A DNA stretch of 64,000 nucleotides, taken from Marchantia polymorpha subsp. ruderalis. Lineage: Eukaryota; Streptophyta; Marchantiopsida; Marchantiales; Marchantiaceae. The DNA lies in contig AP031358.1 in NCBI GenBank assembly GCA_037833965.1, forward strand, positions 3,914,001-3,978,000, read 5' to 3'. Below are positions 1 to 64,000 of this stretch, piece by piece; within the stretch, counting starts at the first letter, position 1; each line of letters begins with the position of its first letter. Position numbers and translations under genes: made by a program. The notes beneath the pieces were generated by a model. That model was not told where the DNA came from, did no database searches, and saw only the letters and a program-made list of their open reading frames with translations.

Positions 1-953
1 GGGAAGTTATACACATGCTTTTATTGCTGTAAGTGATAACTATCTTGAGTTGTACACCGTGAAGAATTGCAAGATGCTTATCCGCCTGCTGTTCCGGATG
101 TTACCCACAACATTTGTTCTTACGTGGAGTGTCGAGTGTGATTCACCTGTGGTATAGATCATGGTGACGTTTGACCGAGCGTATTGCTTGTAAACGATGT
201 TTCAACAATGAGATGTATATTTTTTTTCAAAGCAACGAGACACTGCAATTATCATCGCACAGAGTAGTCGGGAAAAAACTGGTAGTGAAGGAAAACTATA
301 ATTTGGACAATTCATCATTTTCGTTGCCGTCGAGACTGTAAATGTGAGTGCCCGAAGAAAATTTGTTGAATGATGGTAGGCAGGAAAAATTTAAAATTGT
401 ATATTAAAAATTAACAATGTGAAGATAATGCAACAAATGGAAGAAAATGGAATATTTTCACTTTCCATACACTCATCAATTTGAGATGATTAAATTATAA
501 ATTTTTTAATTTTAACCAGTTTAGTGTAAATGAGAAGAGGAAAATAGAGCAATGAAATGTAATTGTATTAATCTTGACAATGTTCATTATAATAATCTGA
601 CTGTTGCATCATCTTCAATACGTCCGTTACATGTCGTATAAATGTCATATACCTTCTGTGATTTTTGCTGTTAAAACGGTGCCTGGGGTAAAAAACAATC
701 TCCTTCATCCTGATTAACAATTCTTGTTAAATTTTCTCACGTTGCGCAAATATTGCTTCTTAGGTCAGAACGTCGCTATACAGTTTTGTCAACATTGCTA
801 CAAATATTTGCTGATATACCACAATGGAAAACGAGAAACTGCGCCACAGATTATATTACATTTCAGTCCACTTGAGTCCGTACAGACTTCTCGGCGAATG
901 GTTATTCTAATCCACAATTCCAATATACACAGCTTCACAACTTTGATGACTAT
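1..953. other. Intergenic DNA downstream of the fibrillin gene
   Basis: AT-rich sequence with short homopolymer runs. I see no recognisable gene on either strand. Open frames overlapping its right part are antisense to the last fibrillin exon. It should hold the 3' untranslated region and poly(A) site of the minus-strand fibrillin gene. Confidence 0.5.
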
Positions 954-2675
954 TTACACCTTGACAAAAATCCTTAACTCTCCTCTGTCACCGCGACTGA
1001 TACGAAAATCCTCATCCAAGTAGGTCGTTTCAAATTCCCCCATGCCCCTGCTAACATTACCACTTCCAAACTGTGGCAATCTTGGCAACCCAAATGCAGG
1101 TATCTGTGAGAGACCACCTGCTGGCTTCACGTATGTATTCGTGAAGATTAATCTTATTTTCGATCCACCTGCAGCACCTCCACATAAGGACCTTTAGGTC
1201 CCTCCTACACGTTCAAACGAAACTTTTTTGTCCATTTGAGTATTACAACTACAGCATTAAAAGAGCAAAATGAAGCACACAGGAGGTACTCCATAAATGT
1301 CTGTGTGTCCGTGCGTGTAACTGATATCATGTAAACGAACTGTCAGACATGAGTTTATTGCATGGAATGAGCATGAACAAGATTATTAGAGAGAAAGGAA
1401 CCAAACCAAGAAAAGGAAGTACCTGCTAGCTCAAAGCTGTGTGCCAAGGTTGCAGTAACCTCGAGAGCAGGTAAAGGCCATGGTGCAAGAACTCTTAAAT
1501 CAACGATGTTATCAAGCTCCCGAGTAGCAACATCTATCCTTTGATATACCTAGACAAGGGAAATTCAGAATAATATTAGACCTTTACTGCTCACTGTTAA
1601 TCGATAACAGTCCCCCAAAAGAAGAGCAAAATTTGGGCAACAAGTTCTAAACAGTTCACATTAACATAACTACTCGGTAGTTTTTGCGAGGAGTTCAATC
1701 TGGTAACCGAAGAGGTACACAGCACACTCAGAGTAAGCATTCATGCATTCCTGTTCTAAGAAGTCTACAAGCCAAGCCAAGCCAAACCAGAGCAATAGAC
1801 ATACCGAGCCAAGAGAGAGAGGAGATCGAGCGATAGAAGGTCCAGGACGCTGCCCGCCATAACTTCCGGAGCCAAATCCACTGCTGAAAACAAGACGCCA
1901 TCTGCCTTGCAACTTGTCCAAATCTTCAGGCAGCTGTGGAGCATCTGCTGCTGCTTCCAGCTTTAGTGCTGCAGCATTGGCAGCGAATGCATCGGCTTCA
2001 TCAGCAACCAATCCTCTGTCGAGTCCTGCCACTACAGCCTGAAAACATGTGCACACGAGCAACTTTCATCGCCTGGCCTCCCCAACAGCCAAAACTCCAT
2101 AAGTACTCCAATGAAACTCGTATAACATGGACTTTCGAGAACTTATGAACCACATTATATAGGCAACAATTAATATCCACAGAGGCCCCTGATCATGAGT
2201 GATGCTAACAAATAGAGAAGCAGACAAGCCAGGTAGATTACACTTCTTTGGCGAAGTCCAAATTCCATACAAATGGACTGATATTATGTGATTGGATATG
2301 ATCTAGATAAAAAGTGCAATAATTCAGCCAGAATAGGATCGTAACCCTAACCATGCGATGAGATTCAATTCCAAGCACGGTTCCATAAAGGTAAGGACTC
2401 ACAAGCAAATCCGCCTTCAATTGAGAACGATCGGCTCTCGCTGGAGCTCCTTCCACTGCGACAGACGCCCTCACCGTGAGCCCGGCAGAAAATCTGCTCT
2501 TAGTGGGCGTAGACCGCTTCAAGGTTTCACACTGTAAACCATAATCAAACACACCTGAAGCGAATTTGGGCACACAAAGACTTCCAGATTTGCAGCGCTG
2601 AGATGCTGAAATTGGCGACAAAATCAAGGTTCCCTGCGCTTGCGTGGCGCACAGGCACGCCGAAGAAAGTGCCAT
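954..2675 (-). CDS. Plastid-lipid-associated protein / fibrillin, FBN4 (PAP6)-like, four exons
   Basis: Exons in coding order are 2675-2403, 2038-1805, 1549-1423 and 1168-954, giving about 282 residues; all junctions are GT-AG and keep frame. The protein begins MALSSACLCATQ, a typical chloroplast transit peptide, followed by a PAP/fibrillin domain. Recognisable blocks are AVVAGLDRGL, DLDKLQGRWRLVFSSGF, GGQRPGP, VYQRIDV, APWPLPALEVTATLAH and the ending YLDEDFRISRGDRGELRIF. Fibrillins are lipocalin-like proteins of plastoglobules and thylakoids that bind lipids, and FBN4 has been linked to plastoquinone distribution and stress tolerance. The length matches FBN4 (about 284 residues by memory). 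The frame is open upstream of the chosen ATG but holds no earlier ATG. The chosen ATG sits in GCCATGGC and lies about 130 nt inside the start predicted from the TATA box. The assignment to FBN4 rather than FBN7/PAP13 is from memory. Confidence 0.88.
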
Positions 2676-2834
2676 GGCTACGGCCAGTTGTTCGATCAGA
2701 CTCCTGAGTTCCACAAAGCTTTCTGGCAGCCCGAAACTAGCAGAACTGATACTTTCGGTCGAAGTGCTCAGCGGATCGCTCGTGGGAGACTCCACCAAAA
2801 TTTCAGCAAAACTCAGACCTCGAACTATTATGGA

Positions 2835-2842
2835 TATTTATA
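2835..2842 (-). promoter_or_regulatory. Candidate TATA box of the fibrillin gene
   Basis: On the minus strand this reads TATAAATA, in the context AAGTATAAATATCC. It lies 160 bases before the fibrillin ATG at 2675. Transcription would start near 2805 and leave a leader of about 130 nt, which supports the ATG at 2675 as the true start. Confidence 0.5.
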
Positions 2843-4367
2843 CTTGAATGCGAAGATATTTCAATAAGCCAGACATTCACTGGAACATCTGGAGACACGC
2901 TACTGCTGGCACGGTCAATAGTTACAGTTTCGCTCAGAGGTCTTTAGACTGACATCTCTCGACTGCAGGGATGGCGCTTACCAAGGGCCCAGATACTCGC
3001 CATGGATTGTGTGCTTGGGATGAGCGCGAGGATCGCGCGGTCTCTGTATGGGCACGTCGTCCAACATCTACCGGCGGAAGATCGAGAGAACTGCCCTCGG
3101 GTGATTCTTTTCGAGCGGATACGGAAGGGAAGGCCAATCAAGGGGAACGAGGATGAATCCAAATGGTACGAAGGTCAGGCCCCAATAAGGTGACTCCACT
3201 GAGTCCAATCTTTTCTCCAGGCACATTCCTCGCCACAGGATAGTCAGATTTTACTCCACGACGGCGAGAACATTCTCCGTGAAATTCATTCAAAAACATC
3301 CCATTGAATTCTAAATATTATATAAAATAAAAAATTTCGATATTTTTCGATTTATTCCAATACATAACTATATATATGTAATAATTATTATTATTCAAAT
3401 GATAATATTTTATTACATTCTGCATTTGAAATACTTTGACGAATTCTTATTAAAGAAAAATAAATTCTTTTACAAAATACTAAACTAGGTATTTTACTGA
3501 AGCCAATCTACGATGAAATCAATCGATTGTTAGCGACCTTTCCCACCGGTTTCCAGCGCCGATTCTATCCAAGTGAGAGTAAGGATTAATAGGACGAAAA
3601 GGTTGGGAAGACTCCCATCATCGAATAGGACTTGCAAGAAAGCAGATGAGACGTATGTGCTAGTGCATCTAAAGAATATAAATTATCCACGTCACAATTT
3701 TCATAGGTAATTCGAGAATTGAGAATAAACAGTAGAAATTACACCATGAGACACATCTACGTGGTTTACCCGAGTCGGGGAATACTCAGAAATTATAATT
3801 CTCCGAGGCAAAATAACAAAGGACAACTAGTTTATATAGTAAATGGTGATAGATCAAACCCGAGAACATAAAGGGTCAAAACGCCGAATACACTATACAA
3901 GCGAAAAGATCCTAAAGATCAATACCTAGTGGCAACTAACTAGAGTTAACTCGACAACCCGAGTTAAACATAACAACAATATTTACAGGTAAATTTCATT
4001 TCTTTTGATATGATGTAAAGCATCTTTCAAGTCAAATTAGTATACATGCCAATTGTGATGTATTCAGGGTATCATCTAATGAGTATCATGTCTTTGCCAC
4101 ATTTTTGCAGATGCAGCAATAGTGCAGATCACGCATCCTTTGAAGTCCAACCGCAGCCTAGCCGATTGACTCAAGGGAAAATCTCGGCCGCAGCCGCAAT
4201 CATCCGATTCACCTCCCAGTATGGGAGCCGTAGGCCCACATCTCCACAACGTTTGGCCTGTAGCCATGCCCGACTTCCTTACCAATATGGCACCAGGTAG
4301 CCGCTTGTTATCATATTGTTACAGACGTAGTCGCAGTCTTTCATGTGTGTAATTGACTTAAAGTGAA
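2843..4367. other. Fibrillin upstream region and intergenic DNA
   Basis: GC-balanced sequence at 2870-3300 is probably promoter DNA of the minus-strand fibrillin gene. Short overlapping ORFs on both strands near 2934-3193 match nothing I know. From 3300 the DNA becomes AT-rich. A motif at about 3597 (AAAAGGTTGGGAAGACTCCC) resembles the terminus of many plant LTR retrotransposons and recurs in diverged form near 14443, but no complete LTR could be delimited. Confidence 0.35.
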
Positions 4368-6551
4368 TTACTCGCAACAATCTAGGTCCTGGTTAAAGCG
4401 CAAATAGAGGAGGGCGTTGAGTGTGCTGAGATTCAACAAGCTACACTTTTCATTGCGCGTGTTGCTGACACTTAAGAATGTACATTCTGACATGGAACTT
4501 GAAGTTGAAATACAGAGTATCGCTCGAATAGCCCGAGCCAAAATTGGATATTTGGTAGACATTAGTCGCCACCATGGAAGCAGGCCGACGTCATGCTTAA
4601 TATCGCCATCAGATCGGGCTTGCTTCCGGGTGTCAAGCTGCAATAGAATAACTTTGTCATTCTTGAAAACCTTGAGTAGCCGATATTCAGCCAATTCGGC
4701 ATCGATCGAGGCTTCAAGCTGGAAATCTTTGGCTTGCGCATCATGATCTTCAACTAATTCATTATCCTCAGAGTCGTCTCGATTCGGGCCAAAGTTAAGA
4801 ACTACGGTGCGTGGACTCTTGACGCAATTTGTCTTGACCACTGAAGGATGTTTGCCACCAGACATGGACAGCACTCGCTGCTTTGGTGCTTCAACCTTGC
4901 GCATAATGTCCTTGATATAAACATGACATTGGTCAATCAGCTGTTGACTGAAGCCATAGTCTTTCAGGCAGTTCTTTTACAGCGGATCGAGGTATGTGGC
5001 GGCGGCGTGGAGAGTCTTGAGGACAGATTTGAGCTGATAGATCAACAACTTCTTGATGGGGACAATATTTTCACTGTCAGCAGAAATTGTCATGTTTTCA
5101 CCGTTGACGCCGTCCACGGTGACGGGTTCATCACACGGGTGAAGATGGGTCATAAGTTTGGCCAGCCATATATCGAGGAAATGGAGAGTTGGCGTATTGA
5201 ATGGCTCTAGGGACTTGCTAGCCAACTTGAAGTAGTCCAACAATTGTATGAGCTCTTCGAGCACCTCAGCGAAGATCTTCTCGACACGATTCTCTTGTTT
5301 CTTCTTTTTCAACAAGTTGATGGCTTCATCAAGTTTAGCAGCCATAGACTGAAGCATGATAAAAAAGACCGTCAGAACGTGTTGGCACGTCTTGCTTCAT
5401 CTTATTCTTCAGTTCTTGTTCAGATACGTCTACTTCATGTAGGTGACAAACGCCCTCAAATCATCGATCATATCAAAGACAATCTCGCTCTTGTCGTAGA
5501 AGATATATGTAAATGGATATTTGATGTCGTCCATCACAAGCGTATGCATCCTCAACACATAGCTAATGCAAGTCGAAATGCGATGGCAAAAGCACAAATC
5601 CACCTCGAATTGCGATGACATGCCTTTTGCACCCGTATTGTTTGACGCTGCATCGGATTTGACAACCACCTGCCACTTCGCCGCTTAAACCGTAACATTA
5701 TCATCCTTTCAAGATACGAAAGGGCGGATACTATTAACAAAGTCACAATGAATTGTTGACAGGATGTGACTTGTGCCTTCACTAAACGCATCACATGACA
5801 CGACTTGGACATGCAAGACAAAATAGTCGTTAATCAAGTGCATGGTGTCTACATTGTATGCCATCTGTGTGACATCGTCGGTCTAAATGTTTGTAGAAAA
5901 TGCAGCACGTCCACTATACTTGAAGTGATTATGCAAGATGACATGAAGCTTGACGATGTCTCTATCAAAACGGTCCATAATCTTGCGCTTTACGGTATGT
6001 CGGGACTAGAGCAAGTCATTGGCGAAAAGCGGTGTCTTGCTCGCAAAGCCGATATCCAAGGCTGTATGGGTAACATTTTTGAATCCCACGCCTTCCACAA
6101 TCGCTAACAGACGCATGTCCCACGGACTCTAGTTCATTATGGAATTGTTCATACTGGCCTTGACGAAATCAGTTGGCAATCCATGTTTGGTACCCCAAAC
6201 GAGTAAGCTGCTTGAATTAGCTGCAATAGCCATACGCGAGCATGATCGGACACTCATTGATGATGTGTCATCTCTATAATTGTATATGTAGATTGTGAAA
6301 CAAGTGGGATTGATGCATGCCCACAAGTACACCTTCTTGACTCATGACTTTCCATTCACTTTCACTGGTACCTCGAGTCACACCCACTCGCCATTGGCTT
6401 TCTTTACTACTTGACCCATGTGTTGCCACAGCTTATTGCTGGATGGTCGAGTCTTCAACGTAAACGAAATCACCTGATGCTTAAGGCTTTCGGTGCTCAA
6501 ATCACTGACTATTTTCTTCTTTGCGTCATCCAACGACTCGAAGCACCCCAT
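4368..6551 (-). pseudogene. Degenerate hAT-family transposase
   Basis: Reading the minus strand from an ATG at 6551, successive conserved pieces occur in different frames. First is a BED-finger-like N terminus (SSNKLWQHMG followed by WACINPTC). Next, at 5669-5430, is a CFCHRISTCISYVL block like the CxxH core of hAT enzymes. A helical segment follows at 5357-4977. Last, at 4904-4368, is the hAT C-terminal dimerisation domain with WWRLMSTKYPILARAIRAI, then SSMSECTFLSVSNTRN and LLNLSTLNALLYLRFN. Stops and frameshifts interrupt the frame several times, so it cannot encode an active enzyme. A short direct repeat, TGCAGCAATA(A/G)TG, occurs at 4112-4124 and 6801-6813 and may bracket the element. Terminal inverted repeats and an 8-bp target duplication were not found. 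Confidence 0.8.
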
Positions 6552-9500
6552 GGCTATTGTTTGCGTCTTCTGGTCAAGTTTATGGTTTCTTTAAAATAAG
6601 CATTGCAGCATGACGCTTTGAAAATTGATTTAGCAGAGGTACTAGCAATTGCAGCTGCCCGTCTGCTAGTCTTGACTTACCGGCCGCAGCTGCAGCCGTT
6701 CGTTGTGGTGCCCAATAAATCAAAATTCTGGCCGCTAATCAAAATTACGACCGCAGCCGCAGCCGAACTGTGGCTATCGGCCAGCCGTTTATCAGCACTG
6801 TGCAGCAATAATGTTGTGCACACAATTCCGAGAGAACCAACTGTATTTGAGTGTGAAAGAGAATCATCAAGAGTTTTGACGCTTCTCTCTGCTTAGAAAG
6901 AAAACTCTCTTTCTCGGATTATGAGGAAAATTTCCAAATAAAATTCATCCAAATTAATTTGAGCTCCTCAATTTTTTTGATTCAAATCAATTTCTTACGA
7001 CCGAACGAACTACAAGAATCTAACGAGAGTTGAACTCCGTTTCACTATGTTCCGCAAACAATACACGTCATGCATCTTGACAATCATGTTGTGGACATGT
7101 GTGCACGTTTTTGACAAGAGCCAGAGTGATTACCTTGCAGGATGGAGCTTGCCTGGGACAAGGAGTAATGCAATGACACTCACTTGTGCACATAATCTCT
7201 CAAAATTCAACACCTCCTGCAATCATTCTTCGCACTGAAAGATATATTATTTTGATACCTGGAAGATAAGGATTTTTAAAATATTTTGAAAATTCCTTCT
7301 ATTATTATCAATTTATACCATGTGTGCAATTACATGTATTATTTTATTTTACATTTATATACTCATACAATTTCATATTTTATAACTTTCTTTTCTTGAT
7401 ATAGCTTTATAGTAATCTAAACTAACATTAAAGAGAAGTAAAAATATATCTTTTTACAAATCGTGTACAATTCAGATTGATATAAAAATTGCATTAAATA
7501 AAAAACGAATTAAAAAACATTATTTTCTTTTAAAAATAATAAAAATAAAAGATTTAGTTATTTTCATCAGTAGATTAAATAAATAAATAAATAAATATAT
7601 ATATACTGTCAAAATATAATATAAATACAAAAACTATCTAAATCATTCAAAAATGCATAATTGCATTAACCAACCTAATAGCTATTTAGATGTCACTTGG
7701 TTAATAAACTATGTATCAGATATCATATTATATAAAAAAAATAAGAGTATTTGTCAGTATCATGACAATACTTTGAGTTTTGAAAAAATTATAAAAAATT
7801 ATATTTATATACAATTTCTTTGCAAGTGAATCAAAGATCATAGACATATCTAAACACAAAATTGAAATTTTCCGGTATGAAAACATTACATGTTTTTATT
7901 TCTATATATAAAATAATATAAATAAACATATTTTTCATTGTAAACTATGCTTCAAGAAAAAAATCATTTGAACTTTAATAATCTATAGCTTAAAAAATTT
8001 AAAAGAAAAATTTAAACACAGTTCAAATATATAAAAATTAGCCTATTTAAATTCATTATGAAAATAAAATTTATTGTTGGTCTAAATGAAAAATATAATT
8101 GGATTTAATTTTTGTGTCAAAAATGAGATAGTAACAATGACAATGAGAACTATTATCCAAATGAGAGATAAATGAAGATTTTTTTCAACTAGAAAAGTAT
8201 CCAAATTTTTTTCCACTTGAAGGAGGTGCAGACTTTTTTCAATTTGAAAACAGTGCCAACTTTTCAATTTTAGAGTTTTTTAGTAGCTTCCTAGTAGTAT
8301 AAATAGAGAATCTTGAGACATTGTACCTCATTCTTGTCAACATCAGTTGTAGTTGTTGTTTCAATATCAATATTATTTCCAATTTTGTTGCTTTGAATGT
8401 CACTACTTTTAATTTCGGAGCTTCAAATGCTATTCCAAGTCTTTTGTGAGTTTCCATATTCAACAATTTGACAAGAATTCAGTATCAAGATAGATGACAT
8501 CTCCAAAATCCAAATGCACGTGATTGCAATGTCGTAACAGTTAGAACAAGAGATTGTGAGCTTACAAAATGCCATGAAATAGCTTCAATTGCGGTTCCAA
8601 TCCATGTTCCAACTTCCACAACAAATCCAATTTCACAAAACGTCAAAAGAATCTTGAATAAGCTTGACAAAAAAGTTTGACGGAAATCGTATAGAACTTT
8701 GAAGTTTTGTCAATCAAGTTTGACTTTTTTCCATCTCCAACCTTGCATAGCTTTGTGGAGATCACAAAGATACGCAACAGAATAAATACAAGTTGCAGTC
8801 ACTAGATTATTGCTTACTAGAACTACATTATCTTGGTTTTTGTAACTACTAGAGAAGTATTGATAACTTTTGAAAAACCTTGATCAATTGTTGCAATAAT
8901 TCAGCAAAACGTTTTGACAGCAATATTGAGACCTTATAGCAACAACAATCCTGTCCAGTTTCAACACACGTTGCAGAAATTCAATAACTTGCATACAAAT
9001 ATTTCATATATTTATTATCAATCAATCATAAGTGATCAAAGTTTTCATTTGTGATATATTTACCTAATGTAGATTTAAAGCTTTTGAAAAAAAATAGAAC
9101 TTAAAATGTTTTTTCAAGTTAAAATTTGTATTTATTCAATTTTATGCATATAGAGTTTAATAAGATGTTATATCAATAAATGTTTAAACTTTTATGCTGA
9201 AAATGCATTATCTTGACATAAAGAGTGATAAATACAATATTACTCAAACTAATATAGAAATTTATATTTATGATATTTTGAAATATAATATCCAAAAAAT
9301 ATCATATACGTGATGAAACATATATTAAAATTGCACTTGAAAAAATGTAAATTTAAGTTTGTAATTAAAAGTTAGTTCAAGTGAATTGATATATTAAACT
9401 AGAAATTGACATTGAGATGATTTTCTGTATTTTGCGAGGTCATATGTGAATGAGAACAATATTTGAATTTGTATAATACATTCATTTATAAATCAAATTA

Positions 9501-11690
9501 ATTTATGTAAAGACTGAAAAAGAATTACTTATATTACAAGAGAGTGTTAAAATATAAAAGATATTGTTGAATTCCCAAAAATATAATTTTAAAATTATTT
9601 ATTAGTTATATATATAATAAAAAAAATTTAAATTTTTTTTAATAGATTGAAAAATCATCTTTAAAATATTAGATAATGGATTATTTTATTATTAAGTGAG
9701 AATATATTCAAAAAAACTATTGTCACATCATCATCATTGATAATAAATCTTAAAAATAATTGACAACAGTAATAAATTTACAATATCTAAAGCTGACTCT
9801 TAGCTTACAACGTATTTTTTAAAATTTTTATATGAATAATTTTAGTATAGAAAAATTTATATGGCCTTAATAATTGACGTGAAATGTGTATGAAAAATTT
9901 ACATAACTACATTTTTTTATTTTCATTTTTTAGTCATATAATCTCCAATTTAGACAAACAAAATTACATTTTCATGCCTTTAAACTAACATCAGATATGA
10001 CTGAATAATTTTTTTCATAATAAAAAAATACTTTTAAATTATTTTTATATTTTTACTTTATCATTTTATTTATAAATATTTTTTTTTAATATTATGGATG
10101 AAAAAATAAAAAATTATATGCAAATTTTTTTGATTATGGTAGAAATTTAAATGATCATATATCAAAATTAAAATAATTAGGTTGACGTATATTTTACACT
10201 TCATTGTCAAAATAATTTATTTAATAATAATTTAATTTTTATTTAAATGCGTTTATCTATTAAAAATTAGCTGAATGTTTAGACTTGATAGACATGAATT
10301 TAAAATATGGTATCTTTTATGCTAGAAGTTTTGTTGATACACTACTATGAACAAGATTACAACAATATTTTAGTTTAAAATCACGCTTTATGTGCAATAT
10401 GATATTAACTTAGCTTTAACATCATCTTCTTATATATCAATCATCTTTGACTAAAAAAATATTTCTGTATTAATAATTTAAGCATACTTCTTATTATTAT
10501 CTTATTTTAATAGTTTATAGTTAGTATAATCAACAAATAAGTTCGGTTTGAAACTAGAAGTTTAAACTCCATGAGATGCCTATTAGAGAAGATGGTTGTT
10601 TATAAGTACAATGGAATTTGGTGACATAAGTTGTTTATTCTATCTTTTATTTATTGATCAATTGATCACAAACTTCTCAATTAATAGCATGAACAGTTAT
10701 GAAGTTAAATAGCAACATTTCTATAAGAAATGATTTGAAATTTTGTGAGAAGAATAAAACTAATGAATAATGAATCAAAGAATAGACATGTAATCCCTAA
10801 GTTTGTGCCAAATCAAGTTGTTAGATCCCAAGTGCTCTTGAAAGAATAATGAGGTTGATTCTTTTATGTAATTTTACTATGTACATGAGATGGACTATAT
10901 CAACTTCGGGCAATTAACAAAGGAAGCGGCCTTGAGTCCTACAATTTATTGCTTCCCTTAGTTCCTAACTTTATATCGAAGTATATCACATTTTACGCTC
11001 CGTATCCTTCACAGTGTTCTACGTTCGGGTCCCTACAATCGAGTGAAGACTTTTGATGACACCAAAGGTACACATATTTTCGAATGACGGTGCTAAGTAA
11101 GCCTGACCCTGCCATGTCAAAGACTAATGGGATGCTAAAAGTCTTTTAGTATGTTGGTTTGTTACCACATCAAAGTTTCGGGTACTTCTAAATTCAAGTG
11201 GTTCTAAGGAGCTTGGTTACGAACTTCTGGTATCATTCACCTCTACAACGGCTTTGGCGATATAAACATTTCCTAGATCACTGTGAACAAGAGGATCCGA
11301 TAGTCCATCACAAAGTGAGGGACTATCGGATATCTTTAGATCGGAAGTTATATCTTTAGATAAAATTCACATTACTTTTCAGAGTACGCTGTTTACGTGG
11401 TGTACAATATATTTCTTAATATGATACTATACATTTTCCTTCAATTTCTACCTTGTCTGTGTTTTTTTATGGTTTTATGAGGTTTAAACGTAAATTTATT
11501 TCCATTTGGACCCCCTTCACATAGTAGCAATAGCTTTAGATCGGCTTGATGGGGTCTTCCCATCTTTTGCCATTTGCTTGACTCATATGTAATTTAGTAG
11601 CAATAACTTCACTTTTGCAATTTTTTGGATCACACACACGTCATGCATCTCACTGACGGAGAACAGGTGCAGCATGACACCATCAGCAAA
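6552..11690. other. hAT flank followed by AT-rich gene desert
   Basis: 6600-6810 is GC-rich with GCAGCCGCAGCC motifs and probably belongs to the 5' end of the hAT copy. From about 7250 to 10900 the DNA is extremely AT-rich, with simple AAAT and TA runs near 7590 and 9600, and contains no recognisable gene. Around 8170-8270 a degenerate tandem array with a period of about 29 bp repeats a TTTTTTCAA-TTGAAAA pattern. 10900-11400 is less AT-rich and holds a strong hairpin, listed separately. Confidence 0.45.
11295..11331. repeat. Perfect 12-bp inverted repeat (hairpin)
   Basis: Arms ATCCGATAGTCC (11295-11306) and GGACTATCGGAT (11320-11331) are exact reverse complements around a 13-nt loop. A direct repeat of ATATCTTTAGAT follows at about 11330 and 11349. 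No gene adjoins it; its role is unknown. Confidence 0.7.
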
Positions 11691-12013
11691 ATTGGTCCAT
11701 TTTCTTAACACTTGTCGATCTCAATACATGGTTGGTTTGAAACATGAGTGGGAATGAAACAAGAGTCGGAGTTTGGATGGATCAAACAGTTTCCTGGACA
11801 TTTGACTGAGCGAGAAGTCCACGCACCTACCACCACCACCGCTACGAAGAATTGGCCAGAATCGCCAGCCGCAAAGTGAAGCAAATGTCACTCCAGTCAA
11901 CGGAAGTACCCACACTTCTTTTGAATTTGCCATAAGTGAGTTTCGGCTTTGAGTCAGACGACCAATCATACCGATATTGTACGAGTGGGAAAATATGATA
12001 GTCAAAGTTTTGT

Positions 12014-13326
12014 TCACAGTGGAGGAATCAAAGCCTCGCTGAAGCCCCGCCACCAGTTAACATAATTTGACGTGAGGCTAATCCTAATATTCTGAACGAG
12101 ATGCCCAGGTTCTCCGGCCGGGACCGGTGACCAGCCAGAGTAGAGAGTATGATGTGCTTGACTGCCGATCAGCCTCAACACATCATACGCCCTTCGTGCT
12201 GCATAACTCAGATGTTCAGACAGTGAAGTCTCGTCGAGTCGTACGCGTAAAGGACGACCAGAGCCCTCAATCGGATACTGTACCGTAGTCAAGCTCGAAG
12301 TTTGGAAACGACGACTTCGCTTTCATTCGACCGCACGTAACATGGTCATATGACAACCTTTGCCGATCTAGCTTTGTAGTGCCAGGGTCAAAATTGGGCC
12401 AGACAGCGGCATGAAATGGCGTCATGATACATCTTCGCCACCTCTTCGACTCTGACACAGTGCACCGTGCAACTTGATGGACCCCGGCCAGACGAAGAGT
12501 GAACTCACAGGAATGAAAAAGGAAAGAAAGAAAAGAAGTCAGGCCTCACCAACTCCACCGCGCTCATGTCGAGCAAAGAGGAAAAGTATGCAAGTCTCCA
12601 GCTTGAATTTCACTTCGTAAAGCAGTTTGTCGTCCTCTCTTTCAGTGTCATGCAAGAGATTTAGCACCATTCATCACAATAAGCTGGTTGGTAAATGGGG
12701 CCTGTTAGAAATTAATCTCAACATGTGTGAAAAAGTTGATCTAATCTCAGTACGGTCATGGTTTAGAGTTACCATAACGCGCTCTCTCGTTCATCGATAA
12801 TTTTTTCCCGTTTGTTCTTAATACATGACATAAATGTTCAATGCAAATCAGATTTTTGTTTTGGGGGAAGATCTTGGGTCGACCAGTTGACAGGAATAAA
12901 CGGTAAAATGATGAGTAACCTTACTGCCAAGATAGGAATAGTACATATCTGAATGTCTACATGTCATTCGAAAATTACAGGTACTCTAGTTTATTCCGGC
13001 TTACAATAATGGCATGGCGTGAGGATGGTAGGGGTATATTCTGCCATGTAAGAAGATCGTGAATACACGTATAAAGATGAGGTATGTACGACATCATCAC
13101 CCGATACCTGGTACTTTTTCTTATTAAAGTACTCTGAACATACTTTATTCTGCACTTCTGGATACAAATCCAACCGAGGGAAATTCGCAAAGAGCGAAAG
13201 GGATTGGACCATACGACGATACAAAGTATGACCATGGGCTTCCATTCCTCGTACGGATGTAGGGATATATCTGAGACCCGGACTTCGTGGGCGCACGACA
13301 GCAGCTTTTGGACCTCGTGTGGCCAT
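12014..13326 (-). CDS. Probable LYR-motif (Complex1_LYR) protein, two exons
   Basis: Exon 1 (13326-13108) starts at an ATG and ends at CAG|GTATCG. Exon 2 (12277-12014) follows TACAG and runs to TGA, giving about 160 residues. Exon 1 contains HTLYRRMVQSLSLFANFP and then LYPEVQNKVCSEYFNKKK, and exon 2 contains LDETSLSEHLSYAARRAYDV. In that order they follow the Complex1_LYR pattern: LYR tripeptide, FP, acidic helix ending in a Phe, a D-E-T turn, then a Leu-rich helix. LYR proteins are small mitochondrial factors that bind acyl-carrier protein and assist Fe-S or respiratory-complex assembly. The N-terminal 33 residues are basic and hydroxylated, compatible with import. The second exon's acceptor has a weak pyrimidine tract and the C-terminal 45 residues match nothing I know, so exon 2 limits are uncertain and another exon may exist between them. 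Confidence 0.42.
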
Positions 13327-14999
13327 GTTGCTCGGTGTTCCAGTCGAGAATTCCCACGAGGTCAGAGTTTTCTTGGAACCACAATTTACGTTCAGACAGG
13401 TGCCGATTGTAGTTCATTCTCCAAATTTATTTAGTAGTTGACACACTGTAGATTTTAGCCCTTTCATAATTTGAACTTATGAAAACAGTCGAATCATGAG
13501 ATTGGCTTCAAATGGTTGGTTGCATCCGGGTTATGATAATCGGACCGTTAGATTGACCATCTTCTGAGCAACTCTCTTGACTTTGTAACACTTGATGATC
13601 ATGTTTTAGAACCCAAGATTCCTCCTCGTAATCGAGAGATCATGCAAATTTCCTTAATGGGTCCAAATTCACATCGGGCACGACAGATCGTCCGAGCAAT
13701 GTCCGATTCTCTTCGAGGTGGGACGCGTTTCCGCATTTGTCGCTCGCAGGAGGGAAAATGCTTCATGCTGTCATGTTCTATTCGCTCGGCGAAGGTTCAC
13801 TTCACCCCATGAAAATTGTCCACCTCGAGAGGCGTCGGTGATTTGGAAGAAGCCAGTCGACAAAGTATCGAACGAAGGAAACGACTGCGCGGGTACTTGA
13901 GCTCCCTAGTTCCTGATGTCTAACCGACATTCTAACCGCGGTTAGTAGCCGTAGCAAGGGCACGGGATTGTCCACCTCTACACAGTTCGTATTAACGTAG
14001 TTCATGTAGAATGGTAGAGAGGATGGTACAGTATGCTGGAGCGGAACGAGACGGCGTAGCGCCGCAGTCGCGGCAGGTCCCTCGGGAAAGGTCCTTCCGT
14101 TGCCATCACCCCGAACCCCGAACCGGGGGTTGCACTAACTTGACCTCACTGTAGTTCGCCCGATCGACGGCTCAGAGCTAGTCATCCTGCGCCTAGGGGC
14201 TCTTTCAGCCGTCGATCTGCTCGAAAAAATAAGCGCCGAGTTCTGATCCCGAGTGGTCGAGTCGAGTGAAGTTAGGGGCTGGAGCATTGAACCGCCCACG
14301 CGAGGCACGCACGGATGATTACGCCATAGTCCCCGAACGAGGGAGCGAGAGCGACTGCGCCAATAAGCGGCCCGTGATTAAGTTAATGTGGTTAGCTAAA
14401 CGGGTCACAAAGTGGGGGGAGTTAATGACACCTTGAAATAACAAAAAGGTTGGAAAACCCTCCCATCGAGGATCAATCCAAAGGGGTTGCGCCCCCATAT
14501 AGCACCTGTTTTGAAGATCCTAATGTATTCCATATATTTGGGGGAGTCCTTCTATGATTCATACAGTATTTCAATAATCATTACTGAAATGATTCTTCTA
14601 GGGATTAGTGGATTAGTATATATAAATACACTTGTTTAATTTAAAATGTGCAATTTTTATAGTTATTTCTTTCCAAAATAAAAGACGATCTTTTTCATAA
14701 ACGTTCGGATAAATGAATATCTGAAATATGGGATGAATCCAGAATATGTAAAGAGATGAACTTCAACTACTAATAGCTGCTTATTGGTTAGGTTAACTAA
14801 TAAATGTTCAAAACTATTTTCAAGGTTAATTTATAAAGTTAGCTTATTTTATGACATATATCATATGATCACGTCAACCAATACTCCTATATTAATAAAT
14901 TTTGTGAATTTTTATTTGAATAAAAAAACTGTCAAACTGTCACGCAGGCTAACACGAACATATAGATTTGTGTACCCGTAATACCAAAGGGCAAAAATG
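13327..14999. other. GC-rich structured island then AT-rich spacer
   Basis: 13330-14000 may be the promoter and leader of the LYR-motif gene and includes a perfect palindrome, CTAACCGCGGTTAG, at 13932-13945. 14020-14520 is conspicuously GC-rich, with several stems and runs of C and G, and codes for nothing I recognise. From 14520 to 15000 the DNA is AT-rich with no gene. Confidence 0.4.
14162..14217. repeat. Inverted repeat forming a GC-rich stem-loop
   Basis: GATCGACGGCT (14162-14172) and AGCCGTCGATC (14207-14217) are exact reverse complements. Imperfect pairing continues inward (CAGAGC against GCTCTTT). It lies in a GC-rich island inside AT-rich DNA, together with an ACCCCGAACC...GGGGGTT stem at about 14105-14132. 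Confidence 0.6.
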
Positions 15000-16250
15000 G
15001 AACTAATGAGAGGGCTTCGTAGTCGATCTCGGCCCTTGCCCTACCCACCCCACCCCACTCCCCCAAACTGCTGCTCAAAATCTGAGTCCTGACTGCAGCA
15101 CGTTCGGTGCTCGAGAGCTCCAACACTTGAGTCAGGCAGCAGGCAAACAGCAGCAGTCAGTAGTCCTACTACGCCGGACTGCTCATCGGGTCCTAGCAGA
15201 GTGGAGGAGGAGGCCTCGAGACTTGCTCGTCGGCTCTGCTCTGCTCTGGTCTGGTCTGCTGCAGCCAAATGTGCAGCTACTGAGAGAGGGTGGGTAAAAT
15301 TCGGGGGTGCAAACTTCAGTAGAACAAGGGAAGCATGGCAAAGGTCCAGCAAGGAGAGCAATAAATGGTGATACAGCCAACGGTCCCTCGAAGTATGTCT
15401 CGCGCAAGAAGCATCCATAAGCCAGGAGGTTGTTCGGAGCTCATTAATATCGGCGACCGTGCACTGCCTGCAACCCACGGAGGAACAAATCATCGCACAA
15501 AATGCCAGAGAAGCATGCAAAAGCTCCTCCACGGCTAGACTCCCTGCTTGCTTGCTCGATTTGCTCTGCTCGGACCTTGTGGACGCTCGTGAGAGAGGAG
15601 GCTACGGAGCTCATGTTAGTGCAGGGGCAGAAGAATTGGGACGTGTTGTGCCGGTGATTGTTCGCCTCGACGAACGATGGCAGTTGCTTGCTGCGTTCCG
15701 AAATGTGCAGGAGGAGCGGCAGCAGGATGTGCGATCCTACTAGACAATTGACGAGAAACAAGAGAGGAACGTGAGTGCAGAGGACGCACTGCCGTGCATT
15801 GCTTTGCAAGTCCAGTTTATTCTGCGAGTGTGGACTCTCGGACTGTCCACCAGAGAGATCGAGAGCTAGCGATAGGTCGTCGGCGGTAGCTAGGAACTCG
15901 AGTGATTGTCAGGTTTGGCTGTTTTCTCAGCAGTCCTACAGGGTGATTGGGTGCAGAAGACAAGAACAGGAGGATAGTAGAGGAGGAGTCCGGGTTGGGA
16001 CAAGAAATGTTGCACATTGTCGAAGTGCGGAGTAAAGAGGAGGCAGCATGAGAAACCTCTCCACGGTTTTAGCAGATTGCCGAAACTCCAGGTCAGTTTT
16101 AGACAGGACAGGGGGAGCTGAGGAATTCGTCAGTGTCAGGAAGCAGGCGTTTCTGCGTAGCGGAGCCGGTGCAATCGAGTGCAGTGGAATGAGCTGAGCA
16201 TCTCGGTCTCAGCTGTGGCGCTCAGTCGAAAAGGGGAGAGAGAAATCAAC
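15000..16250 (+). promoter_or_regulatory. GC-rich 5' region of the three-helix membrane protein gene
   Basis: This 1.25-kb CpG-containing stretch precedes an ATG at 16251 and probably contains the promoter and a long 5' leader. Several open frames on both strands (for example minus 15532-15041) are low-complexity, mutually overlapping and match no known protein, so I treat them as chance. No clear TATA box was found. Confidence 0.4.
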
Positions 16251-16847
16251 ATGAGTAGCTCGAGATCAGACAAAACCGAGGGCACTCACCAGTCCATCTA
16301 TGTGGACAGGGATCAAGCAGATGACATGAGAGTGTTCGTGACTCGGGACACGGCCAATCAAGCGCTCCAGTCCATCATCCAGGTGCATTTCGAGAAGACC
16401 TTAGAGAAGAAGCGGCAGGTCGACTTGCAGAAAAAGGAGCTATGGAAGCTGTTCATGGTGTTCTATCTGTTTCTGGCGATTCTACTGGTGGGTGTTCTGC
16501 TTTCCAATCGCCTCAAATGTCGTCATTCTTGGCCCCCCATAGCTCTCTGCGCTCTGGCTCACATTATATTCTACGTCGCAATGGCTCAAACCCTGAGAGC
16601 CGTGAATGGATTTAAGTACCAACGCAGATGCCACAAGCTCACTCTCGCTCTGGCCACCGAGAAGCTGAAAGCTCTCAGAGGAAATCCCGCAGACTCGGTG
16701 TCAGAGGAAGACTTCGAAGTTCACTACCAGGAACCGCACGACGACTACCTGAACAAATTCCAGCGCAAGTGGGCTCTGTTCACATTGTTCCTCACCGCGA
16801 CGTTCGCAGTCATGGTGTCCGGAATTGCGACCACCCTTTGCATCTGA
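16251..16847 (+). CDS. Intronless three-helix membrane protein, plant-type, unknown function
   Basis: The frame opens upstream, but the first ATG is at 16251 in AATCAACATGAG, a good plant context, giving 198 residues. Residues 1-60 are hydrophilic and contain an amphipathic charged helix (QALQSIIQVHFEKTLEKKRQ) that may be a coiled coil. Three hydrophobic segments follow at about 65-85, 94-114 and 174-196. Between the second and third is a basic then acidic loop (KLTLALATEKLKALRG, then SVSEEDFEVHYQEPHDDY). There is no signal peptide, so the N terminus is probably cytosolic. I recall similar unnamed transmembrane proteins in land plants but no function. Single exon, GC-richer than its surroundings, isolated gene. 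Confidence 0.78.
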   Translation: MSSSRSDKTEGTHQSIYVDRDQADDMRVFVTRDTANQALQSIIQVHFEKTLEKKRQVDLQKKELWKLFMVFYLFLAILLVGVLLSNRLKCRHSWPPIALCALAHIIFYVAMAQTLRAVNGFKYQRRCHKLTLALATEKLKALRGNPADSVSEEDFEVHYQEPHDDYLNKFQRKWALFTLFLTATFAVMVSGIATTLCI

Positions 16848-18555
16848 TCAGCTGAAACCCACCATCATTCACGACTTCGGTCACTCTGCCCCTCGACCGC
16901 CATTTTGATAGATGCGGAGCCTTGATAGTGGTGCCGTGTTCGACTCGACTACCAGTGGAGAGCTCTCATGGAGTAGAGTAGATAGTCAGACATTCGTGGG
17001 CTAGCGAGTCATGAGTGCAGGCTCCGGGAACGACATCAAGGCAGATGGGTAGCAAACAGAATAGAGAGAAGGCTTCGGGACAGATGATCAAACATATGAT
17101 GAAACCTGCAGATCCTCCTCGACCGGTGATTCGGCAGCGGAAAGGGCGACATAGAGGTAGACATAGCGCTCGTGGCTTTCAATTTGAAGATTATATCACA
17201 TTGCGCAATGGCTCGGGGGCTAGGTTGTTGGCCGAGAGCTGGTAGAGAAGCTGTTACTCAGGATGACTCATTTCTACAACTTTAGATCAAATTTTAGTTG
17301 AACAAACTCACAGCGGTGCTGGTCGCGACTGCAATCTCCTGACTATAAGGCCGACCTTACGAGATCTTTGTTTCAGTTCCAGAATTTAGAATCTGGTAGG
17401 CAGAGCTGATTGATGATGTTGCCGAGAAAAGCCTGGCCAGAAAGATCGCAGACAGTTAGAGCCGAGGTGGTGTTGGAGAATGTCTGCTGTTCCTTGAAGA
17501 TTGAGTTATTCGTGTGGATCTAAACAATGGAATCATAGATCAAGATTTCTGAACTTTTTCTCCACGAGATGACTTCGGTGTATCGACGTCTTTAGATTTT
17601 CATTCAGCCACAAATCACAGTTTCGACTGCATGCTTCTACTTCTGGGTGATGGTTCTATGTGTGTCGTCCTCATGTTTTCTATTCTGTTACCAGATGGAG
17701 AGGATGTACTAGGCGTAACAAGACTGCACATTAAAATTCGATTGTTCCATGGCTAGTTTGCAGCATCGAAAGTTCCTTACATGCCCTGGCTCCACAGTAC
17801 TATTCTCTTCTCAATCAATTGTTTATATGGAATATGCAACTTGTTTTCTACGTCCTGGCTGCACTTTCGGCTTTTTCTTTTCATGCGTCACGAGCTTCGG
17901 GCACAGCCTGGACAGAGAGAGACACGGACGAGTGGAAGATACAATCGTCATTTGAACATAGACATCTACGTTGGAGCAGCGACCATCCTTTTCCCGGTCG
18001 AATGGGGAAAAGGATTTTAAAAAAAGGATTCACGAGTCGACTGTAGATATTCGATTCTTGATTCGACAGCGGGCGGCACCTCGAGTCGAATCGTACACCC
18101 TTTTTCGTTCAGCATGCATTAGAAGCTCACGGAAAACTAATCCAGTCAACGAGACTTATCGCTCAACAGTGTCCGCTTGGAGACTCGGCATACGTACCGG
18201 CTCCGTCGTGATTTCAGGGTGAATAGGACGACATTGCACCTGTCTTACCCACCTCCTGACTGGAATCAACACTGAAAAGGACTTGCGCTGACCTACGCAT
18301 CGGTCTCTGACTTTTCCCTGTTAAGTTGTCTTCTGATGTAACGGAATTCGGATTTATCTGAAGGATCTGATACGTCTTCCATCCCTAAAGTAGTGGATCA
18401 AAGTATATACTTTCAATGTAAGTTTGGTATGAATTCAAAGGATAAGAGGTTTCACACCTCTATCGGACATCCATTCACGCTCTTTTTTCGTTGAACACTA
18501 AGATAGATGCTGATCCAAGGAGAATTAGCTAGTGGGTACGCAGAGAAAGGATTAG
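16848..18555. other. 3' flank of the membrane-protein gene
   Basis: Probable 3' untranslated region followed by spacer. Small ORFs at 17015-17245 and 17749-18222 are short, overlap one another in different frames and match nothing; the first starts at GTG rather than ATG. A possible poly(A) context (CACATTAAAATTCG) lies near 17728. No other gene is recognisable. Confidence 0.35.
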
Positions 18556-19162
18556 AGAGTTTTAACTCCCGGTAGTGTCTGCACTTCCGAGTGACATCTT
18601 CTTATTACTGATTTAAAATTCCAAAACCATTAGCTTTTAATTTGTAACTTTGTTCAATATTTCATTTTTGCAATAATGACATTATACTATCCAATATGTG
18701 AAAATTTCAAATGTAATTTCAGAGTTAAAATTATTATCATGATCACAATACATAGCTATGAAACATATTTTTATTCAAAGGTCTATATCAACAATTCACT
18801 CTTCCTGGGCTTCACTAAAATACTTCGCTATATATATTATCATCAATTATTTCACTAGAATTTGGTGTATTAATCTGAATTCAAACGCAATTATAACGCT
18901 TACATTCATCTGAATAATACAGATGTGCAAATGAATGCCATTTTCAAACCAAACAACACATTTATCGAATATCCTAGTACTCATTCATTATATAAGAAGT
19001 CTTTGCACTTTCTTTTTATAAGTAACACTTCCCAATAGTGATATCTAACTCTTACATCAAATGTATGTTGCATGTTGTTATACTCAAGGTTACTCACTTA
19101 ACTCTTGTGATCGACACTTCCAATAGTGACGTACATAGGTGCTAGGGTGTTAGGTTTAACTA
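18556..19162. mobile_element. Possible diverged non-autonomous TIR element
   Basis: The left end reads AGAGTTTTAACTCCCGGTAG, and the right end, reverse-complemented, begins AGTTAAACC. Both resemble the terminus AGAGTTAAACCTCCCAATA of the element at 30515-32149. Internal CCCAATAGTGA and CCAATAGTGACGTAC motifs, at about 19030 and 19122, match subterminal motifs of that element. About 607 bp long with no coding capacity. The ends are diverged and no target duplication was identified. Confidence 0.35.
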
Positions 19163-20123
19163 TGCATAATGCAATGTGACTGAAGAAAGGAGTCGGTTTT
19201 GTACATTGCACACAATTTTCAGCAGAGACCTAAGTTGTGGTCTACATTTGTTCAAAAAGCACTTCTGAGATTATATCATATGATTGTTGTTTATAAAAGG
19301 GCTATGTGTAAAGTTCTTTTGTAAATTTTTTTATGAAGAGATTAGATATAACTTTTTTTTTCTTCCAACGTTCTTTATATTCACTCTTTTGTTAATTTAT
19401 ATTTCCTTTTTTGATGTTTTTTTTTTCATTTTTTATTATACTCATTGGTGGAATATTGGTCGGATTGAGTTGTACATAAGCGTAAAAAATTTGTAAAAAT
19501 AATTGTAACGGAACTTGCTTGTATTATATTTTTCCGTGAAATTTTCTTTTACAAAGGTATACAATATAACAATGCAATATCACTTTCGTGAAAACCACCT
19601 TCAGTTGTCATTAAAGTAGCGTCAGTCATGCCACGGTGAGCAAAGGAGGCTCAATACAACTCATACACAGGTCATGGAATAAGTACTTAATATGAGTGAG
19701 CGCACACAGATAAAACCATGAGGCATAAAACAATACTGGAAGAGGTATGGAAGACGATAAGAAGCAGCTGACAAGAAGCTAACACATGCTCGTATCAAGA
19801 ACGACATTTGCAAGTCGATTGAATTTCGGAAAGTTGGCATAAGATTAGACGCTGAATTGTCCAACCGGCATTTATTGGACGCTGACATGACCGGGAAAGT
19901 ACGATCCAGCAAAGAAGAAGTGATTGCGTAGCGCACACATGGAATACACGAGCTCTGCTTTATGGCTAGCACCGACAAAGCAGCAACGTCCTCCTCATTA
20001 CTGATACTACTTTTTGGGGAAATTTCCATGACGGCCCTGTTTGGGTCGTAGTCGGCGAAGGATTGTAATAAAGTACAAAGGATTGTCGTCAAATAGTCAG
20101 CCTCAGAATCCTGGCTGATGGCC
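19163..20123. other. AT-rich spacer and 3' region of the thylakoid-protein gene
   Basis: 19170-19600 is very AT-rich and empty. 19661-20092 holds a 143-codon minus-strand frame lying just after the stop of the thylakoid-protein gene. It begins with TTG, not ATG, and is best read as 3' untranslated sequence. Confidence 0.4.
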
Positions 20124-21613
20124 TCATTGCCCAGCTGCTTCGGCGCGCTTCTTCAGAAGGTTTTCGGGCTGTGACATCTTCGTAACTCCGGGCTCAGATG
20201 TTTTCTCGTCGGTAGTTTGCGAGGTCCTGTACGCCCCGCGAGGAGTATCTTTTGCAGCTCCCAGAATTACGCCCCCCGATGCCTGCATGGTCCGAACATC
20301 ATCCATCAGTAACATTCAGATTGCAGATTTATTTTCTGAGGTTCAGGGAGTCACATACGAGATGATTGAAGATGCCTCTCGATTTGGTCCCTGGGTCGTC
20401 TGTTCACGTTCATGACTGAAGTCTATTACAGGGATGGAAATCTCCTCCCACCTTCTGTCTTACGCAGAAGATTCTTTCTCTTTCCAGGACTTCATCATCT
20501 GCTTGCTGATGGCTGAACTAAGACGTAAAGTTCGATCGTAGTCGGAGCTCAAGCTGGGGTTCAGTACCTTGTTCATCTAACATATCATGCCTTTCTTGCA
20601 TCAGCTACGACGACGACTGGTTCGATTGAACTCAAGCCGTAGCTATGGCAGAATTCATTACCTGGGCGTTTGACCTCGCTGATTCTTGAATGGTGTTGCT
20701 CTTAGCAGCACTCAGATTTGACGGCTCGGTGATGCCCCTCGTGAAGGCCTCCTGGGTCTCGCGCTTTCCTCCTTCGATTTTCTGCATGGCTGCTTCGGAC
20801 TGGCCCACAGCTAGTAAGCTTCCCGCCATCAGCAACGTACTCATGAGCATAGTGCGCCTCCCCGAAGTCTCAGGCTCCACATCCTGCATGCAGAATCCAT
20901 CACAGATTTGCTTAAGGTTGAATACTTCGCTTCGATCGTCGCTTCCTCACCTTCCCCGGTTTCCCCGATACAAATTAAAATGGGAATAAATTAATGCTGG
21001 AATCAACGTAATCGACGCTACGCTATAGCGAGCCTCTGGAATTTGCGTCGACGTGTGTCAGGACTGGCCCAGAGTTTCAGGTATGAGCATAAATTACGGG
21101 ATCGAGTGATTAGAAGTCATACAGGAAGATGAAATTTCTAACATGGCAGTCAAACGAGAAACAGCGCGCTATAAATGGAAGCCCTGATCATGATATGTGT
21201 GGTGCTTTACTTCACGGTACGCGAGTAGCCGGAGCATATTCTTTGTGCCCTGACCGATGGAAGCGGAGAGAATAATCAAACATCTTCATCCGTTGTCCAA
21301 GATATTCGAGTCAGAGAGATGAAATATCGACTTCAGGTCAACATCCCAGTGCTGTATGTAACCTGAAGGTTCATGCAGCATATTCCGGCTCCTCTGATTG
21401 AGACATCATGTGACATGGCGTCGTTAAACGCAGCAGATTCTATCTGGCGAGCTGCCCTCACCGACTTACCCTCTGCTTGATGCAGGGCGAAGCCGACATC
21501 ACGACGACCCTGCTGCGAGACGATTGCCCGACTGCTGTGGTGGCTCGCGATCCTCCCAAAATTTGCAGGGATGCCAATTGTCCTTGACCCAAGAGACTGG
21601 TCAAACTAGCCAT
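20124..21613 (-). CDS. Predicted chloroplast (thylakoid-targeted) small protein, three exons, unknown function
   Basis: Exons 21613-21470, 20883-20662 and 20282-20124 join in phase 0 through AGG|GTAAGT and CAG|GTAATG donors and give 174 residues. Residues 1-48 (MASLTSLLGQGQLASL...SRVVVMSASP) form a Ser/Ala/Arg-rich stromal transit peptide. Residues 57-58 are a twin arginine followed by a 16-residue hydrophobic stretch (MLMSTLLMAGSLLAVG) and SEAA, as in a bipartite Tat-type lumen-targeting signal. The predicted mature part (about 94 residues) is hydrophilic and rich in Lys, Glu, Ala and Ser, with no cysteines (MQKIEGGKRETQEAF... to SQPENLLKKRAEAAGQ). I do not recognise the family. It could instead stay membrane-anchored if the signal is uncleaved. 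A TATA box and a G-box lie upstream on the same strand, as expected for a photosynthesis-related nuclear gene. Confidence 0.65.
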
Positions 21614-21737
21614 GACGGTACACACGACTTCTCGGTGGCTAGGACAGTGTTTTACGATATTTCAGTCGAGAGATAGATCTGAGGTGCAAGTGAGGGATGA
21701 GACGCGGGAGTTTGATCGTGAGACAAAGCTTCCATGG

Positions 21738-21747
21738 TCTATATAAA
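21738..21747 (-). promoter_or_regulatory. Candidate TATA box of the thylakoid-protein gene
   Basis: The minus strand reads TTTATATAGA, 125 bases before the ATG at 21613. Predicted transcription start is near 21708, leaving a leader of about 95 nt. Confidence 0.5.
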
Positions 21748-21873
21748 CGTCTCGGAAAGAGGTCGATCGAGATCACGAGATCCAGTCTCAAAGCCTCTGT
21801 CTCCACTTGGCAAAAGGCAACACGACGCATGAGGAGCCCGAGTGCTGCCCAAGTGGAAAATACTCGAGTCCTA

Positions 21874-21879
21874 CACGTG
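21874..21879. promoter_or_regulatory. G-box (CACGTG) upstream of the thylakoid-protein gene
   Basis: ACACGTGG occurs about 130 bp upstream of the TATA box, a usual position for G-boxes bound by bZIP/bHLH factors in light-responsive promoters. A GATAA-type I-box core occurs farther upstream on the minus strand, near 22035. Confidence 0.45.
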
Positions 21880-22049
21880 GCGTGCATGACAGTTTTTCTC
21901 TCGGTCAGCTCCTCATGCATGCGTCGTCGACGTTCGCAGCCATGAAACAACGACAAGGGTTTTGCTCGACTTTGTGCCTGGTGTCTATGAATTCCGCGAG
22001 TTTTGAACTCGCGATGTTTGTCGTAGATCTTGTTATCCTCGAAGGGGGC

Positions 22050-25000
22050 CAGTAACAAGGAGGTAGAAGGTAAGCGAGTACATGCATAAGATATAGAGCT
22101 GAGGAAATCACCAGGAATCATTCGATGGTCTCTCGGGCCCACGTATTCACAAGATCAGAACTCGACATTCCCACATGGCGCTTAGATTTGAAGCCACTTC
22201 AAAGTTCTTCGAGATTTGGCAGGGAATTTCAACTAACTGAGAGATACACCACTGTCTCCAAGCACATCTGGGTTTATCGTTGTTCATTTTAGGATTGCTG
22301 TGTGACGGACGGGTGTTTACGATCCTTCGGCTGTCGGGTGCAAAACAATCTTCTCATGGTGCACTTTCATTACCGGGTTCAATTTCTTCGTTGCTTGGAG
22401 ATTTCATAGGATGCGAATGAAAGTGGGCAACTGCCTGCCTGCCTGACATCAATCCACTCCATTAGGACATTTCGTAGCTTGCCAATAACTGCATTCTCCA
22501 TAGTGGGGCGTTTGATTTGGGGATCCTACATGTTGGAAACATAATTTACTCATGTGTTGTAAGTCAAGCTATAAAGCAGGGTGTGGAACATATCAGAATC
22601 TAATCATAAGATAACTGTATTGAAGTTTCTATTTGATCATATTGCCTTACCAAGGTGTGAAAAAAAGTTTCAATAAACCAGTTAATTACTTGTTAGGGGC
22701 AAAAATTACTCATTAAGTTCGAATTATGTAAAAAATTTATAAATCAATGATCATAATATAATACTATACTCCTATTAAGCCGTAAAAAATGTATAACATT
22801 GTATGAAATCAAATGGATTGTGCCACCACTTTATATAACTGTCCTTGCGACAGTAAGAATTTCGACCTGAAACACCTTGACTCGCCACTTTATCCCACAA
22901 ACCACATCAACCCTATCTCACTAGTCAATTGGATCCATTGGTCATAAGGACGAGGAGTGCCCGTTGAAATTCTTTGGCCAAAGAAGTATGAAATTTTTTC
23001 GAAATATAGAATATGGCATGAAATGTTTATTTTATGTATTGTGAGATAGAATTTTTTCAATTCTATCTGACAAATAGATACATGAACAAACATCTTGAAT
23101 ATCCTATTTCAGTTACGATGAGATACTGTGCAGAACTGCATTCACATTGTTTTGTTAGAGTTTCTTGATCTCTCTTAAAAGAAGTCGTTCTTAGATATAG
23201 CCCAAGGTTGATATTTATTTTGAAAATTCTATTAATCTGTTCTAATATGTACTTTTTACTTCACATAAATTCTATTAAGAACTTAATTTAGATGAAATGA
23301 CATATTACAAGGTACATGTGTACGTCAATCTTCTTATACAACTGAAGCTTGCCGGTATAAATACTAGATATACTATTATTATAATCGACAGCGATGATAT
23401 TATTCCATATTTTTTGAGTAAAAAAAGTTCCATTTTTTATGATAAAAATTGCTGCATAGATCTTATCCTTAACTGGTAGGCATCATCACGATTTAGATTG
23501 GAATCTGTATGATTTTGTTATGATTTTATACAGCTGAAAATGTTTGGACTACGTTGAAAATTTAGTATCTTCAGACAGAAGTCTTGATTCCTTTATATCA
23601 TTGGAATGTGTGTGATATCAAAATTGAAATCGTGAAATGGCGCACAGTTTCAGGTTGCGACCGTATTCCCCAGGCGGATCATAATCATTTTCAAAACTAA
23701 GAAATTTTATAAAAAATGGAAAAAAACAGATAATTTCGTTATTATATTGTAAGACTGTGAATTAATGGCGTCAGTTTTAGCATAAAAAAAGTCGCTTCCT
23801 TGGATCTAGCCCTAAGGCTTGTGATTATCTGTTTTCAAACTAGGTTGAAGAATCTGCTGTCTCGAATTTTGGCCGCATGGGGCCTCTCAGCACTCGTTTA
23901 TCTATTGTATTAAAGCTTTGAGAGGTTTCACCTTTCATGACCCAGACGGTCGTCACAAAGTCCTAACGTTTCTGCTTCAAGCAGGAATGTTGGGAGCCGG
24001 GATCTTGAAATCCATGGGAACGGGAAATGCTTCTTCTTTTTTCAAGTTATGAACACGAACATTTGAATGAATAGGGGGCCTCTCTATGATATATATATAG
24101 TTTGAAACCATTTCGGTGTCAATAACCCGATAATAATTGATGCTTAGATTTAAAAAAATTGAAGAATATAAGGGGTAACCTATGAGGATGGTAAACCCAT
24201 GAGAGATAGAGCAGATTTTGCTGTATTTTGATTTATGAAGTCAAACTATGTGAGGCTTTAAAGATAACAAACGTTGAACTTTCCTTATAAAGGTGTAAGG
24301 TACAGTTCACAAACCTAGATAGTTAGGAGATCTTAGTTGCAGGAGGACATGTTTCCAGCATGATGGTCTTAGGGCCTAGTCCCATCTGCCCCCTATGTTT
24401 CATCTATGGAAGACTTAGGAAACCCAAGTGGTTTCTCCAATTATTCACCTGAGTACGGTGGAGCTTTAGATTACAGATGAAGTCTTCAAGCGTTCGTTTG
24501 TTTGGGGCCTCCAATGGCCAGCTGTTTGTCTTACTTCACATTCTGGTGACTTGTATTATAAAGTATCACGTCGATGAAGATCTCTCTACAATTGTCAAAC
24601 TGACATTTCTCGTAAGATTGAAAATGCACAATCCTGTTGAGTGGAACCACGTAAATATAAAACACTTAAAGAGCAAAAAACGACAATAAAGCTCGATCTC
24701 GTCCGTCGCTGTTGAACTCCCGCCAGGCATTGGATCCGGACTCAGCCTTCCGTCCGCTCTACTTCGCTCTCTTCCATCTACTTTCAGAAATCGTAGCACG
24801 TAAACGTAGAGGTCGCGACCTGCAAACTGTAAGCTATCTGAGATTCTTCTGATGCCTGAAGACTGAGAAAGCATGGAGCCCCTGTCGTTCGACCGAAATC
24901 CAGCACGACCAGCACCCAGTCGCAACCGATATTCCTTCCGACGGTGTGAGTTGACCAATCCATGCAGAGCCATCGGGCGATCCGATCCCTACGCTAGGCA

Positions 25001-27180
25001 ACGGAACTGCCCGATAAGATGAAGGTGAAGATGAAGGTTATTCACGCGCTCAGAGCCTCAGACGCATGCAGGCAGGCAGGCAGGCATGCATGGTTTACCG
25101 ACACATGCTACGTGAATGCTCTCCGCCTAGGCCGGAGCCGCTGGACTATGGACTTTCCCACGAATCCAGCGAGGAAGATTTCTGGTTTTTCCCGCAGCCT
25201 GAAATCACAGTGCTTTAAGGAAAGCAGTAGACTTCTATTTCTTGTCGCGTGCCGGCAAGAGTGGCTATTCTGGAGAAATGGCCGCATACGTTGGATCGTA
25301 CTTATTCAGAAGAAGTCCACGTTTTGATTAATTATATTTCTGAAATATGGTTTTTTCTTTTGTGTAAAATCTACTCAACTTTAATCTTTTGCATACAGAT
25401 ATGCTCCATCTGCACGAAAGACTTCTATGCCGAGAATATTTTATGTAAGTAGTTTCAACTAGTAAATAAATCTTTCGAGTGGAAATTGTTTACCTTTGAA
25501 ATAGCTCTCCACTTTTTAACAACAGCAAAGGAGGAGGTGCTTGCCAATATTGATTAACTTTGCCTAAGTCTTTCATGAACCTTATTCTATTGTAAAAGCC
25601 TTTATTTTAAAGAGCTTGGAACCTCGAATCCTCCTTGACTTGTCTTGATATATATGCAATTGTCAAGGACTGTGTCAAGTCTATTCAAGGGAATTTATAT
25701 TCTCGCATGGTTATCTGATCTCCAACGGTTGGTTCTGTGGAGAGTATTCGTACCCGAAGTGCTGTGCCCTGTTGGTTTGGCTCGTCCCTGCACCCAATGC
25801 TTCATACGATGACTTGGAAGCTCGAACTGTCCCAACGGCGGCTGGTAAGCTAGCAAATCGTCTGGAGTCTCGTAATTTGTTCCAGATCTAGAAATTTGCG
25901 AGCCTGGCTTGGCGCCTCTTGCCAGATGCACTACAGGCGCTAGGTGACAAATTCTTCATTCCCAAGTTTCGATCTGCGTGCTTGACTTCGAAAGTATGCT
26001 TCTTTCCTTCAGCCCCGATCAACGTGCAGAATCTCCTGGACAGCATGATCGAGTGCGACATCAATGTCGACCATCTGGTCCACCGTCTATTCCGAGACTC
26101 TAGGGTCACCCTGCTCTGCTCTGCTCTGCCCTGCCCTTACGAAAAGCACGTCCGACTTATTGTCCCGACGATCGACCACAAATACATACTAGATAAACAT
26201 CATGCATCTACAAGATCAGCTTCACTTCTACTTTGACCCAGCTCAAAAGGGAATGTCGTATATTTATCGAGGCAGGACAATGGTTTTATTGCATTAGGCT
26301 GTTTTTGCTGAATTGTACTCCTCTCCTCCAGAGTTTTAAAATGATTGACACCCTTCTTGATAGAGCGTGTTGGCATCATATGATCATTCGCTCGAAATCC
26401 AACAATGGGGCCTATTTGTCATGGATTTTCTGGAGAATATCACAATCCACGAGTAAGACGACATCGCCAAATATTCATCTCCTGATTTGGACCAGGAAAT
26501 TGCCTTAAAAGTTGCGCGATGGTGAAACCAACCAAGATCAAATCGAAGACTATAGGCTACTGCAAAGAAGTTCTGATTTTCTTTTGGTTTAAGACAGGTT
26601 GACAACATCCTTATGTTCAAGACCAAAATCTGCATGTATCAACTTCTTATGATTAGAAACTATGCTCCCTGCGAACTTGTTGTCTATTGAGAATCCGTTG
26701 TGATCACATCTTTACACGGTAGGCTATACATTGCGGACTCTGCAGGCTTCCAAGTGATCAACACATTTTTCCTGAGGAACTACCATCAGCTCCAGCAGCT
26801 TCTGAAGGGCTGGGGGTTATCGTCTGTATTGTTGTAAATTCTACACACCCACGCGTGAAGGTCATATTTATTTCGTGGAATATATATTGAAGACTATGAA
26901 GAGCATTCCAATCCTGAAGCCTTGGAGCCTTCATGCTCGCAGATTCAGTCTCGGTGGCACCGAACCTATGCAACTAAATTATTTGTGTGTGTGCTAACTG
27001 CCTCGGAATTCTCCCTTGGCGCCGACATGCGTTCAACCGTCATTTGGGCAACGAGGGCAATGTAGACAAGAGGTATCCGCTTTAGTCCTTCGTAACCTCT
27101 TCAGTTTGCTTCAATACCCAGTTCCCTGCACAGTGACATGAAGTGCCAGACGATGCTCTCCGTGCGTCTGAACTCTCGTG
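22050..27180. other. Long region without a recognised gene
   Basis: 22600-24300 is AT-rich and empty. 24690-25330 and 25690-26240 are GC-richer. They contain open frames (minus 24973-24566 from a true ATG; plus 25919-26236) that look partly coding, but no family, splice partners or repeats were recognised. A (GCAG)n/GCATGC simple repeat lies at about 25066-25090 and a (TCTGC)n repeat near 26111. Confidence 0.35.
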
Positions 27181-27187
27181 TTTCTGC

Positions 27188-27379
27188 CTAGTTCATTGAT
27201 TTAAACCGACTGTGGCTGGTGTTCAACTGGTTGTAGATTACAGGATGGTTTAGTCTAGCTTCGGGAAAATTGGGGTCGGAAGTGCTGCAAATAGTGACAA
27301 GGTCCGGCCAATCTCTTCTTCGCAAGACATGCAGAAATTCGATGGCTTCAAGAAGTTTCTCCGTCGAGAATCCTCTTAT
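27188..27379 (-). other. Exon-like open segment, unassigned
   Basis: After an acceptor-like CACACAG, 63 codons read through to TAG, including IRGFSTEKLLEAIEFLHVLR and RRDWPDLVTICSTSDPNF. Composition and lack of stops look coding. It lies about 0.75 kb downstream of the COA6 stop on the same strand. I could not find matching neighbouring exons; a second open stretch at about 27560-27432 has incompatible phase. It may be a terminal exon of an unknown gene or a pseudogene fragment. Confidence 0.25.
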
Positions 27380-28121
27380 CTGTGTGAATCAGCCTCACTG
27401 AGTTAGTTTCTAGTCAACGTGGATCTCACAATAGGGAGCCACAGTGACAAGCTACAATCATAGCATGAGTTGAAAGGTAAAAGGCATCTGAATCTCGAAT
27501 ATCTATAGATTGCGTGAAAGGATGCGTGCCGTTACATCCACAGATTTGGTATGACCACGCTTCAGTTTGGCCTCAAGTACTTTACAAACTTTACTAGCTA
27601 AATAAATTTCAAGTTATTTTCACCAATTTTCCCTCTCTTCGATAAATGCCCAGTGTACATAGGTCAGTACCATGAGGCCACCCCGTTCATAGTTAGCTCC
27701 AACATTCTAGCACAACGGGCAAAGGCACCTCCAAGCAATCACAAAAGGATCGAAGGTAATGATAGTGGTCCCGCTTTGTAGGAACCTAACATTTACGGCC
27801 ACGAACGAACTCAGCTGATAAGACGAAGAATTGCTTCATCATCACACCGTTCTTTGGTGATGTGTAAAATACGTCTAGGATTTACAATTGTGTACCTGTG
27901 GATCCAGAACTCTACAAAGGGACTAGCTTGCCGAATCCCCAAAATCTGCGAAGACCTTTCTGGTGAAAGTCGTCCGGCTCAATGCAAGTCTTCAAAAATT
28001 CTTGATGTCTGCACAAGATCCGAAGTCCAACCTGAGCGCAGCGGCTGCAGTTGTTCTCATGATAATTTCTGTGTTGATAATGATAAAGGAAACAAAGAAA
28101 AAACTCCTAACCCTCCGAGTA

Positions 28122-29818
28122 TCATGAAATATTTTGAGGTAGAGTAAACGCGCCACCTCCTTGGGTTGTATCTTTATCAAGCAAACGTTTTACACGCTTC
28201 TTTCCAGCATATTGACGATCAAAATGTTTTACCTGTTACAACCACCCACCGAAGGGACTAAGCTGGAAAGAACATTGCTTAATTCTAAGACTCAAAGATC
28301 ATTTCTGCAGCATAGACTAACTCGCTGTGCGTGAAACGGTGAACGTGACATTTTACTCACTATCAGAAGCTCTAGATATTGTGAAGGTAGTGAAAATTCA
28401 AGACTTTAAGACATCGATTGGGAGGGAACTTGGAAGCCAGAAGCTTTGTAAAAATCTGGAAGAACAGGCTTGCTAGAGCAACTTACCCATGTGGGACGGC
28501 AGGCCTTCATGTAGTCATCACGAGCATGTTTGCAGTCAGTCGAGTATAGAAGCCCGACTGATGCTACTTCAGTGGGTGTAGAACCAGACGTCTTGTCAAG
28601 GCACGCATAGAACTCATCCCTGGCCTGTTAACCATAAAACCAGTTATGTTTAGCGCGACAAGTACAGCACAAGTCATCTCCCCCACAGGGGCTATAATTT
28701 AAGGGTGATGGAGCCCGATCCCATCAGGGGTTAGATGTTCGAAGAACTTATAACAACATCGACTTTCATCAATAAAAACAACTCAAGCTCTCTCTGGACT
28801 GTCAAGTTGGGCATTCGAACACTGTTTTCACTTCTCGCGTGCCTTCCACTGAACTGGAGAAGCGGTAAAAGCTGCGGAATCAGCACAAAAGACATTTTGA
28901 CTTTCACAAAACTTCGATGATTCTCATCTGGTCTGTTTCAATTACTTTCAAGAAAAAGTATCGACGGTAAATGTGGGCTAGATTATGTTACGCTCCGTGG
29001 TAATGCAGTCACATCTGCTTTCAAAGCCCACATTGCACCGCACAGCTGTCCCTACTAAAACAGCCACGGGGATTTTGCAATTGATTTTGAAGATTTTTTA
29101 TTTTGGGAATTGGTCCGAAGATCCTCGAGCCATCACAAATCAAGAAGAAAGTTTCCGACTACAGCTCGGGGACCTTGAAGTTCCAGAACTGATTATCCAT
29201 CCCCCAAGTTCGAATAATTCAAAGCTAAAAAGGCTGACAGGTCGATTGTAAAGCCAAAAATGCGCGGACTAAGAGCGAAGACCAACATTCGGACATAATT
29301 TCGTCTAATCACGACCGAGACAAGAAATATGCTCAAGATTTCCGATTGATTTGCACGATTTCTAAAGAGCGCTCAGCATAGGAGAAATCCCACCACGCAC
29401 ACCGCCTACTGATTGGAATTAGGTCAAGAGAGGAGGCTATCACAAAAGGGTCACCGAAGTGGAATAGAAACGAAATCAAAGTTCAAAACGTGGATATAGG
29501 GTTGACAGCGACAGAGCTTGAGATCCTTAGCTCAACAAAGAGCAGAGTACAAGTTCTAGCTGGACTCAGTTTCAATCATAGCAGTACAATCAACCGAAAA
29601 GGCGATCGGTACAACAGAATGATCGAAACTCCGACGAGACCGACCGGAGCCAAGTGTCACAGAAATCCTCCAAATTCGACACACTTGACAATCGACCCAT
29701 GTCGCAAGAGAATAGACGATCTGACCTTGTAGCATGCTGCACGCCCGTCCGCTAGAACGTCACGAGCTACAGCTGTCGAGTACGAATTCTGCCGCATAGA
29801 ATTAACAGACGCCATCAT
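28122..29818 (-). CDS. COA6: Cytochrome c oxidase assembly factor 6 (COA6)-like, three exons
   Basis: Exons 29818-29726, 28624-28487 and 28232-28122 join in phase 0 and give 113 residues. The CHCH fold is diagnostic: C29-x9-C39 spans the first junction (CYK|ARDEFYAC) and C62-x10-C73 follows (CKHARDDYMKAC). The CX9C plus CX10C pair is the COA6 signature, distinct from the CX9C-CX9C of most COX6B proteins. It continues RPTW|VKHFDRQYAGKKRVKR, as in plant COA6. COA6 is an intermembrane-space thiol-disulphide factor that assists copper delivery to the Cu-A site of COX2 through SCO proteins. The first intron is about 1.1 kb, the second 254 bp. Two ATGs occur in tandem (29818, 29815). A polypurine tract (minus strand) at about 29873-29900 lies shortly upstream of the start. 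Each exon is too short to stand out as an ORF. Confidence 0.9.
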
Positions 29819-30514
29819 AATCTTCCATCAGATACTTCGCCTCCGAGCTTCTGGATCCTCTCTTCCTTCGGTGCCCCTCCCTCCCTGCCTCCCTCCCTGC
29901 GGACGATCTGTCCAATTTCCGACCGTCCCAACATCGCCGATCAGTCTATGGACATACCACAGTAGAGGCCTGCCCGGACTTTCTCAACTGCGGATGCCAC
30001 CGCCGTCGTTGTCTAACGACGTTACGTGATTTCACGTAGTTTCTCACACTTTTGTCGTGGTAAGAAATCACAATCCAATGGATTGAGGATTACATTACAG
30101 TTGGAAAGAGATGGTCGGAAGAATGAACGGCTTCCGCAGTCTGGAGACGCAGTTGTCAGTTGAGAGACAATCGAAAGTCGAGATAAAAGCTGACAGTCGA
30201 GGTTTGGGGAGAAGAAGGAATGAACGAAAGACGAGAGACAACTCAACGTCGTAGTTGGAAATCAGAATTTTCTTTCGGTCTGCAAAATGATCATATGAAG
30301 AGAACCAAAGTGGAATGGAAGGTAGAAAAGAGCCGCATTCAATGCAGCTAAAGTTAATGAATGCTTCGAAGATGAAGCGAAAATAAAGCAAGGGTTGTAA
30401 CAGTTTCCGAGGAAATCAATCAATAAGGTTCGATAATGACGAGAGATATGTCATCCTTTGTATCACACGTGTAATTACATTTCAATCTTCAAATTAATTC
30501 AAACATCATACTAA
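29819..30514. other. COA6 upstream region
   Basis: Promoter side of COA6. The plus strand shows a CCCTCCCTCCCTGCC-type pyrimidine tract at 29873-29900. No TATA box was obvious. From 30010 to 30514 the DNA is mixed and then AT-rich, with small minus-strand ORFs (30022-30391) that match nothing I recognise. Confidence 0.35.
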
Positions 30515-32149
30515 AGAGTTAAACCTCCCAATAATGACATACATTGTTTCTATAGTTTTATGTCAATATTGGCACGTGTCATTTTTAATCTGTTTAAATA
30601 TAGATCTACATATTTGTCGAAATGATTTTTTTTTTCTAGTTTCCAAGATATTTCTTGAGCAATTAGAGAGGCACTTTGATAAACAGAAGCTATTTTGACT
30701 GGCTGAATTAAGGTATTAGTGCCTTCCGGGCCTCCTTCGTTGGAGGGAGTAACGCTTGACTCTGAAGCACTCGTGAACACCGTGCGACGAAACTCAGCCG
30801 AAACCCATGCTATGGTTCCTGCGGTCTGTTCCCGCTACAGGTTAGGGGTAAGGCCGTGCGATAATCTGTTAACCTTCGCTGATCCAAACGCGCTCTGCCG
30901 AGGCGCACACTAAAAACGTTCCCAAAACCTACAGCAGCTCCCGCTAAAGCAATGGTACCTGCTCCTGCTCCAATTAATATTGCACCTTCTAGCATAACCG
31001 TTTACTTTTGTTTTTGTCAAAACAATGACCATTCATGGCTGATCAATAAAAATGCAGCCAAACTAAAAACAACCCGAACCCTTATGGCCCAAAGGAGGGG
31101 GGGTGGGGGTTGTCACTCACGCAAGGTGGGATAATATTTAGTGTATCACGTGGATACATTCATATTGCATGTTCAGCAGATCCTGGATACATTCATAGCT
31201 GTTCATTTGACGGTTCAAATTTGAATTTACATCAACAATGATCAATGAAATTACAATTATTTGATATTCACGATAAGAAGATTTCTTTACTTGCCTGTAT
31301 ATCAACAATTTCTACTATATAAGCTTTTTAAGATTTATGTTCTTTACTGTATATATAAGATTTTTACTACTCAAAGAATTACATGGCTAAATCGAGAAGT
31401 AATTTTTCTCGTTTGAGAAATATTAGGAACCAATTCTGCTTGGTAAATTTTGCAAAACTATCTAGATTACAATAGTGGTTATAATCAACATGAATATCAA
31501 TTGTCAAAATTAAATTTTTATTTTTCCTTATATGACTCAGAAATTTGAGCTGGTTGAAGAGCCCAAGATTCTAGTTGAAATTGAATTTTTCAATTTGTCC
31601 CTTATATGATTCGGTTTATCTCAACACAAAGTGTTTGGATCACAATGAGCACTAACGCCACCCTGGAACAACCTTTCTACAAATGATGTGCAAAATGATA
31701 TCAATTTAGTTAAGATATATTTCATCACGAAATTCAGATTCACACTTCATTAACTTATGCCCCGAGCATAAAATCAGAACATCCACGTATTTCTGGGACC
31801 TGTCTTGTTAGTCATATATTTGATGTTTGTCAAGGAAAAGTAGCAGATGATAACAAGAGCAGTTAACATTTGACGCATTCAATCTTCTCATAAATTAGTT
31901 ACAATCATGATTCAACCTCAATGGAAGCATAGAAAAAAAATATAATTTTGCCGGATACTTTCGATAATTATGATAGTCATTAAAGCTCCACCATGTCACT
32001 ATTGAATCTTCTCATGTCACTATTGCCAATAGTGACGTAGGTTTCTTATCGAACAGATTTATAAGTTAAAATTAATGATTTAACACTTTAATGTCACTAA
32101 TGGGAGGATGTCATTCATAGGAGGTGACACTATTGGGAGGTTTAACTCT
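30515..32149. mobile_element. TIR-bounded DNA element of about 1.6 kb containing mitochondrial sequence
   Basis: AGAGTTAAACCTCCCAATAA begins the left end at 30515. The right end at 32125-32149, reverse-complemented, begins AGAGTTAAACCTCCCAATAG; the two match at 23 of 25 positions. Subterminal GTCACTATTG-type motifs recur at about 31995, 32014, 32090 and 32125. One is a near-palindrome, GTCACTATTGCCAATAGTGA. No transposase is recognisable inside, so it is non-autonomous. A target-site duplication could not be fixed because similarity may extend a few bases beyond the 25-bp terminus. The left third is occupied by mitochondrial atp9 and group II intron sequence. Superfamily is undetermined. Confidence 0.6.
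30600..31135 (-). pseudogene. atp9: Nuclear mitochondrial insertion (NUMT): atp9 exon 1, its upstream region and group II intron start
   Basis: Minus strand 30995-30909 encodes [20 protein letters not shown] followed by AVGFGNVFS, the N-terminal 29 residues of F1Fo ATP synthase subunit 9. Immediately after nucleotide 87 the sequence is GTGCGCC, matching the GUGYG start of group II introns. It continues as GC-rich intron-like DNA to about 30720. The atp9 reading frame is therefore split as in bryophyte mitochondria and cannot be translated here. Upstream of the ATG lies GC-tract sequence (to about 31130) typical of an organellar leader. From 30720 to about 30630 the frame reads LIQPVKIASVYQSASLIAQE and then a Lys-rich tail. 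This resembles the internal part of organellar ribosomal protein S3, so two mitochondrial loci may be joined. Edges are approximate. Confidence 0.8.
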
Positions 32150-35100
32150 GTAGAGTAATATTTCTAAAATCATTTCAATTCTGTACGTAAATAAGTATGC
32201 CACATTTTTTCAAAGATAAGTGTGATTGATTGTTTAGTAATTAAGTTAATGATCAAGTACATCATTAATGCTTTAACTATATTATTTTTCAAAAAAAACC
32301 TCATCCATATAAATCCAGAAACATTCTCAATTTCTCTAAAAAATTGTCACAATTTTCTTTTCTTATGTTACGACCAATTACTGAAAATATATTATGAAAT
32401 TTGAATTATTTCAATGGGTGATTATTCAATTAAAAATTTTAATCAAATAATTTGTTTCATATTTAAATATTTAAGTTAAAAATAATTGATCAAATTATTG
32501 ATTTTGAGAAAAATCTAAAAAAATATTTGTAGCAAACATCAATGAAAACTTATAGTTTTTAAATTTTATAAACATAATTCATTGGATATATACTTGCTTG
32601 AACCATCTTCATAAGGAAATAAAAAACAGTTGTTTGATGGCCAATGCAAGACATTTATAACTCATTTCATTGATGTCACTTTAACAGAAACAAATTAAAA
32701 ACTTTATTTACAGATAACATAATGTATCACAAAAGTGTCAATAAGTTTTATTGTATAATAAGAATAGTTTTGCATTAATTATAACTAACAGAAATTAATC
32801 AAGATCTAAAATAAAAATTAAAAAGACATATTTAAGTTTGATTTTGAGATAATTAAATCATTTAGATGATTTAACAATCAAAAAATAAAAAAACCTTAAA
32901 CTGTTTCAATTACAGAATTAATTTGACCAAGATTACTTTTAACATGCATAAGATTAAATATAAAAATAAAACCTAAAATTTGAATCTAACTACTTTTGTA
33001 CATATAAAATTTGTCATTATTTGTTAAAATTATTCTAATGCCCCGTATTGATGAGGCATAAAAAGTATTATATGTGATAAAAAAACTCAAAATTTTGTAA
33101 CTTCACAACAAGATGATTGAGATGATCAATGTGATATTATATGTTTATTTCACATATATAGTTCTTTTGAAAATTAAATTTACAAATTAAATACCATTTA
33201 CAAAATTTGACAAATCTAAATGAACCCTGTTAATTGTAATATATTTATTGAATCGTTTTAAAAAAAAATTATTCTTATTCAATCCTTTCATATATATTAT
33301 TGTAGATCTAATACATTGAATGTAATTTCCGTCTATGTATAAATTTTGAACATGGAATATTTGTGTACTAAGGAAATTACTGCAACGGGTACTCACACCC
33401 ACCTATACCCATGTCACAATGGGTGGGTAATAAATATGGGCTTTGACCAGTGGGTGGATAATGGATGAATATGAGTAAGCCGGTATGTTAGAACAACTGA
33501 GTTAACTAATTGTGCTCGCGGATTGCTCCTAGCTAATCAGCACACTTTGCTCATTAGATATTACTTGTCATAAACTCGCCAAATATTTAATTCATACTCT
33601 TAATAAAATACCTTTTTGTAAACACACGCTTTACACATTACTAAATGAGAACGGCTTGTAGATCAAAGTGGAAAAAAGCAGAAGATTGTGATCTACAACA
33701 AACTTTTTAGCATATTCAACCCAATACTTAGATTTTCATTGGCACGAACTTTTTAAAAACACTTCAAGTACTCTTAAGTAGCTTTGTTTTGATGATGGAC
33801 ATGATGAGTATGAGTTGAATAGATAATGGATATGTACAAGGTGTCATGGATGGATAATGGTTGGGTACATTTGATCCATGCACAACTATGGATCGGGTGT
33901 AAGAACAGTTGTCCAAGTCCAATGCAGGACTCTAATACTAAGTCGATAGGGGCACGCTTAGATTGTTTGATTCAAGTGTAATGTCAAACAAACTGAATGT
34001 GAAACTCTTCAATGTATCTCTATGATGCAATATCATAAAATAATTACAATGTCAAAGAAATCAAACAAAAGCTTTATTAATAAGACTTAACGATGAAATA
34101 TCATAGAAAATCTGAAGAAGATGGATGTTTGAATATAAGATTTTTATTGTGTAAGTACAATATTAATTAATGAAGTAGCTATTAAAAAAGTTTGATACAA
34201 GCTCAACAAATGCATAAAACTATATGTGTTAATGTAGGATGAAGTTAAAGAAAACATTTCTGATACTTTGTTGGTCATTTCATCAAGCTTGAAGACATGC
34301 TTTCCATCTAGATTGACAGCAAGCATTGTGCCAATATCCTTATTTCAACATTTTGCAATCTGAAAAAAAATTTCATCAAGTTTATCAATTTTGAAAGTGA
34401 ATTTTAATCATCGCGATAATGATTAATTCAATTCAAGTCTTCTGGGGATACCAAAAGATGATGTTTCACAAAAGAGTAGCTTAAGTGCAATTCTGATTTA
34501 TTGGTAACTTCAGACCAACTTTAAACAATTATAGTACAATATGATTGATAACTTCTACAATATGTACAACATCAGTTTGTTTTGTTACCTACTACCAAGA
34601 CAAAAACTTCAAATGTTAGAAGTGTACATATTAATCATTTAGTAAAAAAAATTTCAAAGATCTAATAAACACTACAGTAAAAATTGACAAAAATTTCTTG
34701 CACATTGATATGCAAAACAAAAATATTTATTTGCATATAAGATCGCCACTTCTTTATTCTATATTAGTCAAGTAAAAGCAAAAGTGAATAAACAAATTGT
34801 ACATAGAGTATGTTCATTGTTGAACAATGCTTTCAAATACTTTGAATGAAGATTGTTGAAGAGATTCTCAAAATGATGATAACATTTCCTACTCTCAAAA
34901 ATCAAATTTGGATTTAGGATACGCTATTGTATTTAAGTAATTCAAATCGCTTTAGAAGCAAATTGATTTCAGTTTTTCTTCTCCAAAGTTTGAAAAGAGC
35001 TTGAGTAAAAATTTGATGATTTTAAAACAATGTTCAAGTTGTATCAAAATAAGTTTAAATTTGTCATTTTGAAAGTAAAAAATCTTTATACCTTGATACT

Positions 35101-36400
35101 TACTTGACAAGATACAAACTTAAACGGAAGATTACTTTGTTTTGTTTTTTTTAGTTTATGTAATTCCAATCAACGTTAACATTTAAATTATCCTTGACCT
35201 TAATATTTTTCAATAGAGTTTGAATTTAGCATTGCTTCACTTGATATTAATACAAGACATCATTACAACATATATTGTTCTTGCAAATTTCAGATTCATT
35301 CACTCATATTCATTGTTCTCATTATTCAAGTATTATATTTGAATTTGATCTTGAAACTTTACCTTTTCACTAATATTTCATTATACAAACAAAAATTTTT
35401 GTTATTATTTAAAATTTCATCATAAAAATATTTTCATCTACAACTATTTGAAATTTTAGTGTGTTATTTTGAAATTATGACGTCATATGTTGATCAAAAT
35501 TTAAAAAATTACCTCTTCCAAATCAATAATCGCAAATTTCCCTGGGAATTTGTAATTTTTTATTCAATTTTGCAAACACTCCCGATTTTTCTTGCCTGTC
35601 GACTGAAATATATGTCATGACTTTGCAATCGTCATATGTTGAAAGTTACGGATTCGAAGGATGATTCTAATCAACGCAGTATTTGGCATTGTCAATATAG
35701 TTGCAATGTAATATTCAAAGATTCTGCCTCACGTATTATTTCGATTTTGGGACAAAAGCGCTATCTTCTCAATACGGCAACTGCAATATCTATTGACTGA
35801 TTTTGCAACTTGACATACTCAGGTACTTTCTCATTCTATCATGCTTCATCAGATAAACACAACCACCACTGAAATTCTCTGAGACAATTTTCACATAATT
35901 TATAGATTTTGGTCGTGTACATTTCGCATTGAAAACCTGATTAACATAAAGAAATTCTTATCAACTCTCGTTACCGATAAATTCGAACGTCACCAACTCA
36001 TGTAGCAAAGAAATCTCCGGAAGCGGTGCCAAGTGATACCAAAAAAGTACGGGATGACTTCAAGACTAAAGAATCAAGCAAAGAAAACTAGAGGGAACAG
36101 TTTGGATTAACATTCTTTTGCAAATGGATAGCCACATCTGAAACATTATAATACAGAAAAAGGGTGAAAACTTCATGTGCGGAGAACATGGTGACAGCCA
36201 CTGTGGCCATTGGAATATGAAAATGCCATAAGTGAGTAAGATTCTTATATAGGGGAGGGGATCCTTGACTGAGTACATATGTCATTGATTTCAGTTACTA
36301 AGCTGAAGTCCATTATAATTGTCAATACAGCTCAATAATGGCCAGATCCAGGGTCAAAAACTTTAGCGGACGAGAAGAAGACGAAGAAAAAACTAAAGAT
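32150..36400. other. AT-rich gene desert
   Basis: Very AT-rich DNA with no recognisable gene. 33380-33960 carries degenerate GGGTGGATAATGGATG-like repeats resembling retroelement tails. A perfect palindrome, TATGACGTCATA, lies at 35476-35487. Confidence 0.45.
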
Positions 36401-36411
36401 TAAAGTTTGAG

Positions 36412-36447
36412 AAGAAATGAAGAGATGAACCCTTCTCTTCATTTCTT
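36412..36447. repeat. Perfect 13-bp inverted repeat (hairpin)
   Basis: AAGAAATGAAGAG (36412-36424) and CTCTTCATTTCTT (36435-36447) are exact complements around a 10-nt loop. A purine-rich stretch precedes it. It could be the foot of a longer decayed inverted repeat or a small-RNA hairpin; no gene adjoins it. Confidence 0.7.
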
Positions 36448-39027
36448 GGACTGTTCGCAATGTTGAAAAACCTGAACGTGAAGTAAAGCGCTACCGATGT
36501 CCATGGGTTGACGAGACAATGACATGGAGGGTCCCAGCAGAAGATTGGCCTAAAAGATATCCCCTTACTTTGAGCCAGGTGAAATTAGGAATGACGAATA
36601 ATCATTCAGGTACAGGTGCTGGGTACACCAACCTTGTGAAGTCACGTGTTGCTAGTATGTGCTACGTAAGGAAGGCGAGGAAACTGGGGAAAATACCGTC
36701 AGACTCTCGAGGATGGGCTTCTTTTTCTCTCTCTTGATCATTGCGTATGGATGCCTCGAGTCCAAACAAGTTTATAGGTTTAATTGAAGGGCCCTGTCTG
36801 ACGAGGCTGTCAATTTGGGGCCCGATTCGTGAGAGTGGGAAGCGAGTTCATGAGATCAAAAGGAGCTATGAAAAGTCGAAGCTGTAGAGTTGTTGTTCCG
36901 AAAGTGAGGTGGAGTGGTCAAGTTGCCATGTCTGATTGCGATGCAATAGCCTTTAGCGAGATTTCACGGATTCCCATAAAGAATGTTTGTCAGGAGCTTT
37001 GAGTGCCACTCAAACCCCGCGATGGCACGAGACATGAATCCTAGGAGAGGAGAATAAGTTTTGAAACTATGTAAAGTTTTGGGATGGTTCCCAGACAGTA
37101 GTGATTTGGTTCGAGGTGGCTATAGCCTTATGCGCACTTTAAAACAGTTAATGCTTTAGTGGCAACGAAGCTGTCTACGTTCATCGCATTTCCTCTACTT
37201 TCCTTCGCTCCGTTTCTTTTCGTGGGTTTCTGTCTCATGTTCTTTCAAGTGCTTTGGTATTAGTCTCAACTTTTCATCGCAGAATACAATTTCCTTCACA
37301 TTGGAGACGCGTCTATCTACTTATCAAATAGCATGGAAAACGATATTCAACATAATTCATGTCGAAAGGAAGAAAGATTCCATCGGCCGAATGGAGGATA
37401 ATTTTTAGTGGAAACCATGCATTGGTTGAAGAGAAAGTCAGAAAAGATGGGAAAATTATTACCAAGACTTAAATGTAATAAACACTGATCAATCGAGATG
37501 AAATTCATCAACATACAAGGTTCATGTACGGTCCATGTCTTGAATTTTATTTCCTTTTTCTATAACAAGATTCTGTAGTATTTTACTCTGAACTGAGTGG
37601 ATGGACTTTTCAGTTGAACAATATATATCACTTGTTGATTCTTCTTTTTTGAAACTACTACACTATTCTGGCTTACTTATCTATTGGTTCAGTGTGAATG
37701 TTTCGATCTTATAATATCTGACAATGTTAGTGACACATTCTGCCAAAAACGTTCATACAAAACTAACGCATTGAAATGTGAAGTTTTAGTTTTTTGTGAA
37801 TGACCTTTTCTGTATATGAATTCTACCAAATTAAAATAAGCTAATTGCTCTTGATGTAGTAATTCTTTGATCATGACGCCTAAACCATATTGTTGACATA
37901 TAAAACTCTAAACTTAATTAGCTTATTTCACTTCTCCAAAAAGTATGGGTAAAATAAGTAAATAAAATATAATATATTGGAAACATCACTAAATTACAAA
38001 ATCTTAATTTTACATTGCAAAAATTTATTTCTCTTCGACAAAATATTTCTATATATGATATTTTAGTAACATTACTAATATAATAAAATTTAATGAAATT
38101 ATATCAGGATTTTTTCCAAAAAAAATAATTCTATATTCATATAAATGTTAATAACATTTATATAAAATATTTTTAATATTAATTATCATAATTTAAATTT
38201 CATTATATTAAATGTAGTAAAAAAATTTCCTTTTATTCGTAAGATATTATGTATATCGATTATTCATAATTTGATAGATTGAAATTTTCCTCAAATTTCA
38301 AATAATTATATAAAAAAGCATAATAACTATCTTATATTGATATTTATAAAAAAGTATTGAAAATAAATTTAAGCTTATTTTTATTTACTAGTTATATTTT
38401 TAAGATAATTGATTAAATATATATAAACTTAAAAATGTAAAAAGACTGGTAATTTTTATAAATTCAGTTCTTATAATCATTTAAATCAAATAAATATAAC
38501 TTGTAATTTTTTTACTTTCATTATAAAATCATAAAAAAAATTTATGACGAATGCCTTATAATTTTCATTCATATATCAATATTTTATGTTTTCAAATATT
38601 AATACATAGAGAAATCATTTATTCAACTTTATCTTGAAATTTTTTTAAATAGTCAACATCTCAAGCATTTGAATCATCATCTCGTACTTTAGCTCTATAA
38701 GATATCATATTTAATATTAGTAAAATTCATATCAATATATTTATTGATAGAATTTTTGGTTCTCTAAAGATATTTTCATAAATATTTTTTGCTTTTTTAA
38801 TAGTGACATTAATGATCATCTCATAATCTTTGATCATTCTAAGATGCATGTGCGAATTGTATTCTAAAATGTAAAGTAGCAATTTCTTTTCTAAATATTT
38901 TAAATATGTATTATCAACTTATTTATTTGAATGTAGTTAAGATTTTTATTTTATTCTGTATTAACTGTGTTCAAACTAGACTATCATCAGAATTTAAAAT
39001 TTGAATGTTAAGTATAATCAACTATTT
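36448..39027. other. Spacer with small ORFs, then AT-rich desert
   Basis: 36500-37300 is GC-balanced. A 72-codon plus-strand frame from a true ATG (36519-36737, MTWRVPAEDWPKRYPLTLSQ...) matches nothing known and contains donor-like GTGAAA and GTACAG sites. I cannot support a gene. 37500-39027 is extremely AT-rich and empty. Confidence 0.35.
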
Positions 39028-39323
39028 GATATCAAGTCACAGTAAGTTTGCTTTAATTTTTCATTGTCTATTAAAACTTTTGAAAAAAATTATTCTTTCT
39101 ATCTAAGACATATATACGTTGCGTTTTATGATGATTCTACTTTACAATACAATTTGAAGTTTGCCAAATCCAACAAAGCTTATATCAATTTTGATATCTT
39201 TATCAACAATCAATTATTGTCTATATTTTGACTAAAAGTTTCAGATAGTATGTTCTCTCAAGTGGTCTATAGGTATTAAAGTGCAATTAGTGAATTATAT
39301 CAAATTTTGCACATTTTGCAGAG
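39028..39323 (+). repeat. Left copy of a ~290-bp direct repeat flanking the MULE remnant
   Basis: Shares long blocks with 42227-42530 in the same orientation, including AATTTGAAGTTTG, AAATCCAACAAA, TATATTTTGACTAAAAGTTT and TAAAGTGCAATTAG. The copies are diverged by many substitutions and small indels. Confidence 0.7.
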
Positions 39324-39360
39324 GAATGTAATGTGCGCATCCTAATGAAAATCATTTGTC

Positions 39361-42110
39361 ATGGATAGATGTGAGATTCTTGACACTGAGCGCATCAACG
39401 ACACCACGAATGTATCACTCCACGGAAAATTTATTGATAGACAAGAGAGTGATGGTGGCATGGAGCAATTCGCATGCCAAGTACACGTTCCTTGTGAAAA
39501 ATCCTATAGAGTACGGAAACCATCTTATCGAGCAGAGCGTGGAGTCATTCTCACCTCCTTACTTGGCCCCACATACGACGATGTTGATGCCTTGAAGACT
39601 GCGTGTATACAGCATGTTGCCGCTCATCTCTATAGCGTCATCATCAAGCAATTCGATTACAAGATGGACGTCATATTGCTGCATTGCGGCAAGTATGGTA
39701 CACGCGATGATTGTCATGGTTTAATAGAAAAGAGACGACAGAGTCCTTCAAGCTAGATCTTGACTAGTTGCCATTTTCTCTTGCAAGATCGTCGTAATTG
39801 AGTCGAGAGCTAGATGTAACGTATGAAATAAGGATAGCACAACCACTCGTCACTGCCTTGTAAGGCTGCGCATCCGTTTCACTGCAAGATGACAAACAAC
39901 ATTAAAAAACACGTTTGCACTTTGTACGTTGCTGATGTTGTGCTTGCTTAGATCCTGAAATTGATACGTTCGTAACCTTGAGGCAAGCATGTCATTGCGC
40001 TCGACATCTACAACTTGAAGAGGCAGTACAAAACCGTGCGGCTCAACGGCCGGATGCCAATTGAAGCTTTGCTCTTGTCCATGATTGAACGAGATGTACT
40101 CAACACCCATTGACACGATTTGCTTTCACGAGCAACAAGACTGTACAACTTACTCATTGTTTTAGAATGATCATGATCATGGATTGTAGTTACAAAACAA
40201 ACAAGTTGAAGATGCTCCTACTTCACATTGTTAGCTTTGCTTGCACTGGAACAACCTTCACATGGACCATTGCGTTTCTCAATGCAGAGGCTATCGAGAA
40301 CTATGAGTGGGTACTAAACGTCTACAAAAGCTTTATGATCAACTACCTACCGCTCGCCATTGTCATAGATCGCAAGTTGGTGCTGATGCAAGCGATTAAG
40401 ATTACTTTTTTCGTCGTCCACAAGATGCTAAGTCGATAACATATATGCAAGAACATGATGGCAAAGCATCGGACATGCTTTATCGAAATGGATGGCAGAC
40501 GTTCATGACATTATTCTCAAGAGTGATGCAAGCGAGCACGGAGAACGAGCTGCAAGAGAAGCTAGTGTAGATTCAAACGAAGTGGATGATTATCCAACCG
40601 CGTGCGGTGCAATATGTGCTTTCCTGGATGTAATACAAGACATACTTTGTTAATGCATATGTTGACCAAATGTCACATTTTAAATTGTCATACTCGTCGC
40701 ACGTGGAAGGAGCACACTCAGCGTTGAAGCAGCGTCTGCACGTTAGCACTGGTGACATGATGACTGTGATCCACCGTGTATTGCAATTTCTCGCCTATTA
40801 GTATCAAGAGATGGATACTATCATCTGACAGAAGGAGCGGCAAAATCCTGTTCACTAAGACATGTTCTATGACCAGGTGTGTAGAGCTTACTACAGTAGA
40901 ACCTCTATAAATTTATACTCCATAAATTTATAACCTCCGAAAATTTATCAAATTGTGCGGTCCCGGCATGGGACCAGGCCAAAAATTTATAATCTTATAA
41001 CTTATCAAGTTTTGGCTGCCCCGAATTTTTTATAAACTTATATTCAGGTTGATGTGCTTTCCGAGCTACATTTGTACGACTATGATCGACTGAAGAAACT
41101 TGTATTGGTTGTCTGCCTAAGCTTTTGTTCACATTTGTTTGTTGGCTGCTTAAGTATCTGACGTGGGTTAGGGATTTTCCTGGGTTAAGTTGTTTACATT
41201 TTGAGAAGTTTTCTTCTACACGGTCCAACTGTATACAGTACACCAGGATACAGTGCCCTACACACCCCATTACAATACCACAGCCAATACACACTGAACC
41301 TGGGTATCAAACAACTTCTATGTTTTTTCGAGGTCCTGCATTCCTTGCCGTAACCTTCCTAACCTTCCATACCTTTCTGCAACCTTCCGGATGGTTCTGA
41401 GACCAATCAAGAAAAATTAAATGAATCAATTTTAATAAACTCTAGAAACTTATCACCTCTATAAACTTATCAAAAAGTGCCGGTCCCAGCTTGATAAGAT
41501 TATAGAGGTTCTACTGTACTTCCATTCAATCAACTCTTATGTTGTGAACTACATTGGAGGTTGGAGAGTTCATGTGAAGAAGTACTTTTCTAAGTCTAAT
41601 TCAGTTGGGTTCTTCCCTTGACCTGTTGTATTATTTTCATATATTTATAGTATATCTACGTCTGCTCAAAGGTGATCCGACATATCTCTTTAGTTGCTCT
41701 CATCAAAATCCACCTTTAATTTACAATCGTCAAAGAGCATGCGAGACGCAATATTTGTCTGCGACCATGTCCCTGCTTAAAGATTATCATGGAACTTCCT
41801 TCAACGACCACAATCTACGATATGCGCGCTGCAAACCAGAGCCTAACGATGAGTGCGGTACACAAGTAGTGATGGCTTGCGCCAGATCTACAGGTTGGTA
41901 CATCCGCAATACAGATTTTTAAGTCTACCATTGCTTGTATACATGGACGTCCATCCGTTGCTATTGTCAATGCGCGTGCCATAAGCTGCTGGCCGATATC
42001 GTCAACTCGTTGGGAACCAAGTGCATTTGAGAAAATTGGTAGAGATTCGTGTCTTTGCAGCGAATGCAAGAGGCCTGGACACAACGTTTGTAATTGTCCA
42101 ATACTTAGTA
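39361..42110 (+). pseudogene. Degenerate Mutator-like (MULE) transposase
   Basis: Starting at an ATG at 39361, recognisable MULE blocks occur in order across shifting frames. At about 39960-40090 is VIALDIYNLKRQY then LNGRMPIEALLL. At 40110-40439 is the catalytic core: MIMDCSYKTNKLKMLLLHIV, TGTTFTWTIAFLNAEAIENY and a VIDRKLVLMQAI block like the usual TDRELALMNAI. At about 40690-40790 is SHVEGAHSALKQRLHVSTGD, and near 42060 a CCHC zinc knuckle (CSECKRPGHNVCNC). Stops, frameshifts and a 623-bp MITE at 40894-41516 disrupt it. Removing the MITE and one TA restores a continuous local frame (CRAYYFHSINSYVVNY). Long direct repeats lie on both sides. Inactive; terminal inverted repeats not identified. 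Confidence 0.82.
40894..41516. mobile_element. Tc1/mariner-type (pogo/Emigrant-like) MITE nested in the MULE
   Basis: CAGTAGAACCTCTATAA at 40894-40910 is mirrored exactly at 41500-41516, giving perfect 17-bp inverted termini flanked by TA on both sides (40892-40893 and 41517-41518). The terminus closely resembles the plant Emigrant/Lemi family end CAGTAAAACCTCTATAAATT (from memory). Near both ends a direct subterminal motif recurs: TTTATCAAATTGTGCGGTCC on the left and CTTATCAAAAAGTGCCGGTCC-like on the right. Length is 623 bp with no transposase. It was inserted after the MULE, whose reading frame it interrupts cleanly. Confidence 0.88.
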
Positions 42111-42226
42111 ATCAGTGCGCGCTGATTTTGTTTTCATCGTTTTCCGGCGCCCATGAAATTTAAAAAGCTATCGTGGAAGGGGGAGGGTAGGAAAAGTAAA
42201 TGAGGAGGGTGAGAGGATACGCCTCT

Positions 42227-42530
42227 AATATCAAAACACAATAAGTTTGATTAGAATTTTTCATTGTTTATTAGAACTTTCAAAAAAAATTCCATCTTTC
42301 TATGTAAGACACCATGTACGTAGTGTTTCATGAGGTTTTTCCTTTAAAATAAAATTTGAAGTTTGTCAAATCCAACAAATTTTATAAGATATCGATTTTG
42401 ATATCTTTATCATCAATTTTATATTTTGACTAAAAGTTTCGATTAGTATGCTCTCTCAAGTAGTCTATAGGTACTAAAGTGCAATTAGGGAATCACATCA
42501 GAACATCCTCACAATCTGCATTTTACAGAC
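42227..42530 (+). repeat. Right copy of the ~290-bp direct repeat flanking the MULE remnant
   Basis: Diverged copy of 39028-39323 in the same orientation, about 3.2 kb away. Its ending TGCATTTTACAG corresponds to TGCACATTTTGCAG at the left copy. Confidence 0.7.
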
Positions 42531-44387
42531 CTAAACTTTTTCTCGTTTTGTTGGCACATTTTAAAAGGATTATCTAGGGTATCTTCAATATGTAGACTTT
42601 CAATCTTTCATCCAGAACATCACAAGCTGCCTATCTTCATTTCCATTCAGTGCTTGAGCTCCATGCAGAACTGGACTATCTGTTACATGTAGATGTCTAA
42701 CTTTATAATGTATTTGTCAAAACTTAGGCTTTTGCGATTAATCGTGGCAAGAGCAAGTGCTGGAGTAATGGATGAACATGCAAACCTTTGAATTCATCAC
42801 AAATTTGATTATAACACGCGAAAATTAAGCACCAGTCAAATTCTTGAGAGAAAAATATCCTCCTCATCATGTACATGTCTGGAATATTTGTAAAGAACCC
42901 CGATCCTCAATCAATAAGCCGAGGATGCAACAATGCGATTTCTCTAAATAAGATCGATCATACGAGTAGCCTACACTGATATAACACACGCACTCTAGAT
43001 CTATAGATGACGTACTGCCATCGGAATCAAGGAGAGAACATATAATTCCATGTCATAGGGTATGAGCGTAGCATGAATTCAAACGCGTGACCAAATGTCA
43101 AAAACTTTTTTCGACGTGATATGATTTATGAAGCGATCTACCGTCATGCATAAAGGTACATAAAAAACCATTTCATTCAGCGGTAGCTCAGAAGTACAAA
43201 CCGTGGTCAAGCGTTCATTGTACTAATGATAATAAGAGTGCATTAAAATTAACGTGAAAACTGGAAAAGTTTCATCATCCCGATATAAAATCAAGTCGCT
43301 GAAAACATGTCTATCGACAGAATGACCAAGATGATCAGTAAGTTGGGTCTAATAGGAAAGATTTGTCATTGTGATGTCACGGAAGAGAGCCGCTTGTTGG
43401 GCGTTTGGATTATTCCTTGTAGGATTTAATGACGTCTCCACATTTTATTTTTCTAATCTTTTGTCTACTGCGTGTCTAAATCATATCAATGTTGGTGGAG
43501 CCTTGGATTGACTGTTCTGCCGAGAATCTCATCCCCACAGTGCGAAGTCGGTTAACATTGTGCCAGCATCTCGAGCATGATTTAAGAATCACGCGGACAA
43601 AACAAATTTCGAACAGGTCGCCAGCTTAGGGCACGACCACGGCTTTCCCCGACACAAATGCTTCCATTTACAGAGTAAACATGTCAGGGCTACCAGTAAT
43701 AGCATGTCAAGTAAGAGCCTCGTCCCGACTGTGAATATTAGCCACGCACGATGTCGCCAGCCCTCCCTACAGCTCTCCGACAGCAGATGCACAGATCTAC
43801 CAACAAGTCGTCGTAGCAGCAGCAGCAGTTGGGAAAAAAATCCACCAAACCTCAGATCGTTCAGATCAACATAACAGGTACGCAAGAAATAGTACAGATT
43901 GTACAAACGAAACCTGCAGTTTGTGGCTGGATCTGCTCTTTAACAACATTACTCTAATAAGCGAGGACCTAACCGGCTGACGGCCGGCAGATTAGACGCC
44001 GTACGAGAGGAGAGGAGAGGTCCGGAATCGAGGCTCGGTTCTTCGCGAAGGACAGCGATCGCCTCACCGTACCACTAAAGGCAGGCAGGCGTCGATGGTC
44101 CTACCCTCACCTCCGCCGAGTAAGGTCCGACTGAAGCAAATACAAGCGTTCCAGTCCAACCTGGACCGACAAAAGCCAATTGTATTAATTGTTGCTTATT
44201 AGGTGAAGGTTTGATCTGGACAGATTGAATGCCATAGGAATCGATTTGATGCTATTGGAGTTTAGCTCTATTTTCCGTTGTGATGCTATTGGTACCCCCT
44301 CGCCCCACGTTCGGTTTCATCCATGGCACGCTCGGACGGGGGAGGGACTGCTATCCGTTTGGTTCACTTGGTGGCCCGGTCTCCGAG
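42531..44387. other. Spacer without a recognised gene
   Basis: 42531-43500 is AT-rich and empty. 43580-44150 is GC-richer with a CAGCAGCAGCAG-type run near 43817 and a GAGAGGAGAGGAGAGG tract near 44007. This resembles a plant leader or promoter, but no linked coding exon was found. A minus-strand 105-codon frame at 43906-43589 looks like chance. Confidence 0.35.
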
Positions 44388-44624
44388 CTAGAGACGGGAA
44401 GGCCTTGATAGAATAGGGGGCCCGGAAACGAGGTCCTCCGCCGATAGGCGGGTGTTGACCGCGGCAGAATCGGGCGGAAGGATGTAGTCTTCACGATCTT
44501 CTTCAGACAGAGCATGCCACAAATGCTGAAGATATTCCCTCTCGCGTTCCGGCAGTTCCTCCTGGATTGAGCTGAAGGTGTTGCGCTCGGAAGTCATCGA
44601 CGTGCTTTTGTGGAAGAAGCACAT
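44388..44624 (-). CDS. Possible small acidic protein, 78 codons
   Basis: The ATG at 44624 lies in GAAGCCATGT. The frame continues upstream without a stop for a few codons to an acceptor-like ACACAAG, so it may be a terminal exon. The product is very acidic: SSIQEELPEREREYLQHLWH then ALSEEDREDYILPPDSAA, ending GPPILSRPSRL. The acidic helix and Pro/Asp-rich tail are not typical of a random frame. No family recognised, no partner exon found. Hypothetical. Confidence 0.3.
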   Translation of the reverse strand: MCFFHKSTSMTSERNTFSSIQEELPEREREYLQHLWHALSEEDREDYILPPDSAAVNTRLSAEDLVSGPPILSRPSRL

Positions 44625-44799
44625 GGCTTCTTCCTTGGACTCCGACGCTTGTGTCCCCAGTCAGCGGTGGCAGTCCCGTATCCAAGATTCCCAAGTGATG
44701 ATTTCGCCCCACAGAACCCAAAGTCTCGAGAAAGTCTATGATGATATTATTCATCATTAATTTCTAAAAATTGGCAAGGTTTGTAGAGATAAGAATATA

Positions 44800-46556
44800 C
44801 CGTGCTTGTGAGAAACCATACTATAATAGCAGATTGGACGTACTGTACGTACATAAACTTAATGCACATGACAGTTTTAAAACCTCGCACCGAAGTCTAA
44901 GATTTGTATTGCGAGAAGACTTCGGTCCAGACGTTTAGGTGATATCTAAGTTGGTTCTTTGCAGGGAAAGCAACTGTTGACAAATAGAAAAGTATGGTCC
45001 AATCGGAAACCATATTCTTATATAAATGTATCGTTGGGTTTCTTTTATTCATCAAGGCTGCCTGAGGCTTTCTAGAAAGCTCGGCAGTTTGATTCCTTGC
45101 TTCGTGAAGCATGCAGGAGGAACCAAGAAGAGCATGTACGAATTTCATAAATTACCGAGTCAAATTCAGATGTTTGGACCTACCGAACCTCGCACAGCCA
45201 ATGGAAAATAAACCAAGTGCTTGATTTAGATTAGTTCGCCCTCAATGTCAAACTATTGACCTGAAGAAACGATTGAGAAAAAATAAGAATCAGATTATTT
45301 TTTTTACGGTCGTCGAAATTCAGTGTTAAGGCATTCGTCAAGAGAGAAAAGACCCCGGCCCTGCTGCCCCTTTCCAGACGAACTGGAGCTCAGTCCGATT
45401 TGTGTGTTGCTTGAAGTGTTTGCCATGCCTACCTTGATTAGGAGTCTCAAACATGGCCTTTAGTCTCTATTTCCCAGTGTAAAAACCATAGCTCTCCGAT
45501 TTTCGGATCATATTCATCCTGTACCATCATACCCTTTTGATTAGATTTCTGTATAGCTAGAGTATACTTAACTGCACCAAATTACTTCCTGTACACTTGT
45601 TTCATGCGAGGTGTAGAAATGCTAACCAACTCAAAGAAGACATATCACTTTATAAAGCGACGTAAAGCACGGGAAGACTTTAATAGCGTAATAATATATG
45701 GGAGATGTAAGAGCAAACTCGTATTGAAAACAGGGAGATGTAAGAGCATAGGATTGTCACCAAGATGATATATTTTCAAAGCAAAGAAGTCTCCAAGGAA
45801 ACTAAATTATGACCTACCTAACTCCAGGAAGAGAACAAAGATCCATTCCAGCTTTGATAAATCAACTGCAATCTCGATCTCAATCACAAGATTCAAGTTG
45901 GCTATAACCTCATTAAGTTTGATGGACATAGTCAAGTTGATTCGTTCATATATATGATTAGAACTGCTCTTCAATAGACCTCATCATTGCCCTTTGTTTA
46001 TAGGATTTGGATGTTAGTATCCAGTATTGCAGTTGTAAGCGATGATTGGCGTATAGAGACAACTTGAGGGCCTGAGTATAAGCAGAGGTCAAAGACTGCA
46101 CTTCTATTTGTATTTCTTAGCCGGGTGAGGATTTGGATTCAGTTATGAAAGTAAATGCGGATTCTCTCTCCACGTCTAATTTGATATTTTCTTTTTGTGA
46201 TATCTTTCGATCTCACATATATAATTCTTCTTCTTATTATTATTCGTAGGCAACATACGTTTAAACAAGATTTCTCAAATCATTTTGGATAGAATTTAAT
46301 GATTAGAGTTTTCAATATTTTTTGTAAAGAAAGCGAAAAATGCATATACTTCAAATTTAGCGGATCTCGCCCAAATTCTTCACTGAAGTTCAGTATATAC
46401 AATTAGAAGGGATGCCAGCCACTCCTTGCGGTAGCTGAATTATAGTAATATACAAGAAAGGATGGGAAGAATCAATGAATGTTGCATCAATCAAACCAAA
46501 ATGTTAGGATAGTAAGTATACCTAATAACATCATGTTTGATATAACCTCAGGTCTT
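44800..46556. other. AT-rich spacer without a recognised gene
   Basis: Mixed then AT-rich sequence. Short frames on both strands near 44897-45211 overlap and match nothing. I see no RNA gene or complete element. Confidence 0.4.
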
Positions 46557-46678
46557 GTTATTTATAATATATTAAAAATACTCAGGTAGGTGTTACTCTA
46601 GTTAATAAGACTAAGGTTATTTATAATATATTAAAAATACGCAGGTAGGTGTTACTCTAGTTAATAAGACTAAGGTTA
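46557..46678. repeat. Tandem duplication with a 59-bp unit, about 2.1 copies
   Basis: The unit starts GTTATTTATAATATATTAAA and ends GTTAATAAGACTAAG. It occurs at 46557-46615 and 46616-46674 with a single substitution (CTCAGG against CGCAGG) and a few bases of a third copy. The near identity shows a recent duplication. Confidence 0.9.
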
Positions 46679-47339
46679 ATCTATCACTACATAAGTTAAT
46701 TTATCATAGCTCTTTGCAATACAAACTTAGGATCTATAATTACAGCTTGTGTCTTTGTGAATATATCCTGACATAAGTAAACCATGTATTTTCTATATTG
46801 GCAATCTTTGTTTGCATTTTTGTTCGTATATATAATTTATAATTTATATATTATCATCACATTGTAATCAAATAATCAACATATTAAAATAAAGTTTTAG
46901 TACTTCTATCTCATAGATTTTGGATTGTATCAAATAATGTTAAATGTAATTTTTATAATTATATATTACCTAAAAATTGTTTAAAAAAAATTCAAATTCA
47001 AACGTAATAATATGGCTTAATCTTCTACAAAGATATCAAAGTAAATGTATATAGCTTCATATACCTTTAAATCTACAACCCAATAATGTGATAAAAATTA
47101 AAATTACTGGATGAAACAAGCCAGTATCTAATCTAATCTAATCTATTCTTTGGTTGAAAGGTATCTGGTGTGCGGAGCTATTTGCTCTTGGAGTTCTGGT
47201 TGCAATGCCAATCACCACCACTTCTTCCAATATTTTGATGAATAGACTCCATTTCATAATGGATACTAGTTTCACAATGAATTAAAAAAGGGATGATCAT
47301 AGAAAAATTAGATTATCGCAGGTCTTGAGAGTTCAGAGC

Positions 47340-47903
47340 GCCGAGAAGTGAGCACAGAACTTCTTCTTGTCTCCCTGTAGCTCAATGAGCTCACCTCAAA
47401 CTTGTTGTTTTCTTGATAATTCATTCTCGACTCTGTACTTGAAGGTCGGTAACTTGGTTCTCCCTAACATCTTCTGGCGATCTTCGACAGGTTGAAGAAT
47501 GCACCCTGTTTCTCCCGTGATAGTTCATAGAACTTGCTCTCCACATCACGTTCGAAGTCTCCAAAATGTTGATCATCTTACCAGGGTTCAATTCTCGGAA
47601 GAGGGGGTTGAAAATGCATTACATTTTCCAACCGTCGATCTGTAGTTAAGCAGCGATTATGCCCACCCAATTCTCACATGTTCGAAGTCTGTACCCCGAA
47701 GAATACAAAGTGCGTATTACCAGAAAGCCTTAAAAAAGCATTATATCTACACAATCGAATGTCTCCTTGTGTAAGTCAAAACGAGATATGATGAAGTTTC
47801 CTTCGATGGCCTCATAAGCTGTCGTGAGTGAGATTCCCAAGAGCTGCAGGTCTGCATTCGATGGGCACGTGATTTCCTCGTCAAGAGTCATCCTCTGCCT
47901 CCT
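47340..47903 (-). pseudogene. Possible decayed coiled-coil gene, two exon-like pieces
   Basis: Piece 1 (about 47903-47730) follows a pyrimidine-rich TCTTTTCCAG acceptor and reads MTLDEEITCPSNADLQLLGI then SLTTAYEAIEGNFIISRFDL to a stop. Piece 2 (about 47558-47350) reads FERDVESKFYELSREKQGAF then FNLSKIARR. A one-base shift then continues KMLGRTKLPTFKYRVENELS, and after an in-frame TGA, GELIELQGDKKKFCAHFSAL. The second piece has coiled-coil character but needs a frameshift and a stop readthrough, so it is probably dead. The two pieces may not belong together. No family recognised. Confidence 0.3.
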
Positions 47904-47909
47904 GGAAAA

Positions 47910-50665
47910 GAGGAAAAATAAACCACACAAAATGTGTTCACACTGTGGGGATTCGGTCTTCGTACGAACGAGACCGGGGGCTGTTCGCTTGTGCAAAAAG
48001 AAAACGAAACCGAGCGATGAGGGTCTGAAAGAGTAAAGCAATCGTTCTTAAATCCGAGTCGCGACGCGTGTTCAAGGACGAAGTACTGTAAGTAAGACTC
48101 TCTTCCTTGGCAGAAAGGCGTCGGACTCAGAGGAAGTCGCGAAGTCTGTAAAGTACAGTACAGAACTGTACCGTCCATCATCGGGAGAGGGCAGGGCCGC
48201 GGGGAAAGAACAACTCATGGCGGGCGGGCGGGCGAGGGACGTGGGACCGGAGTCGTCCGGTGGGACTCTCCGATGCGAAGGAGTCCAATCCGACGGCCGC
48301 TCCTGAGCTGGCCCGGGCTGCGGCAGAGCTGCCCGACGGAAGGGCAGGCGACGGAGAGCGTGGCGGACGGGGGAGCGGCCGGGGAGGCGGGAAGGCAGGC
48401 GGAAGGTCGGGCCGAGCCCGAGCCTGAGCGCTGATGCAGGTTCGCCGGTAGCGACTCGGGAGGGACCGGAAGCGACGGGCTGGGGCGGAGAGAAAGAGCG
48501 CCTCCTGTGAGCCAGTGGGGCAACAGGGGTTGGGGGTCGATTGAGCCGATGGGCGAGTGGCCGAGTGAGGACAAAAGGAGGCGCGAGGCTAGTGGTGGTC
48601 AAGGGGAACGAGCGCCAAGAGCTGCACGCGCTCGCTCGAAGGAGGGAGGGAGGGAGGGGAGGGAAGGGACGACGTCGGCGCCAACGCGAACCAAGAAAGA
48701 TGCGCTCAGAGCTACGCGGTAAGCGGTAAGCGCTCGGCCTCGGGGGCTCTCAATCTTCAGCACCGAGCCTCGTTCTGGCTCCCGCGCACTCCCGCACTCT
48801 CGGACCTCTCCGCTTCTTCTCGTCCTGCTCGGTCGGCTGGGGCGGCTGCCTGCCAATTTTGGGGTCACAATCAATTCGTCCGGGGATTTCCACTTCGGAC
48901 GATGGTGGCCGTCGGAGCCTCTGGGATTGTGCATTTTCGAGACGGGATAGGAGGGCGCAGGAGGGACCAAAGGAAGGAAGGAAGACGAGGATAGGAGTCA
49001 GGGGAATCCGATTCGTTTGTACTCTTCCCTTGTGCGGATGAGACGTGCGACGGACTGATGCATGGGTGCGAGTCATTAATTAATTAGTGCGAGGAGAGAG
49101 TCGAGAGTCGATAGTGAATGAGATGGTCGCGGATGTTGGGAGGGAGGGGCGAATTCGGGGAGCTGGAGAATGCTGAGCTCCGGGATGAAGTGCACTGGCG
49201 AGCAGCGCTGCCAATTCTGAGCTCCGCGGAAGCCTCTCGCGCAGTTCTTCTGCTGATTCGGTGAGGAGCTGCGGAGCAGTGGGGGACTGGCAGAGCGCCA
49301 GAGCCTTCGATCTGCAAATCCCAACTGCCGCTCGTACCAGACACGTCATGTAGAGCAGTTTGTCCGAACAATTGGCCTCACAATGTGAGCCAATCGCTCT
49401 CAGCTGTACTGTACTTCCATCTCGGTCGTTGTGGCCCCCCTCTTCCCCTCCTCCTCCTGCTCTCCGGGTAGCGCCCCATGGAGCGAGCTCGAACGGATTA
49501 TGGAATCGGGAAGCTTCTCGCTTCGTCGTGCCGCTAGAGCGCATCGGAGAATTGCGGAATCTCGCATTGAGGTGATTCTCGTAGCTCATTGATTCGTCTT
49601 CTCACACCTTGCGAGAGCTTCAGAGGCGTGAGTGAGGCAGAGCGTTGCGTTGGCTGCCCCTCTCGGCCCGCCGAGCTCACATCACATCCCATTTCATCGT
49701 CCGCCGAGGCACTTTGATGATGATGTCCGGCGATTGAAAAGAGCGGAGGTGGGAGCCCGGCATGACCTCAACCATTTGAATGTTCACAAGATTGCTTTCG
49801 GTTACTCAATTGTACCGGAATGAGTGCTGGCTCGGAACCGTCTGTGAAGATTGAGCGTCACGAAGAACGATTTGATCGGATTCCCGTCGTCGTCTGCTTT
49901 GCTTGATGTCGAGTGCTTCGAGTGGTGCGAGTCACACCTCTCGTCCCGTCCCGTCCCGTCTCGTCTCGTCTCGCAGAGCTTCCAATTCAAGCACCAGAAA
50001 GGCGCAGATCAGGTCAATTCGATGGCCGATTTCTAGAGGAGCACGACTGGGGTGGGCGGGCGTAGTTGTGTCCCTCGGTAGTTTATCAGACGCAAATGTC
50101 GGTCGGTCTTGGGCCGTGGGTGGGCTTCGAAGATCTCATTTGCTTCACTTCACGATTCTGTTCCAAGACTTGCGTGCTCACGAGGAAATGGCATGTGCTT
50201 GTGCAGGACGACGCACCGAAAGGATGCACGCTTGGACGTGTTTGAATTCCGGGCAGCGAGAGTCTGCTTCTCGGCGTCAACTGTCGTATCGATCGACGAG
50301 GGCGGCCCCTGAGAATCTGTGAGCCCTCGTAGAGTCGCTCGCTGTCTGTTTGCACTTCTCTCAGCGCATGAAAACAGCGAGCGCTCCGACCGACTCGCTT
50401 TCAGCTCGCTCACGGGCCTCGAGTGCAAGCGTTTCTTTTTCTCTTCAGTCTTCCGCCGATATCGAGGAGAATTCGACCCGAAGGTCCGCTCCAATTCGCG
50501 CAAATGTCGGGTTGCCGAGACCCTTAGGAGGAACCGAAGCTGACCTGGGAGCGGTGGGTGGCGAGATGGAGGGCGATGGCAGAAGCGGAAGAGCGTCGTG
50601 CCGTTCCAGGTTTTGAATCGGGAATGGCGGCGGCCTGATCGATCCATCCGGAGCGGATCGGAAAG
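47910..50665 (+). promoter_or_regulatory. CpG-rich upstream region of the galactosyltransferase gene
   Basis: About 2.5 kb of very GC-rich, CpG-rich DNA precedes the ATG at 50666. It contains a (GGGA)n tract at 48640-48664, (CGGG)-type runs near 48222 and a (CGTCC/CGTCT)n run near 49940-49970. Many long frames exist on both strands simply because stops are rare in GC-rich DNA; most begin at TTG or GTG. It probably contains the promoter and a long, perhaps spliced, leader with upstream ATGs. A divergent minus-strand transcript toward 47.9 kb is possible. Confidence 0.4.
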
Positions 50666-53600
50666 ATGAAGAGAAAATTAGAGTGGGGAGTGATTTTATT
50701 TACGGTCTGCGTGATTTTCGTCATCCGGTTCGGGTATCTGGAAGGCCCGAGTCAGTATTTCAATCTGGACCTCTTCTCGAAGTCTTCGATCACGAGCATC
50801 AGACTCTACTGGCCGCCGGCGCTCGGGGCGAATGGCTCGTTCGGAGGAGAGCAGCCGAGGATCGCCAGCGGGGACTCGAGAGCCCAGGCGCCGTCGGAAT
50901 CGCCCGCCGCAGTAGTGCAGGATGCGGCCTCGTCGGCCCTGAGGGTTTTAGGAGCTTGGAGTGGCCTGAAGCGCGTGTTCAATCGGTCGGATCTGGCGCA
51001 CGAGGTGATCGAGGGATTCAAGGAGGGCATTCTCGCCTGGCGAGACCTGAAGAAGTATGTGGAGGAGGGCGAGAAGGACAAGGACAAGGGCACGGAGGCC
51101 GCCGCCGCCGAAGCAGTAGTCGAGAAACGATGCCCGTACTCCGTGAGCTCGACGAATGCCTCGGAGCTCGCCAGCGATGGCGGCGTGCAGTTCCCGTGCG
51201 GCCTCGTGCTCGACTCGTCCATCACCGTGATCGCCACCGTCACTCCCGCTGGCTCGGGCGACTTTCAGTTCGAGCTTGTGGGAGCAAAGGCCTCGGGCGA
51301 CGTCGGCTCTCCGCCAGTCATTCTCCATTACAATGTGCGCATCCTCGGCGACAAGCTCACTGCCGAAGCCGTCATCATCCAGAACACTTGGACCTCGTCG
51401 TCTGCCTGGGGCGAGGAAGAGCGGTGTCCCTACGTGGACAAGCAGCCGAAGAAGAATCCAGGTTCGCTGCTTCTCGGTGCATTTTGGTTCGATTGTGTTT
51501 TTGGTAAATATTTTGATCGCCTGGAGGGAAGCTTGCGTGCTGATTTCGATGGCGTTGTGCAGTGGATGGGCTCGAGACCTGCATCGAGCAGGTCGGCAAA
51601 GCCATTACATGGAAACCTCCGCTCGAAAGAAGATCGGAGACGACCAAGTGGTCCAGTGTATTCAAGGGATCGGAGAAGTCCAAACCTTGGTTTCCGTTCT
51701 CGGAGGGAATGCCTTTTGCTGCAACGATCTGGGTTGGGTGGGAAGGGTTTCATATGACAGTGAATGGCAAACACATTTCTTCTTTCGAGTATCGGAAGGT
51801 AAAGCTCGAATTGTTTGTCCTCCGCATGAATTACGCTCTAGGATATGTTGCCTGAATGATGAGGATGGACTATCCAACACAAACATTTTGCTTGTGGTTC
51901 AGGGTCTCGAGCCATGGCTGGTGAGCAAACTGCAGGTCAAGGGGGACTTGAGAATTTCCTCCATCATCGCCACTGGGCTACCGATATCCGAAAGCGCGGA
52001 AGAGGTGGCTGGAGTGGAGTTCCTGAAGGCTCCTCCTTTACCCGGAAAATCGAAAAAGCTGAAATTGTTTATTGGTGTTTTCTCCACAACCAATAATTTC
52101 GACAGGAGAATGGCAATTCGGAGGTCGTGGATGCAGAGCGACGAAGTCCGCTCGAGTGACGTCGTCGTGCGCTTCTTTGTCGGCTTGGTATGCAAATCAC
52201 AACCCAAGCAGTATCTGGTGTAGTCCACGAGTCGAGTCATGTCACTTGACATTCGTATACTCATGCGAGTGGATTTTACATCGCACGTCTGTTGCGCTTC
52301 CTTTTCACCGTGTCACTCGAGTGTGTACATGCAATGCCGTCCATGGAGAAGCCACACCGGACTACCTGACACCGCGGACATTCGTCATGAATCTTATCGC
52401 CTTTCTAATTGAGATTTTGCAGTCAGTTTTGGCCATTGCTTCGCCGTCTGCCATTAATTGGGACAACTTTCCTGATCGGATTTCTCGTTCTGACTCTTCA
52501 AACGTGCCCTTGATTGAATTCACAGCACAAGCAGGATCAAGTCAACAAGGAGATGTGGGATGAAGCGAAGACTTATGGTGATATCCAGCTTTTGCCATTT
52601 GTGGACTATTATCATCTTATCACGTTGAAGACAATTGCAATTTGTATCTACGCTGTAGGTACACCTGTGCCTATCTCCTTACCTTTGAGTTGGCTGTAAA
52701 TGTTGGCTGAAATATCTCTGCTGACAGCATTCTACCTCGTGAAAAGCTTGTAACCGAACTGCAGGGGACATCGAAAACCCTGTTACCTTCTTCAGGTTCT
52801 TCCTGTTCTGATCACGACTTTTCTGCCTGACGAAGTGGTGCCTGACGAAGTTAGAAGTTTCTGAATTATCATGCAGACAAAGCACGTCAACGCGGACTAC
52901 GTCATGAAGACGGACGATGACAGTTTTGTGAGAATCGATGCTGTGCTTGCTGCCATCGATGGGAGACGGGCCCGGTCGAAAAGTCTTCTTCTCGGAGAAG
53001 TGGAGAAGACGAACGGCCCTGAGCGCGACATAAACAGCAAGTGGTACATTTCAGAAGCGGTACAGACATCTCCACCTCCTCACAACATCCGCAGTCACTC
53101 TTGTCCAGTCTGAGAATCCCCACAAATGGTCATTCTCGTCATAGACTTATCGAAATTGAATGTCGGGTTTAGGGTTTAGGATTCAGATGCGGCATAGTTG
53201 GACCTCGATGACCTTTGCCCCATCTTTTTACAGGAGTTTCCTGACCCCAAATACCCGCCATGGGCTCACGGACCCGGTTACGTAATCTCCAGCGACATTG
53301 CGAAATTTGTTTCCACCACGAGTGGGAAGAAGGAGTTGAAGGTGTGTTACACAGAAACATTTTGAACACATTGTTATGATGACTCTAATCTGATGACCTT
53401 TCGTCGGTCAATCCTTCGGCCAATCTGTCTTTCTTATTTGACTGTCATCAACTCTTGCAGCTCTTCAAGTTGGAGGACGTGGCGATGGGCATTTGGATCG
53501 ACGAATACCATCGAACTCAAAGACGCGCAATCGAGTACGTCGATGACGATAAGTTCGTGAGCGGAGGATGCGCGGAGAACTACATCATCGCCCACTATCA

Positions 53601-53670
53601 AAACCCGCGGCAAATGTTGTGCCTTTGGCAAGAGTTGAAGAAACACCAACGACCAGTCTGCTGCAACTGA
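50666..53670 (+). CDS. Beta-1,3-galactosyltransferase, GALT1-like (galectin + GT31 domains), seven exons
   Basis: Exons 50666-51461, 51563-51798, 51903-52187, 52526-52654, 52877-53059, 53234-53341 and 53461-53670 encode about 648 residues; all introns are GT-AG. Residues 7-24 ([18 protein letters not shown]) form a type II signal anchor. A galectin-like domain at about 155-370 includes [46 protein letters not shown] and [19 protein letters not shown]. The GT31 domain at about 385-630 includes [32 protein letters not shown] (DDD motif at 495-497, metal and UDP binding), [14 protein letters not shown] and [11 protein letters not shown]. The C terminus RPVCCN resembles that of Arabidopsis GALT1, which adds the beta-1,3-galactose of Lewis-a N-glycans in the Golgi. 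Related galectin-domain enzymes (GALT2-6) instead galactosylate hydroxyproline of arabinogalactan proteins, so the acceptor is inferred. A TTTAGGGTTTAGG telo-box-like motif lies in intron 5. Confidence 0.93.
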
Positions 53671-54843
53671 TTTTGTCCACATCACTGTACCATAAGAAGA
53701 GTCAAAGTTAGCACCGGCAACCAATTCAGATCTCACGTCCCTAGAATTAGTGCACGTACTTACTCGGGCAGCAGGGTCGATCGCGGTCAACCTTCACTGG
53801 TCCAAGAGAAAATCCGAACTTGAGGAGCTGGGATCTTACCCTGTGAAACGATTGTGGCTCCCTTTCCCAATATGGGTCTGCCTGATATAGCAGATTGTTT
53901 CACAGCCTATACAATTTGTACATACCTCGATGCAACGCGAGCTGAAAATATAGAAAATCAACCAAACCGGCTGTCTGTTCGCCTGGATTGCTCCCCTGTC
54001 TAGTTCGGACATTGTCTCGGATCTTGTTGTTATACCAATACATTGAAATATAATCAGAGTTCATGATTCTGTTTTAGACCACTACCCTCTCGGGAAGCTG
54101 CACTAGTTGCAGTACATCTGCTATATCGGGTCATGGACTTCAATAGAATGGTCTGGTCGTATGAACATCCCTCAACTGATGGCCCCACGGACGCAAAAGA
54201 GCAGATTCTCGTGAATTTTGGAGATTCCGGAATCACCGTCGGTCTTGACTGGTGATGCCTGTCATGGACGTCACTTCTCAGACTACGGCAAGAACTGAAT
54301 TTCTAGAATGGGTTGCGTGCCCGACAATCGAAAATCTGAAAAAACTTGAATTTAAACATGAGTGTCAGATCATTTTCTGCAAGGCCGTAGGCAAAGAACA
54401 TCTTTTGTTCGAGCCCTGATCCAGGGGCGCTCTTCATTAGCTTCTCAACTTCTAGAGATTGCCGCAAACATGAGAGTCATCGGCTGAGTGCAAAACTAAA
54501 AATGTGGATAGGGATGTCTGAGCCACTGAGAGGTCAAAGGCTGTCAATGTTGTAATGCTGGATTCTCTTGGTGTGACAGTGACGGCACAGTTGCAGAGGA
54601 TAAGATTTCATTAGTGAGATCTGCGGGAATAAGAAGAGGACAAACTGTCATTTGAAGCCACCCGAGCCTTTTCATCCTTACACTGTGTCCAACTCTGTTA
54701 ACAGAACCTTGACGAAAGCAGATGGAACGACACGAATCATGTCGTGAGACCATGAGACAAGGCCCGACTGGCTTCTGGTAGTAAATGGCTTTTTTCGCTG
54801 AAGAGTTTTCAGGCAATCAAAATCACGTTTCCTTCCAAATGGA
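53671..54843. other. Convergent 3' regions of the galactosyltransferase and PPR-SMR genes
   Basis: 1.17 kb between two stop codons facing each other. It should contain both 3' untranslated regions and poly(A) sites. Small frames here (for example minus 54816-54544) match nothing. No other gene seen. Confidence 0.5.
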
Positions 54844-57800
54844 TCAAACGTAATCATGAAGTCTCAGGGCATCTTTACTGTCGTGTTTTGATAGCCAGTT
54901 TACAACAAGCTCCGTTCTCGCTTGTAATTTACCAGGTCCTAATTCTGCCAGTTCCCGAAATGGCGAGCACATCTCTTCTAAATAGGCAGTGACTGCTTGC
55001 TTCACGGCACCCACACCTCTTCCCTTCGCGGCAACATATCTACCTACCCCTGGCTCATTGCTTCCCGTATGTATAACCATGGAAGTGCTATTTTCTGAAT
55101 ATTTAGCCACGTGCTCTAGCCAATCTAAGAGAGCAACTTGCGCACCACCTACAGACAAACCCCTTAAATCTAAGACAGATGTTAAACCCCTGCGGGGTCG
55201 ATTATACCAAGGCAGAAGGTCTCGTGCTTTCAACATCACGGACCGCGCTCTTCTTCGCAAGCCTCGTCTCCAAAGTGCATCCATTAATGCGTTATAAAAG
55301 GAGCGATTGGCCTCCCTATCCTTGAACGTTGCCCACTCCTCGAAGACAGACCATATTTTCTCTATAGCTTCATCCATATCGGCTTCAGGAGTCGACTCCA
55401 AACCATCTTTGAACGAAGGGGCACTGACGAGGAAAGTAGCCACCCAGCATGGTTCCCAGTCACTTGCTTGCATGGCCCTCGTCAGTGGAACCATTTCCTC
55501 CCCTGTTTCGCCCAACGCAGCGATCAAGACCCCGTAGCCTGCCACATCAGGCTCAATACCCTTACGATCCATCTCTCGGATGATGCCTGCCGCCTCCTTG
55601 TACCATCTTCCTTGTACATAAAGGTTCAGCATGGCCCCATACACAAGAGAGCCCAATTGAATATCGTCTTCCCTCATTTTCACGCACACCTGTTTTAAAA
55701 ACCATCACAGGACATCGTGTCATGAATGAACACTACTATAAACTTGACGACTTTCTTGCATATGTCAAAACAACGCAAACAGAGTGCGAACATGAAAAGC
55801 AACGCAGACAGTCCGTGTAGCGTACAGGTTCAACGACAAGTAACTCCTTTCCCTTTTATAATACGTATGCAAAATAAGCCCCATCAAAGAAAAGGCTTGA
55901 GTGCTGGAAGTGAATAGACAGCTAAAAGGACTGCGGCAATTGTCTTCAAAAACTTAAGTCCTGAAGCTGCACTGGAGCATGAAACTGTACTCATTCGTAT
56001 GTGCCTTTCGTTGAATGAAGGCCATAGACCCTGCACCCTGGCTGAGCAGTGCCAGCGTGAAGCACATGAACTTTAGGGTAAAAAAAGATAGAAATAGGAC
56101 GAAGCCGAGAAAGGACTACTTGAGAGTGGAGAAAGTCTGTATTACGATGGATTCTTTGAATCGGAGTTTTCCCGGTATCAACCGATAAGGTATCCGAAGG
56201 GTTATATAAGCCCCAGGACAAATTGCCTCAGGCTCTGGGTTTGCAAGACTAGAGAAATCATTGAGCAGCTTGGACTTCACCATCAGAGCTATGTTACGAG
56301 GCAGTTGACTTTCAACACAAAAAAGCTGAAAGAGCTGCATTCGACACAACAATTAATGGACGAGTTTCGAGTTCATGAGCTGAGGTGAGCGTGTGGAGAG
56401 ACTCTTCATGAATTTCAACCCTTCGAAATTGGACCTGAGGCGAGTGCCCAAAGAATGAACACCCAGGACGCGGAGCCCTTGAAGCTGACGAGATCAAGAG
56501 CGCTTCAAGATGAAGGTTCCGGGTAGATATCTAAATTCTAAGTTTCTCCATACATCTCCAGTTTGTATGTGAATAGATTCCGTATCGTTAAAGATGATCG
56601 ATTGCAGGGACTTCTGATTAGCTGTGGCTTCATCCTCTACTTTCGAGATTCTCTATTAGAGAATCTGGTGTCATAGAGGCGTCAAAGTTGCCTCACTACC
56701 CACAAGACGCAAAACAAATGTCACTACATCTAGATTTCTTCCAAAATGAAAGACACCGCACCTCATGTCCAAGTCTGGTCCAAGAGCAAGCGGTATAAGC
56801 GCGTATCATTGCTGTATACGTGTAAGCACTTGGAGCAACTCTTTTCTGCAGCATCTTCTTGTACAACCTGTCCGCTTTATCATATTGGCCAGCTTGCACC
56901 ATGGCACATATCAGGGAGGTAAATGTCACGGTACTTGGGCGCAACCCATTATTACACAGCTCAGAATACAGAGCTAAGCTTTCCTCATAACGCCCACCCT
57001 TGCCACTCGCTTCTATAAGGTAATTGTAGGCAATCAGCGACGGTTTTGTTGCCTGTCATTTTTACCAAACCATGCATTAGGAGCGTCCTGCAGAGACTAA
57101 TCGCATCATCTCGAAAAGAATGGTCAAATGATTCAAGGTCTAGCTTAGGAATGGTCAAACCAAAGCTGAAGCGATGTTTGTATGGACTAAGGTATAAATG
57201 TTCTACTTTGATATTCATTAAAACAAAAGATTCCTGAAAAACGAACAAGAGTAACTAACAGGGACTTGAGAACGTCAATTCTAAAGTAAAACTGACATGA
57301 CAACATGGTGCACACAATGTTCGTAAGTTTAAAATCACTGAATAGAATCGCCGTACCAGTTTGTACTCCCGAAAAACGCTGAAAGCTTGATCCAAGCAGC
57401 CAGCTTGACAGTACGCCAACAGAAGGGCATCATAGACACTTGCGCTAGGGGGTATTCCTGCAGCTCTAAGCGCTCTAAATATCTCTTCAGCCTCCTTGTA
57501 ACCTCCTGCACTTGCATGAAGCTGAATCATCTTCACCCAGGTCTGCGAAAAATATCCGTTACCTCGTCAAGATTTGTGAGCATAAAGAAGAATTCAAACG
57601 AGGGAGAGATCCAGAAGAGAGTGTCTGCTTGTCAAATTGCATCAGCAAAAAAAATACTGGTAACACCACTCAACACACATTTCCTCACAAACTGCGCACT
57701 GATATGCGACACTTCCTTGTCGGTTTCGAATGTGCAAACTCTCAGATGATTGCATTCAGCATAATGTGAGCGACTGGCAGACAATTTTCACAGAGGGATT

Positions 57801-59197
57801 GAAACGGACTGGAACATGAGGTCACACTTGAAGACAGCTTGAGCCTAAAGTTCAGACAAATCCGTCTTCAAAGCGTGAGAAAAGGCAAGTCAGTTTCTTT
57901 CCGACATTTGCAAAACACACTGCGGCAATTACCTTGCTGTATATGGTATGACCTGAGGCACGCATGGCCAAAAAAACTTCATCAGCGGCAAGGATGTCAC
58001 GAGCATCGGCACACGCTTCAATCAGTTTCAAATACGTCTTGATACCGACTTCCATACTGTTCTGCAACATACTTCGAAATACTTGAATCGCTTTTCCTAC
58101 CTGGGGGGATTTTGCTTTCAAAGCCGCAGAAATCATCTGTCAAAATCGACCGAAAAGATTCAGTACTCACCAAATTCTTAGGACGATGATGACCAGAGTA
58201 CGAAAGCTCGGACTTTTGATTTCCACGTCAAACAATTCTAGGTTAACTACGCACAAACATGGTGGACTGGGCACTACAGATCAGATTGACAACTGTACAA
58301 GAAACGCACATTGGTGATCAGCCGGATGCACTACTCGATATTTCTCTCCTTGCAGAGTATTCAGGGTAAGCCAGTGGGTTAAACCACTTGACCAGTAGAA
58401 AGATCTTCAATTACCAGTTCAAGAGTAGCACGATCCGGGAGAATTCCTTGCTTCTCCATTTGAACCATTACTTGAGAGACGTGCGAAACCAATCCAAAAT
58501 TCGAGTATGCTTCGGCCACAACGTTGTAAAACCGTAAATCTGGCTCCACATTCTCGTCCTTCATCTCGTGGAGAAGCGTGTCAACCTCACTCAGTCGTCC
58601 CTTTCTGCTCAGAACTCCGACAACCGTCGTGTAGGCCCTTAACAATGGACTCGGTTTGGCCCGCTCTGTACCGACAGAACTCACCGAATTCTCCCTAAAA
58701 CTAGTTGCACTCAGGTCTGATGAGTCAGTACAATTTTCGGGTAACAGAGGGCTTCGGCTTTTGAACACCTTGAATACATCCATGGCAAGAGTCCAGTCCC
58801 GACTTCCGACTTCCAACAAAATCTTGTTCCACTCTTCCACGCTAAGAACAGAGATCCAAGGTTGCAAAATTGCTTCCACATTGCCCCCGGCTGCGATATC
58901 TGCAATTAGGTCGAGAAAATCCCTCTTCCAGGGTCCATCCACTTTCGCAGGCGAACTAGCGGGCAAGGGCTGCAGCACAGTCTGCGATATCAATCTCCTT
59001 CCCCTGTAAACCCACCGACTCGTGCTGGCCACAGTCTTCCCATCTCCCGAAAGAGCCCTGACAATCCCAGCAGGAAGCTTCCTACTCCCGATTGCCACTC
59101 TGCCCTCGCATCTCCTCCCGCTCGCAGCTCCGAAATTCTCATTGCTGCAATGAAAAATGCTCGAAGCTACAGAGGATGCCAAATCCACCGTTGCCAT
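54844..59197 (-). CDS. PPR-SMR protein, probably organellar, five exons
   Basis: Exons 59197-58415, 58136-57933, 57542-57357, 57052-56762 and 55689-54844 join in phase 0 and give about 769 residues. The first ATG of the open frame is at 59197 (GCGATGG). The Ser/Arg-rich N terminus (MATVDLASSVASSIF...) fits a plastid or mitochondrial transit peptide. At least nine P-type pentatricopeptide repeats follow, such as PSPLLRAYTTVVGVLSRKGR, PPSASVYDALLLAYCQAG, RPSTVTFTSLICAMVQAGQ and SAYTYTAMIRAYTACSW. The last intron removes exactly the sequence needed to keep a 35-residue period (TYTAMI to VYGAML). A C-terminal SMR domain begins LDLRGLSVGGAQVALLDWLE (about 661-680) and ends PFRELAELGPGKLQARTE...VVNWLSKHD, as in plant PPR-SMR proteins (GUN1, SOT1, SVR7, pTAC2). 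Those act in organelle RNA processing or gene expression. The usual SMR TGxG is TGSN here. Which member it matches is not clear. Confidence 0.88.
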
Positions 59198-60110
59198 CGC
59201 TCTGCTCTCCGCGGGCAACCAATTCCTCGACTCGCCCTTCCCCCGTCTACATCCCCGTCGTCACCGCACGAAATTCAGCCCGCTGCAGACAGACCACCGA
59301 GATTCACCACCCACCATTGCCGGCAATCAGACCCATCACCGACTCCTCCGCCGCATCCCCTCTCTCCAGATTCCGATTCCTTTTTCCTGCCACGATCCAA
59401 TTCCTCATCCAGCACCAAACGCCTCGATCCCCACCGACCCAATCGACTGCAAATCCGACTCAAATCACTCGCTCAGCCTTCGCGAAAATTCCCAACACGC
59501 CCTCCCTCGCTCCCTCATAATCGTCCGCCCGAAAACTTTCGCTCCGCACTCGAGCTCGTGCTCGATTCCTGCACTGGCGACTCCAACGACGACCCCTCCC
59601 GAGGCTCTATCGGCAGAAATCCACGCCTCCTGCCGCTCCTGCCGTCGTCGCTGCAGTCGCGGTTGTCACGACGACGACGACGACGACGAAGACGAACAGC
59701 GACGGCCTTCGCTCGGAGGGCGCAACAACAAGATCGGGATTGCCCTGCGCCTTCTGTCCATTAAAGATTTAGGGGACGGGAGCGGGGGCTCAAGAAGCCA
59801 GCCTTCCGTTTTGCGCGGCCCGGCACCACCTTATCGGTTACGGGAGCCTCGGCGGCTCGCCTCAGCTCCGGCCGCGCGGATTTCCGCCCCCTCGATTCGT
59901 CGCTAATGTGCGCCGGATTCGTCCCAGCCTCGCCGGACGTAAGCTGCAGGCGGACGTCTCCTCGTCTGCCGAGACCGCGTTTGAGGCTCGGAGCGGATGT
60001 GGTGTGTGAGGTCGTGACACTGCTTTTATTTTGTTCTGACATAACTTTCCCAGTTATTTTCGCTTTATTCTTTATTGTTGCCAGATTTGCTTTGTAACTA
60101 AGACGGGATT
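59198..60110 (-). promoter_or_regulatory. GC-rich upstream region of the PPR-SMR gene
   Basis: Probable leader and promoter on the minus strand. A (ACG)7 run lies at 59668-59688. The plus strand is open for 249 codons from an ATG at 59157 to 59906, rich in Pro, Ser and Arg, antisense to the PPR start. I read it as a composition effect rather than a gene. Confidence 0.4.
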
Positions 60111-63100
60111 ATTGAAGCTTCTTTGGAAAAACCATGGGAAGAAGCATCAAACACTACAAATGTGAACAGGTGCCGCCCCTAGTAGATCATGATGAGAAAT
60201 ATATCATATAAGACTTGACCAAACGATGTAAAAAATAACATACGATGTTGTATCCTTTAAAATGATTGTCTCACCGCCTATAGCTCTGAACAATGCTCTC
60301 CGTGGAGCAATGTAAACGTTGTCTATTATAAACTACACTTTCGTTGTACAAAATGATACACTCTATAGTCTATTATAATAGTATTACGTGTAGCTTCTCT
60401 CGAACGTATGAAGTTCTACATCCAAAGCTCCATAGATCTCCAATGGCATGGAACAAAGTAGTGCTCTCTCTACATACCCCCGATAATTGGAGACTTTTGG
60501 CTGCTTCTCCCAAGTTCATAGTTCATCCAAGAAGATAAGTGATCATTCTTGAAGAATTTTATCATAGGTATAATAAAACTATTAAATTTGCAATCGTAAC
60601 TGAGATTTTTGGAATCTTACATAATTTTGTCATAACTTTCATCAGTTGCAACGCTGGTCAATGCTTTTCCCATTTGAGGTTCTGAGCTTCTCGCTTCATT
60701 GAAAGCATCACATCTGAAATTGCATTGAGATTAACCGTATAATCTGTTCCAAAAGATCATTGATTATGTGAATTCATGTTTCATCTAGAGTAATATGACA
60801 CTCACACATGAACAACGAAGTTGTGAATGGATGAAACAAACCTAAACTTGATTGTTCTCTTTAGCATCTCAACACTTTGAAAGAATATAACTTGTTGATA
60901 GTCGAAAAACCTATACATGATTGAGCCAAGATCCAAATATATACATGTTTGTTAGATCAAGAGCATGAATGTACTATAAGAAATGATAAGATCAGCTATG
61001 AATGAATGTAAAGTTTGCTGAAATTGCATATTTGACTAGGTTGAAAGGAATCAAATGACTGCTGCAATACGTTTAGTTGAAATGGCGCAGAAAAATTAGA
61101 TGGTAATCCAATCAAAGTAATTGCTTGTATTCATAAAACTATGTTAAAAAATTCAAGAGGTCTAAGACAAAAGCTATTGAAGAGATAAATGACCTCATTC
61201 TTTAGGTTTTAGGATTGGAGAGCTTTACTATAGATTCTTGTGTGAAAACAATTTAATATTTCACGTTGTTCAATTACTTCATCAATCAGAACATACACAA
61301 ATCTTGAATCTATACCAAAAAGAACTATACAACGATTCATGATAGTAGCAAACACTCAAATTTTCAATCACATGCTTGTGGAAAACATTTCAATTTGTGT
61401 ATAACATAAATTTAAAATGAAAAATACAGTTTTTTGTTTTATTCACTATGTATTAAATTGATCTTTTCATATTAAGTTGAGAAAAAATAAGATATATATA
61501 GCTATATATCTTGAATTTAAGTAAAGCTCCTAAAATTTCACCTAAATAAATATTATAGATTGCAAAATAAATTTCAATTCTAACATATAATATCTGATGT
61601 ATTTGAGATTGATTGGCTTGAATGAGGATCAAATTATAAAATTAAAATGGGAAAATAATCTAAATATTCATTCTTCAAAATATAACTTGATACATAAATA
61701 TCATAGATTCAAAAATAATAATTTTATTCCTTTATTTTAATTAGATTTTTTAATTATTCCTTAAATTCAAATTTAACCTTAAATTCTAAAAAACTACAAA
61801 TATAATATATTTTATAATAAATAAATAATTTACTCTAAATTTTAAAAAATGTATATGAAAATTTTAATTCTGTGGATTGAAAAAAATTTATAATCCGATC
61901 AATTTCATGAATTTTTTCAATTAAATTTTACAAAAAATTGCCATCATATCTTTTAAAAAATAATGTCAATTGTATAAATTATGTCAACATTTTCATTTAA
62001 AAGGAAATATCATATAAATTCCATTTATTATAAAAATAAATAAAAAAGTATCAAAATCTTACATTTTAAAAAATCATACAGGAGTTGTTCAATTTCACGA
62101 GTTGTTCATTGAATTTGCTTGACTCATTCATTCTTCATTGTTTTATGTCTACAAAACTGTGAAATCAGAAACTTCAGTCAAGGTTGATTATAAGTCTGAT
62201 TGACTAGATAATCATTTAGATAATAAATAAGAATGAAAGATTTTTCAAACTTATAACATATAAAATGTTTGTAGAAAAAAACACACATTAAACAATCAAT
62301 TATTGAAGTTAGTTGGTTGCATTATTGAAGCAAATTTCATATTGCGTCATAAACTCTTTTGTGTCATCAAATTTTTTAAAAGAGAATGCTTTCAAGTCCA
62401 ACATACTTTTATTATTAGAACTCAAAAAAGAAACTCATCTTGCGATCTTTTACTTACAAAATTAAATTATGTTTTTAATCAATACTAAGATATCTAATGT
62501 TTGAAACATTAACAGAATATTTCTCAAATTATCTTCATGTGACTTGTAAATGTTGAAAATACTTTTCAAATATTAATGATGAAATTTTCAAGTCTAACGA
62601 TTTTTGAAATGTATTCAAATCCAAAAATTATATTATTATTTTAAAATTTGGCTTTAATTTTGGTAATTGTAGTTGATTCAGTTGCTACTTCTCTAGTTTA
62701 TTCAAAAAGTTTCTTGGACTTGATATGAATAATGCAATTTTTAGCTTTAGAAACATCTCATATATGATTTTAGTATATATACATGTATTGGTATTATGAC
62801 ATATTGAGCTACAATGATATAATGAGAAAATATACAAATTATTATCATGAAATATTTGACAAATGAGTTGAAGGTATTTTCCAACCCTTGCATCTTCTCA
62901 TAATCCATGCAAATATTTTCAATGAATTCAAAACAAATATATTATCTATATAACCAACACTAATTTTCAAATATTTTAATAGTATTTATCAACTAAAAAT
63001 TAGGGTTTTCTCAATCAGAAAAATATATAAATTACTATTTTAAGATATCATTTTATGTTTTGGAAAAATCATTTATTATTCAAGATTTATCAAATATATT

Positions 63101-63545
63101 TGAAATTTTTTTTTGAAAAACATGTGATTGAAAAAGCATGAAATTATTAATTCTATATTAATAATTTCATAATTGATACATTATAAAATACATATTTATA
63201 CTTATACAATTGCATATGTTACAAAGTTAGTAATAGATAGATTAGGAAAGAATTGAAAAAATTAGATTTTTTTGTATTAACTTAATATGATGATATGATT
63301 TTTTTTTAAAAAGTAAAAAATTAAAAAATAGGTTAAACTAATGATTGATTTGAATATTTTAATAGTCATCACCAAACCTCCATAGATTAGACATTTTAAG
63401 AATAAATGCCTAAAATGCATAATTTCATATTTCAAAGCTGTCTAATATAAAAAATGCATGATGGAGTAGTTCACAATGTCAAATTTGCAAATGACTAGAA
63501 CAAGAATGCTATAATAACTTTTTAATAATGCTATACTGCACGTTA
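60111..63545. other. AT-rich gene desert
   Basis: Very AT-rich DNA, extreme between 61400 and 63400, with A/T homopolymers and no recognisable gene, RNA or complete element on either strand. Confidence 0.5.
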
Positions 63546-63559
63546 CACCGTTCAACACG

Positions 63560-64000
63560 TTGCATCAAGAGGCGAATGGTCTTCAAGTTTCAGAAAGAGA
63601 TATCGACACAAGTCCAACCATTGTTATTGCATGGAGGTTTTGTGTCACATTTGGTCGCGAGTGCAAAGTCGGTGCAAAATGTTCGAAATTGACCATCAAG
63701 AAGACGTATGGTCCAATATCCTGCCCCAAGAACAATCACATTCATCTCGAAAGCAAGCATTTACTCCGTTGTATCATGCATTCTTTAAAGAAAATAAGCT
63801 GATTTATTTGACATTGATTTGTACTTTGTGAACACAATTTTTGTCACATCTCGATTGAGACACAAACCACGTGATCTACATCATCGATAAAAACATTGTT
63901 GATGTCATAATCGGAAAAATGTTATGGGATACCAAAGATGTTGAATGTCAAACCTACAATAATGTCATATGCGCGTTCACGCTCAATTCTAACACAGTGA
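63560..64000 (+). other. Unidentified coding-like fragment running to the window edge
   Basis: A sharp rise in GC and codon-like sequence begins at about 63545. One plus frame reads IVIAWRFCVTFGRECKVGAK then CSKLTIKKTYGPISCPKNNH to a stop at 63802. Another reads HVIYIIDKNIVDVIIGKMLW then DTKDVECQTYNNVICAFTLN to the window end. Two overlapping frames and a probable frameshift suggest a decayed transposable element gene, similar in texture to the MULE and hAT remnants. Not identified. Confidence 0.3.

Follow-up and report, generated by a model that had tools for sequence, protein, structure and literature searches.

The window, by which we mean the whole 64,000-nucleotide stretch analysed (G000:C9:3914001-3978000), carries at 30514-32150 one copy of a repeated, TA-flanked transposon that contains mitochondrial DNA. 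Its parts, on the numbering of the window, are:

30512..30513, no strand: left-hand TA target site; a TA stands before the element in 16/16 aligned other copies
30514..30579, plus strand: left end of a non-autonomous pogo-like element (TIR and subterminal part) up to the insertion point; matched and aligned in other copies
30580..31113, minus strand: mosaic NUMT of ~534 bp, its ends uncertain by a few bases; empty site in 16/16 aligned copies, absent from 20 distinct other copies
30580..30720, minus strand: piece 1, from the coding sequence of mitochondrial rps3, at the beginning of the S3 C-terminal domain; uS3m match of 30631-30720
30716..30720, no strand: TTAGT, the 5-bp overlap of the two mitochondrial pieces, from the divergence points of NUMT homologues
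30716..30908, minus strand: piece 2, 5' portion of the group II intron of atp9, which opens with GTGCG directly after the 87 coding bases of exon 1; NUMTs L010, L012-L014 and L017 are homologues
30909..30995, minus strand: piece 2, atp9 exon 1, 87 nt and 29 aa, from its translation
30996..31113, minus strand: piece 2, atp9 upstream leader, by similarity to L010
31114..32150, plus strand: remainder of the element including the right TIR; 19 other places, not all of them complete, match it at 74-89% identity
32151..32152, no strand: right-hand TA target site; a TA stands after the element in 14/16 aligned copies

This copy has no open frame of at least 120 aa, and scanning the window for Rfam families and tRNAs yielded none. 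Elsewhere in the window lie a hAT transposase remnant (4368-4904, minus strand; Dimer_Tnp_hAT, E 1.2e-9), an open frame with a galactoside-binding lectin domain (50666-51757, plus strand; E 2.8e-9), which is possibly part of a galactosyltransferase gene, and two pentatricopeptide-repeat open frames (54844-55689 and 58379-59218, minus strand) that possibly form one gene.

The inverted termini from which the original prediction set out are real: they share an 18-base core that matches exactly between 30515-30532 (plus) and 32132-32149 (minus), as against a mean of 0.05 matches in shuffles, and a search of the 241 Mb, nine-contig genome with a 22-base terminus pattern at up to two mismatches returned 208 and 206 occurrences in the two orientations, as against 0 and 0 for the reversed control. 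An inverted-repeat search returned arms at 30501-30539 and 32125-32163 that are 82% complementary. The true ends lie slightly outside the termini first proposed, and alignment of the window copy with 16 of the 19 other long copies (L044, L045 and L048, with broken or rearranged left ends, were omitted) gives them as TA-CAGAGTTAAACCTCC...GGAGGTTTAACTCTG-TA. TA stands on the left side of all 16 aligned other copies and on both sides of 14; the exceptions on the right are L039, truncated at that end, and L040, which has GA. The two termini also occur together elsewhere in other copies of the element, a pairing the original prediction had wished to see checked, and hence the element itself is real. 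Its right part was also considered as a candidate for organellar or captured sequence; this was rejected, for that part is common to the 19 other places.

A DDE_1 profile search of the genome yielded 340 candidates, of which 150 were scored and all 150 matched. Pairing these by coordinates with TIRs among the matches listed gave C6:30035534/30037192, C4:22060205/22061863, C8:330892/332552 and C6:10556044/10557880, of which the sequence was read for the first two:

L066, G000:C6:30035000-30039500: pogo-like element with the ends of the window element and a 634-aa open frame containing DDE_1
L067, G000:C4:22059700-22064200: pogo-like element with the ends of the window element and a 634-aa open frame containing DDE_1

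These are 3.3 and 3.2 kb long, respectively, and are bounded by TA and by TIRs matching the window element, with which they share 80% identity over 191 bp at the right end and 77% over 70 bp at the left. They are 99.4% identical to each other over 3106 bases, with a further 292-base stretch at 89.4%, and the frame of L066 matches DDE_1 (E 5.8e-21) and HTH_Tnp_Tc5 (E 3.6e-6). From the TA target and the Pfam domains found in these relatives, we assign the window copy as a non-autonomous member of a pogo-like (Tc1/mariner-type, DDE_1, TA target) family, for which the 3.2-3.3 kb relatives could be a source of transposase. Emigrant is a plant pogo-like transposon.

The insertion point is uninterrupted in all 16 aligned other copies, where the left end runs into the right part as ..ATGTCACTATTGGGAGGTGTCACTCACACGAGG.. 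with small differences between copies; the window copy carries ~534 extra bases there, 30580-31113. At its left join it reads ..GTGT followed by CATTTTTAATCTG.., and at its right join ..GGGGGTTGT followed by CACTCAC... The simplest parse is a clean insertion at GGTGT^CACTC, with zero loss and zero duplication of element sequence, the empty state being read from paralogous copies and the mitochondrial sequence from other NUMTs. The foreign DNA begins ~66 bases from the left end of the element, nearer than the ~100-190 bp from the left terminus given in the original prediction. Few-base microhomologies mark every join. At the right one, GGTGT (5 bases) is common to the element and the mitochondrial sequence, the latter read in L010, with one change in the window; TTAGT lies between the pieces. 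At the left one the mitochondrial homologues have GTCA (L018), GCA (L073) or GTA (L065) against GTCA in the element, giving overlaps of CA (L018, L073) or GTCA (L018), so that the overlap may be 1-4 bases depending on which homologue is ancestral, with two substitutions nearby. Overlapping BLAST ends had hinted that 12 bp of target were duplicated around the insert, a reading that was rejected: only 8/12 bases agree, only TGTCA is unbroken beside the insertion point, and the overlaps at the joins account for the BLAST pattern.

As for what was inserted, the atp9 exon 1, its leader and the start of its intron are all present as the original prediction had read them; the insert is, however, larger and composite, the rps3 part (30580-30720) having been missed. 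By homology, we identify two mitochondrial pieces, one of rps3 and one of atp9 running from the leader through exon 1 into the 5' part of the intron, joined over TTAGT. Over 30631-30720 piece 1 translates as TNTLIQPVKIASVYQSASLIAQEISWKLEK, which matches mitochondrial uS3m of solved mitoribosomes (E 6.5e-6), entries that we take to be those of plants. Its homologue at C6:21509744-21509890, which continues into GIRIGFSGRLNGAEVAKTE, has a Ribosomal_S3_C match (E 5.1e-5) too weak to reach Pfam's cut-off, and a Pfam search of two 28-aa peptides gave no match. The exon 1 peptide of piece 2 by itself has a weak best match among solved structures (ATP synthase subunit c, E 0.19); the atp9 identity is supported by the intron start after 87 bases, where the intron begins GTGCGCC, and by the NUMT relatives. 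Piece 2 is 93% identical to L010 over its whole length; past 31113 the window departs, while L010 and L013 continue to resemble each other. From its position, the intron was assigned the name atp9i87g2, taken from PMC10012718; the excerpts of that paper considered here describe it as common to the three bryophyte clades, discuss it also in a lycophyte, and give ferns, gymnosperms and angiosperms as lacking an atp9 intron. On this ground a bryophyte is the most probable host, a lycophyte being a less probable one.

The join between the pieces bears on where they met. That a rearranged mitochondrial molecule already had them side by side, so that they arrived as a single fragment, is an unlikely alternative, to which their common orientation and the description of organellar recombination before transfer in excerpts of PMC7037861 lend some weight. 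Against it, the rps3 NUMTs L022, L049 and L050 cross the position of the join and run on in rps3 past 30720, and the TTAGT join is spanned by none of the 32 other matches to the insert in the genome. On the atp9 side of the overlap, L010 and L014 diverge left of 30716. Such a pre-joined fragment would be compatible with late entry of a NUMT, since it changes only the place where the TTAGT joining happened. As a separate observation, the point at which L010 and L014 part company lies no more than 2 bp from the intron end of the window piece (30716), which could be chance or a favoured break. We do not claim a breakpoint hot spot in the atp9 intron, as matches to the window piece cannot pass its own end; a search of the outer flanks of these two loci for repeats found nothing further save one 84% match for L014.

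Finding organellar DNA between TIRs is not in itself proof of capture; it is the sibling copies that decide. The original prediction had offered organellar capture with spread by transposition beside a NUMT landing in an existing element, and had named empty sibling interiors with a clean insertion point as the result that refutes capture; this is the state in which we found them. From the side of the element, 40 of 464 candidates were scored, and among 27 element loci the insert occurs only in two, both being the window itself; the other 25 represent 20 distinct places from which it is absent. The insert search (query 30600-31140) tests the same point from the other side, within reach of its first look: all 33 of its candidates, the window and 32 other matches, were scored, and the 42 loci covering those 32 (some overlapping, nine with only ~250 bases of flank per side) contain neither element sequence (E 1e-4) nor the TIR core. 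Capture with spread by transposition was rejected in view of the empty siblings, the 20 insert-free copies and the 32 element-free matches. Capture in the wider sense, with the element acquiring the mitochondrial DNA while it transposed or underwent gap repair and later moving it along, can point to recognisable, TA-flanked TIRs that enclose the entire insert and to longer relatives with long open transposase frames. We nonetheless consider it highly improbable, given that no second insert-bearing copy exists among the 20 distinct places, that the window alone of the 33 candidates lies within an element, and that the insert, by its decay, would be younger than the element's split from the sampled siblings. 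We also think it very unlikely that element and insert were combined elsewhere in the genome and reached this place together in a single cut-and-paste move, with no second copy left behind; were this so, the window element would have carried mitochondrial DNA through the nucleus.

Some of the related mitochondrial sequences have histories of their own. L010 (C5:22369004) and L011 (C5:22344328) are one atp9 NUMT found twice, 25 kb apart and 99.94% identical over 3.4 kb, a recent segmental duplication of a NUMT. A 67-bp scrap of atp9 intron occurs four times (L024-L027; G000:C5:16.80-17.05 Mb) in duplicated units of at least 3 kb with 97.3-99.97% identity, which points to multiplication of mitochondrial sequence through duplication, not through the TIR element. 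A 50-bp rps3 scrap (L049, G000:C2:8111544-8111593) shares 100% identity with the window; a decayed DDE_1 match ~1 kb away perhaps belongs to another pogo-like family, and a search around this scrap found no convincing TIR pair.

The relative decay of the two sequences speaks to the order of events. The insert differs from the majority of other NUMTs in 6/519 columns (5/385 in piece 2 and 1/134 in piece 1), the sole difference in piece 1 being called by a 3:2 majority at or next to a run of T, whereas the element differs from the copy majority in 81/1074 columns, of which 38 hold private bases seen in no other copy. Comparing the 38/1074 private bases with the 6/519 insert differences gives a Fisher p of 0.005, the private-base measure depending on the siblings sampled and ranging from 0.1% to 3.7% across the other 16 copies, with some at or below the insert's 1.2%. 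On this measure, the insert would be younger than the split of the window copy from its sampled siblings. Four of the five changes in piece 2 fall within exon 1, where codons read by hand give three missense changes (codons 6, 13 and 24) and one silent change. These are also pertinent to an assembly chimera: while organellar reads can in general contaminate assemblies, the five substitutions that set piece 2 apart from other NUMTs, among them the three missense changes of exon 1, are not what a fresh organellar read would show, and the shortness of the insert would likewise speak against an artefact, which we regard as having a negligible probability.

Hence, with high confidence, we propose that the insert is a late mosaic NUMT, a filler of break repair inside an older non-autonomous pogo-like element. 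The second of the two readings originally offered, a NUMT landing inside an existing element, is thus supported by the clean empty site, by the microhomologies at the joins and by an insert that has decayed less than the element. Briefly, we envisage the following course. An older member of the non-autonomous family probably already resided at the present place when a double-strand break occurred within it at GGTGT^CACTC. End joining would then have ligated non-adjacent rps3 and atp9 fragments, with a 5-bp overlap between the two and, where they meet the broken element, 1-4 common bases on the left and 5 on the right, with element sequence neither visibly lost nor duplicated; the insert would since have been drifting as a pseudogene fragment. 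The value of the locus lies in its being a readable two-fragment NUMT: as the pre-insertion target is known from paralogous copies, its three joins are legible nearly base by base. Literature searches for an earlier account of such a case gave none among the papers listed. In itself the case is ordinary: it looks like a repair accident, with no sign of mitochondrial DNA being spread by the element.

Three known systems provide a frame for this locus. Like pogo-like DNA transposons (the Tc1/mariner group; Lemi type in plants, PMC7386202 in excerpt), the element has a TA target and TIRs that open with CAGAG, and its longer relatives contain DDE_1 together with a Tc5-type HTH; unlike those relatives, the window copy does not have the 1.9 kb frame. 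Excerpts of two surveys report land-plant pogo only as Lemi, in 23 eudicots (PMC7386202), and name dicots and Selaginella as plant hosts (PMC7325037), against which a pogo-like family in this apparently bryophyte host is mildly unusual.

Pack-TIR and Pack-MULE elements contain foreign sequence between TIRs that is multiplied by transposition. The window copy resembles them in having foreign sequence between its TIRs, and differs in its organelle donor, in siblings that are empty with a clean insertion point, and in an insert that was not found multiplied: presence of the captured sequence in at least two copies would mark such an element, and we recovered it in 0/20 distinct copies (40 of 464 candidates scored) and at none of the 32 insert matches beside element sequence.

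The closest parallel is the NUMT of mosaic type. Sequence of mitochondrial origin lies here in a nuclear chromosome, the window being within a 24.2 Mb contig, and the insert is short, decayed and made of two non-adjacent mitochondrial pieces with few common bases at the joins. Excerpts of PMC7037861 describe integration of NUMTs and NUPTs at double-strand breaks by end joining with micro-identities of 1-7 bp, integrants with joined fragments from different organellar places, and co-localisation of NUMTs and NUPTs with transposable elements in Arabidopsis and sorghum; the window insert fits that description in the respects tested. There is no fundamental difference from such integrants, the target in this instance happening to be a transposon copy.
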